Shown here in pieces: positions 1 to 64,000 of a stretch of DNA of 64,000 nucleotides (position 1 is the first letter of the stretch; each line of letters begins with the position of its first letter). The translations under genes were made by a program, and so were the position numbers. Below the pieces are notes generated by a model. That model was given only the letters and a program-made list of their open reading frames with translations. It had not been told where the DNA came from and did no database searches. Source of the stretch: Warburgia ugandensis (taxonomy: Eukaryota; Streptophyta; Magnoliopsida; Canellales; Canellaceae); assembly GCA_035236585.1 (NCBI GenBank), contig CP141132.1:47743880-47807879 (forward strand). Direction: 5' to 3'.

Positions 1-1600
1 AGACCCTTCCGACACTGACTGCAGGGAGTGTGTTTGAGTCGATCAAATTAGCATATTGAAGAATAGCTTTGCAATGAAAAGACCTTGAACTTACTGGAAT
101 TTCTATTTGGGCCCTTCTATTGGAGATTGTCACTTCATCGACCTGTGCTTAAGTTCATGGCAAACTGTTGGATGTTTTCCAATCCCACCGACAAACCGGA
201 CATCCTTCCAGTAGTCATTTGTCAGAGAGCATTTTGAGATGTAAGGTTGATTGGGGGGGTTCTTGGTGATATAAAATCATCCCACAGATTTTTCCTCTGA
301 AGTGACGGCAATTTGAAACGTAAGGTTGAGAGGGGTTTTTTACTGCTAATCATTATGCTGTATAGAGAGGTATACATTGCTTGTGTCTATATAGCACAAG
401 TTCTTCACAGAAAAATATTTCAGTTGCACTAGGATTTGTACATGAGCTCGAAGCAACAATACTATGTCCTAACCAACTCACCTAGCAATTATCTGTTTTG
501 TCTTGAATGGATTTCCTTTTATATCCTGTAGAACATTCCTGTACAAGTGTATGTATTCTCCTGTTGTTCGAACCTATGGATATTTGTTGTCATGTTTTTG
601 TTGAGGTTCCTAGCAATAATACAATGGAGGTTTTGTTGAAGAAACCGTTGAAAGGGCTTCTTGCATAGCCAGTTTGAAGTTCTTTTCCGAATGGAGTTAG
701 GTTGAGGTTGTTGCTGGAGATCTTCAGTGGACCGTGGAGAACTAAGACAGCTCCATCTTTCTAATCTTCGTTTTAAGCCAAGGATATTTTGCGAAAACCA
801 TGTTGTCAAATTCTGAGGGAACTGCGGTAATATTGTGTTGTGGTTGTATTTTTCTTGTTTCTTAATTTTCCCTACTTCCAAGTTACCGGAGGACTTCTTT
901 TGAAATGTCAATTTTGGGCAATCCGATTGATCGTGGGAGACCGACCATTACGAACATCTTGGATGACACCCTTTATCCTGTTCACTAATGGTCCGGCATA
1001 ACATTATTGATGGGGTGTGGAATTTAACCAGAATTGTCAAGGCGTCCTATTTCAAATGGTTACTTTTCTCTCATAGGAGAATTTCAATTATTTGTATTGG
1101 CAAAGGATGTTGCGGAAGGTGAGATCCGCCTTCGAGCCTTTCCGGTTATATACTAAAGGGAAATCCGGCGTTACAAATCAAGCAACTCGTACTTTTATGA
1201 ATTTAGTCGTAAATGTAATCTCCAATTCCCGGCAAAAGGGGTAAGCAGCGACTAGAACCTAGCGTTTTCTTGGGAACGTGACAAGTTGCCTTCAACTAGG
1301 TGCGGTAGTTGGTCAATATTCTGGGCTTACTCAGACCCATCAGCCAATCTAGAAAGATGCTACGCTGAATGCCCTACGAGGTCTTCATTTTGCAAGAGGG
1401 ATCCACCTTTAGATGTCTGACCACTTCACTGTTCCTCTGGCTTTGAATATCTTGCAAATAAAAAGGTACAACGATTGGATGATTCTAACATCTTCAAAAT
1501 TTTGTTGTTGCGAATTGAATGTAAAAGGTTTTTCTAACTCCGTTTTTTAAGTTTGAAAGTGCTATCTTTTAGATGTTGAAATTATTCAATTCGTATGAGT
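1..1600. other. Intergenic, no gene recognised
   Basis: No protein family, repeat end or splice structure could be recognised on either strand. A 130-codon open frame on the minus strand (519-911) resembles no family I know and lacks support from flanking exons, so it is not called. The span may be old degraded repeat DNA. Confidence 0.4.
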
Positions 1601-1611
1601 GAATGCCTTCT

Positions 1612-1690
1612 AGCGCAGTGGCGCAAGCTCTGACGGCATGTAGTAGGTTACGAGTTTGAACTTAGAGGTGCTCATGGCATGTCTGAAAAT
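1612..1690 (+). repeat. tRNA-like SINE head, degenerate
   Basis: The stretch reads agcgcagtggcgcaagctc, then gtaggttacgagtttgaac about 15 bases later. This spacing and wording resemble box A and box B of a tRNA-derived SINE promoter. A similar pair occurs on the minus strand near 35,640-35,700, which suggests one old family. No target duplication was found, so this is tentative. Confidence 0.3.
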
Positions 1691-1699
1691 AAAATCATC

Positions 1700-3630
1700 C
1701 AATCCGCACAAGGTTTTTGGGCTACTAGTACCAGAGAGTCCATGAACGGGCATTACTAGCATTCATCATAAAGATATGTTTTCACGAAGATAAAGGCCCG
1801 GTTCTTGCCTGATCCATTTATTTTTACGCTCCTTTCCATTAAACCGAAAAGAAAAACACTATGCTTTGATCTCACTTCTTCCTTCTAGTACTTGCTTTGA
1901 TCTCAATTGATTCTCACATAAAATGGAGGAATGTTAAATAGATAGCCCATATTTCTATGGTCCTACTCATTCATGTGATGGATCAAAATATGTGGAATGG
2001 ATGATTGTCTCATCACCACTAATTGGAAAATTTTACCAAGTGTATCTTTTTAGATGCTACATTCTTCAGTCCACATGCTCTTTTGATCTATTGCACATCC
2101 GCACCTCTACTAATTACATGAATGAGTCTGATCATGTAAATGTAGGTTCTATAAAAAGTGGTATATCCTCAAAAAAATGACATGTACTTAGATTGCTCTG
2201 CTGATGCTAGTAGGCCCTATTGCGGTTTGACAAAATGAGTCCGCTGATTGGGTCCTGGAAACAATAAATATCAACTCATGAGACAAAAATTGTGGGCTGG
2301 TCCTGTGGACGTGGCCCCAGTGCGGATGGTCTAGATCATTTGACCATGATAACACATGAGTAGTGATCTAGGGGCAGTCCTGCTGTAAATTTGACTAGCC
2401 CATCGGGTGATTCACGAGGATGTTATTTGGTAAACTTTTGCCGGATATACCTTATTTGCTGCTTAAATTTTTTCATTTATAAATATAAAATGGCGGAGGA
2501 CAGCAATTGCCCACATCCTTTGTCCGACCTTTCAAAAGTACCAACACGCTCCCATCCAAAGGCTAAAGACAGCTGATAGGGGACCAATTTAGAGGTCGGC
2601 CAGTGAGTTTATTATCCAACTTTTGATAATAGAAAGACATGTTTGTTACAAAAAAAAACGGGACGAAAGCTATTGAATTAACAAGCTAAGATTAGGCAGT
2701 TTGCTAAATTAATTTTGTTGGATCTGGACGATTTGATATGACAATTGTTGAGATTTGCCATACAATGGCACAGATTTCTTTCGTATCTGCACTGGCATAG
2801 TCCAAGGATTTACCATGAAGATAAATGTATATGTTGGGCTTATTTAGGGTTATAACCGGTCCTATTCTAGTTCATGGATGATCAGACTATACTATTAAGA
2901 TTTTACATTTGTTGGTACCATACTACTCTGGAGTTCAGTTCCTAGTCTAAACATTGTTCCCATACCAGCGTTTATTGGGTATTTAGTAGTTCCAATACAT
3001 AAAGGAAAAAATTGTAAAAAATAATTAATTAAAATGATGAAAGTTATATTCCACATTATTTTTTATTTAATAGTTCATATACTAGGTAATCATATATTTG
3101 TTGTTTAGCTACTACATTGGCAAGTAAGAACACAAAAGTAAACTATGACATATTTTGCCAATACCTATAGTATACAGTAGTTAACTATGACATGAATTTA
3201 GAGTAGGCTAGTAATTATGCATAATAAGGTACAAAGAGAATCAACATGAAAAATATTTAAAAGACTAACATGTTTTCTCAAAATGATTCACAAGAATGAG
3301 AAGTTGGATCATTGATATCTAACCTATTTAGAATGTTTCAAATATGTAGTCCAAGTATCGTTGTGAAAACCAAATTGTGCAATAGGACTATAGGACTAAA
3401 CTTCTTGACAGAATCAATATACAATCTTCTTATGAGGCAGCAAAAGGAGAAAATGTTACAAATAGAAAGGCAAAACCAACTATAGTCAACTTTTCAAACA
3501 TAAGAAAACACAATTATGATATATTGAAATTGTACATTAAGAAGAAATTATCTTTATTTTTACTGCAAATCTAAAATTAAAAAAATATCTAAAAAGTGTA
3601 TAAAAAGATAATGACTCTAAACTTGCCTAT
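1700..3630. other. AT-rich intergenic DNA, no gene seen
   Basis: Only short frames without recognisable motifs occur here. From about 3,000 the sequence becomes very AT-rich. Nothing in it could be assigned to a gene or to a defined element. Confidence 0.4.
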
Positions 3631-3639
3631 CTCTTTTAA

Positions 3640-4240
3640 TAACTCTCTTAGCCTTCTAAATCATATTTAGCATTTTTGGTAGAGTACACTCGATATTATT
3701 CATTTGAAAGTTTGAGTTGGAAAATGAATTTGTCAATGATGTTAATATCATGTCAATTTGAGTGATTACATTAGTTTTCACTCAATGTTGAAGCAACTCA
3801 TTAATATATCCAATGAGTTTCAGTACATAATCATGAACCGAAGTTCCTTCTATCATACAGGGTAGAAGGAAAATTCTTCATTGCTATCAATCATACCAAT
3901 TGATGATTCTCACTAAACATCTTATAGACACTAACTATTATGTCCCTAGCATTCTCTACAAGATTATGTTGCTTTTGGAGATTATTGGTCATCAATGTTA
4001 AAATGAAGCATTTACTTAGATCATTTTCTTCATGCCACTTTGTCAAATTAGTTTTTAAGCAACAATTACTCCATATCCAGTACTATCACTAGAATGTTGA
4101 GGTGCATTAGCATTGGCCTCTGTCACATAGTTTACCTGATTTGCTATCCACATAATTACTATATTTCTAAGCCAAACTTCATAGTTCAAATTAGTGACTT
4201 TGTTCTCTTTAAGAATCTTATTCAATGCATTAAAGTTGTT
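3640..4240 (-). mobile_element. Ty1/copia gag remnant (fossil)
   Basis: Read on the minus strand, the stretch keeps phrases typical of plant Ty1/copia gag (UBN2-type) proteins, such as ILKENKVTNLNYEVWL at the upstream end and HDYVLKLIGYINELL further on. It is heavily decayed, with many breaks, and no pol region was recognised. A sequence matching a Met-tRNA primer site (TGGTATTAGAGC) lies upstream at 7,021-7,032 on the same strand and could belong to the same lost element. Its 3' part appears to be missing. Confidence 0.55.
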
Positions 4241-4242
4241 CC

Positions 4243-4307
4243 TATGTATGTATGTATGTATGTATGTATGTATGTATGTATGTATGTATGTATGTATGTA
4301 TGTATGT
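4243..4307. repeat. (TATG)n microsatellite
   Basis: About 16 uninterrupted copies of a tetranucleotide, directly upstream of the copia gag remnant in its reading direction. The open frame across it is an artefact of the repeat (MYVC repeated). Confidence 0.95.
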
Positions 4308-4589
4308 CAAAACACATCAATACAGTCATACATTTTCAATTACATCAAGATTTTTTAATGTAATTGTACCATTTATTAAATCATATTCTTAGAAGATAAA
4401 ATAAATATCGAAAACCTTATTTTTATTGCAATTGGCTTTTGCTATGACTTATGATGAATCACAATGCATAGGCATCTTCTGTTGTGGCACATGATGACCC
4501 ATGCTTATAACAAGATGGATTTTCTATCCATCAATATTCAATTTATTTGCCTCGAACATGTTAATTATATATTGTATGTGGCATGTGAC

Positions 4590-4762
4590 GAGCCTTGGCA
4601 CAACGGTAGAGTTGTCATCGTGTAGCTTTCAGGTCATGGGTTCAAGGAGTGAAAATAGTCACTTGCAAAATGCAAGGTAAGGTTGCCTACTATTGACACT
4701 TGCGGTCCACCCCTTGCTTGGACCCCGCATACATGAGAGCTTCATACACCAAGGCTGCCCTT
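4590..4762 (+). mobile_element. Au-type SINE, full length
   Basis: A tRNA-derived SINE of the angiosperm Au family. It begins gagccttggcacaacggtag (box A region), has a box-B-like ggtcatgggttcaagg, then the conserved body (cttgcaaaatgcaaggtaag) and the 3' motif ggctgccc with a short T run. A perfect 15-bp target duplication, tatgtggcatgtgac, flanks it at 4,575-4,589 and 4,763-4,777. That fixes both ends and shows a complete, fairly young retroposition. It encodes no protein and depends on LINE machinery. Confidence 0.92.
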
Positions 4763-4915
4763 TATGTGGCATGTGACCACTTTCCATACATCAAACCATA
4801 ATCACATTTAGTTAAGTGCAATCCATTGTCAATTCAAAAACTTACCCAATAACACGACTAAAGTGTCTCTCATAGGTAATCTGTTTCAACTTTATTACCA
4901 AATAAATTTTTAATT

Positions 4916-5021
4916 ACTTGCAAAATATAAGGTAAGGCTACATACTATTGACATTTGTGGTACACCCCTTCCCTGGACCATGCATACGCGGGAGCTTCGT
5001 GCACCGAGGCTGCCCTTTACA
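4916..5021 (+). mobile_element. Au-type SINE, 5'-truncated
   Basis: The 3' two thirds of an Au SINE, from acttgcaaaatataaggtaa to gaggctgcccttta. The tRNA-like head is absent. It lies about 150 bp from a full-length copy in the same orientation. No target duplication was recognised, so it may be truncated or part of an old duplication. Confidence 0.8.
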
Positions 5022-5029
5022 ATAGAAGG

Positions 5030-6470
5030 CTATAAGATATGAAACTTCTTTCTAAGTTATCATTCTCACTTAACACTTAATATTCTCATAGAGGTGTTAA
5101 CCATCAATTTAAAGAGTAATTGTTCCTATATATCCATCTAATGGTTGAACCATTAATAGCACATAAAATTAATGGATATGATTATGGAACATTGAGATTT
5201 ATTTATGAATTATGTAACTCCTTATAAGACTCATTCATAAATCATTTAAGATTTCATGACATTGTCAATGAAGCATTTGAGTGAATCATTGACTCCCACT
5301 ATTTCAATGATTCTACATACACAATAATTTATTCAACTTTCACTGATTTATTGGATCCATCCAAGATTAAAATATTCTCTCAATCTTGTAAACAATCTAA
5401 ACAATCTCTACTCTAAATGAAAAAGTACATTATTATCATTTTTTAATAAAAAAACTATTAGTTGTCATAAGCAACCGCTCAAGTGGAATACATAACCAAA
5501 GATAGATAGAAGGAGACACTGGGGAGACATTGATGAATAAAATACACCGTAAACATTTAATCATTATTCTATAAATCACATTTATCACACACTCTAGGGT
5601 CCATAATCACCTATTCAACATGCATGCACTAAAGTAGCCATAACTATCTTGTTTCGAATGGAATTGATATGATTCCAAAACACACTTACAAAGAATCATA
5701 TGGACAATAGTGGTGCAATTCAACCAATTGAACCACTCTATCGAACCTTTCAAAACACAACAAATAGTACTATAACATTCTCATACAATTACATTCAACT
5801 ATGATATTCAATTATCTATGTCCTGGATTTGCTAAGCAATGGTTATTGGAATCAATTGATATGTTTCAAACATATACAAGTTAAACATGGCATAGGTTTA
5901 TTCACACAATATCTTATTTAGTCATGTCATTTAGTCTCATGCACATATTCATGAAATTGAAATAAACAAGTAACATAAACAACTTCATGAACAAATAACT
6001 AAACATATATTCACATGACAATTCTAAATTATTAATACATAATAATGAATGGTCTCATCATGTTAAGTATGATTATAATCATGGTTTTCATATAAAGTTC
6101 TAGTACATACACATGAATCTCATTCATTTTAACAAAATAATGATTTTCAAGTAATCCATATAAATCAAATCTACTTTAAAAACTAGGATGTGGGTTTTTT
6201 TTAATATCTCAAATTTTTATAAAAAAATCAAAAGTCTAGCACCTAGAAAATCAAAGACCCACTTTTCTATAAAAACTAGGGTTCAAGTTTTCTCTCAAAT
6301 TTGAAAGCAAAACTTCCTTAAACCTTTTTGTAATACCTTAAAACATTTTTTAAAAAAAAAACCATAAACTAACATTTCTTTAAAAAATGAAAACCTTTTT
6401 TTATCCAAAAAGATATTTTTGTATTTTTATTTTTATAAAGAAGAAAAAATATCAACAATATAAAAAACTA
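5030..6470. other. AT-rich intergenic DNA, no gene seen
   Basis: Long A/T-rich stretches with homopolymer tracts, mainly at 6,180-6,430. No coding motif, element end or splice structure could be supported. It may be decayed retrotransposon leader DNA, because a primer-site-like sequence lies downstream at 7,021. Confidence 0.35.
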
Positions 6471-6476
6471 ATGAAA

Positions 6477-7014
6477 CCTAAGCTATTGGATTTTGAAAAA
6501 AATTTGTATCACATACTAAAATTTTAAAATGAAATTCCTTGTACATCTTACCCATAAATGAACACACTATACTAACAAAGCTATTTTCTAAAATTAGAAC
6601 CCTATCAAATGAACTCAGAATTGAGTGAGACAAATGGTGTTGGAAAGCTTATTAAGTCTTCTATAGCTATATAAGTTTTTTTATTCAAAGGGTAGAAAGA
6701 CTGATGCACAAAACAAGTCATGTATCACAATTCATGTACAAACTATGGAACTTCCTTTAAATAAGCTATTGGAAATTTTTTTAAATTTGTACCACATACT
6801 AAAATTTTATAATGAAATTCCTTGTACATCTTATATACTAACAAAGCTATTTTCTAAAATTAGAACACTATCAAATGAACTCAAAATTGGGTGAGACCAA
6901 TGGTGTTGGAAAGTTTATTAAGTCTTCTATAGCTGTATAAGTTTTTTATTCAAAGGATAGAAAGACTGATGCACAAAACAAGTCATGTACAAACTATGGA
7001 ACTTCCTTGAAATA
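6477..7014. repeat. Two-copy tandem duplication, about 270 bp
   Basis: Two adjacent near-identical segments, about 6,477-6,755 and 6,760-7,014. Each begins with an aagctattgga-like stretch and contains agctattttctaaaattaga, then cttctatagct, and ends near acaaactatggaacttcctt. The second copy has a few small deletions and substitutions. The array ends just before the primer-site-like sequence at 7,021, so it may be part of the leader of the decayed copia element. Confidence 0.85.
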
Positions 7015-7020
7015 AGTTGG

Positions 7021-7032
7021 GCTCTAATACCA
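7021..7032 (-). other. Met-tRNA primer-binding-site-like sequence
   Basis: On the minus strand this reads TGGTATTAGAGC, one mismatch from the initiator-tRNA primer site TGGTATCAGAGC used by many plant LTR elements. The sequence starting at 7,037 (tgga...) could be the matching LTR, but its far end and a second copy were not found. It is consistent with the copia gag remnant lying downstream in the same orientation. Confidence 0.45.
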
Positions 7033-7036
7033 CTAA

Positions 7037-7960
7037 TGGATTATGTGTAAAATGTCAAGAACTTTTCTCAACATGGATCAAGAACTTAAAATTTGATTTT
7101 GATCATACTTGTATAATGTCAATTGGAATTTTAAAACTAGTATCAATATAAAGGAACATACTTTGTTAGGATTGAAAATGCAAACATCTGTTTGGTATAG
7201 TACTAGATGAGATCAATAACTCCTTACTTGGTCTTCTTCTTCTCTTGGGAGTGGCTTCAAGTTTCAACCCTTAGAACTAGAAGAGAGAAAGAGAGAGACT
7301 AGAAAATAAAAAACCTAAGACGCACTTAATGGGGGCATTTTTCTCTCTTACTTATCCATCAACTCTCTTTACACACACACACATATGAGAAAGCCTCTTG
7401 TTCAACCAATCTCTAGTTTAAGATAACTTACTATTCTAGACATGACTCTAGCTAGCATGTTTGGAGTCACCTCCTAAGAACCTTCCAAAGTGGAATCCTT
7501 CCGAGCTTTCTAATAGCAAAAGCTTTCCTAATGTGACACAATCACTTCCAAATCTCATAAGAGGGTTTTTCTCAAGTGGATTAGATGATATGGCATCTAA
7601 GATATACTGGAAGATTAAATTACATAGAGACCCTTTATATAAAGTTACCATTAACCCTTATAAGTTACCATTATACCCTCTCACTCACCAATATTCATTT
7701 GTGACACTAACATGGGGTGTGTGGACTCATTTTCCCTTAGCCATGTCATCTTTGTACATTTATGAACTTGAATATCTTTCGAAAGACCTTTTGAAAATAC
7801 ATATATAATTAATTTGACAAACATTTTATCAATGATCACCAAGGCCTTAGGTTTCTCTAAGTTTATTTATAAGATGGCCTACAACAAATATATTACTCTA
7901 TATAAGACTGTGGGTCTCATGTTGGACATTCGATGTCTTCCATAAGTTTATAAATGTCCT
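7037..7960. other. Intergenic, possibly a decayed LTR
   Basis: Low-complexity GA-rich DNA near 7,265-7,310, then ordinary AT-rich sequence. The pair of overlapping open frames around 7,448-7,808 has no recognisable motif. A single copia LTR is possible because of the adjacent primer-site-like sequence, but no boundary supports it. Confidence 0.3.
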
Positions 7961-7966
7961 AGCATA

Positions 7967-10900
7967 CATCATCATCATCAAGACCTTATCCCAATTAAGG
8001 GTCGACCACATGAATCTTGTTCCTTCATTCTCTTCTATTAAGTACCATGGCTTTATTTAGTCCCAAAGTTTTTAAATATTTTCTCACCACTTCTATCCAC
8101 ATTCTTTTTGGCCATTCCCTTGCCCCTTTTAGAACCTTCTACTTGCATTGCCTCACTCCTAACCAGTGCTATTTTCGGTCATTGTTAGATATGTCCAAAC
8201 CATCTAAGTCTAATCCCCATCATCTTGTTACCTATTGGTGCTACCCTTAAGTTTCCTCTAATGATTTCATTCCTAATTCTATCCTTTCTTATCTTTCCAC
8301 TCATCTATCTTAACATCCTCATTTTTGCTATATTCATCCTATGAACATAATGTTCCTTAACTGCCCAACACTCTGATCTATAAAGCATGGCCGACCTTAT
8401 AGCCATCTTATAGAATTTTTCTTTTAGTTTAAGTGAAACCCGACAATCACACAAAACTCTAGATGTGCGTCTCCATTTGTTCCAACTCGGTTGGATTCTC
8501 TGGTAACCTCCCTCTTAATCTCTCCACTCTCATGAATCATCGATCCTAAGCACCTAAAGTGGTCTTTTACTGGGACTTCTTGGTTATCAATCTTTACTGG
8601 TACTCTAGTCCCACTACTCTCCTTGCTAAAATTGCATTCCATATACTTTGTCTTAGTTCAGCTAATTTTAAATCTTTTATGTTCTAATGCTTCTCTCCAT
8701 AACTCTAGCTTTGTGTTTACACCCTCCCTATCGCATCAATTTAAACTATATCATCTGCAAATATCATGCACCATGGAATCTCTTCGTGCAGATGTTTTGT
8801 TAACTCATCCATAACCAATGTGAAAAGGTATGGACTCAATGCCGATCATTGGTGCAATCCTACAGTAATAGAAAAATGACCAGTCTCTCCGCTAATGGTC
8901 TTAACATTTGTTACCACTCCCACATACATATCTTTAATTGTGTCCATATACGGCCACAAAACCCCTTTCTTGCCCAACACCCTCCTCCATATTAACTCTC
9001 TAGGAATCCTAGCACAAGCTTTCTCTAAATCAATAAAGACCATGTGAAGGTCCTTCCTCCTCTCCCTATATTTCTTCATCAATTGTCTTAGTAAGAAAAT
9101 AGCTTCCATGGTAGACCTCCAAGGCATGAAACCAAACTAGTTCTCCAATACACTTGTCTCATGTTATAACCTCTTCTCAATCACTCTTTCAAAAAGTTTC
9201 ATAATATGGCTCATAAGTTTGACCCCTCCAATAATTAGTGCAGCTATGTATGTCTCTTTTATTTTTATAAACTGGTACAAAAGAGTTATTCCTCCATTCA
9301 TTCTGCATTTTCTTTAATTTTATAATCTTATTAAACGACTTAGTCAACCAAACTACTCCAGTATCTCTCATATACTTCCAAACCTCAATTAGTATACCAT
9401 CGGGCCCCAGGGTCTTTTCTAATTTCACCTTTTTCAAGGTCTCTTTCACATGAGGTATTCTAATCTTATGGCCGTATCTATAATGTCCAATGTTATTTAG
9501 GTTTATAATCCTTTCAATCCTATATTCTCAGGGCAATTGTCATTTAGCAATTTTTGAAAGTAACTTTCCCACCTTTGTTTGATCTTGTCATCTTTGACTA
9601 GTACCCTTTGATCATCACTTCTAATGCACTTAATGTGGTCTAAGTCCTTACCCTTGTGTTCTCTTATTTTTGCAAGTTTAAACACATCTTTCTCACCTTC
9701 TCATAATCCTAATCTATTATAGAGATCATCATATTCCCCAAGTTTAGCCTCCCTTACTATTCTCTTAACGACCTTTTTAGCATTCTTATATTGTTCATAG
9801 TTTTCATTATTTCTAATCTTCTGCCATGCTTTAAAACACACCCTTTTTTCTTTAATAACTTTTTGCACTTTTTCACTCTACGACCAAGTTTTATTTACTA
9901 ATTGCCTTTTACCTTTAGATACTCTTAAGACATTTTTTGCCACTTTTTTTATGGACTCAACCATATTAATCCACATAATGTTTACTTCTATTTCATTGTT
10001 CCAATTTCCTTCTACCATCACCTTATTTGTGAGAGAGGTTATTTTCTCCCCTTTTAAGTTGCACCACTTAGTTTTTGGATACCTATTAAGTTCATTTTCT
10101 TTCTTTCATTTAATGTAGATATCCATAACCATTAACCTATGTTGTGAGGCTAAACTCTTACCAAGTATCACCTTACAATCCTTACACATTGATCTTTTGG
10201 TATTCCAAGGTAAAAATAGTCTATTTTGCTTTTATGAAGTCCACTTTTACAGGTTATTAAGTACCCATCCCTCTTCTTAAAGAATGTATTTGCAAGGGCT
10301 AGGTTATATGCTAAAGTAAAATTGAGTATAGTTTCCTCCATCTTATTTTGTTCTCCAATACCATGCCCTTCATGTACCCCATCATATCCTTCATTTTCTT
10401 TTCATACATAGTCATTTAAGTCTGCTCATATAAATATCCCCTCTGTGCTGGGAATTTCTTGCATGACTCCCTCCATATCTTTCAAAAATTGTCTCATGAT
10501 TATATCTTCTAACCCTACTTGTAATGCGTGTGCACTTATAACATTTATGATGTGCTCTCTTAGAACAAGTTTTATAATTATAATTCTATCACTTGTTCTT
10601 TTAACGTATAAAACTTTATCATTTAATTCTTTATCCACTATTATTTCTATGTAATTTTTGTTGCTAACCTTTCTTATGTTGCAGAGCTTATATCCATTGC
10701 TTTATCTAATTTTAACCCTTTTCACTTGGTTTCTTGGATACAAGCAATGTTGGCTCTCCTACGTTTCATCGTATCTACTAACTTCAAGCTCTTACCTATT
10801 AATGTCCCTATATTCTATATAGCAATACGAATCTTATGCTCTAAAGATAGCATATTTACCTACACACTTCTTCACCCCCATGACATGAACCCATGCCTAC

Positions 10901-10980
10901 TTTCCTCTACACCTAGGTTCTGATACAATGTGTCGCTTTCAAGGGAACGCTCTAGTAGCCCTTGCCTATTTTCCACTACA
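7967..10980 (-). mobile_element. RTE-clade LINE, copy 1, 5'-truncated
   Basis: A non-LTR retrotransposon. Its 3' end is at 7,967, marked by a (GAT)n tail in element orientation next to tgggataaggtcttgatg. The reverse transcriptase domain is recognisable in pieces: GRSTMEAIFLLRQL-like text near 9,120, VFIDLEKACARIPREL near 9,020, and a thumb segment near 9,190-9,450 with GPDGILIEVWK. Traces of the AP endonuclease lie at 10,426-10,640. Similarity to the other two copies stops at about 10,980, so the 5' repeats and the start of the ORF are missing. The reading frame is broken by many stops and shifts. It is the most decayed of the three copies, and no convincing target duplication was found. Confidence 0.9.
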
Positions 10981-11071
10981 AGGAATCATAATTACATCTC
11001 AACATATAATACACCTAAGACAAATATTGTATGTCATAAGGAATATATGTTGCTTAAGTCTAAGAGTAATA

Positions 11072-11072
<1 letters not shown>

Positions 11073-11155
<83 letters not shown>
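11073..11155. repeat. (TG)n microsatellite
   Basis: About 41 uninterrupted TG dinucleotides. Open frames across it in several phases (CVCV..., THTH...) are artefacts. Confidence 0.97.
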
Positions 11156-11159
<4 letters not shown>

Positions 11160-11160
<1 letters not shown>

Positions 11161-12200
11161 TAAGTATTCTAGATAAATTGAGGTCATGTCCTATATGTTA
11201 AATACTTTCACACATTCTATATATGTTTAAGGTCCTACCTTAGATGATTTAAGAATTGATCAACACTGTCTTATGGAAACATCCAATTTGACAATTATTC
11301 CAAAAATAGGTTTTCCATTCTTATTCTTACTTTAGGACTATTTCAGGTTTACATAGAACCAGTATTTCATTTCTCATTCTCATAATTCTCAACGATCATT
11401 TTGTGAAAATCTACTATGTTGCCTAATATTTCTAAGATCATCTTATGATTCTCAAATGTATATTGTTAGATTACAATAAATCTTATTAAAGATTACCTTT
11501 AGGTGTATAATTGTTATACCATAATAACAAAAGATTGAATTCATTCAAATCATCTCATGATGATTTTGAGATTTCACTTAAGCAAAAGACACTATTTTGG
11601 AGTAATCCAAGCTTTCTTCTCTAGTTTTTGTCCCCCTTCTCTCATACTTTGCCAGGATTTTTAGTATACACAACAAGTGTCATGTGAGTGAAAAGAGTAA
11701 ACAGTAGGCCCTATGGGTATTTGGCCCAATAAATCTCATGCACAACTATATCTAGTAATGAATGGTGATACAGAGAACTATTAATAGTGTGCATGTGCTT
11801 CGTTTTTAGTTTTCTTCATGTTTCTTTTCACATTTTTTTAAGAAGAGTGCAAAGTTATGTCGTACACTTCATATAGTTTAGGCCCACTTTCCATTATGGC
11901 CTCTAAATCACAAGGTTAACTATTCCCTCCTTAAAACTTCAATAATTAGCCATGAAAGTGCCATAGGATGAATAGAGACCACTCCTGTAGGTTGAATTGG
12001 TGTAACCTTTTAAGGTTCCTTCTCACTTTGTAACTAAGTCAAAATCCTAATCTCTGAGATATAGTGGAACACTAAGTACTCCATCTTTACTTTCCTGCAA
12101 TTTTTCCTTCTTTTAAGGTAGGCTTAGTTAAGAACTTAAAGGTAGTCAACCTGTTAGACTATTGAGCCTACCCACTTGTATCTTTCTCATTTAAGTTCTC
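11160..12200. other. Intergenic, no gene seen
   Basis: Ordinary AT-rich intergenic sequence. No coding exon, element end or RNA gene could be supported. Confidence 0.4.
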
Positions 12201-12211
12201 ATACTAGCATC

Positions 12212-13249
12212 TAAGGGTGTGCATGGTCCAGTTTGGTCCAGTCTCATGGGTCAAGTGGACCAGAACATTTTTTCAGTCACTGCCACGAGGACTTAGACCA
12301 TACCAGACCAATTTGGGTCAGGTGAAGACCAACTAGTCTTCAATTAGGTTCTTGATAGCAGGCACATGAAATTCATATCAACCAACAAACCAAAAGGATA
12401 CCCAAGGACCCTAATGCAGAAATCAAAGAAACAAGAATAACCCAACCAACTCAGCCATAAGAAACTCAAATAAGAGAACCTAAATTCCAAAACCACAAAT
12501 TGCTAAGTACACCAAAACCCAACAAATTCCACAGCTAAAAAGGGGCAGCCCCGGTACATGAAGCTCCCGCATATGCGGGATCCACGGAAGGGTGGAGACC
12601 ACAAGGGTCAATAGTACGTAGCCTTACCTTGCATTTTGTAAGAGGTTGTTTCTGCACCTTGAACCTGTGACCTCGAGTTCACACGACGACAACTCTACTA
12701 TTGTGCCAAGGCTCCCCTTCTAAAGTAATCAAAGCCAACAAATTCCAAAGCTAAAACCATCATAACCAAGATCACTAACCGTAAAACTCACCTCGTAAGC
12801 AATCACAATTCTCTACCTCCTTCCTCACAACATCAAGAATTGAATCAATCAACTCCGCCCCTTCAATATAATGCCCCTCAGCCCCAGATTACCCAAAATC
12901 AAAATTATTCAGCCAAAAAATCTGCCCATACAGCCCCGTCCTAACACTGTCCATGGTTCCAGGCTCAAGATCCACAACTCGCTTCATTGTTGTAGACATG
13001 CACCCTCTCAAGATGCATATTGGAGTTCCCTGTATATCTTCTCAGTGGATCAATTCCGTGTTCAATTGCAGACTACTTCTCACAAACGAATATCAGTGGA
13101 TCCTGTCGGGTTGAACTAAAGGACTGGACCAACCCAGTCTTGCATGTCATGTGTCCAAATTGGACCAATGCAATGTACAAACCGACCAAAAATACTATGG
13201 GCCCGTCTAGTCTGGTAGATCTGTCTGGTCAGTTTTTTGCACACTCCTA
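12212..13249. mobile_element. Non-autonomous hAT element
   Basis: The ends are imperfect inverted repeats: left taagggtgtgca and, read inward from the right, taggagtgtgca. This is the TAGGGGTGTGCA-type end common in plant hAT elements. A perfect 8-bp target duplication ctagcatc flanks it at 12,204-12,211 and 13,250-13,257, as hAT transposases make. Both ends carry direct and inverted ggtccag/tggacc motifs. No transposase frame is present, so it would need a transposase in trans. An Au SINE has inserted inside it. Confidence 0.85.
12541..12718 (-). mobile_element. Au-type SINE inside the hAT element
   Basis: A full-length Au SINE on the minus strand, from the 3' motif ggggcagcccc to the head gagccttggcacaatagtag. 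A near-perfect repeat, ccaacaaattccacagctaa and ccaacaaattccaaagctaa, occurs at about 12,518-12,538 and 12,734-12,755. The second copy lies about 14 bp from the SINE end, so it may be a target duplication with added bases or a local repeat. The SINE is younger than the hAT element it sits in. Confidence 0.88.
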
Positions 13250-13259
13250 CTAGCATCAT

Positions 13260-13855
13260 CTACAACTTTCTTTTTAAGGTAATTAGTTGGCACTCATATG
13301 TGACTTAACCCCACACATCTCACTAGTTACCTTGATCCCTCTTACATCATGTGCATCACGTTTACTTTTGCAATTTTATCTTTCTTTAGAAAGGCCTGAT
13401 TAAGGACCCACAACCCAACGGCCTGGTGAACCACCAAGCCTCCTGAAGTTTATTTTCTTCAGTTTGGTCAGTTCAAGAACATCTAGGTTAGGAACCATCA
13501 TTTTAAAACATTGATTGGAGAAAAGAAAGGCCTCAAGGGGCATGCCACTAAGAACTAATGGACTCATGATCCATCAAATGACCAAGCTAATAAATAGGAT
13601 CTAAAATCAACTCCAAAAGCCTTAGAACCTAGCACGACATGCTAACCTAAGCAAAGGACAGGCGACGACTCCAAAATCCCGTTTTATCTTCAATGGAACA
13701 TTCGACCACTTTCATGTGTATGCCTTGTGGACCTCAAAAATCTATATCCCATATACCTACACATACCCTATTTTTTTGATCCAGTTCTAAATGGTTTACA
13801 ATTCAGTTGTTTGGTGTTCACTGCCCTATAAAATCCCTATTAGACAGCTCAATTT
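13260..13855. other. Intergenic, nothing recognised
   Basis: No coding or repeat structure could be supported between the hAT element and the short inverted-repeat element that follows. Confidence 0.35.
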
Positions 13856-13857
13856 TT

Positions 13858-14001
13858 AGGAAAATGCTACAAGGGTAAGTCATCCCGAAGTTTGGGATAT
13901 TAAGATGGAGTTGCTTATAACTACCCGGCTTAATCTAGCATATAAAATAGCCGTCTAACATGGGACCATGGCATCCAAAACCACCCAATAGCATTTTTCC
14001 T
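13858..14001. mobile_element. MITE-like short inverted-repeat element
   Basis: About 144 bp bounded by aggaaaatgcta on the left and tagcatttttcct on the right, which are inverted repeats with one extra A. The interior has no frame. The target duplication is unclear, so the superfamily cannot be assigned. It could be a miniature inverted-repeat transposon or a chance hairpin. Confidence 0.45.
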
Positions 14002-15436
14002 GTGACTTATTCCTTAAATAGGAGGATAGAGATGCGAATTACTTGTGTTCTAGAGGAATTTAATTCCTGGACCTGCATGATAACAGTCATGATCAAGAAG
14101 GCAGATCTTGACAGATAAAAGGACAATCCGGTACACAAAGGTCAAGATCACAGATCTTGCAGAATACCAAGCTAAAACAAGATTTGAGATTACTGTCAAG
14201 AAAGCCAATCGTGATCAAGTGGTTCCAAAAGACAGCATGAGACATGCGGTCCGCTTCGTTGGTCCTCATCACCACCTAGTATTGCAGTTACAAGTAGGAT
14301 GGAAAATACATTATTATTACCAAATGGCGCACGAAAGTTGGTAATGAAATGTGAAAGCTTTGAGACCAACAAAAGATCATCACAAGTTGACCGCCACCTT
14401 CATTAGTCAAATATCATGTAATCCACAAAAGTGAAAGATTGCATTCCACCAACCAAAGCATGCTTTGAAAAACTTATTTAAGCCATGGCACAGCACATTA
14501 CAGAGTTCTGAGTTGTGATCTCTCTTTCATTTTTGTCAACCATAGCTGGAAACCAATTCTAAGATGTCAAACATCAGTATTGGCCCAACTTTGCTTTCCC
14601 ATCTCTCTCCCAAGGGCTAGAATACTAAACCAAATTCCCATGTTTTATCATCAATGGCTGGAAACCACTGTCAAATTCAGACATCAACAGAAACGATCAA
14701 CTAGAAAAAGTTTTAAAAAAAATGTTGAAAACAATGGCTTCGTGTCACAGACATGCACACAGAAAAATTTCTCACCTTCGTTCCTCTTCTCAAGTCCATC
14801 CAACAAGAACACCATGAACAGGATAAGCATTTTAGTTCAAGAACACAACAACTAGCCATGAGCAAAGACAGGAAACACAAATCATTACAGTATTATCAAT
14901 GGAGAAGAAGAAAGAAGAACTAGGAATCAAAGGTCGCCCGAGCTATGAAAATACATAAGCAATCATGATATTATAAACGAAGAACAAAGTATGATAAAGA
15001 GTTACCAAAGCAGCACTCCCTGGTCTGCTTATCCTTGATGAATCTCATACTATACATTACATTTCCCTCAACCTACTATCTTTCTGTCTCTCTCTATCTC
15101 TATCTGAACCATTTTATTCACAACAATTTATCCATTAATTCAAATAAATATGGAGAGAAATTCTTCTTCTCGCACCCTCTCTTTCTCGTCTCTTTTCTGC
15201 CACTTCCACGGTCAACACCACAAAGTTTTATAAATAAAGGGCCAAGTCGACCAACGCCTGATCTGTCACTTAGCAACATTTCTCCGGAAAATGAAAGAGA
15301 ACCAGAGGAATTGAGAGAGAAGAGGCAAACAAAGTAGCAGCAGCAGCCGCTGCAGTAGCCGTTACATCCCAAATAAATGAAATAGTGTTTTTGTTTCGGC
15401 AGCGCTGGAGGGTAGGAGAAAGAAATGTCTCAAAAG
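14002..15436. other. Intergenic and 3' flank of the LRX gene
   Basis: Several open frames here (14,108-14,344; 14,580-14,855; 15,035-15,337) have no recognisable motif. The final 300 bases are downstream of the LRX stop and probably include its 3' untranslated region. On the minus strand a canonical AATAAA occurs near 15,112-15,118, about 320 bases after the stop, and could serve as a polyadenylation signal. This is unproven. Confidence 0.4.
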
Positions 15437-15438
15437 AA

Positions 15439-17559
15439 TCAATAAAAGGGAGGTGGGGGAGGAGAGGCGTATGAAACCCCAATAACAGGTGGTAATGGAC
15501 CTTCGTACACAGGAGACGGTGGTGGCGGGGGAGATTCACAGGGCAATGGGGGAGAAGGTGAGGGAGGAGATATGTGATGAACTGGTGGCGGGGGTGAACG
15601 ATAATGAACAGGTGGAGGCGGAGGCGGAGGCGGAGATTCATGACGAATTGGCGGGGATGGAGATTTATAATGAACCGGGGGCGGTGGGGACTCATGATGA
15701 ACTGGTGGAGGCGGAGAATTATACACATATGAGGCTGGCGAAGGTGGCGATGAAGGCAAATGTGGTGGTAAATAGTGAACCGGAGGTGGCGGACTATATT
15801 CTTCGCACGGTGGTGGAGGTGGTGGTGGTGTTTCCATACAAGGAGGTGGTGGGGGCGAATTCGGTGGCGGTGAAGGTGGAGAATGTACTGGTGGAGGGGG
15901 TGAATAATAATAGCGAGCCGGTGCGGATGGCGAATGTGGCGGTGGCGGCGGCGGCGGCGGAGGAGAATGTACTGGTGGGGTTGGTGAATTATAGTGGTAT
16001 GGACTTGGAGGTGGCGGCGATGAATATACTGGTGGTGGGGATGATGAATTTGGGGGTGTTGGTGGTGGTGGAGATCGAATGCAGTATACCGGTGGTGACG
16101 GAGATGATGGTGGTGGCGGTCGCGGTGGCGGTGGAGACGGCAGCGGTGGTGATGGAGGCGGTGGCGGTGGAGACGGCGGCGGTGGTGATGGAGGCGGCGG
16201 AGATAGTGAAGGTGGGGGAGGAGATGGTGATGGAGGTGGGGGAGGAGATAGAGAAGGTGGGGTTGGAGATGGTGGTGGTGGGGACGTAGAAAGTGGTGGA
16301 GGTGATAGCGGAGAGTAAACTGGGGGTGGAGGAGAAAATACAGGCGGAGGAGGAGGTGGGGGGGGAAGAGAAGGGACGAAAGGACGACATCTGAAAGAAT
16401 TACAATCAACAGGATGAGACAAGAATAACTTACATTGCTTCTGGGACCGCTGAGCAGGCCGTGCCGGCAAGCAATTCCTCCGATCGTCGAAAGCGGGAAG
16501 CCTCAAGCAAACCGGCGGTTCTCCGGTAAAGAAATTGTAGGAGAATGTGAAGTTCTGAAGATTGGGTAGAGAGCAAATACTGGCAGGAATTTGGCCGGAA
16601 AGCATGTTATGCGCCACATTGAGCTGCTCCAAGGTGACCATTCCTCCGATCGAGTACGGAAGCGGCCCCATGAGTTCATTGAAGCTGAAATCTAGTACCA
16701 TGAGATTCTGGAGCAGACCCATCTCCGGCGGAAGACACGACCGGAATCCGTTGTTCATGAGGATGATCTCATTGAGGGTTCGAGACATGTTTCCAAGACT
16801 GGCCGGAACGCAGCCGTGGAACCGGTTGTTGGCAAGAACAATGACGGAAACCGGCGAGTTGCCGAGATTTTGAGGCAGATCAAAGGCAAATCGGTTGTGA
16901 TTGATGAAGATGGCGTCGAGATCTTTGTCAAAGAGCTGCATCGGAACCTTACCTTCAAACTCGTTGAAACGTAGATCTAGATATTTCAAGGAAGGTAGCT
17001 GGAGAACTACGCTAGGAAACTTTCCGGCGAAACGATTGTTGCTCAGATCTAGCTCGTAGAGGAGCTTTAGGTGGATGAACTTGTGAGGAACAGTTCCACA
17101 GAAGCGATTTGAGTTGATATGGAACAATGCAAGGTCAGAAAGCAAACCCAATTGCTCCGGCAGGTAACCGGCGATGTCACCGTGGTTGAGATCGATGCCG
17201 GCGACGACCCGGATGGTCCGATCTCTAAGAGAAGGCGAGCAGAAAACCCCGGTGTAGTTGCAGACATCGGATCCAACCCAGTTACCGGTTAGATTCAAAG
17301 AATCTGAAAGAACAGCCTGCTTCCATGCTTGTAAGGCAATGTAGGCAGTTCTAAGCCGTGGATTCTCGAAGACAAGGGAAGGGTCGACGGTCACATTTTC
17401 TCCACGATCCCCGAACTCGTCTCTGTAGTAGAGTAACTGCCTTTGTCGGATGTAGCTAACTTCTGCGTAGGAGAGTCCATTGCCGACAGGGGAAAAGAAA
17501 ATCAGAGGAAAAGAGCTGCAGTAGATGATGAAGGAGAAGAGGAAGAGATTATTCTTCAT
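15439..17559 (-). CDS. LRX: Leucine-rich repeat extensin (LRX), vegetative type
   Basis: A 706-residue cell-wall protein in one exon. A hydrophobic signal peptide spans about residues 1-30. A family-specific N-terminal domain (30-100) is followed by about ten leucine-rich repeats (105-350, with repeated LDLSNNRFAGKFP-like units), a cysteine-rich hinge (351-392) and a proline-rich extensin domain (398-706) dominated by SPPPP-type runs with scattered Tyr and His. The C-terminus PVIGVSYASPPPPPFY is the same type as in Arabidopsis LRX3/4/5. Known family role: the LRR part binds RALF peptides and the extensin part anchors in the wall, linking wall state to FERONIA signalling and cell growth. Length is close to LRX3/4. 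The Met start is followed directly by the signal peptide. The frame is intact. Opposite-strand frames over the proline-rich part are shadows. Confidence 0.96.
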   Translation of the reverse strand: MKNNLFLFSFIIYCSSFPLIFFSPVGNGLSYAEVSYIRQRQLLYYRDEFGDRGENVTVDPSLVFENPRLRTAYIALQAWKQAVLSDSLNLTGNWVGSDVCNYTGVFCSPSLRDRTIRVVAGIDLNHGDIAGYLPEQLGLLSDLALFHINSNRFCGTVPHKFIHLKLLYELDLSNNRFAGKFPSVVLQLPSLKYLDLRFNEFEGKVPMQLFDKDLDAIFINHNRFAFDLPQNLGNSPVSVIVLANNRFHGCVPASLGNMSRTLNEIILMNNGFRSCLPPEMGLLQNLMVLDFSFNELMGPLPYSIGGMVTLEQLNVAHNMLSGQIPASICSLPNLQNFTFSYNFFTGEPPVCLRLPAFDDRRNCLPARPAQRSQKQCKLFLSHPVDCNSFRCRPFVPSLPPPPPPPPVFSPPPPVYSPLSPPPLSTSPPPPSPTPPSLSPPPPPSPSPPPPSLSPPPPSPPPPSPPPPPPSPPLPSPPPPRPPPPSSPSPPVYCIRSPPPPTPPNSSSPPPVYSSPPPPSPYHYNSPTPPVHSPPPPPPPPPHSPSAPARYYYSPPPPVHSPPSPPPNSPPPPPCMETPPPPPPPCEEYSPPPPVHYLPPHLPSSPPSPASYVYNSPPPPVHHESPPPPVHYKSPSPPIRHESPPPPPPPPVHYRSPPPPVHHISPPSPSPPLPCESPPPPPSPVYEGPLPPVIGVSYASPPPPPFY

Positions 17560-18360
17560 CTCATTCTCTTCCCCGGAAAGACAGAGAATGAAAGAAACAG
17601 ATCGCCTTTCTTTGCGTCCTTATTTCTACAGCTGCTGCTGCTTTTGGTTGAGAGAGAGAGAGACAAAGGTTTGTTGTTAGAGAAGGAAGAAGAGGAATTG
17701 GGGTTTTCTTCTAGGGATTTTGGAGTGTGTGAAATAACATCAAGGACAGCCACAACACAGCTCAAAGGCCACTGGATATGCTTTCCTTCTTTCTGCTGCC
17801 ACTCTCTCTCTCTTCATAACCTTTTTCTTCTTCTATTTTCTTTTGTCTCTTTTTCTCTTTTCCTAAATTTTCTAGGGTTGTTTTTTATGTACGTATTAAC
17901 GGTAAGAAGCCAGCTTTATTGGAATCTCATTCCCACCCAACCCAGCAACAACAACAAGCAAAGCCTATGTTCTGGAATTTTTACTGAAAAAATAATATGG
18001 GTCGGATATCGCCGGAATCACGATCAGCACAGATTCTCGAAACGACTGCCGGTTTTGTCTCGCTCCCGCGTCCACATTTTGATTTTTCATCTTGATTTTC
18101 TGATAATAATACATTTTTTAGTTATGGTAATATAATTATAGTCTCTACAAAAATGAGATTGGTTGGTATGTTGTCCGAAACGGGCCAGGCGGATGTAATG
18201 CCATACCCCACTGCTCACGATTATTTTATTGGTTTTTTCTTTCTTTTTTTTCAAAATACTTCTTTTCTCTTTTTCTGGAACAATTAGGGTGCCGATAAGA
18301 AACGAAGTTGCAAATCTGGAACGAGTCCTACCATTTCCAGACGCTAAAATCAACATCTAA
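17560..18360 (-). promoter_or_regulatory. Putative LRX 5' UTR and proximal promoter
   Basis: Upstream of the LRX start on the minus strand is a CT-rich leader, including the CTCTCTCT run opposite 17,650-17,665. Pyrimidine-rich leaders are usual for plant 5' untranslated regions. A TATAATTATA-like sequence occurs about 570 bases upstream (18,128-18,140) and is a weak candidate core promoter. The transcription start cannot be fixed from sequence alone. Confidence 0.35.
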
Positions 18361-19760
18361 TTTCAGAATCCCCGATTACTTGCACAACGAAAGTCACTTC
18401 AAATTGAACGCTAGTAACTTGTGCTTCTTTGTTCATTAAATCTTGAATGATTGTTAAAAATGAAGGGAAAAAAAGGAGTGGTTAAAGTTATTGAATGGCT
18501 CAAATCGAAGAAAGGAATTTTTTTTTTTGAAAAAAAAAGGTGGCCTGTGTTTGCAAATACCAAGGACTCTTGAGAAATAAGTCGTCAAAAGGAAATACTC
18601 CCAAATTAAAAAAAAATGTTTAGCAAGAATTTGGAGAAGACAACGTATGCTTGGATGAAATTTTAATTAACTTAAATTTGCAGCAAGATTTATAAATCTG
18701 TATTGGGAAGTTGACAAATATTCATTGAATTCAAAATTTTTGACAACTTAAAATTATTCTGGGATATATCGGGACGTCAAGATTTTTATCAAATAATCTA
18801 GACTTTTTATAACCAACTGTGAGGGGAAAAGTTAATACGGGTGGGAATCGAATTCTCTACTAATCAAGCAGTTAAAAAAGAGGAACCACTCAAAAGAATT
18901 TGGGTAAATTGATTTGTATCATTAAGCATTGAAGGTTTCGATAGTACCCATTTGGAATAAAGGCTCACCAGCATTACCATTTTTCTAAAGGGAAACAGTT
19001 ACTTAAACAAATCATTTGAGTGGCATTTGACGGTGCTTTCAGAAAAAATGAGGAAAATAGACTGCCTAACCGTGGTTAACGAACTACCTCTCCTCTAGAA
19101 CGTCATGTATGAAATATGTGCATTGGATGTGGATGGTTACATGGATTGATGGATGGGGAAGGGCCCCATCGGCTGTGAAAGGGACGTCACAGAAGCATGT
19201 AACTGGACGCACACGTCACGTCTGACACGGATGGATCGTCGGTGCCACTGTGGCGCACCGCGTCCCCGTGACGACACCAACGCCTCTCTTCTTTTCCACA
19301 ACAGATATACAGCCATTTTTCTGCAGAAAACAACACCAAACACGGTTACGCGTGCAGACTTTTGTTTTTATCAATTATTAATTTACTTTAATTAACATTT
19401 TTAAATAAAACGCATTCTTAATATATTATGTGTAATACTAACAGCTTCTCATTTTAGGCTTTGAAACCGGTTATTCTTGCAACCAGACTCCCAACTTCCA
19501 ATTAATTCTGTCTTGTCCATGCACCTTACTTACGCACATTAATTACACCAACTAACTAGTTTTAGTTCTTAACCATAGAATACAATAGATTTTTGTTCTA
19601 TTCTTAGGGATGGAAATTGGCCTGGTCACTGTAAGTTTTCACCTTTCCCCGTGAACTGATTTATCTTAACCATCCCCCCCTTGGTCGCTGAAATTTACAA
19701 CCCGATCTGAAGGATAAGATATACTAAGAGTAGCCTATTTTTTCCTCTTCTATCTCATCA
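18361..19760. other. Intergenic, with a GC-richer patch of ACGT motifs
   Basis: Mostly AT-rich. At 19,140-19,290 the DNA is markedly richer in G+C and contains several ACGT cores: gggacgtcac at 19,181-19,190 and acacgtcacg at 19,211-19,220, plus gtgacgac near 19,268. ACGT cores are bZIP-type binding sites in plants. The patch lies about 1.6 kb upstream of the LRX start. No exon was recognised in it. Confidence 0.35.
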
Positions 19761-19768
19761 ATTGTTAT

Positions 19769-20438
19769 TAGAGATGGCAACGATTGGGTTGAACAGAATT
19801 TTTGTCAACCCTAACCCCAATTTCAATGCTTTTATTCTTATCTAAGCTGACTTTTGATTATAATTTTCCAATCCTAATAGTGTTAGGGTCAAAAAGTTGC
19901 TGGCCTAAACCTAACATGTACTGTCAATTCATATCAAACCCCAAAAGTAGCCCTCGCACCTAAAACTTTTTTACACTTGAAAAATCGATTGATATCAATT
20001 ATCAAGTAATTCTTTGAGATAAAATATTAAGTTGTTCACTTAATTATCAAAAATGCTTTTATTCTTAGAGTTTTACAAAAATATATACAAGGGTATTTAG
20101 TTAATATATAAATATATGAATGAATGGGAGCCTTAGCACAATAGTAGAGTTGTCGTCGTGTGACTTTGAGGTCATCGGTTTTAGTTATGGAAACAATCTC
20201 TTGCAAAATGCAAGGTGAGGCTGCATATTGTAGACCCTTGTGTTCTACCCTTTCCCTAGGGCCCTCATACATAGGAGCTTCGCACACTAGGCTGCCCATT
20301 TCATATGAATATATGAATTTGTATTACAATTTTTTTAAGTCTAAACCTAATAACAAATTTCCTGGCCCCAGCCCAACCCAACCCTTACAGGTCAATTAGG
20401 GTCAGGACCCATGATTGGCCTGGCCCTTGCCATCTTTA
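19769..20438. mobile_element. Non-autonomous hAT element
   Basis: The ends are tagagatggcaacgattggg on the left and, read inward from the right, taaagatggcaagggccagg. This is the TAGAGATGGCAA-type end of plant hAT elements. The flanks attgttat (19,761-19,768) and actattat (20,439-20,446) match at six of eight positions, consistent with an aged 8-bp target duplication. Both ends carry ggg/ccc-rich subterminal motifs. No transposase frame is present. An Au SINE lies inside. Confidence 0.7.
20126..20300 (+). mobile_element. Au-type SINE inside the hAT element
   Basis: A full-length Au SINE running from gggagccttagcacaatagt to aggctgcccattt. The sequence aatatatgaat lies just before it and again just after it (near 20,110 and 20,308), which fits a short target duplication. 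Its insertion post-dates the surrounding hAT element. Confidence 0.88.
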
Positions 20439-20554
20439 ACTATTATGGAGCGGGCAACTTTTCCCTATCAATCTACCAAAAACACAACTGTATTGAGATG
20501 AAAACCCAATCACCCTTACATGGACGAAATGTTATTCTCTCTTTTCTTTTGTAA

Positions 20555-21006
20555 ATAGAAACGAATGCTATGTAAATTTCAACAAAGACATAACACAAGT
20601 TGATACTAATTTAGATGTTGAATAGAAGTTTACAAAAATGCCCTAGTCTTTTAATTAACTAAAACTAAAACCATGGGCATTTTTTGTATGTAAATAATTA
20701 TACAATGATGGGTCAGGTCTTCAGATTTGTTCCTTACCACCTATGTCAACCTCAACCCTAAATCGGGTCACATTATTTGCCCTGCACTGGGTACAAATTA
20801 AGGTTTTCTTACACCACCCCACGCCTAATATGTGTGGTTAGAATGGAAATGAATGTTACCTAAATTTCAATGAAGATATAAGACAAGTTTATACTAATTT
20901 AGACATCTGAATAGAAGTTTACAAAAATGCCTTAGCCTTTTTAACTAAATAAAAATAAAAGTAATGGGCATTTTTGTAAGTAAATAATCCCATAATAATG
21001 GGTCAG
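20555..21006. repeat. Local tandem duplication, second copy split by the gypsy element
   Basis: The sequence from about 20,561 (gaaacgaatgctatgtaaat) is repeated from about 20,845. Copy A is continuous through tgatgggtcag and on to ttgttccttaccacc (20,706-20,740). Copy B runs to the same tcag at 21,003-21,006, is interrupted by the gypsy element, and resumes at 25,902 with tcag followed by the ttgttccttacc text. Copy A therefore shows the site before insertion. The pair is old, with many substitutions. Confidence 0.85.
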
Positions 21007-21350
21007 TGACGTAGCGGATGCATTTTTTGAACTGTTGAATCGCACACGACTACCAGCTACAACCTTCTATAAACCTGTTGAATCTCACAACTACCAGGCA
21101 AATAGGCATCAAAATCTAAAAAGAATGCGAATTTTGGAAAGGAAACAAAGGCACCCTCTAAAATATTTATAAAACGGCTAATAAAAAAAAAAACCCTCCC
21201 CAGTCCTAGGGCTTACAATATATAAAATAAATAAAAACCCTAAAATTACCCAGAATAGCAAAAGTCCAAAAGTCACAGAAATTATGAAACTGCCACTAGT
21301 TCAATTTTTCAAATTTTCCCATAAAAACACATGCCATCTCCTCGACCGCA
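21007..21350 (-). repeat. 3' LTR of the gypsy element
   Basis: It begins tgacgtagcgg and ends ctcctcgaccgca in plus orientation (TG...CA) and matches 25,537-25,901 along its length. The right copy has extra sequence near its start and a (TA)n expansion near 25,765. Confidence 0.9.
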
Positions 21351-24300
21351 TCATTCTTCCCAAGTTGGACAGAATTCGCCCTCGAATTGTCTTCATCCAA
21401 ACTATCTCCAGCGAAGGGAACCAAATGCAGAACAACCCACACAAAATCACCCACGTCAAATTCCACATGCCTTCTCTTTTTATCAGCAGCTTCTTTGTAC
21501 TTGCCCTCAGCTTTTTTCAAATTATCATGGACAGCCTTATGAATCTCTTGCAAACTAGTCACAAAGTCTTCTACCTTCCCATGAATTCTGGTCTTGTTTG
21601 GTAAAGGCAACAAATCAAGTGGACCTCTAGGAACAACAATAAACACAACCTGAAAAGGACTGAAACTAGTACTGCGATTAACTGCATGGTTGTGTGCAAA
21701 TTCTGCTTGGCTCAACTTCTGGTCCCAACTCTTCACATGCTCACCAACCAACCACCTCAACAGATTCCCCAAAGACCGATTCACAACCTCAGTTTGCCCA
21801 TCTATTTGAGGATGATAGACACTACTGAAATTCAACTAAGTATTCACCATCTTCCATAAGCTGCGCCAAAAATGACTAAGAAACCTGGAGTCTCTATCAG
21901 AAACAATTGTTGTAGGCAACCCATGTAAACGATAAACCTCCCAAAAATACAATTGAGCAACACGAATAGCATCTGTTGTTTTCTTGCAAGGAATAAAGTG
22001 TACCATCTTAGAAAATCTATCAACCACAACAAAGATGGAATCATTACCTCGCTGTGTTCATGGCAAACCCAACACAAAATCGATGCTAACATCAACCCAA
22101 GGCTCGAAGGAAGAGGCAATGGCATATATAAACCCGCATTAGTAGCTGTCCCCTTAGAAACCTAATAGATTCTGCACCGTTGCACAAACTTCTCCACCTC
22201 TTTCCGAATGGTTGGCCAAAAGTAAGAAGCTTGAACCAATTGTAAAGTTCAATCACAACCCACATGACCTTCACCATGCAACTCTTTAATAATCTGAAGC
22301 CGTAAGCTACAATCTAGAATGCACAATTTATTGCCTTTAAATAGACAACCATCCAGCAACAAGAAATTTGTTTTCTCACCAGCCCTGACTTTTGCTAAAA
22401 CACTAGAAAGTACGGATCAGTCTCAAGTAATTCAGAAAAAGAATCAAAGCTAGGTACCTCTACTTGCATCCTATTCAAGAGACTCTTCCACCTACTCAAT
22501 GCATCAACCACCTTGTTTGTAACACCAGATTTATGCTTCACAACAAAAGTAAAATGCTCCAAATAAGCAACCCAAGAAGCAAGTGCTTCAAAGCCTCATG
22601 ATCAGTGTACAAAATAAATTCCCTATGAAACAAATAATGCCGCCAATGCTTAACAGCCTGCACCACAGCATAAAACACCACGTCATAAGTATTATATAGC
22701 ATTTTTGCACCAGACAGCTTCTCACTAAAATAAGCAACTGGCCTACTGTTTTGGCTCAAAACCGCTCCAATTCCCACCTTAGAAGCATCTGCATGTAACT
22801 CAAAAGGCTAATGAAAATCTGGCAACACCAAAACAGGAGCTATTGTAAGGCACACCTTAATCTATTCAAAAGCCCTTTCTGCCTCATCACCCCACACGAA
22901 CTTTCCACCCTTCATGCAATCCATAATGGAAGCCATAATACTACTAAAGTGAGGACTAAAACGCCTATAGAAAGATGCCAGCCCATGAAAGCTTCGAACC
23001 TCAGTGATAGTGCTGGGTCTAGGCCAATTTCGAACTGCCTCCACTTTCGACTCATCTACTTGCAATCCCTCACCCGAAATCACATAGCCAAGAAAAAGCA
23101 CCTCAAAGGTCATGAAAACACACTTCTTCATTGCTGCATAAAACTTCTCCCTGAGAAGCACACTAAGGACATCCCGCAAATGCTTAAGATGTTCCTCAGG
23201 GTTAGCACTATATATCAATATATCGTCAAAATACACAACGACACATTTGCCAATGAATGACCTCAAAATCTAATTCATTGCTCGCATAAAAGTACTAGGT
23301 GCATTTGACAACCCAAACGGCATCACCAACCACTCATACAACCCCTCCCTCATCTTAAATGTTGTTTTCCACTCATCACCAATTCTAACTTGAATCTGAT
23401 GGTATCCATTCTTCAAATCCAGTTTAGTGAATACTCTACCACCACTAAGTTGATCAAGTAAATCATCCAAACGAGGAATAGGAAAGCGATACCTGACAGT
23501 AATTTTGTTGACGGCTCTGCTATCCACACACATACGCCATGAACCATCTTTCTTAGGTGTTAGAAGGGCTGGGACTGCACAGGGACTCAAACTCTCCCGA
23601 ATAAACCCCTTAGCTAGCAACTCCTCAACCTACCTCCTCAACTCCTCATGTTCTCTGGGACTCATTCTGTAATGTGGCCTGTTTGGAAGGGCTGCTCCAG
23701 GCTCAAGGTCAATCTGATGCTAAATATCATGCAACGAAGGTAACTCATCCGGCAGCTCATCTGGAAACACATCACGAAATTCTGCCACAAGTGAAACTGC
23801 TGTTGTAGGAATTTCTACCCCTTCAGTGACCTCCTTACCCACCAAAACATACACTATCTCTGTATCCTGCAATTCTTCTTCAAACCTGGCTAAAGACAGC
23901 AAACTAGAATTTTCTTTCACAGGTTTAGACTCAACAGGATCCTTAACAGGCACCAACACAATTTTCACTCCCTTAAACATAAAATTGTAAGTATTAGCCC
24001 TACCATCATGCACTACACCCCTATCAAACTGTCAAGGTCTCCCTAACAACAACTGACATGCATCCATAGCAACCACATCGCACCAAACAACATCTCTATA
24101 TTTAGAACCAATAGAAAAGGAAACCAGTGCACATTTAGAAACTGTTACCTCGCCTCCTTTTTTTAGCCAGGACAGCCTGTAAGGCTTAGGGTGTTGCTCA
24201 GTTTCAATGCCCAATTTCTAAACTGCTTCTGTAGACATAATATTTTCACAACTCCCAGCATCAATCATAAATTGTACACTTTACCCAGGATGGTACAAGT

Positions 24301-25536
24301 AGACTAAAACATATTATTTCTCAACCAGTCATCTTCAACAGCTTTAGGCGTCATACAGGACCTCCTAACAACCAACGCAGTGTCTACATCTCCAGTCACA
24401 ATCTCCTCATCAGCATCAACAGCAAGATTAGCATCAAAGGTTGGTTCCTCAGCCACATAAACATCTGCTTCTTCGCCCTCTTCATCAACAAAAAGAGCAT
24501 TTTCCCCCTTTTTCTTGCACTCAGACTGCCTATGTCCAACCTCACCATAATTAAAACACTTAATTCCACTAGTGCCAGTTTTATTAAAGCGACCAATGGA
24601 ATTATTTCCTACTGCTCCACCACTAGCATGATTTCCAGAACTACTGCTACTGCGACCACCACCACCACTGGTTGTACTACTCCCAATTCGTCGCTGCTGC
24701 TTCTCCACAACCAACGCTCTCTGGTGCGCCAAAGACACAGAAACTAGATCAAACATATTAACTGTATCCTGAATCTGCACCCTCATTCCTCCAATATACC
24801 GCGCCACCAACTGCTCTTCTGTCTCTTGAATCTCATTCCTAGCCACAAGTTGATAAAATTCAGTAGTATAATCATCTACTGCTTTACATCCCTGCCTCAA
24901 GTTCTGCAGCCTCTAGTACATCAACCGCTGGTAGTTGTAGGGCAAAAAATTTGCTCGCAAGTGTTTCTTCATCTTTTCCAATGAAGTAATTTTGGATTTG
25001 CCCAATTTGTTTCTAGTTAATTTTGCTTGCTGCTGCTCTATTAAGAAATCTGGTTGCTACTAACTACACATGCTTATCTTCTAGCACCCCCTTAAATTCT
25101 AAAATCTCCTCTACTATTGCTAACCAATCTAAAAATTCCTCTGGTTGAAGATTGCCATGAAATTCTGGAATTTTTGTCCGCATTCCAGTCTCCCATCGCC
25201 TGCGATCCTCCTCAACACAAGGTCTATTATGTCTACGTGGTGCCTCCTCATAATACTCTTCCTCATCATTTACAAAATCATCATCTACATCCTCAGGATT
25301 AGGATTCCTTCTACGATCAAGATTAAGATTCCTAGTCTGATTCCTAACTAATTCACCCATCCTTGCTGTCAAATGCTTAACTACTGTCTCCAAGCGTTGA
25401 TCAATCATCTGCCCTATTCTCTGTTCAAAATGATTAATATCATTACACTCATAAATATCATCCAACTGACGCTGTTGAGTATTAGGCCTTCTTCGTGCCA
25501 TTCTTTCCAAGGAATGAATTTGGCTCTGATACCAAC

Positions 25537-25901
25537 TGACGAAGCAGAGGCTTTATAAAATAAGAAAAATGTTGGAATTGTTGAATCGCACACGACTACT
25601 AGCTACAACCTTCTATAAACCTGCTGAATCTCACAACTACAAGGCAAATAGGCATCAAAATCCAAAAAGAATTCAAATTTTGGAAAGGAAACAGAGGCAC
25701 CCTCTGAAATATTTATAAAACAACTAACCAAAAAAAAACCCCTTCCCAGCCCTGGGGGGTACAATATATATATATATATATATATCAACCCTAAAATTAC
25801 CCAAAATAGCAAAAGTTCAAAAGTCACAGAAATTACAAAACTGTCACTAGTTCAACTTTTCAAATTTTCCCATAAAAACACACGCCATCTCCTCGACTGC
25901 A
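25537..25901 (-). repeat. 5' LTR of the gypsy element
   Basis: It begins tgacgaagcag and ends ctcctcgactgca. On the minus strand the Met-tRNA primer site follows it directly, which fixes this copy as the 5' LTR and the element's direction. Confidence 0.9.
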
Positions 25902-26092
25902 TCAGTCAAGTTGTCAGCTTTGTTCCTTACCAACCCCAACCCTAAACTGGGTCATGTTATTTACCTTACATTGGGTACAAATCAAAGTTTTCCCCACCCC
26001 ACCCCAAATAGGTGCATGTGATGGAGCTTAGATTAACTCACTTTATTATCATCCCTAAGCTTGCTTAATAAATTAAGAAAAACAAAAAAGGG

Positions 26093-26136
26093 CAAATTTG
26101 TGCATGAAGCTCCTACATATGTAGGATCTAAGGATC
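26093..26136 (-). mobile_element. Au-type SINE, 3' fragment
   Basis: A short stretch with gggcaaatttgtgcatgaag and ctcctacatatgtaggatct corresponds to the 3' part of an Au SINE on the minus strand. It ends shortly before the LTR-like unit starts at 26,155. Confidence 0.6.
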
Positions 26137-26928
26137 TATAGTAAGGAAAATAATTGTAACAACTCCAAAATTTTATTATTCCATGATCAGGTTATGAGTC
26201 GTCAAGGGGTATATCCTTTTTATAAAAGTATAATTTGGAACTAAACCTGAAGCTATTAGATAGTGCTGGGAAAACAGAATCTAATAAGCCAAAGAACACT
26301 GAAAATAGCCCGTATGAAGAAGTTATGGATTTTTAAAGTCAAGGGCAATATGCTAATTAGCAAACGACTTAATGAGAGGGGCCAAATTGATATTGGCACC
26401 CCCCCTTTTCATGAGACTTTCCAAAAGAAAGAACAGATCCCACGATCTGTTCTTCCAGCCTTGGAAACCCTACCTCAGTAACCCCAAACGGGATGAAAAA
26501 ACCCCCTCTGATCGGATTACCCTTCCATCTCAGATCAACCCCTCTCCTGCCGGGTAAATCCTCTCCCTACTCCTCCATTTCCCTCTTCCTTCGTTCTTCT
26601 CTCTCCAACGCAGCCTAATCTAGTCAACATCGCAGATGTCTTCTCCGTCTCTGATCTCCTGGGCTGCCTTTCACCTGCAACTTACTCTTTTCCCCAACGC
26701 AGGTCACCATCTCTCCATCCCTCACTCCTTTGGTCAGCCAGTCATGGAAACCCATTTGCCTCTGCTTCTCATGAGTTCGAATCAGATACATTGTAGAATG
26801 TCTGTTTGGGATGTGTTTCTTGGCACAGTACAATTTCTAAATTAGTTGGGTACGTATTTCCTAAAGATGGGTTTTGTTTCTTTGGTGAGAGAAACGGGCA
26901 GGAATCCATCCTAGTCAATCGACCTTGG

Positions 26929-27128
26929 GAGAGATGTGAATGCAGCGGATCACCTAGGGCAGACAGTGATGCACTGGAGTGTTGTGTAGGGTGCAATCCA
27001 AGTTGTGGCGCTTTTACTTCACACGGTGCAAAGGTGAATGTTGCATATTTGTATGGGTATCCGACAACCCATATTGCAGCACAACATGGTCAGACGGCTT
27101 TCCTTTATCATGTTGTTACAAAGTTACA
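26929..27128 (+). pseudogene. TIP1: Captured fragment of TIP1-like ankyrin S-acyltransferase
   Basis: Translated pieces match the ankyrin region of plant TIP1/PAT24, a membrane protein S-acyltransferase with N-terminal ankyrin repeats. DVNAADHLGQTVMHW is followed by GAIQVVALLL, then in another frame VNVAYLYGYPTTHIAAQHGQ and TAFLYHVVTK. In TIP1 these blocks are contiguous in the same order (GDVNATDHTGQTALHW..., YGYQATHVAAQYGQ). About 65 codons survive. The rest of the ankyrin domain, the membrane segments and the catalytic DHHC domain are absent. The piece carries a stop and a frame change, so it is not a functional gene. It joins directly to the UXS fragment and has no introns of its own. Confidence 0.8.
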
Positions 27129-28048
27129 TTCATCGGCTTGCTACCAAATTCCAGAAATCCACATCACTTGCCAGATCAATCAATTACCTGCTGAAAGAAC
27201 AAAGATTACTGTTTGTTCTTGTTGGCGTCATCATTGCTTCCACCTTCTTCTTGCTCCAACCCATCTTATCATAGTTGAGTCCCACGGAAGTTTGCACTTG
27301 AATCCCCAAATCAGTTGGGATTGGTCATGGGAGTAACATTGTAAATCATGTAGGGGTTGTTCCTACTAAGAACTCTGCGAATTATGCATTAGAGGCTTCT
27401 AGGAATTATACACCACCTGTTGTTGTTAAGAACAAATGTGTTCCGATCAAAATTCAAAACAAGTCGTTGACGATTGTTGTGACAGGTGGAGCTGGATTTG
27501 TTGGCAGTCATCTTGTTGGTAAGCTTTTGGCAAGTGGGAATAACGCAATTGTTATTGATAATTTCTTTACTGGGAGGAAAGAGAATGTGGTTCATCATTT
27601 TGATAATCCAATATTTGAGCTGATACGCCATGATGTTGTTGAACCAATATTGCTGAAGGTTGATCAGATTTATCACTTGGCTTGTCTGGCATCGCCCGTG
27701 CATTACAAGTATAACCCGATAAAATCAATCAAGACATGTTATGGGGACCCTAAACAGGTTGAGTCTGGCAAAAAGGATTGGTGCTCATTTTCTGCTGACA
27801 AGCACTAGTGAGGTTTATGGCAATCCTCTTGAGCAATCTCAAAAGGAGACATATTGGGGAAATGTCAATCCTATAGGTGTAAAGAGTTGCTATGATGAAG
27901 GAAAAAGAGCAGATGTTGAGGTGCCTATCGCTCACATTTTCAATACATACAGGCCTCGCACGTGTATAGATGATGGGCACGTCATTAGTAATTTCATTGC
28001 TCAGACTCTCCATAAACAGCCAATGACAATTTATGGTGATGGGAACTA
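27129..28048 (+). pseudogene. UXS: Captured cDNA-like fragment of UDP-glucuronate decarboxylase
   Basis: This matches membrane-anchored plant UXS, the Golgi enzyme that makes UDP-xylose from UDP-glucuronate. Seen in order: the N-terminal anchor (SINYLLKEQRLLFVLVGVII, near 27,175-27,270), the NAD-binding motif [11 protein letters not shown] (near 27,485), [40 protein letters not shown], the active-site CYDEGKR, and AHIFNTYRPRTC. It ends at MTIYGDG, so about the last third of the enzyme is missing. Anchor, linker and catalytic region follow one another without introns, so the source was probably spliced mRNA. It has a small frame-shifting loss, an in-frame loss of about 13 codons after CYDEGKR, and no poly(A) tract. 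It is a pseudogene. Confidence 0.9.
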
Positions 28049-29180
28049 GACATGAAGTTTTTAATATGTTTCTGATTTAAATGGGGTCGATCGTGAAAAA
28101 GAGGACAATTAAGGCTAGTGGAATCTAGTGAACGCGTCACACGAGGTAGGTAAAAATTTAAGATAGCATGTCTAAATAATAAGATGCATGTTCTAACATG
28201 ATCTTATTTCTGATTATATGATTGATATTCGATATGCTTTAAATTGAAATAATGTTAATTAAAGGAATTGCATGTTATAATTGATTCCTATGCCTTGTAC
28301 ATCATGTAGGTAAATTGTGAAATTATGTTTATGGTACATGGATACCATGTCAGTATTGATGATGTATGAGTCTAGGTTATAGGATACATCCTTGGTGGGT
28401 TATCACCAAATAAGTGAGGATGTTATTCTTGTTATGAAATATATGAACAGGTGAATTGCCTACTATTATGATTATTTTACATTCGGGCATGGAGGCCTGA
28501 GAGTTTTGTTTTAGACAGGCGTAGGCCTAGGGATGCTATGCTAGGAGAGTTATGAGGGTTTGGCCACCTGCTCTCCAAAATTTATTATGTTATGGATACC
28601 ATGCACTATGTGTTGCAAAAAGTTAGGTGGGGCAATCATGGGAAGGCCGCCCTATGACAGCCATGGTCCTCCCCATGCAGACATGGATATTGTGATTTCC
28701 ACCGAGGATGGTATAGGTGGATTATTGAGTAGTTATCCGGGCACGCTATACGGATTCTGACTGCATGCATGGTAGTCCTTATATTTGATGCACTATGGTG
28801 CATATCTTTGAGGGTTGCCAAAAGATGCTGAAGTGTTCAAAAGATGCTGGTTAGGTAGTTATGAGGGACAGGCAGTTGTAAGGGACCCAAAGAGGACAAT
28901 ATTGTATTTGTTGTGCATTCTGCCCACGATACATGCATATATGATGGAATTATGAGATGCTTTATATGATATGGCATGATGATATGCTTTACATAGCTTT
29001 CCCAACAATGGCTGGAGGATTGTGGACCCCCCTTAGTGAGGGGCATGAGGATTATATTGATATTCCAGTAGTGGCTGGATAATTATGAACCCCACATGAT
29101 GAGGGGTTTGATTCTGAAACCCAATATAGTATGGGAATGCAAATTAGGTGACGTTGATTATATTCATAATTTTGTATGTC
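28049..29180. other. Interior of the LTR-like unit, non-coding
   Basis: After the UXS fragment stops abruptly near 28,048, the sequence returns to LTR-like non-coding DNA. Repeated phrases such as atggctggaggattgtggac and gtggctggataattatgaac occur near 29,010-29,080. No gene was recognised. Confidence 0.45.
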
Positions 29181-29191
29181 CTTTAACAATT

Positions 29192-29196
<5 letters not shown>

Positions 29197-29238
<42 letters not shown>

Positions 29239-32200
29239 AAAGACCTTATCCCAATTAGGGGTCGGCCACATGAATCTTATTCCTCCATTCGACTCTATTA
29301 AATACCATGGCTTCATTTAGTCCCAAAGTTTTTAAATCTTTTCTCACCACTTCTATCCGCGTTCTTTTAGGCCTTCCCCTTCCCCTTGCCCTTTTAGAAC
29401 CTTCTACGTGTATTGCCTCACTCCTTCTAACTAGTGCCGTTGTTGGTTTCCTTTGAACATGTCTAGACCATTTAAGTCTGATCTCCCTCATCTTGTTACC
29501 TATTAGTGCTACCCCTAAATTTCCTCTAATATTTTCATTTCTAATTCTATCTGTTCTTGTCTTACCACTCATCCATCTCAACATTCTCATTTCTGAGATG
29601 CTCATCCTATGAGTATGATGCTCCTTAACTGCCTAACACTCTGATCATAAAGCAGGGCTGGCCTTATAACCATCCTATAGAATTTTACTTTTAGTTTGAG
29701 TGGCACCCGCCAATCACATTAAACACCCGATGCACATCTCCATTTGTTCTAACCTACTTGGATTCTCTAGGTAACCCCCCTCTCAATCTCTCCACTCTCA
29801 TGGATCAATGATCCTAAGTATCGAAAGTGGTCTTTCACGAGGACCTCTTGGTTATCAATTTTGACTAGTGTTCCACTCCTACTCTCCTTGCTAAAATTAC
29901 ATTCCATATATTCTATCTTAGTTCGACTAATTTTAAATCCTTCATATTCTAATGATTCTCTCAATAACTCTAGCTTTATGTTTATACCTCCCTTGTCTTA
30001 TCAAGTAGGACTATATCGTCTACAAATGGCATGCACCAGGGAATCTCCTCATGCGGATGTTTTGTTAACTCATCCATAACTAATGTGTATGGACTCAATG
30101 CCAATCCTTGGTGCAATCCAACAGTGACAGGAAAATCACCAGCCACGCCACTAGTGATCTTAACATTTGTTATCGCTCCCTCATACATATCTTTAATTAT
30201 GTTTATATACCCTTGAGAAACCTCTTTATCACCCAGCACCCTCCATATTAACTCTCTAGGGACTCTATCATAAGCTTTCTCTAAGTCGATAAAGACCATG
30301 TTGAGGTCTTTTCTCCTGTCCCTGGATATTTCTCTACTAATTGTCTTAGTAAGAAAATAGCTTCCATGGTAGACCTCCCAGGCATGAAACCAAACTGATT
30401 CTCTGATACACTTGTTTCATGTCATAGCCTCTTCTCAATCACTCTTTCAAAAAATTTCATGGTGTAGCTCATAAGTTTGATCCATCTATAATTAGTGCAG
30501 CTCTGAATGTCTCCTTTATTCTTATAGATTGGTACAATAGAGCTTTTCCTCCATTCATTAGGCATTTTCTTTGATTTTATAATCTTGTTAAACAACTTGG
30601 TCAACCAAACTACCCCAATATCTCCCACATGCTTCTAAACCTCTATTGGTATACCATCAGGCCCTATGGCCTTTCTTGATTTCATCTTTCTCAAGGCCTC
30701 TTTTACTTCAGGTATTCTAATCCTACATTCATATCTATAATATCCAATGTTATTTAGATTTATAGTATTCAATCCCTATATTCTCAAGGCCATTGTCATT
30801 TTACAATTTTGGAAAGTATATTTCCGACCTTTGTTTCATTGCATCATCTTTGACTAATACCCTTTAATGATCACTTCTAATGCACCTAACATGCTCTAAG
30901 TCCTTACCCTTTTGTTCTCTTACTTTTGCAAGTTTAAACACATCTTTCTCACCTTCTCTTGTTCCTAGTCTATTATAGAGCTCATCATATGCTTTAAGTT
31001 TAGCCTCACTAACTATTCTCTTAGCAACGTTTTTAGCATTCTTATATTGTTCATAGTTTTCATTATTTCTAATCTTCTACCATGCTTTAAAACACATTTG
31101 TTTTTCTCTAATAGATTTTTGCGCTGTTTCATTCCACCACAATGTTTCCTTTGTTAATAGCTGTTTACCTTTAGATACTCCTAAGACTTCTTTTGCCACT
31201 TTCTTAATGGACTTAGCCATATTAGTTCACATGGTATTTACTTCTGTTTCATAGTTCCAATTTCCTTCTACCATCAACTTATTTTTGAATGAGGTTATTT
31301 TCTCTCCTTTTAAGTTCTACCACTTAATTTTTGGATGTGTATTGAGTTCAGTTCTTTTACTACATCTTTTGATATGAATATCCATAACCATTAGCCTATG
31401 TTGTGAGGTTAAACTCTCATCAGGTATCACCTTACAATCCTTACATATAGATCGTTCATTATTCCTAAGTAGAAAAAAGTCTATTTAGCTTTTATCAAGT
31501 ACACTTTTAAAGGTTATTAAGTGTTCATCCCTCTTCTTAAAGAGTGTATTTGCAATAGATAGGTTATATGACAAAGCAAAATCTAGGATATTCTCCCCCA
31601 TCTCGTTTCGTTCACCTATACCATATCCTCCGTGTATTCTATCATATCCTTCCTTTTCTTTTCCTACATGGCCATTTAAGTCTGCTCCTATAAATATCCC
31701 CTCAGTTTTGGAAATTTCTTGCATGACTCCTTCCATATCTTTCCAAAATTGTCTCTTGATTATATCTTGTAATCCTACTTGTGGTGCATATGCACTTATA
31801 ATATTTATAATCTGCTCTCCTAGAATAATTTTTATTATTATAATTCTATCACTGATTCTTTTAACGTTCACAACTTTATCCTTTAATTCCTTATCTACTA
31901 TTATTCCTATGCCATTTCTGTTATTTTCCTTTCCTACGTACCATAATTTATACCCATCTATTTCTTTAGCTTTAGCCCCTTTCCACTTAGTTTCTTGGAT
32001 ACAAGTGATGTTGACTCTCCTACATTTCATCGTGTCTACTAACTCCAAACTCTTACTTGTCAGTGTCCCTATATTCCATGTAGTGATGTGAATCTTATGT
32101 TCTGGAGATATCATATTTACTATCGCCTTTCTCAACCTCCATGGTATAAACCCATGTCCACTTTTCACTACACCTGGGTTCTGATGCAGCGCGTGGCTTC

Positions 32201-32763
32201 CGAGGGCACACTCTAGCAGCCCTTGCCCATTTTTCACTACACTCGGGATTTGATGTAACGTGTAGCTTCTACGAGAACGCCCTAGCAACCCTTGCCTATT
32301 TTTCACTGCACCCAGGATCCGATGCAGCGCATTGCTTTTGGGGAATTCCCTAGCTTGAGTGAATGTTAGTTTTCGATTCATGTTATGTTGGGGTTGCCAT
32401 AGTTTTAAAAAGTTGAAGATGATTTTCATTAAAATCATCTTCAACTTCACCCTTGCCGACTGGCTACCTGATGCAAGGGTAGCTATATTTTAAGAAGCTG
32501 GAGATAATTTTCATTTCTTCCTCACAAACTAATATACAAATGCATATTCATTTGTCAGAAAGAAATAATAGAATCATCTTCAACTTCCCCCTTGCTGGCT
32601 GGCTACCTGACGCAAGGGTGACCATATTTTAAGAAGCTGGAGATGATTTTCATTTCTTCCTCACAAACTAATATACAAATGCATATTCATTTGTAAGAAA
32701 GAAATAATAGAATCAGCTTCAACTTCCCCCTTGCTGGCTAGCACCTGATGCAAGACCCTCCTT
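29197..32763 (-). mobile_element. RTE-clade LINE, copy 2, nearly full length
   Basis: A 3.6-kb non-LTR retrotransposon with a perfect 16-bp target duplication ctttaacaattttcat at 29,181-29,196 and 32,764-32,779. In element orientation it has two 5' repeats of about 140 bp (32,460-32,760), a frame starting near 32,450 with three repeats of about 25 residues, an AP endonuclease (IQETKW, SAYAPQ, GADLNGHVG; 31,485-32,450), then reverse transcriptase pieces (FIDLEKAYDRVPREL, VTVGLHQG, FVDDIVLLD) and the C-terminal end with RGRGRPKRT. It ends with a (GAT)n tail. Compared with copy 3 it lacks about 38 bases at the 5' end. The endonuclease frame is open for 321 codons, but the RT part has several stops and shifts. 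It sits inside the LTR-like unit and is therefore younger than it. Confidence 0.93.
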
Positions 32764-33518
32764 CTTTAACAATTTTCATATATGTGTATTATTGTTATAT
32801 TAATATGATTGAGGGAGTAGTTTCATATATGTTTTCATATGTGTTAATGAATGGGTAGAATTGTATGCAGAGTATGGTTCATGGAATTGAAGTATTTATT
32901 TTGATGATAAATAATAAGTAAAGATATCTAATTTATAATGAAATTATTAATAATTACAAAAACATGTAGATATTTAGCTTACAAATGGATTGTTGAGATA
33001 TGAAACATATTGTAAATTCAATTTAACATAATTGCTATGAAAATGAATATTCTAATTACTATTGAATAATTAATATATCTTAAGATTTAGCATGCTTCTT
33101 AAACTCCCCTACCAAGCATAGCTTGCTAAGATATTGTAACAGATACTGAAAGATAGGAAAATATGTACACAACAAAAGGAATCCAGCAACCATACTTCTA
33201 TGCATAGGTATACATTTTATTTAAAGCCTTTGTATTGTGTAGTTAGTTATTTGAATTGTGATATTGGACATTTAATATAATGTTATAGGGGCTATACAAG
33301 TGAACTACTGGATGGGTCCTATTTTCATAAATAAATTTCTATCTTCTAGAAAACTATATATATGTATAGTGTGAGCATGAAGGTGATATCCGGGTTTTTG
33401 GAAAAATGAATTTCAAAGAAAAATATTTCGTTATTTTTGTATTTTAAAATTTCGAGGCGCGCCATCTTTTGAAAAAAATGCAAAAATTTTTAATGAAAAC
33501 TCGAGGTGTCACAATATT

Positions 33519-36130
33519 ATTCACAAACAATAAAAAAACTTAATAGAAACATAGAGAGATCGAAACATTTCTTTGCCATAGTCATTTTCTTATAATACAC
33601 ATATTATTTTCAAAGTACACATCCTCTTGAATCCTAATTTCCTCATATACTATAGCTCTATAGGCCACTTCATATGCAACTTTGTTATTCTCTTGGTAGA
33701 AGTGGGATATCGTCACTAAGTACATTTGGACAATTAAGATATCATAACCATAGAGCTACCTCCTTCAATTTGTTTGTGTTCTCCTCCAAAAAGGTTGTGT
33801 ATCCTACAATGAATTAGTTTTTGACTTGATTATAAAGGCCTAGGTTTTTAAAACATAACTTCTATATTTATGTTTATTTTAAAAGGCAGCATCCCTATTT
33901 TAAAAATTTCTTTGCAAAATCAATCATGTATAAGAACCTTTTTCATAAAAATTATTTTAAGAAATACCCTAGCATTATCCATTTCAAAACTATACTCACA
34001 TCTAAGTCATATTGCATTCCATTCAATTTCAAAATCTTTCTTGAGGTTTATTAATCACGACCTAATTATAAATGTACAGTCTAATAAACATAGTTTAGCA
34101 CTTAATGGTTGAATACATCAATAGTCAATGAAATAAAATTAAGAAATTACTCTAATGTATTTGATGTCTCACTTTTTTGCTTCTCTTTTGGGTTTGATAT
34201 CCTCTTACTTCTATCTCATAATCTTTCTTCATTTCACACTGATCTCTAGTGTAAGTGGGATAAGTATACGTGGTATACTTAGTAGATAGAACTAAAATTT
34301 AAAACTTGAAACCTATGGCATTATGGCATACAAGCATACTCTTATAATTTGAAAAACATGTTTGTAATGCGAGGAAACCACATGACTAGCTTCTTATTCA
34401 TTTTCATATAATGGATCACAATCACTCATTAGTAATCTCATTCATCTATAAACATCTATACCTATGGAGAATAATTGACCAACTTGATAATTTCAAGCAA
34501 AATCATGATGCGTCAAATATTGTTAAAATAGTTATATCAAAATAATAGTTAGGCACCCTCTTATGCCATAAATATCTCATTAGCTTATCTGCTAATATGT
34601 TCTTGAGTAATCTAATAACTATACTCTAGATGCATCTGCTGAACCATCATCATACTCCCTAGAAGGGTAAAAACAGAATCTCATGGGATCTAAAATGTGC
34701 TTACAAATAGCCAGAATAAATTGTGTGCCCCCTAGTATTCTAACAAGGACTTTCCACTACATCCCCATGGGGCCTACGGCATTTGAAAGGGTGCCATGAG
34801 TCACCTCTTGTGGTAGTTACCATCAAAGGAGAAAATTGTCACTTTTTGGTTTTCATATTAGAACACCTTGCTGCTAAGTAGCCTATAAGTTCTAAATATA
34901 TGGCGTCTTCCTACCTTATTGCACTATCGTAGATTCCTTCTAAATATGTTTCCTAAATTAATTTTCTTTCCATTAGCAGCCACCTTCCTAAACCCAACAT
35001 GTCTTCCCACTAGGAGTCTTAGCCATCCAAGCCTCATTCTAAAACATAACTTCTTTCCATTGTGTTGCTTGGTTGTCAAGGTAATATACGTATTGTGAGT
35101 CCTAAATGTTCTAAGCTTCCAAAAATAAGACATCCTTTATGCAGTATGAGTCCTTTGTAAAAGACATCTTAGCTAGGCTACATGACATCTAGTATGTGGC
35201 TCTATCTTATTAAAAATATCTAGACTAAGTGTGGGCCCTCTCTTACTACAAACATCCCAACCAAATAAAAAGAGTATAATTATTAATCTTTGAACTTAGC
35301 ATCCTTATGACATATATCTCCACTTATCGAATTTAAGACATCTTCATACCATTTAACTATTGTAATCTCAACTTTTATTATTTTGCTAAATTTTCACTAT
35401 TTGAGAAAAACCCTATTTTCCATTAATGACAAAAATAGGTACAAAATCTAGTGTTATTACATTGGTAACTTACAAATCCAATAAGCCTTTATATATACAC
35501 CCTTTTCATATGCATCCTCAGGACACACTTACCCTCGACATACACCCTGGCCAAATGTATTCCCTAAACATCCTCCTCAACATACAAGCACCTTACATTC
35601 TCTAAAGGGATGCAATGCACGACCTCAAATCTGTAACCTACTTATGCGGAAAGTACCTCAACTTAACCACTGGGCTACAATGGCTAATGTGCATCCTACA
35701 ATGAATCTTCCTTCTTCATCTCTTTATAACTCCAACTGCTCCAACTTCTCCTAGGTTCCCTTATGAAGTTCCATCAAACTTTAATTTCTAGAAGCCCATT
35801 TTTGGTGTCTACCATCTAATCAGCATTCCTTTTGCCACATCTTTGTTACATGTTTGTTTCCATGACTATGTCATCTACTCATGTTCTTTCTCATAACCTA
35901 CACATTCATTAGTACTATAATAGTATTTGAAATTTTAATAATTGAAGTTTTCCACCTTTTATAAATGGTATTGACATTAATTCTTTTATTTTTATGGACA
36001 ATTTTATCTCTCATCCTCCAAAATTCCCAAACTAGATGCAACGATCTCATGCTTTGCAAACAAACTTACCCTATCTCACTTCTTGTTTGCTCTTAACCAA
36101 AATTTCACCAATTATTTATTATGAGGTTGT
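33519..36130. other. Intergenic, AT-rich, no gene seen
   Basis: No coding exon or element boundary could be supported. A tRNA-like stretch occurs on the minus strand near 35,640-35,700 and is listed separately. Confidence 0.4.
35632..35700 (-). repeat. tRNA-like SINE head, degenerate
   Basis: On the minus strand it reads agcccagtggttaagttgag, then gtaggttacagatttgaggt, which resembles box A and box B of a tRNA-derived SINE. Wording and spacing parallel the plus-strand stretch at 1,612-1,690. Ends and target duplication were not found. Confidence 0.3.
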
Positions 36131-36148
36131 TCTTTTAATTCAAGACCA

Positions 36149-36328
36149 AAGGGGCAGCCCCGGTGCACGAAGTTCCCACCTATGCAGGGTCTGAGGAAGG
36201 GGTAGACCACAAGGGCCTAAAGTACACAGCCTTACTTTGCATTTTACAAGAGGCTATTTCCACGCCTTGAACCTGTGACCTTAAGGTCACACAACAACAA
36301 CTTTTACCATTGCACCAAGGTTCCCCTT
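36149..36328 (-). mobile_element. Au-type SINE, full length
   Basis: A complete Au SINE on the minus strand, from aggggcagccccggtgcacg to the head near ttgcaccaaggttccccttt. A perfect 18-bp target duplication, tcttttaattcaagacca, flanks it at 36,131-36,148 and 36,329-36,346. This fixes both ends and indicates a relatively recent insertion. Confidence 0.95.
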
Positions 36329-36349
36329 TCTTTTAATTCAAGACCAAGA

Positions 36350-39300
36350 TGCATTAATGCTAGTGCATATATTTATAATCTTTTTATATTCCCATAGAGC
36401 ACGCAGACTATTTCTTTTTCCTCTTTACATATTTCACACACTTTTCAATTTTCACTATGGCAATCTTTCTCTCACAAAGAGCTAGATAGATATTTTGGCT
36501 AAATCTTTTTTCACATAATTTTATTTCCAGGTCTTTCTTATTTAAGATATGTGAGCTTAAATTGATTTTATAGATGTGAAATTTGCCTTTTTCTATTTCA
36601 TTTAAATGGTGAATTAGAAAGCGAAGCTGTCGTAGGACCTTTGTTCCCCTATTGAGTTCTTTCCATTTGAAGTCTCCCATTGCCTATGTAATTCCTGCTG
36701 ACCAGCAAAATAATGAATTTCACTCCACCATAGATTGGCAGTGAAAATCTAAGAAAACTTAGAAAGGCAATCTTCACCCCTAAAGTTTGTAGCTTTTCAT
36801 TGGGAAGGGGGAGGGGCCCAACCCAACTTTTTTTATTGCAAGTTGAGCTAAATGAGATGCAGCAATTCTTGCACCTTGAAATCATAAGGGAGAAGGGCTA
36901 ATAGGACTACTAGCTATCTATAGGAATGATTCAATAAGAAGAAACTCTGATAGTGAATTCTCCTATTCACTTTCCAAATTAATTCATCTTCCTTACTAAT
37001 TACAATAGATTGGGTGTAGGGCTATCATATTTGATATTTTCCAACATAAAAACATGTAGGACCATACAATATATAAGAGAAGGGATTTTCTCACTTTTCT
37101 TTTATCTTGAGCCCTATGATGATGATGATGATGATGATGATATGAAATAATTAGAAGAGTATGTCGGTGGAGGGTATGGGATTCTAAAAACTTAATTTTT
37201 GCTCCTCGACACAATGCCTAAATGCAATTCTACAGGATGGCCTCACCTTTTTTTATCCAAACTATTTGTTTGATCTATTCAACTTGTGGTTCAAAATTTA
37301 TGGGGATCAAATGATTCTAGTGTGAAAATTAAAACATTTGCTCTAATCATTACAAACTGGAGAGTTAGAAACATTAAATGCATAGTAAAAGACGCATCTT
37401 TGTCATTTGACGGTAGGGTCATCACGTTTACTCTAGAAGATAGTGAAAGAAATTGGATGTGTGGGTTGAATCAACCAAAACTTAGGCCCATCATCATATA
37501 AAAGTGTAACTGACTTTCCTTAAAACTTAATAGCTTCTCAACGCTTAATTGCAAAACGATTAACATACGTAGAAGAGGATGCTGGAAAATGACTCTACCT
37601 ACCTAGGGACCTTCTTTGGATGTGCGGGATCCATTCATCATGTTCTTTAGCCTTAGATTGCCTAGGTATCAATAGATAACCCTAGCCATGCCTTTTTCTA
37701 ATTTTAAATCATCTCCACTGAAAATTTATCTAAAAAGCTAGTACATAGAAGTCTCGATGGACTTGATTTTTGTTATGCAACTTAAATGGGGCAAGCCATA
37801 AAGAATTCATATAGATGAACCATTTTGATGACCCAAATCTAGGACCTGCCTTGGTTCTTTGTCTTTTTACATAACTACAAAGTACATAGTGAATGGGTGC
37901 TGATTGGAAAGGAAGCAGACAAGCGTTGAGTATATGGATACTTTGAGATAGAACAAGAAAAATAAAATTTGATTAAAGCCACTAATGAGAATTTGGAATG
38001 ATTAGAAAATTACAAAAATGAAACCATTCATTTTGAAGAACAAAGAGCAGAGCAAGTGGAAAGAAATTCTTTAACCATAAAGAATTCAGTTCAAATGTGG
38101 GATACCTATCTAGAATTTTTCACAACTCAATTATATGTGATGGAATCATCAAAGACGATCTTTTCTAACTCTATATGTAACTATCTGCAATTGGATCAAT
38201 CCAATTTTGATATTAAAGTGGAATGATTGGAATAGTTGAATCTATCCATTTATATTTGTGGGATAATGACAAATAAAGGAAGAGGAATTTACAAACACAT
38301 AAGATTAAAAAAATTCTGTTAAAGAGGTTGGGCTGGGTACATGTAGTGCTATTAAGCCAATCTCTGTATATGTTTTGCATAATGATAGAAGCCAATTCAA
38401 CCACCACATAGAGTTAGTCATGTTCACTAATATATTTAGTTTATAGAATATAAAGACCTTTCTTTTGCGTTTACCAGATATTGTAATCATCATTGAACAC
38501 CAAGAAGAATATACAACTATTCGAGAATGTATCAGTCTGAAAATTTTGAGGATTTGTCTAATGGATACAAATTGTTCAATGCATTTCTTTTTCTCGAAAG
38601 ATGTTTGGAACTTCATCGGTTTAAATCCTAATAAAAGGTCCACTAGATATCAGAAAATTTTGAAGAAACAACCGTTGACACGTCACCTTGGAACACTTAG
38701 GCGCCAAATCCAGTCAAGTCTGACAAAATACTACCGGCTAGGAGCTGTATGCCAAACGAGAAGCAACTCGGCGATGATCCGACTTCAGATGAGATATGGA
38801 AATTGGGCAAAAGACATGGGCTGGTGGGTCACAACGGCCGACGACTTGTTGACGGCCATCACCCGGTTGACCATGAAAGATGCAGAGAGTATGTTACGTG
38901 AGAAGCGCTGGATGGACTTTTTGACTGCCACCTGATAAGTTAAGGCCTCGGAACGCGCCTCATTCCTACGAATTCTCTCTCTCTCTCTCTCTCGCAGCAG
39001 GAGCTGCCCAACTTTTCGAAAGGAAATGCTTCCAAAATTGAACGTAACCAAGGAGAAAGGGGAAGGTGGAGCCCAGCCATTAAATTCCACGGAATTCAGA
39101 TATTTAATTCGACCAAAAGTGGTTCAATTGTGCGAAAGAAGAATCAGACTGAGACTGGGGGGCACTAATTTTTACCCAATGGAGCCCACCTGTGGTTAAT
39201 CCAACCGTCCATATGTTTTTGGTCGTCACGTGGACCATTGCTATGCTTATTCAAGCCTTTTAACCATTCGAGCCTGCCAACGAGAAGGAAAATATTTGGA

Positions 39301-42300
39301 TAACTAGAACTGTCCAATTGGCATGGATTTTGGGGGCTATTATATATCCAATGTCGAACATATCAGAATGAGCGGGTCGAATGAAACAGAGGAGGGCACG
39401 TAAGAGCACTGTGCTCAGGATCACTTAAAAGAAACTAGCGCCTAGGAGAGCATCCGTCCGATGACATTGACCGGCTGTTTCATAACTCACATATCGATCT
39501 TGTCTTGATCGGTTAATCCTATATATTTTGATTCATGAAGGCTTGCCTAGGGTCCATCAGTAAAACATGAACCATTGATATTTGTTTGTTGTGCTATATC
39601 TGACGATTGTGATATCCGTTTCACATGGAACCATCACCATGTCATCTCCTGTTGATGGTCTACATGTCCAATAGTATAGATCAAATCATATAGATTTTTA
39701 ATGGAAGTTGAGCGTTAACCTAAATCCTGACAATGACTTTTTCTCTCAAGGCCCAGTAGAGATGTGGTCATGAGAGTCTGATACAGTAAACAATGCCCCT
39801 AGTAATGATTTTTGAATGCTGCCTCTCGTCATTTCTCTACATCTTAGGATAAAGTCCAGATAGGCATACACCCTCTTGAGTGTACGAGTTATAAAAAAAT
39901 TAACTCCTTGGAAATGGCTTAATCTATAGGTAGAAAGCGTCATGGTGGAAAACTACCATACTTGGTCTGGAGAGAGATGGGACCAGTTGTATAATAGAGG
40001 GAGCAGATGCAGGCCATTTCTTTCAATAGTGGGCCAAGTGACTAATGGAACATCGGTCCACTCTACTGCAACTCACCATTTCGAATCATCTCCAGAAGGT
40101 TTTTTCATACAAGCATAGAAGAAGAACACTCCCTTCTTTTGTCATATATGACGATTTCTTTTTTATGATCTAGGCCGTTCATCATGTTTTCAATATAAAA
40201 AATAAGTAAGCCATAAGAAATTAACTCATTTGAAAGATTCTAACTAGCTGTTTTAAGCCTTCCAAAATGTTAATAATCACTATTTTCTAACAGCAGAAAA
40301 TATAAGCTAGAAGCACGCAGTGAACATGAGAAAAACCTTTACTACGCACTAAAAATAGGTTATGAACTTTTTCGTACGCTCTACAGCGTGTATGCTTACC
40401 GAGACTCGATTACGGTAACGAGAGAAACACCTCAGGTTCCGACACCCTAACTCGAGTAATGAGAGGGTATTTTCTGGATAGGCCCAAAATACAAATTTGA
40501 ATTTGCGATCACATTCATCATTCATCCGTAAAATTTGAGCGTTGTTGGTGAAATTCCTTTCCTTCGGGTTAACAAGGAGAAGCAGAAAGCAGGGAAGGAA
40601 AGCGCGTGGAAGCGGGAAAAGCAAAATCAACTTTCCAGCTTTGATAAATGACGTTCGGCCACGAAAATTTCGGTTAAGTTCAAGAATAATTTAATAGCCC
40701 TGAGAAACCGTCGGCAGCTGTTCTCCCGTGAGTTTATATATAGAGAGAGAGAGAGTCCTTCCAGCTGGATGCTGGAAAATGATGCTGAAGAGTTTTAATA
40801 TTGAGTGATCTAATCCGTTCATTTTCTACTTGCACTATTTACTATACCAAAATTCTTGTCCAAAAAGGCAGCATATCGTATATTAAATGCAAGTAAGTGA
40901 GTTCCAGTTAGATTAGAAAATTTAATTTATATGATTTAAAAACCGAAAAGGCATGCTTAAACAATCCATCAGTTCTATTAAGTTTTGTAGGTAGCCAATC
41001 CAACCCAGGCCTAACATGATGAACAGATCAGTCCAAAGGACGTCCCAGCTAGTTTGCATCCCCACCAGTTTGTGGGTTGACCACCTTCTCTTGCCGATCA
41101 AAAGCACCTGGCATCCCATCTGAACCGTTTGGATCCACAATTTCTTCCATCGCCCCATATCATTCTGACCATGCAATAACAAGCAAACCAACATGTTATC
41201 TGGTCCAAAATAATCATCAGAGGACGCCATCCACCTATTTATTAAAGTAGAGCAGAGAAAGGTTGGTGACAAAGGCCCGAGTTTTTCCTCATGTGTCCCT
41301 CACTAACTCTTTCATTGGGGTTCGGATTTCTGAAAATCCGAATCGTTCAAACTGTTGCTTTTAACTTGGATGGACCTGGCTACTTTTAGTTGTAAACTGA
41401 TGGCAAAACTTTATTCCGTCTATTTTACCACTCAAGAGCACAGTGGTTGAGTTATTATCTAATGGATGAGAATCTTTATTGATCATTAGAATCATCCAGC
41501 GGTGAAACTTTATCTATCACTCTATTGTCATGCTTCCTTGATCCAGAGTCAAAACGTCATGTTCATTCAACAAAGGCTCACAATTCAAGTATGTAACCCC
41601 GATGCAGCATATCGTATGTTAAATGCAAATAAGAGATTAAAACATCTCAGCCAGCCTACTTATAAACAACAATTGAGCATTGAACTTTCAATATTAATTA
41701 GAAAGAGAGGAAGAAAGTGATGGGAAAACCGAATCGACAGCTGGCTGATGACTGCCATGGGGCATGCCAATTCAAATTTCTAAGTATGTATTTATCCATC
41801 AATTATTGGCAAGGAACATCTACAAGGAACGGGGCATTGGGTACGCGTTAGCGTGCGAATCTTGAAACGACCACCACGCGCCTCCCATATATGCCTCCAG
41901 CTCACTAGTACCACTTGTCATTTTGAATTATTATATACAGAAAGGTATATGTAGTATATATTATCAGCCCTTTATCTCAGAAATTATGCAATTGTTTCAA
42001 TGATTGAACAGCCTTCCCTGTTCAGAAAAAAAACCCATGGACAAGAAAATAAAATTAAGCATTAAACTGAAAGTAAAATCTCCAGATATAAAGAGAGGGA
42101 ATGCCAAACCCAACCTTCTTCCTTCCGACAAAATATGATCTCGTTCCAATGATATGTGAGAGGAACATCCAATAACTTCCAAGGAACTGACGAATATTAC
42201 CAAAACAATCGAAGTGTCCTGCTCTACTACAATAAGCTAAAGTGACCAGTACATCTTAATGCAAAACAAATTTCTTGCTGTGGGTGTAGTGAGAAGCACA

Positions 42301-42800
42301 TGTTAAGTTAATACAAAACATGTTTTACTGTTTATCTGAAAGACTCAACGGTTCAAATTCATTAGAAGACCAGTGACGTATTGGGAGTAACGGACGAATA
42401 CTAGACCATCACAGGACGAAAGCACAGATGATGATTGAGCTGCTCGTAGCTATTAGTGGTTCAGCACTACCAGCTATTGCTCCCAATATATTGGTTTTCT
42501 CTTGAGCATGCCACACGTGGAACATACATGTATAGTGATCGGAAACACTGACATGGTCCCACCACAAGTTAATGGCTCCTAGCTGTTCATCACACCTGCA
42601 AATTGCAATAATGAAGTTGTATGCAAGAATAGTTTAAAAGGTGACTGCTACATTAAGGCCAGGGTCGTCCACTCTCAGCAGCACTGGGGCCAAGGAGCAT
42701 GGCTAGGTTTCATACTAACCAACTAGGCAAATGAGCCAGATCCTTTATGTTACGGCCCAAGAACAAAACCCACTAAATAAATGCAGTACAAAAACAAATC
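36350..42800. other. Intergenic, no gene supported
   Basis: Several short frames exist, for example 37,286-37,501 and 38,465-38,935 on plus and 40,349-40,630 on minus, but none shows a recognisable domain or splice partner. The 38,640-38,940 stretch is richer in G+C than its surroundings and may belong to an exon or promoter of an unrecognised gene. Small repeats occur: (GAT)n at 37,115-37,142, (CT)n at 38,970-38,993 and (GA)n at 40,741-40,756. Confidence 0.35.
37115..37142. repeat. (GAT)n microsatellite
   Basis: Nine or so trinucleotide copies. It resembles the tail of an RTE LINE, but the diagnostic gggataaggtcttgatg text is absent next to it, so it is listed as a plain microsatellite. Confidence 0.85.
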
Positions 42801-44270
42801 AGACTTGGCTCTATCTGCAAAATGGTGACTTTGCCTCAACAGCAGAAGAGAGGATCACCTGTGTCACTGCTGGAACCGCTATCCGCAGGGGACCTATTGG
42901 TTGGCGCAAGCACTGCCAGCTCAAGAAAAAAAATCAGAAAGCAAACTTTAGTCAGACTCAAACAGATGTGCTTCTCAATTAAATAACAAGAACAATTTTA
43001 AGTTATGCAAATACGCACATGGAATATACAGACTGATTCCTTTTGCTTTTTACTATTTTTTGGTCAATGGTGAGTGGATTCCAGCCCAGAAATGATTGTA
43101 AAAGAAAACAGATTTTTAAGTTCAACATGGCAGAAACAGAATGGTAAACTCTCTACATCTATAGGACTTCAAGTTTTGTTTCCAAATTTTGACAGGTCAA
43201 GATCCGAAATTCTAAAGTTCCCTTTGACTTCAAAGAGAATAACGGGCTCAAGCAGTTTTAACTGCCTATACATGCACAAAAACTACAGAAGAATTATTCA
43301 TGAAGAAAAGACTCGAAAATCACCCTTATAACAAAGATGGAATAATGTCAGTTCTGATGCTCTCTGATTACGTATAAAGGCTGCATCTAGCCTTCATGCT
43401 TCCTTTAAAAAATGAATTATTTCAGAAGTATATGCCTAAGTGTGTAGCCAGGCATGTGAATTATTATAACCATGATGATGATTTGGTCTGCCTTTTACGC
43501 CATCCACAGTGGGTTAACATTGTTGAACCCAGCACATCAACAATGAAGTGCCTCATAGTCTAATCTAAAATACAGTCTCCAAGTTCATTTGCACGTCCAC
43601 ATATTAGGGAAAAGAAATAACATAGCCACAGAAAATAAGATATATTTTCACAGATAACAGGTAAAATAACCAATTAATCCAAGGTTCTCAACTTCTTGGT
43701 GTGTGAAATCCGATATGTTTGACATTCACATTTCTCAGCCATGTAGATCCAGATTATGAAGGAAATCATAATTAAGATATTGGCAGCAGTAGGATTGGTG
43801 GTGAGGAATAATTAATACAATAATGACAAATACTAATAATAATAAAGTTATCAACAGCAGGGGGATAGGTGGTGAGGATTAATTTAATAAAATAATAATA
43901 AAATAGTAGTAGTAGTAGTAGTAGTAGTAGTGAAGTAATATCCATGAGAGTTACACACTAAAACTCCATATAAACACTGTTCACTGCTTTCCAATCACAA
44001 CGAGAAAATGAAATTACAGAGATTCAAATTTGTGATGAGACAGGCCAGAAAGGAGTATACAGGGAAGTGATACAATCACCCCTATTTTTAATCATTAGCC
44101 CTCTACTAATGCTTTTGATGAATCAGAATTTTGGAGACATAGCGCATCCAAGTCAAGGGCAACATATTAAATGATTTGGATCCTCATAAATCTAGGCCCA
44201 CACCATCCAAAGCATTAGTAGAGGGCTAATGAAAAAACTGGGGGCGGTTATATCAATTCCCTAATAGTAG
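42801..44270. other. Intergenic flank, one weak exon-like stretch
   Basis: On the minus strand 42,849-42,933 has a polypyrimidine tract, an AG and a short open frame ending in a stop, so it could be a terminal exon, but the plus strand is equally open. A (TAG)n run lies at 43,903-43,931. Nothing else was recognised. Confidence 0.3.
43903..43931. repeat. (TAG)n microsatellite
   Basis: About ten trinucleotide copies following an AT-rich (aataat)-like stretch. Confidence 0.9.
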
Positions 44271-44278
44271 TAGATAAA

Positions 44279-44330
44279 AGGGCAGCCCGGTGCACAAAGC
44301 TCCCGCGGGCAGACCACAAGGGTCAATAGC
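44279..44330 (-). mobile_element. Au-type SINE, 5'-truncated and internally shortened
   Basis: The 3' motif ggcagcccggtgcacaaagc, then a shortened body cagaccacaagggtcaatag. The flanks aatagtagtagata (left) and aatagcagtagata (right) match at 13 of 14 positions and look like a target duplication. It lies about 200 bases downstream of the putative stop codon of the minus-strand host gene, so it may be part of that gene's 3' untranslated region. Confidence 0.75.
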
Positions 44331-44505
44331 AGTAGATACTGATAATATTTGGTAAAATGATAGTTGCAAAAGGGCATTTTTTTAGAGAATATTAATTAAT
44401 CACCAGAAACCAAATTTGGAATTTTACACTTGCCCAACCAATTGCATTTAGGCTGACGGAGTTCCTTCGTTATTTGTACCCCACTCCTCATCAGCCTCGT
44501 TGCCA

Positions 44506-44589
44506 TTAACAAGGATCATCAGTAGGATCATCAGCATCCACCTCAACGACCTCTTCTTGAGCCTCTTCCTCTCCATTTTCGTCAATCAC
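44506..44589 (-). CDS. Putative last coding exon of an unrecognised host gene
   Basis: After a good acceptor (TGTGTTTCAG) the minus strand reads VIDENGEEEAQEEVVEVDAD and then DPTDDPC with a TAA stop: 28 codons, strongly acidic. The exon starts in phase 0, which fits the phase-0 donor of the exon at 63,539-63,677. Joined, the tail runs from a hydrophilic KPNINLVEEFKRIRLDEEED segment into this acidic end. Such acidic C-termini are common in nuclear and ribosome-assembly proteins, but I do not recognise the family. An alternative frame past the stop stays open for about 25 codons, so a frame error near the stop in this allele is possible. The pairing of the two exons is inferred, not shown. Confidence 0.55.
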   Translation of the reverse strand: MIDENGEEEAQEEVVEVDADDPTDDPC

Positions 44590-44591
44590 CT

Positions 44592-45705
44592 GAAACACAC
44601 AAATTTCTCATCTTTACTGTGATAGTGTACCAAGTACAAGTGTATATCTATAAGAAAGTAAGAGGTAGTAGCTAGGAATAAAGGTTCCTAACTCCATAGA
44701 TACAGCCACATCTCAGAGTCCAGACTTCTGTACTAGGTCCAGAATTGGATTACTACAAAATCTGCAAGTCAAACCTAAGAGCTGACCTCACATCTACAAG
44801 AGAAGATTCAACTTGCAGACAAGAAAATTAATCTCAGAGCTAACCAATTCTCTGATGAGAATATCCTACATTTCATTACCAATACACTTCTGCAGCCACT
44901 TTTGTATTATGAGAAAAATATGAAAACAAGGGTACTAGGTCATAAACTGCGGCACAACCATAGAAGCCAGGTCAGAAGATGGCACAAGCGAAAAAAGAAG
45001 AAAATCAGCAGAATATTTCGTCATCATTTGTTTAGAAAGTATCACAAGACCTACAAACACTTACAGCATGATCAGGTTGTTTCAAGATCTCTTTTAGTAA
45101 AGAAAATATTTTCAAAGAAACCAAAGAAATGGTTTTGCCAACCAGATTGTGCAGAAGCTATCCTGAATGGTTCCACTTAGTAACCAGTCAGGAAACCAAC
45201 CTAGGAAACAAGAAGTAAAAAGGAAACAGGAACTGTACAGAGATGAATTTGGGAAGTCAATGGAGTCTCATCAATGAAATCAGTAGAATTGTGTTGAGAA
45301 AAGGTGAAACAATGGAGGTTCATGAGGAACAATCCAACAGAAGATGTACGAGGGACTTTCAACAAGAGATAGTGGAGCTCGAAGGGAAAGCTATGATCTG
45401 CTAGGGAAATTATAAGGAATGCACCTGAAGCATATTAAAAAGATGTCTAACACATACAAGGAAACCTCCAAAGTTTAACTTGCCATTATGTAGATTTCTT
45501 GATTATCTACTTATTTTACTTTCCATCAGCTTTTCCTTTTAAAATGTTTGCAACACACTTTAAGAGCTAATCTATAAGTAGCATTTTAGTATTCTGTGCA
45601 TTTCTAAGTCTCTTCCACAAGTTTCTCATGTGTTTTGTAAGCTTTCTCAAAATTTCTTTTTCTTTAGAGAGAATGGATTTAAGAATGAGAGAGAAAGAAG
45701 GGTAG
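44592..45705. other. Intron (proposed), no exon recognised
   Basis: Lies in the proposed 18.9-kb intron. The plus-strand 92-codon frame at 44,902-45,180 is rich in Lys, Arg and His but matches no family I know, and is treated as chance. Confidence 0.4.
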
Positions 45706-48700
45706 TAAACTCAGCCAATGCCAGTCCCAAGCCCCGATAAAAAAAGGAGGGTCTTGCGTCAAGTGCCAGCCGGCAAGGGGGAAGTTGAAGACAATCTATT
45801 ATTTCTTTCTTACAAATGAATATGCATTTGTATATTAGTTTGTGAGGAAGAAATGAAAATCATCTCCAGCTTCTTAAAATATGGCAACCCTTGCATCAGG
45901 TAGCCAACCGGCAAGGGGAAAGTTGAAGATGATTCTAGTATTTCTTTCTTACAAATGAATATGCATTTGTATATTAGTTTGTGAGAAAGAACAGAAAATC
46001 ATCTCCAGCTTCTTAAAATATGGCCACCCTTGCGTTAAGTAGCCAGCCGGCAAGGGTGAAGCTGAAAATGATTTTAATGAAAATCATCTTCAGCTTTTAA
46101 AACTATGGCAACCCCAACATGACATGAATCGAAAATTGACATTCGCTCAAGCTAGGGCGTTCCCCATAAGCAATGCGCTGCATCAGATCCCGGGTGCAGT
46201 GAAAAATAAGCAAGGGTTACTAGGGCGTTCTCGCAGAAGCGACACTACATCGGATCCCGGGTGTAGTGGAAAATGGGCATGGGCTGCTAAAGCGTCCCCT
46301 CGGAAGTGACACGCTACATCAGAACCCAGGTGTAGTGAAAAGTGGACATAGGTTCATACCATGGAGGTCGAGAAAGGCGATAGTAAATAGGGTATCTCCA
46401 GAACATAAGATTCGCATAGCTACATGGAATATAGGGACACTGACAAGTAAGAGTTTGGAGTTAGTAGACACGATGAAACGTAGGAGAGTCAACATCTCTT
46501 GTATCTAAGAAACCAAGTGGAAAGGGGCTAAAGCTAGAGAAATAGATAGGTATAAATTATGGTACGTAGATTATAAATATTATAAGTGCATATGCACCAC
46601 AAGTAGGGTTACAAGATATAATCAAGAGACAGTTTTGGGAAGATATGGAGGGAGTTATGCAAGAAATTCCCAACACTGAGGGGATATTTATAGGAGCAGA
46701 CTTAAATGGCCATGTAAGAAAAGATAAGGAAGAATATGATAGAATACATGGAGAGTATGGTATAGGTGAACGAAACGAGATGGGGGAAAATATCCTCGAT
46801 TTTGCTTTGTCATATAACCTATCCATTGCAAATACACTCTATAAGAAAAGGGACGAACATTTAATAACCTTTAAAAATGGAATTCATAAAAGCAAAATAG
46901 ACTTTTTTCTACTTAGGAATAATGAACGATCTATATGTAAGGATTGTCAGGTGATACCCGGTGAGAGTTTAACCTCACAACATAGGTTAATGGTTATGGA
47001 TATTCATATCAAAAGATGGAGTAAAAGAACTGAACTTAAAACACATCCAAAAACTAAGTGTTGGAACTTAAAAGGAGAGAGAATAACCTCATTCAAAAAT
47101 AAGTTGATGGTAGAAGGAAATTGGAACTATGAAACAGAAGTAAATACCATGTGGACTAATACGGCTGAGTCTATTAAGAAAGTGGCAAAAGATGTCTTAG
47201 GAGTATCTAAAGGTAAAAGGCTATTAACAAAGGATACATGGTGGTGGAATGAAACAGTGCAAAAAGCTATTAAAGAAAAATGAATGCGTTTTAAAGCATG
47301 GCAGAAGATTAGAAATAATGAAAACTATGAACAATATAATAATGCTAAAAACGTCGCTAAGAGAATAGCAATTGAGGCTAAACTTAAAGGATATGATGAA
47401 CTCTATAATAGACTAGGAACAAGAGAGGGTGAGAAAGATGTGTTTAAACTTGCAAAAGTAAGAGAACAGAAGGGTAAGGACTTAGAGCATGTTAGATGCA
47501 TTAGAAGTGATGATCAAAAGGTATTAGTCAAAGATGATGAGATCAAACAAAGGTGGGAAACATACTTTCAAAAATTGTAAAATGACAATGGTCCTGAGAA
47601 TATAGGGATTGAAAATACTATAAATCTAAATAACATTGGATATTATAGATATGAACGTGGGATTAGAATATCTGAAGTAAAAGAGGCCTTGAGAAAAATG
47701 AAATTAGGAAAGGCCATGGGGCCTAATGGTATACCAATAGAGGTTTGGAAGCATATGGGAGATATTGGGATAATTTGGTTGACCAAATTATTTAACAAGA
47801 TTATTAAATCAAAGAAAATGCCTAATGAGTGGAGGAAAAGCTCTATTGTATCAATCTATAAGAATAAAGGAGACATACATAGCTACACTAATTATCTAGG
47901 GATCAAACTTATGAGCCAAACCATGAAACTTTTTGAAAGAGTGATTGAGAAAAGGCTACAACATGAAACAAGTGTATCGGAGAATCAGTTTGGTTTCATG
48001 CCTAGGAGGTCTACCATGGAAGCTATTTTCTTACTAAGACAATTAGTAGAGAAATAGGGAGAGGAGAAATGACCACCACATGGCCTTTATCGACTTAGAG
48101 AAAGCTTATGATAGATTCCCTAGAGAGTTAATATGGAGGGTGTTGGGTGGTAAAGGGGTTTCTTAGGGGTATATAGACATAATTAAAGATATTTATGAGG
48201 GAACGGTAACAAATGTTAAGACCACTAGTGGCGTGACTGGTGATTTTCCTGTCACTGTAGGATTGCATCAAGGATCAGCATCGAGTCCATACCTTTTCAC
48301 ATTAGTTATAGATGAGTTAACAAAACATCTGCATGAGGAGATTCCTTGGTGCATGCTATTTGCAGACGATAGTCTTACTTGATGAGACAAGGGAGGGTGT
48401 AAACATAAAGCTAGAGTTATGGAGAGAAGCATTAGAATCTGAAGGATTTAAAATTAGTCGAACTAAGATAGAATATATAGAATGTAATTTTAGCAAGGAG
48501 AGTAGGAGTGGAACACCAGTCAAGATTGATAACCAAGAGGTCCCCGTGAAAGACCACTTTCAATATTTAGGATCATTGATCCATGAGAGTGGAGAGATTG
48601 AGAGGGAGGGTACTTAGAGAATCCAAGCGGGTTGGAACAAATGAAGATGTGCATTAGGTGTTTTATGTGATCGGCAGGTGCTACTCAAATTAAAGGAAAA

Positions 48701-49151
48701 ATTCTATAGGATGGCTATAAGGCCGGCCATGCTCTATGGATCAGAGTATTGGGCAGTTAAGGAATATCATACTCATAGGATGAGCGTCGCAAAAATGAGG
48801 ATGTTAAGATAGATGAGTGGTAAGACAAGAAAGGATAGAATTAGAAATGAAAATATTAGAGGAAATTTGGGAGTAGCACCAATAGGTAACAAGATGAGAG
48901 AGATTAGAATTAGATGGTTTGGACATGTTCAAAGGAGACCAACAACGGCACCAGTTAGAAGGACTGAGGCAATACAAGTAGAAGGTTCTAAAAGGGCAAG
49001 GGGAAGGCCCAAAAGAACGTGGATAGAAGTGGTGAGGAAAGATTAAAAAACTTTGGGACTAAATGAAGCCATGGTATTTAATAGAGAGGAAGGGAAGAAT
49101 AAGATTCATGTGGCTGACCCCTAATTGGGATAAGGTCTTGATGATGATGAT
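45706..49151 (+). mobile_element. RTE-clade LINE, copy 3, full length
   Basis: A 3.45-kb non-LTR retrotransposon flanked by a 17-bp duplication with one mismatch: gagagaaagaagggtag at 45,689-45,705 and gagagaaagaagagtag at 49,152-49,168. It starts taaactcagccaatgccagt and has two and a half 5' repeats of about 137 bp (45,745-46,060). The frame near 46,124 begins with three repeats of about 25 residues. It continues with AP endonuclease (46,350-47,280; GADLNGHVR), a linker (47,284-47,580), reverse transcriptase (47,689-48,400; GPNGIPIEVWK, GFMPRRSTMEAIF, FADD) and the C-terminal RIRWFGHVQRRP region (48,813-49,046). The tail is (GAT)n. About 125 bases of the endonuclease are deleted near 46,569, and several stops and shifts interrupt RT, so it is inactive. 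It lies antisense in the proposed host intron. Confidence 0.94.
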
Positions 49152-49168
49152 GAGAGAAAGAAGAGTAG

Positions 49169-50400
49169 GAGCGTAGCATCAGGAGAGGAGAATACATGAG
49201 TTAGTTATGTCCTCACTGAAATGTGCCAAGGAAAGAAGATACAAGGACCAAGCCACCCTCAAGTTTAATTAAAAGCAGTAAAGGGATGCAATAGGACCTA
49301 CTCTAACTCCAGTAAAAACCGAAGTACTATTACGTGGGTGTAGAGTTTCAGAATTTGAAATTAGAATTTAAACCTGAATTCAGACATAATTTGGATGGCA
49401 TTTAGGAAAATTCATGTGCTCAGAATTCAGGACCAATTCACAAGATGGAAGTCCTACAGCTGATGTCTGTTATAAGCAGTCCATTTAATATGAGCAGAAG
49501 TAGAATTTGCAGATGGTAGATGATCCAATCAACATACATTTTCAAGCTACTATACATTGAAAGTAGGAGCAATCGGAAGAGCGGGTTGGATCATCCAATG
49601 GTGGGGCCCTTATGCAAATTACTAAATGGTAGTACCTTAGCAATCTTTTGAAAGAACAGTCTGAATTAGCCATTGAATCCAAAACCAAAACCTCTTTTTA
49701 AGTAAAAATTAAGAACTGCCCGTAATGATGCGAACTGGTTTGAAACCATAGCACCACAAGGATGGTACTTGGATGAAGGGCTTAGATTCATACAATTGTC
49801 CTCAAATGTCCCAAATCATGCACTAATCAAGTAAAAATCTCATGAAATTAGCCATTCATGTTGAGGCGTCTAATGGCAACTTACCAACTATAGGGTTCGA
49901 GGTTACCAATATTAGCAAGGTGTTTGTATCCTTAAAGGCCACACACTCACACTCACACACACATGTATATGTATGTATGCATGTATGTAATATTTGTACA
50001 TAACACAATAATGCTCGAGCATATATATCATATCAAGGATTTTGTTTCATAAAACATAATAAGGATGAAGTATATGGCATATAGAAATATTGAAAGAAAA
50101 TAATTAGGTATTCAATGGTTTGATTTGAACAAGTAGGCTGCTCTCTTACATGTCCTCATGGCAATTCAAATCCCTTGATTATTAGGGATAGAGAAGAAAA
50201 TACATAGAAAGAGGTAAAAGATTAAGAGAGAATAATATATTTCTATACTATCTCTCAATAGTGTACAAACAATATATTTTCATAGCTTTGTTGTACATTC
50301 CCACGGAACTTGTAGCTTCCTATATAATGACTACCCATGACACATGCCCCTTATTTTCTGAGGAAGTAGGCTCCACAGCGTCAACAAGAGATTATTATGA
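49169..50400. other. Intron (proposed), no exon recognised
   Basis: Ordinary AT-rich sequence with mixed CA/TATG microsatellite near 49,940-49,990. No coding exon was recognised. Confidence 0.4.
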
Positions 50401-50403
50401 TTC

Positions 50404-50404
<1 letters not shown>

Positions 50405-50466
<62 letters not shown>
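50405..50466. repeat. (AG)n microsatellite
   Basis: About 31 uninterrupted AG dinucleotides. The open frame through it (ERERER...) is an artefact. Confidence 0.96.
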
Positions 50467-50469
<3 letters not shown>

Positions 50470-50739
50470 CACAAAAATTCATCTTTCGTTGAATCCATGT
50501 TTGAGAAGCGGTATTTGAAAGAAAGAAAGAACTACTGTTTGGAACTCAAATTTGGCATGTAAATTCTGAAACTGGAGTTCTAAAAGTCTATCCCATCAAA
50601 GTTGAATTCCAACTCTAAATTCTGTCAAATTCAAAAACTCTACCTCCCAATTTGGAATTTCACCATCAAATTCTAGATTTTGTTGTAATTTCTCAAACTC
50701 TACAACTGTCTTAATACCCTTTTTACATCCTTTTTCTCT

Positions 50740-51247
50740 TGACATTGTCCTTAACAGAAATGAGTTTTGCAAGAAATTTGCTATCTACTCCTTTGTGTTT
50801 ATGGCACCTATTTATTTCAAATGGTTGCCATCTACTAAGAAAATAAGCTATGGAATTTCGGTTTGCACAGTATGGTATATACTTAAGGAAAGAAGACACA
50901 AAGGGCAAAAAATCCTCAGGTTTAAGTAAAAACAGAAACAATATCTAATGGGCCCTACTTTTATAGTACAAAAAATGAGTACTCTTAATACCTTTTCCAC
51001 ATGCCTTGTCCTTCACAGAAACGAGTTTTGGAAGAAATACATTTGCTATCCATCCTTTGGTGTTAATGAAGATTATTTTTCTACGTGGACAGTCTACTAA
51101 GAAAATTAACTAGGAATTTCATTTTACATTGTATTTGAGAGCTTTATATGCCAAATTACTTAAAATTATTATTTTAGCTTCCAGAAAAAATCCCAAATCA
51201 CAGTCAGATCAGAACCATGGATGCTTCCAAAGTTTATTGTATATTTG
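50740..51247. repeat. Diverged local repeats in the proposed intron
   Basis: Two related segments (50,750-50,960 and 51,005-51,245) share ctactaagaaaat, ggaatttc and a following ttttgca/ttttaca stretch. A third relative lies at 62,030-62,280 beyond the gypsy element, with gtatttgagagctttat and ctataccatagttaccaaat. The 62.1-kb copy is continuous where the 51.2-kb copy is split by the gypsy insertion, so it shows the original target sequence. Confidence 0.75.
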
Positions 51248-51641
51248 TGATACAGCTACAGCATACAAAGTATACACCAGAAAAAGAAACAAAATCAGTA
51301 ACAGAATTGACAGATCAGCAACAGAGCACATGAAGAAGATTATTCCCTTCATGGCAGGTCCTGATTAGTTTCTTTTCCAGCAGACAGGCAGTTAGACTGT
51401 TACAGACGAAATGGTAACAAAAACAATCAAGAGAGGAGGGGAGGCAGAAATTGGAAAGTGATTGCAGGCAGCAGCTCCCTCGAATGGCTGTGTAATTCTT
51501 TTCCTGTTTTTCCTTCTTTGCTTTTCTTAAGTTCTTCTCGTGTAAGCTATAACCATGTAATACCTTCTAAGAATAAATCTTTCAATTGTGTTCCTGAACT
51601 AGTTTGGTTAAATTCATCTTTTTACTTCAAGGATTACAACA
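51248..51641 (+). repeat. 5' LTR of the chromovirus
   Basis: It begins tgatacagctacagcatac and ends ggattacaaca, and pairs with 61,581-61,976. The sequence tggtatctaagcc follows, close to a Met-tRNA primer site. Confidence 0.88.
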
Positions 51642-51756
51642 ATATGGTATCTAAGCCCACCCCCTGGGCATGGTCAGCACATGAATGGAAGACTGGAAGC
51701 ATTGAAGCAAAAATTAGAACATCTGTTAGCCGATGTTCAATTGATGAAGGAATAAA

Positions 51757-51830
51757 AGGGCAGCCCCAGTGCACGAAGCTCCCACGTATGTGGGGTCCAG
51801 GGAAGGGGCGGACCACGAGGGTCAATAGTA
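51757..51830 (-). mobile_element. Au-type SINE, 3' part
   Basis: A minus-strand 3' half of an Au SINE (gggcagccccagtgcacgaa and ggggtccagggaaggggcgg) inserted in the leader of the chromovirus just after the 5' LTR. The tRNA-like head is absent, and no clear target duplication was found. Confidence 0.8.
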
Positions 51831-54800
51831 CTACTTACTAGAAATGAGATGAGGTAAAGCAGAAACCGAGTTTAGATCCTTCTGAGCAAACGTCGGTTGG
51901 TGGAATCTCCAGCTCGGGCCATTAGAGCAGCTTGAATGGAGACCATCAAACCTTAACTGGGGACCATCAAAGGGTGGAATCCAAAGGCCGAAAACTGGAA
52001 CTACACATTTTTAGTGGGGAAGATCCCTACGGATGTGTGTTCAAGATGAATCAGTACCTATAGGCAACTAGGGTGCCGGAAGATGATAAAATCACTACTG
52101 AAATAGTTTGCCTGGAGGGAAGTACCTTGGTGTGGTATCAGTGGGTTAAAACATGGGCATTGATCAAGAATTGGTTGGAGTTTAAAAGGGCGATTATCCT
52201 ACATTTCAAGCCATCTTGGCAAGGAAATTCCTACAAGTTGTCGATGGATCTCCACCAACATAGATTGGTGACGGAATAGAGAGAGAAATTCAAGAAGATC
52301 ACTGGACCCATGGTCCGAGCTTCCACCGAGCTGTTGGTCGGAGCATTCATTCACGGGTTACAGGAAGAGATCTGGGTGGAACTATGATTAAATTGCCCAG
52401 CAACCCTAACAACGAAGATGGAGCAAGCACACCTAATAGAGGAACGAAACTGGGTCTTAATTCGAGCCCAAGAGCATAAGTTACAACACAAAGGAAGTGG
52501 GCTAGGCCGCCCTCTTGGCCCAATGGATCTCACCCACTCACAGCTGTCCACCAATGACCCTCCTAGAAGCCCAATAACTAACATTCCACCGATACCTTAG
52601 GAACCCTACCGTGAGGAGGGACGAGTATTGCCAACTACCAGACCAAACAGGGAAATGAAATCTCATTTCCTAGCAACCAGAAAGAGAGATTCCGAAGTTC
52701 AAAGATTGACAGAGGATGAGCTATGGTACAAAAGGGGAGTTCCATCCAGGTCATCGTTGCCGTAATTGCACCTTACAAGTTTTCATGGTCCACTGAGGAA
52801 GAAGATACGATAGATGCCGACCAAGATGACAAACAGATAAACGACTCCATCGTTGTAAGTAACCCAATCGAAGTCTCCCTCAATTCCCCTTCAGGTATGA
52901 ACCCAACCAAGGCTATGAAGCTGAAAGGATTACTGGGTAATCGTGAGGTGTTAATCCTGAACGACTCTAGGGCGACCCATAATTTCATTTCCAACAAGTT
53001 AATCAAGGAACTATATTTGACAGTCACCCCCACCGGATCCTTCACTATTCAGGTAGGGGAAGGCCATGTGATCTATAGCCAAGGGATTTGTAAGAACATC
53101 GTTTTAAATTTCCATGGGATCACCATCATACAAAACATTTTTCCCTTTGATCTAGCCAGTGCAGATGTAATCTTGGGTGTTGTTGGTTAGACTCCCTTGG
53201 TGATGTGTGTTCAAACGGAGGCAGCTCACCATGAAATTTCTGTATAAAGGCCAACTGATCTATTTGCAAGGAGATCAATCCTTAGTCAAGTCCCTGATCT
53301 CACTCAAACACATGATGAAGACTCTCCAAACAACAGACAATGCCTATTATTTGGAATTATCTGTTGTTGGTGATGATGATCAATCATTTGCCATGTCCAC
53401 CATTCCCATGATCTTGTCTGTGTTACACAAATTTTTCGGCCTTTTCGATGCCCCCATCAGGTTACACCTTCACGGGCACAGGATCATGTGATTGTGCTGA
53501 AAGAACCCAACCACCCAATACTCACCCTTATAGGTATCCTCATTGCCAAAAATTTGAGATCGAAAAATCATCAAGGAATTGCTGCAAGTAGGGGTCATCC
53601 AATCGGGTGTCAGCCCATTTTCAAGCCCTGTTTTGCTTGTAAAAAAAAAATAAGAAAAGGGAGTTAGCATATGTGCGTCAAGTGACCGAACCGGATAAAT
53701 TTCCAATTCCAGACTTTGATGAATTGTTGGATGAGCTTGGGGGGGGGGGCTACAATTTTTGCAAACCTAGACCTAAAATCTGGGTACTACCAAATCCGAG
53801 TTCGTGAGCAAGACAGCTTTTCGAACAAACAAAGGACACTATGAATTCAAGGTAATGCCCTTCGGATTAACTAATGCTCCTACTTTTCAAGCACTTATGA
53901 ATTCAATATTCCCCCCTCATCTACCCAAATTTATTTTGGTATTCTTTGATGATATATTACTACACTCATGGGATCTAACCAATCATGTAAAGCACTTGGA
54001 AATCACTCTTCAGATTTTAGCTAACAATAAGCTAGTGTTAAATTGAAATAAATGTTTTTTCGACCAGCCCCAACTCGCCTATTTAGGCCATATTATCTCT
54101 TAGCAAGGGATAGCTACAAATCCCTCTAAATTGAGCATATGTTACGCTGGTCCATTCCTCAAAATATCAAAGACTTGCAAGGCCTTCTTGGATTAACGGG
54201 TTACTATTGCAGGTTTGTGAAGGGATATGGAATAATTGCCAATCCTCTTACTCAATTACTCAAAAAGGACTATTTTCAATAGAATGATCAAGCCACGGAT
54301 GCAGTTGAGGCACTAAAAATAGCCATGACCATGGTTCCTATTCTAGCCTTGCCATACTTTACTAAGATGTTTGTCAATAAAACTGATGCATCTGGCACAG
54401 GTCTTGGAGTAGTTTTGGTGCAAGAAGGCAGACCCAAAGCATTCCTCAGTCAAGGGCTGTCCGCATGAGCGCAACTAAAGTTGGTATATAAAAGGGAACT
54501 CATGGCAATTGTCTTTGCTGTACAAAAATGGAGGCATTACTTGATGAGAGGCCATTTTATCATTTGGACGGATCAAAAGAGCCTAAATTTTTTATGGAAC
54601 ATTGGTTATTAGAGAAAAACCAGCAGAAATGGGTGGTGAAATTGATTGGCTATGACTTTGAAATACAATATAAACCTGGTCACGATAACCGAGCAGCTGA
54701 TGCACTGTCTCGAATACTTCAGTCCTTGCAATTCCTTGGCATATCTATTAACAAGTTCATTGGCTGGGATGAATTAGAACAAGAGGTACCGCATGATCCA

Positions 54801-54965
54801 AAAATGCGCACCCTTATTCATGACTCGATGATTGACTCCATTAGCCACCCCGGATACCAGCTGAAGCGTGGTTGCCTGACTTACAAGGGTCCACTGGTTT
54901 TGCCTAGAAATTCTAAGCTGATTCCCCGACTCCTACATGAGTTCTACTCCACTCCAAGTGGGGGC

Positions 54966-56011
54966 CTATGTAGTCACAAGCGCAAGGAGCACCCAGGCAC
55001 AAGGGGTGTGCCTTGCGCCTAGAGGGCCTAGGCGCGCCTAGTCGCACGACTAGGTGTCAAGGGGCAAAATTAAGAATTTTAAATATTTAAAAAAAGAAAA
55101 AAATCAGAAAAAATTGCAAAAAAATCCAAAAAAATAAAAAAGCATAGACATATAAAGATATGAATAAATACTTATCAAACGAGTGAAATGAAAATCTTAA
55201 CTAATAAATCAACATGTGAACAACAACAACCTAAAGTTGAACTGAACAATCAGACATAATTAAGTTCAGAAACATATAGGAATGTATAGGAATCTATTAG
55301 AGTGGAATGAAAACAAATCAAACAATCATAAGAGGAACCCTGCAAACAAATAGAACAAAAAAATAAAATAAATAAGAGTACTAAAGTAAGAAGGTTATGG
55401 AAACAAAACTTAAGAAAAATGAAAAGAAATATGCAAAATATGAAAACAAGGTTATGCATCATTTGTTTTAAGCATTATAATGGTCTCATTTATACATTTA
55501 TACATTTGTTACAAAAACAAATGGGGGTTCGAGGGCAACGCCCCTTGGCAGCAGGGTCCAATTGCAATTGAAAAAGTGTCAAATGTGAATGCAAGGCACA
55601 TGAAACGAGGGCGCATTAGGCGCATGACTAGTCACTTGCGCCTACCCAAAGTCGAGTCGCAAGCCCGCACCTTTTTGCTCCTAGCATCTAGTCGCGCCTA
55701 CAACTACATAGTACCTAACGAAAATCTGTGATTTCTTACCTTTAATCACTTCAAGAAACCTTCCATTGTCAATGGAAGATGAGGTTGGTCACAAGAAGAC
55801 GAAAGAAAGTCTGGGAAGAAAAAAGAAGAAGAAGAAAGGGAAAAAAAGGGGTTTTATATTGATTATGGGTGCGCCTGGAGTTGGGGGCCCAAAAAGCGCA
55901 AGGCGCAGCAAGTCGTGTGCCTAGGGGCACTGCGCCTTAAACCTGTTGCGCTTGGCCTTAGTTGAGTCACAAGGCTACACCTAGCTACTAGTCGCGCCTG
56001 CGACTACATAG
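54966..56011. mobile_element. Non-autonomous hAT element in the integrase region
   Basis: The element begins ctatgtagtc and ends gactacatag, a perfect 10-bp inverted repeat. A perfect 8-bp target duplication gtgggggc flanks it at 54,958-54,965 and 56,012-56,019. Subterminal regions are packed with gcgcctag/ctaggcgc motifs in both orientations. The interior is AT-rich and has no transposase. Ends and subterminal motifs match those of the larger hAT element 260 bp away, so that family could have supplied its transposase. Confidence 0.93.
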
Positions 56012-56655
56012 GTGGGGGCCACTCAGATTTTTACCAAACTTACAAGCGAATTTCTGCATTACTATTCTGGAAGGGGTTACTTAAGGATGTCAAATCGTTT
56101 GTCGCGGCATATACCACCTGGCAGCAAAACAAATATTCAACACTAATGCCAGCAGGTTTGTTGCAATCGCTACCAATTCCCCAACAAGTTTGGGAGGACA
56201 TTTCCATGGATTTCATTGGAGTACTCCCTAAGGCATGTGGCTTTGACACTATTTTAGCAGTGGTTAATAGCTATGCAGTTAGAGGCGGAGGTGCACCGAG
56301 GCGCAAAGGGGTGCACCTGGAGCCTGGGGCACCTAGGCACGCGCATGAATCATGAGGCGCAAAATTATGTTTTTAATAATTAAAAATTAGCTAAAAATGT
56401 TAAAAATCATTAATAAATTCCTAAAAAGTATTAAAACATAGAAACAAATTTCTATTATGAAATATTATCTACACATGCAATTTTTTATAAACAAAATAAT
56501 ATATAAGCATAATCAATCAAGTAAAATAACTTTTAAGAATTTAAGAATCAAAACTACTCACTTCAGTCATCTCTAGAAGGATCTTCAGGCTCAGGGTTCA
56601 AATTATTATCAGAGCTATCATAATCCTCCTTGACATATCCAGTAAGACCACTACC

Positions 56656-59260
56656 CTAACCTTGCAACTCCTCAGTGTCCTCAGAACCAGTTTCCTCCTC
56701 TGGTTCTGCAAGTACCTGAGACATGCTCCTCTGCCTCCTTTGTCTCTGGTATTGCCTAGTGGGAGGAGCAACACGTGAACTAGATCCCATACTACGCTCA
56801 ACGTCACCCCATGTGAGGCTATCATCTGGATGGACGAGGTCATCCTCAACATCTGTTTCAATGATCCACTCGTCACTCTCATCAACCTCTCTCAATACAA
56901 TGGAATCTGTATATGTTTGAGATCTCAAACGATCTTCATGTTGATGGCGGAGACGTTGATTATATTGAACGAATACCAGATCGTTCAATGTTTTTGCGTG
57001 CAATCTATTTCTCTTCTTTGGGTGAAGCTGCAATAAAATATCAAATTTTATAAGGTTGATTGTAAATTATATTGTTGAATGATCTATAAATTAGTCAAGT
57101 AATACTTACATTCTCAAAAGCACTCCAGTTCCACTCACAAGGAGATGTACTATAGGTCTGGGAGAGGACTTTGATAGCAAGTTTTTGGAGAATTGGACAT
57201 TCAGCCTCAAAAGTAACCCACCACTCACCTACAAGAGTTAAATAACAATGAATTAAAAACATAAATTTAAGAAATTTAAGACAAATAAGATTTGAAATTG
57301 TAAGACTTACAAGGAGCCATTGTCTTCCTTTTCAATTTAGCCAAGTCATTCGCAAACAGGCCTACCGTACATTTATATGGGCCTAACTCGTCAATCATCT
57401 TGCTTGCATCATCTTGATTTGCAGATAGGGTATTGATAGTGTCAAATAGGCCTTGCTTGGTAAATCTATTGGCCTCAACATCTTCTTGCCTGTCGTAATA
57501 AAATGCAGAGTTAAGATAATAACCAGTTACATGCAAAGGTTGACAAAGCTGATTCGTCCATCTACTCTCAACAATGCCACAAATATGGACGGTCTGTCGC
57601 TCATTATCTTTTAGATTTGCCATAATCTTTTCCTTGGCTCTTGTGATGGCCTCGTACATATAACCCATTGCAGGCTTCTCTTCAGTATCCACAAGCCTCA
57701 ACACCTCCACAAGTAATGCCATTATCTTCAAGCAAAATAGAATATTATTCTAAAAGGAGTTGCAGCTAACAATATTCTGCACTCTTTGTCCAACTAGGGT
57801 ATTACGCCATTTGCTGTTGCTCCATGCTTGACAATGGAACATCTCCCTCAATTCTGCTATAGCATTATAGACACTCTCTAAACTCAAGAAGTTTGTGGCG
57901 AAACAAGTGACTGCAAGCCTGACCAATTCTCTTTGATTGGTCATCATTCTCATCAAATGAAGGACATGCGTGTGACTGCATATGAAAACAGTCATTGCCT
58001 TTGCTTGTTTCATAACATGCTCCACTTTTGGCAATTTGCCAATGTCCTCCAACATTAAGTCAACACAATGAGTTACATAGGATGACCAAAATAGATGCTT
58101 CCTTCTTATTTGTAAGCATCTTCTGGCAGCTACATAATTTGACACATTGTCCGTGATGATATGTAATAGGAAATGGAATTTATGAGTAAATATTAAAACT
58201 TTTAAATATTAAATTTCTTAATAAAAAACTTAACTAAGATTAAGGGGGATTACTTGGACAATGTTTTCCTCTCCAACGTCATCCATGACGTCATCCAACA
58301 TTTTAACAATCAAATATGAGCTCTTTACATGCTTAGATCTATCAATTGATTTTAGAAAAACTGTCCCAGTCGGATAGTTTACCCAAAAATTGATTAAGGT
58401 GCGACCCTTGCCATCGGTCCACCAATCTGACATTATGGAGCACCTGTATCATGCCCAATCTTTTCTACATTCTTGTATAAATTCATTCGTCCTTGCAACT
58501 TGTTTTTTGAGAAGAGGCACCCTCAACTCATGGTAAGAGGGTGCCTTGAAACCTTAACATAGAAAAAAAACACAAGTTAAATACTCTTTAACATAAAAAT
58601 ATGCATAAAAAGTAAAACAAAAGAAAACCATTTACCTGGTCCATGCTATGCAGCCGCCTCAAAAATGGTCTGAAATGACTGACACCGAGCGGCATTGAAG
58701 GCAATGCCATTCTCATAAAACCAACTTGCAGTGTAATCACGTGCTCTGGTTCTAAGCTCCTTCTTATACACATTATTTATTGTTGTTTGATGCAAAGGAG
58801 CCTTCTCAAGATCAAGGGCAAAGTGAATATCAAGAGGTCCCTTTATTCCACTCCTAGATCTCTTCCTGCTCCCCATACCAAATCCACTAGAGCCTGAGCC
58901 ACTACTACCACCAGCCTGTCTCCCACTATTAATGTCAACATCTCCCTCAACAACTTCAAGATCATCATAAATCCCAAACAAATTCTCTCCCTTTCATCCT
59001 TCTTCTTTTTTTACTCATTCATATAATCACTTATACTTTTTGATATATCGAGTCACTTTGCTGCATTTTTTAGCATTCCTATGCCCTCCAGCTAAATGTT
59101 GTTTTAGCCTATAAATTCCACTACTGTATTTGTTTCCACACAATTTGCACCAAAGTGTATTCTTATCACCTAGAATTCTTAACTCTCCATACTCCCACCT
59201 TGGGTCTCCAGATCTAGAAATAGCTGAAGTATCTAAAGTTGAACCCCTTGATGATGACAT
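56656..59260 (-). pseudogene. hAT transposase with BED finger and DUF659, lightly broken
   Basis: Starts MSSSRGSTLDTSAISRSGDP. A BED-type zinc finger (CKLCGNKY...HLAGGH, 59,080-59,160) is followed by a linker with GSRKRSRSGIKGP (58,850), a DUF659 core (SDWWTDGKGRTLINFW at 58,380-58,430, TDNVSNYVAARR at 58,130), the central domain (58,145-57,300), a dimerisation core (57,120-57,238, CEWNWSAFE) and a last exon with an acidic, Gln/Arg-rich tail (56,656-57,033). Introns have usable borders, for example a donor at about 57,310 and an acceptor at 57,239. Lesions: a shift plus stop in the linker near 59,020, stops near 58,650, 58,450 and 57,750, and a lost acceptor near 58,165. Mobility would therefore need another copy's transposase. 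Confidence 0.9.
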
Positions 59261-59348
59261 CTTTAAATTTTAGGCCTAAAATGTGAAAAGCATAAAAGAG
59301 TGAGTACTGTTATTTTCGTAACAATTGAAAAAAAAAAAAAAAAAACTC

Positions 59349-60125
59349 CAAAATAGAAAACAGCATGAAAAATACATCACACATGAAGACACAAGCATGG
59401 GAAACCTATATATGTAAATAGGAATACATTTTAACTAATAAATATATATAAAAAAAAAAAACAATTTTTTCCAATTTCTATAACTGTTATTTTTAGAAAA
59501 TTTTTAAAAAATAACACAAATACAAAAAAAGCATGAAAAATACATCATACATGAAGACACAAGCATGGGAAAGCTATATATGTGGATAAGAATAGGTATT
59601 AACTAATAAATATAAAAAGAAACAATTTTTTTCTAATTTTTGTAACTTTTATTTTCAGAAATTTTTTTTAAAATAACACTAAAATACAAAAAAGCATGAA
59701 AAATACATCATACATGAAGACACAAGCATGGGAAAGCTATATATGAGGATAAGAATTGGTATTGACTAATAAACAAAAAAAAAAAAAACAATTTTTTTCT
59801 AATTTTTGTAACTTTTATTTTCGGAAAAATTGAAAAAAAAATAACACTAAAATACAAAAAAAAAGCATGAAAAATACATCATACATGAAGACACAAGCAT
59901 GGGTAAGCTATATATGTGGATAAGAATAGGAATTAACTAATAAATATAATAAAAAAACAAAAATTTTCTAATTTTCGTAACTTTTATTTTTAGAAAAAAA
60001 AAAAAACACTAAAATACAAACAAAAGATGAAAAAGTTAGCACACATGAAGACACAAGCATGGGAAAGCTATATATGTGGATAGAAATACGTTTCAATGAA
60101 GAAATACAAACAAAAAAAAAAGAAG
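59349..60125. repeat. Tandem array upstream of the hAT transposase
   Basis: Five units of about 160-172 bp, starting near 59,362, 59,532, 59,692, 59,864 and 60,028. Each contains gcatgaaaaatacatca, gaagacacaagcatggg and ctatatatgt followed by an A/T-rich tail. The array lies between the transposase start (59,260, minus) and the nearer element end, where promoter and transposase-binding sites are expected. Its role is not known. Confidence 0.9.
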
Positions 60126-61580
60126 ACATTTTTGTAACTGATTTTTTGGAAAAAAACAGTAAAAAACCTAAAAACAAACTCAAATCTAGAGCAAAGAAGT
60201 ATAAAACTCAAATGGAATGTTGTTTTATACATATAGAATTAGAACCCATCAAGATCTATGAAAAATAGTTAACAAAAAACAAAAAATTTGAAAAAATGGC
60301 ACTGTTTTTTATGGTTTTTTACAGAAACTGTAAACAAATGCTAAGATTCGTAAATCCATACCTTTTTTTGCTTAGATCTGTAAAATATCGAAGAGGAATG
60401 GTCGTTTTCACCTTCTCAGTAGGTTGGAAGATTGAAATTAGGGTTGGAAGATGAAAAAAGAAATTTTTTTGAGGTTTATAAGTTGCCCAGGCACACCTGA
60501 ACGGAGCCTCTAGGCACACCTAGGCGCACGCATGGGCGACCACGCCTCTTTTCCTCTACCCCTTGCACGCTCCCAGATGCATACCTAGACTTGCGCCTAG
60601 GCGCACCTCTAACTACATAGGTTAATAGGCTTACAAAGTTCTCTCACTTCATTCCACTATGTCACCCTTTCTCAGCCAAGACAAAAGCCATACTCTTCTC
60701 CTTGTACGTCTCCATAGGTTTCCTTGTTCAATTGTCTTCGATCGAGACAGGGTTTTCATCAGCAATTTTTGGACCAAACTATTTAAGCAAGGCTAGAACT
60801 GTCTTAAAGATGAGTTCGGCATATCACTCTCAAACGGATGGCCAAACAGAGGTGATAAACCAATGCCTAGAAACTTACTTAAGGTGCTTCTTTGTGGGTA
60901 AACCCAAATCTTGGCCTAAGTGGATAGCTTGGGCTAAATATTGGTTTAACACAACTTTCCAAGGAGGAGCAAGAATGACTCCTTTCAAAGCAGTCTACTT
61001 CATTTAACTGAAGAACCCTCCCTTGTTGAAGATGTTAATCTCCTTATTCAACAAAGGAATTAAGTATTACAAGATCTCAAGGACAAAAGCACAGTCATAG
61101 ATGAAAAAATACGCCAATTCAAAGAGACGAGAACTGTTTTTACGGCCTGGTGAACTAGCCTTCCTCAAGGTTCAACCGTACCGAAGGACATCCTTGGCCC
61201 AAAAACTCAATGAGAAGCTCAATCCCAGGTTTTACGGTGCCTATAAAATACTAGAACAGATTGGTCCTGTTGCTTACTGCTTGCAATTACCTCCCTCTAC
61301 TAAAATTCACCCTGTTTTCTATGCATCCCAACTCAAACGTGCAGCTCACACTTCTGCTTCTTGACAAGAAATCCCACCCTTTCTTACCGATGAACTGGAA
61401 CTTCAGGTGCAACCAGAACAGTAAGACAAGTCCGCAGATCACCCAATGGGACTTCAGAAGTTTTGATTAAATGACAAGACATGCCTGCCTTTGAAAATAC
61501 TTGGGAGGAAGCAGCAGTTATCAGTTCTCAGTTCCCAGAATTTCACCTTGAGGAGAAGGTGAAAATTTTTGGGCGGGTTG

Positions 61581-61976
61581 TGAAACAGCTGCAACATACA
61601 AACTATATACCAAAAAAAGAAATAAACCAGTAATAGAATTGACAAGTCGGCAATAGAGCACGTGAAGAAGATTATTCCCTATACATGATAGGTGCTGGTT
61701 AGTTTCTTTTCCAGCAAGCAATTAGTTAGACTGCTACAGAGGAAATGGTAACAAAAACAATCAAGAGAGGAGGGGAGGCAGAAACTGGAAAGTGATTGGA
61801 GGCAGCTCCTCCCTCGAATGGCCGTGTAATTCTTTTTCTGGTTTTCCTTCTTTGCTTTTGTTAAGTTTTCCGTGTAAACTGTAACCATGTAATACCTTCT
61901 GAGAATAAATCTTTCAATTGTGTTCCTGATCAACTTGTTTGGTTAAATTCATCTTCTATGTCAAGGGGTTGCAACA
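61581..61976 (+). repeat. 3' LTR of the chromovirus
   Basis: It begins tgaaacagctgcaacatac and ends ggggttgcaaca, preceded by a purine-rich stretch ending gggcgggttg. It shares long runs with the 5' LTR, such as caatcaagagaggaggggag. Confidence 0.88.
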
Positions 61977-63430
61977 ATCTGCCATTGGAATTTAACTATC
62001 TATACCATAGTTACCAAATACGTTCTACCAATATGTGAAAGGAATTTAACTGTCTACTAAGACAATTAGCAAGGAATTTCTGTTTAAATTGTATTTGAGA
62101 GCTTTATCTGCCCAAACTACCATAAATTATGAAAATCCCAAACCACAGTCAGTTCAGAACCACGGACACTTTCAAAGTTGATGGAAAATCTGTCAATTTA
62201 AGTATCTATACCATAGTTACCAAATGCATCCCATCAATATGTGAAACGCATTCCACTTTCAGAAACAAAAACAAAACGCCCTTCCTTATTTGTGTGAAAT
62301 GCATGGAAAAGGATCATTAAAACAACCTTAGTATGTTTGGGAGGCCACTATAATATGCTAGAATGACATAAATTGGATGATTTTTCCACAAATGTTGGAG
62401 GTTTCTCTTTTCCTTATTGTCATCCTGCAATAAATTAGATTCAATCCTATGATTTTTCTCCACAAATCTCAGGTGATTTGCTCTTCTATAGGACAATTTC
62501 TTCTTCAAATCTTGGTTATTATACGTGGGCCTATATGTGATTTCCAAAGACATCCTAGAGAAAGTAGAGGAGAAAAAAATAGAGAGCCGGGAAGAGAAGG
62601 GAAGGACAGAGGAACTTGATAAAACTGGAACCACCAGCCCACTTGTTGCCTTCTACTTGAGACAGAGCACATCTTAAAGAAACTATTGAGTATTTGGATG
62701 GATCATGCTATATGATAAAGTGAAGTGTTGGTTTGGGTTGGTTATAGTTTAACTGGATAGACCTAGTCAAATATAAGTGCATCCACAGAACTGGTCCCAC
62801 AATGAATAGAGATATACTAGACCTTGTTTAAAGTAACTTGATTAAACGGGATGTACCAGCCCATAACTCTTTTTACCTTAAAGAAAACCTTAACCTGATG
62901 ATCTCTTGCAGAATAAGTCTATTGGTTAGGCTCCCTAGTGAAATCTAATGATATAAAGTGTTATGGTGGTTGTAGTAAGATTGACGGTTCAGATCATCTA
63001 GTAGTGTAAAGTGCATATCTATGGGATAGAATTTGAATTAGTATTTCCCAAAAGCTTTCATCAACACAAAATCAAATTAAATTTAAATTTCACGTTTCTC
63101 ATTTCACAAAAAATATCAAAGGCATCTCACGTTTTTGTTTCACATATGGTTTCTTGAATTCCTTTAACGTTCTGGCTACTATGATCCATACATCATTTCA
63201 TTATTGTTGGAAATCACACAAATACAAGATCCTCTTAGGGAGCTAGCCCAGAACCTAATCAACTATAGCTTATTTGAGAATATGTCATTATTTAGAAAGA
63301 CTTGTAATTCTCAAGAAATGCAACAGAAAGATTGCAGCTGCACTTTAGATATCCGTTTCTTTTCTGTCTTTAAAGACTCCCTAGTTGAAGAAAACCCATT
63401 GTTTGCATGGTAAAGAGATAGTGTAGAATG
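61977..63430. other. Proposed intron, no exon recognised
   Basis: Includes the third diverged intronic repeat (62,030-62,280). The minus-strand 105-codon frame at 62,317-62,634 and other short frames have no recognisable motif and no flanking splice signals that would support them. Confidence 0.4.
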
Positions 63431-63436
63431 ATTTGA

Positions 63437-63505
63437 CCACCTAACCAAGTTGGTTATGTTCCTAATCTCAGAACCAAGAGGTTGTAGGTTCAAGTCACCA
63501 CTTAC
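63437..63505 (+). repeat. tRNA-like SINE head
   Basis: Contains accaagttggttatgttcc, then aggttgtaggttcaagtcac about 20 bases later. These resemble box A and a good box B (GGTTCAAGTC) of a tRNA-derived SINE. No tRNA cloverleaf with a clear anticodon stem could be drawn, so it is not called a tRNA gene. It lies in the proposed intron just after the 63.5-kb exon. Confidence 0.4.
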
Positions 63506-63538
63506 CTTCACAAAAAAGATAGGAAAAGTGCAGCATAC

Positions 63539-63677
63539 CTCATGAACCGAATCTCCATTGTCACATGGTGTTTCATCCTCCTCTTCGTCAAGTCTAATTC
63601 TTTTGAATTCTTCCACAAGATTGATGTTGGGTTTCTCAGCGTAGCTCAAGTACTCCTCAGCAAGAGGATATGTTCCC
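63539..63677 (-). CDS. Putative internal exon of an unrecognised host gene
   Basis: The minus strand has an acceptor (TTGCTGGAACAG), 139 bases of open frame and a donor (GAG/GTATGC) in phase 0. It encodes GTYPLAEEYLSYAEKP, then NINLVEEFKRIRLDEEEDET and PCDNGDSVHE. The mix of a hydrophilic helical segment and a highly acidic end looks like the C-terminal part of a soluble, perhaps nuclear, protein. I do not recognise the family. Its phase-0 donor fits the phase-0 acceptor of the acidic exon at 44,506-44,589, giving a smooth continuation (DSVHE then VIDENGEEE). Upstream exons would lie beyond the right edge of the window. Confidence 0.6.
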
Positions 63678-64000
63678 CTGTTCCAGCAATAAAGAAGACA
63701 AAATCATATCTAGCCATAAAGTTCACCAACAGTTAATACTAGACACACATTTATGTGCCTGAAGATTCTTCTACCATATTCTGTAAGATAAACAGAAAAT
63801 TCCATTGCTATAAATACAAGTGTAATATGATGATTATAAGATAGGCTATCCTAATTCTGTCACTTGCAATTAGATCTCTGAAAGACTAGCACAGTATTCA
63901 AGACCATCTTTTGGTATGAGAAAATATGAAGATTGCAGGATGCAGATATTTAAATTAATATTATCCAACCAATTATGTATTTGGGATTATTGATTCTTGG
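63678..64000. other. Proposed upstream intron, nothing recognised
   Basis: The sequence to the right of the acceptor is AT-rich and shows no further exon before the window ends. Confidence 0.4.

Follow-up and report, generated by a model that had tools for sequence, protein, structure and literature searches.

LTR retroelements that capture pieces of host genes are already known, and the described cases, as far as the available portions of those reports extend, place the pieces between the LTRs. Host pieces of maize Bs1 lie in the internal region of the element, whereas in the family described here they lie inside the LTR (in both LTRs of the two-LTR copies L032 and L038) and the genes differ from member to member. 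Cassandra TRIMs carry 5S rRNA sequence in their LTRs and so resemble our family in having host RNA sequence inside the LTR, but this is one non-coding RNA as opposed to a series of different mRNAs. There is precedent in Bs1 for multi-gene transduction by an LTR retroelement, with the pieces within the element (PMC13317346); the likeness to our family, on the portion of that paper available, is that several host gene pieces are fused in one spreading element, and our family likewise shows what characterizes a Bs1-type capture, namely intron-less pieces of intron-bearing genes in a retroelement.

Other systems share further features with the present one, again on the available portions of the papers cited. 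The soybean TRIM GmaRetroS15 has fragments of three host genes that consist of exons only (PMC4717578); like our family it is a non-autonomous LTR element whose exon pieces are free of introns, but its gene similarity lies in internal regions and not within the LTR. The LTR of barley BARE-2 was changed by abnormal template switching (PMC13317346), so that, as we propose here, foreign sequence entered an LTR and then spread; the incoming sequence was another retrotransposon in BARE-2 and host mRNA in our family. In the LTR-mediated retroposition described by Tan et al. (2016), host mRNA is joined to LTR element cDNA at microsimilarity (reviewed in PMC5408686), and short shared sequences occur at host mRNA/element joints in our family also; as described, that process involves neither a recurrent LTR slot nor exon-end joints, unlike what we report below. 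Retroduplication of pepper NLR genes placed spliced host genes between the LTRs of mostly non-autonomous LTR retrotransposons (PMC5664825); the host genes are spliced and the elements mostly non-autonomous in both systems, but in pepper one gene family was amplified between the LTRs as opposed to serial capture at one LTR position. In the literature covered, which was largely that outside subscription journals, we found no case of such serial capture. If one family acquired different host mRNAs at a single position in its LTR, each acquisition would be an independent natural event, and the joints of the series would reveal the mechanism; the present family is a candidate for such a series. Furthermore, pieces placed in an LTR reach both LTRs and solo LTRs and could therefore feed small RNAs against the six housekeeping-type genes concerned.

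The window, by which we mean the whole 64,000-nucleotide stretch of Warburgia ugandensis DNA analysed (C7:47,743,880-47,807,879), was compared with a searched genome of 1.12 Gb in 14 contigs (C numbers), from which sister loci (L numbers) were drawn. The features of the locus are collected in the table.

Table. Features of the captured host pieces and of the LTR that carries them (window positions; a slash marks a joint or an exon end)
Feature	Position	Strand	Basis
LTR, probably solo, of a high-copy non-autonomous LTR retrotransposon family, LINE-interrupted	26155..33513	+	ends TGTAACAAC and GTGTCACA align with sister LTRs
Candidate target duplication	26150..26154	.	ATAAT versus ATATT at 33,514-33,518; 4 of 5 bases agree
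LTR upstream part	26155..26916	+	common to sister LTRs; two short readings from its end, in sister and window copies, without a Pfam match
TIP1-like ankyrin cDNA piece	26917..27124	+	start 26,917-26,931 by comparison; C2 exons 26,931-27,061 and 27,063-27,124
TIP1/UXS joint, probably a secondary deletion joint	27124..27126	+	2 genomic places; more of TIP1 and of UXS retained in L020
UXS cDNA piece, five exons fused, frameshifted	27126..28078	+	exon map against L024
Right border, host exon end against fixed downstream LTR part	28074..28090	+	UXS exon end GATTTG/gtatgt; L020 GATTTG/TGCATGGTCGATC
Downstream fixed LTR part, piece 1	28079..29196	+	sister copies about 90% identical
LINE inside the LTR, outside the capture	29197..32763	-	CTTTAACAATTTTCAT at both edges; 16-bp duplications
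Downstream fixed LTR part, piece 2, reaching the 3' end	32764..33513	+	aligned in 17 of 20 loci compared

The original prediction placed two host pieces inside what looked like a single long LTR, and this proved correct: the ends of the LTR align with those of sister copies, with which it shares its TG...CA termini. Piece 2 of the downstream part aligns over most or part of its length in L019-L023, L028-L030 and L032-L038, and as patches of 132 and 44 bp in L027. Perfect 5-bp duplications flank two sister solo LTRs (CTTTG in L019, GATGT in L033). Allowing up to 2 mismatches, a 34-nt LTR pattern matched 642 genomic places (control 0), and piece 1 of the downstream part gave 8048 first-look candidates, the best 40 of which were scored. 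The window copy differs from L019 by a K2P distance of 0.091 over 2,408 sites. Four copies (L020, L023, L028 and L030) are without the TGTAACAAC start and have longer upstream sequence in common; they differ in LTR start or form another subfamily.

L032 and L038 have two LTRs each, a purine tract, and directly after the LTR the sequence TTGGTAT(C/T)AGAGC, which we take to be a tRNA-Met-like primer site. Their LTR pairs are separated by K2P distances of 0.096 and 0.093, respectively, the second LTR of L032 being cut by the locus end. The longest readings in their internal regions are 88 aa (L032) and 92 aa (L038), both on the minus strand, which falls short of gag/pol capacity, and we therefore regard the family as non-autonomous. 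Three readings taken from the upstream LTR part (sequence like window 26,417-26,916) and from L042-type sequence gave no Pfam match. The LINE that interrupts the window LTR contains a reverse-transcriptase-like minus-strand reading, FVDDIVLL. Copies related to this LINE lie at about 7967-10980 and 45795-49153 of the window, and both UXS parents (L024 and L025) carry a related LINE fragment of about 500 bp in the intron behind the fifth mapped exon.

With regard to the host pieces themselves, a TIP1 piece abutting an intron-less UXS piece had been predicted, and we recovered this arrangement with slightly larger extents. The assignment to UXS was confirmed by matches of the window reading to PDB 2b69 (UDP-glucuronate decarboxylase; E 2.5e-32) and to Pfam Epimerase. 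The assignment to TIP1 stands in part: the ankyrin piece matches a C2 gene at 86-92% DNA identity and also matches L028-L030 from 26,917/26,918, and the fuller copy in L028 gives Pfam Ank_2 at 1.3e-28, but the 179-aa ankyrin reading of the window gave no Pfam match. Both the C2 gene and the captured piece are presumably TIP1. When compared with the species' own genes, the window copy is missing the C2 TIP1 intron of about 415 bp (at 27,061/27,063) and four introns of the C2 UXS parent. Over exon 1, captured UXS lies at a K2P distance of 0.079 from the C2 parent and 0.158 from the C13 paralogue, the two parents being 0.095 apart, and it therefore derives from the C2 gene after the C2/C13 duplication. 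Every UXS-bearing copy in the comparison is broken. The two parents lie far apart on C2, TIP1 near 9.05 Mb and UXS near 93.49 Mb, which disposes of the concern that the pieces might simply be genomic neighbours.

One explanation for intron-less pieces is that processed pseudogenes, that is mRNA copies made by LINEs, landed in an LTR and spread with it. The missing introns would fit, and LINEs have been active in this genome, one of them within the same LTR. We nevertheless consider this explanation very improbable: as predicted, the two pieces have the same orientation and lack poly(A), no run of A in 27,901-28,150 exceeding 5; their borders are sharp; the pieces are cut at both ends; and several different genes occupy one slot.

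The last point comes from sister LTRs, in which the same slot holds, in sense orientation, spliced pieces of TIP1 and TPL, of TIP1 and ABCB29, of NIPA, or of NCRK. Capture has thus happened repeatedly, one slot of the LTR having received pieces of six or more host genes. In the TPL type (L028, L029, L030 and L041), eight TIP1 exons are fused to four exons of a presumably TOPLESS-like gene, which we call TPL and which gave weak WD40-type matches in a search of solved structures. The ABCB29 type (e.g. L032, L033, L036, L037 and L038) joins a short TIP1 piece to a piece of an ABC transporter (Pfam ABC_membrane 2.2e-8) whose parent is at C1:14.54 Mb; a search with this piece gave 157 first-look candidates, of which the best 40 were scored, and the TIP1/ABCB29 joint pattern occurs at 51 genomic places (control 0). 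The NIPA type carries a Mg_trans_NIPA match (Pfam, 6.5e-25), and its joint with the LTR occurs at 97 places (control 0). A kinase piece in L046, L052 and L065 (Pfam Pkinase 6.1e-11), presumably NCRK, has an intron-bearing parent on C9.

Further copies were sampled in two small, non-random sets. Eight copies of the downstream part for which no ABCB29 match was among the listed candidates consisted of four that carried ABCB29 after all, one with NCRK and a NIPA tail, and three of the L042 type, and nine copies picked for other haplotypes consisted of four that matched the L029b type along their length, two that matched it across the last 126 nt only, two of the L042 type and one with NIPA. Loci L053-L062, taken at one stage as uncaptured LTRs, were dropped from that role as they proved to carry a NIPA piece. 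An LTR type represented by L042, L047, L048, L070 and L072 has sequence upstream of the border that is unrelated to that of the other types. Three UXS-bearing copies on C3 (L021, L022 and L034) have the flank behind the LTR end in common; because of this flank and the 97.7% identity of L021 and L022 across 1.37 kb upstream, the latter two look as if they were duplicated within a larger unit.

Helitrons and Pack-MULEs commonly carry pieces of plant genes, and DNA-level capture by such elements, or ordinary gene conversion, might be thought to have brought genomic gene pieces into the LTR. The frequent presence of plant gene pieces in these DNA elements is on record (PMC13317346, available portion). 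This route has next to no credence with us, given that twenty introns are missing over the five mapped genes (seven from TIP1, three from TPL, four from UXS, three from ABCB29 and three from NCRK) and that the pieces sit in TG...CA LTRs, two sister solo LTRs having perfect 5-bp duplications. It is these missing introns that establish the RNA origin of the pieces.

How host RNA came to be joined to the LTR can be read from the joints. Among the five host-to-LTR joints examined, four coincide with the end of a host exon, those of TPL, NCRK and UXS as judged from the parent genes and that of NIPA to within 1 nt as judged from the exon structure of its family. More specifically: (i) the UXS joint lies at the exon end in L020 and 1 nt short of it in the window copy, with about 1 nt shared; (ii) the TPL joint lies at the exon end (GGAG/gtacta) in L029, L030 and L041 and carries a base or two of change, still in register, in L028; (iii) the NCRK joint, read from the single copy L052, lies at the exon end (parent CAG/GTGAGA, L052 TAG/GTGAAGAAC), with an ambiguity of up to 4 nt because the GTGA beyond the exon end equally fits the start of the intron; and (iv) the NIPA joint lies 1 nt short of an exon end deduced from the exon start at ALDTF in 7 family members, 6 of which have the canonical AG. 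Exon-end joints had been set as a test beforehand, and NCRK conformed to this expectation and ABCB29 did not, its joint lying inside an exon (parent ..GAGTTGAAGC/aaggag). If exon ends occur about every 100 nt, the chance of four out of five joints falling at them would be small. The LTR side is also restricted: the site GTGAAGAAC was joined by two different genes, TPL and NCRK, and the UXS, NIPA and ABCB29 joints lie within about 15 nt of one another in the related LTR stretch GATTGAAGTGCATGG. This suggests that one place in the LTR has trapped host messages repeatedly.

Pure template switching by reverse transcriptase would provide another route, in which strong-stop minus-strand cDNA ends at the RNA start (thereby fixing the border), jumps through a few bases in common to a co-packaged host mRNA and returns to the upstream LTR, with no splicing into the LTR. 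The right border is indeed fixed, and by eye a TATA-like TATTAAGA lies about 31 nt upstream of it in L029b-type copies. Shared bases are also present at several joints. ABCB29 overlaps the LTR by TTGAAGC(A), 7-8 nt, in 3 of 7 LTR copies (the script gave 0 in 4 of the 7, one of these misplaced), and overlaps of at least 7 nt arose at random-pairing frequencies of 2.5e-4 and 3.9e-4 in two null sets; TPL has AGCACTTGG in common with one LTR copy; GGGT is shared at the TIP1/ABCB29 joint (4 nt, with the C2 parent), TAGAGGG at the NCRK/NIPA joint, and bases are shared at the TIP1/UXS joint as well (see below). On the other hand, template switching alone does not predict the four exon-end joints (one of them within 1 nt), the UXS/LTR joint with its single shared base or so, or a TIP1/TPL joint that is exon-exact on both sides with an exact overlap of 1 nt. 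As the sole route it was weakened in particular by the NCRK exon-end joint and the NIPA family exon starts, and we regard it as unlikely.

Because four of five joints lie at exon ends, we infer that a splice step probably took part in capture. It was not the only route, since at this LTR border the ABCB29 piece stops within an exon, and a strict scheme in which every captured piece was spliced into the LTR was rejected for this reason. The ABCB29 joint and the left-hand joints point instead to template switching. The original prediction of capture by template switching is therefore retained for part of the process, on the strength of the ABCB29/LTR and L020 TIP1/UXS overlaps, but not for the joint at 27,125, probably a later deletion, nor for the exon-end joints, which imply a probable splice step.

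We favor, with moderate confidence, a host-exon-collecting LTR in which splicing joined host donors to an acceptor-like LTR site and template switching to the upstream LTR followed during reverse transcription. In this scheme: (i) the donor of a host transcript would be spliced onto the acceptor-like LTR site; (ii) the product RNA would have host exons ahead of the downstream LTR part and primer site, a 5'-transduction; (iii) reverse transcription from the primer site would copy the LTR part and next the host exons; (iv) by way of a few bases in common, the cDNA would change template to another element RNA, continuing in its upstream LTR part or in a TIP1 piece that it already carried there; and (v) the finished LTR, host piece included, would be copied to both ends of the next element and then spread. 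The arrangement expected of 5'-transduction (host sequence upstream, in sense orientation, with a joint at a transcript boundary) is present at four of the five joints and absent from that of ABCB29. The introns that follow the captured exons showed no LTR remnant over the stretches examined (684 bp for UXS, 131 bp for TPL and 337 bp for NCRK), which argues neither for nor against a splice model. At the left side, a reading of the LTR/TIP1 joint as a single exon start was dropped as the AATTGAG preceding the exon start fits both TIP1 exon 1 and the L019 LTR.

The TPL-type LTRs raise an additional possibility. On C2 both genes are on the minus strand, with the mapped TIP1 exons not extending beyond 9,057,868 and the captured TPL exons lying from 9,073,412 upward, so that TPL lies about 15.5 kb upstream of TIP1; the order is the same on C13 (the loci at C2:9.05-9.07 Mb are L026, L039, L040, L063 and L064). 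In the LTRs the TIP1 exons come first and TPL follows, the reverse of the genomic order. In L028 and L041 the joint runs from donor to acceptor and follows the exon boundaries exactly on either side; L029 and L030 show changes of the C-to-T type. Such an order would result from a back-splice or a trans-splice. A downstream-gene donor on an upstream-gene acceptor has the geometry of a read-through back-splice, and the element may accordingly have captured a circular read-through RNA. Template switching may instead have made this joint, given the 1-nt overlap and a GATGAC/GATGAG similarity. A bolder reading of the whole family would be that the LTR is an exon trap, with an acceptor-like site spliced to donors from no fewer than four unrelated host genes and repeated 5'-transduction rewriting the upstream LTR half with host coding sequence, and with circular read-through RNA perhaps captured too; we put this forward tentatively, as possible but somewhat doubtful.

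The TIP1/UXS joint of the window was expected to recur if a chimeric element had propagated, and it is not single-copy: the pattern at 27,125 was found at 2 places, the window and C10, at up to 3 mismatches (control 0), and a perfect 5-bp target duplication flanks the C10 copy. In L020, however, a TIP1 piece that extends to the end of a later exon is joined to a UXS piece that begins beside the start codon. Because L020 joins a longer TIP1 to a longer UXS, the window joint is probably the product of a later deletion in a longer chimera of the L020 kind and not a capture joint. The window copy would thus descend from an L020-kind TIP1-UXS capture, the stretch between the present ends having been lost afterwards. 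By eye, the L020 joint has TTGGAAA shared with the C2 parents. A 36-bp deletion in a UXS exon near 27,910 and a 2-base frameshift in UXS are both common to the window, L019, L021 and L022 and absent from L020.

Elsewhere in the window, direct repeats at 21,026-21,356 and 25,572-25,907 (90-91%) mark a separate retroelement, in which the minus strand has a gag-like reading at 25,064-25,552, and a tandem array at 59333-60126 consists of five A/T-rich units, each about 165 bp long.
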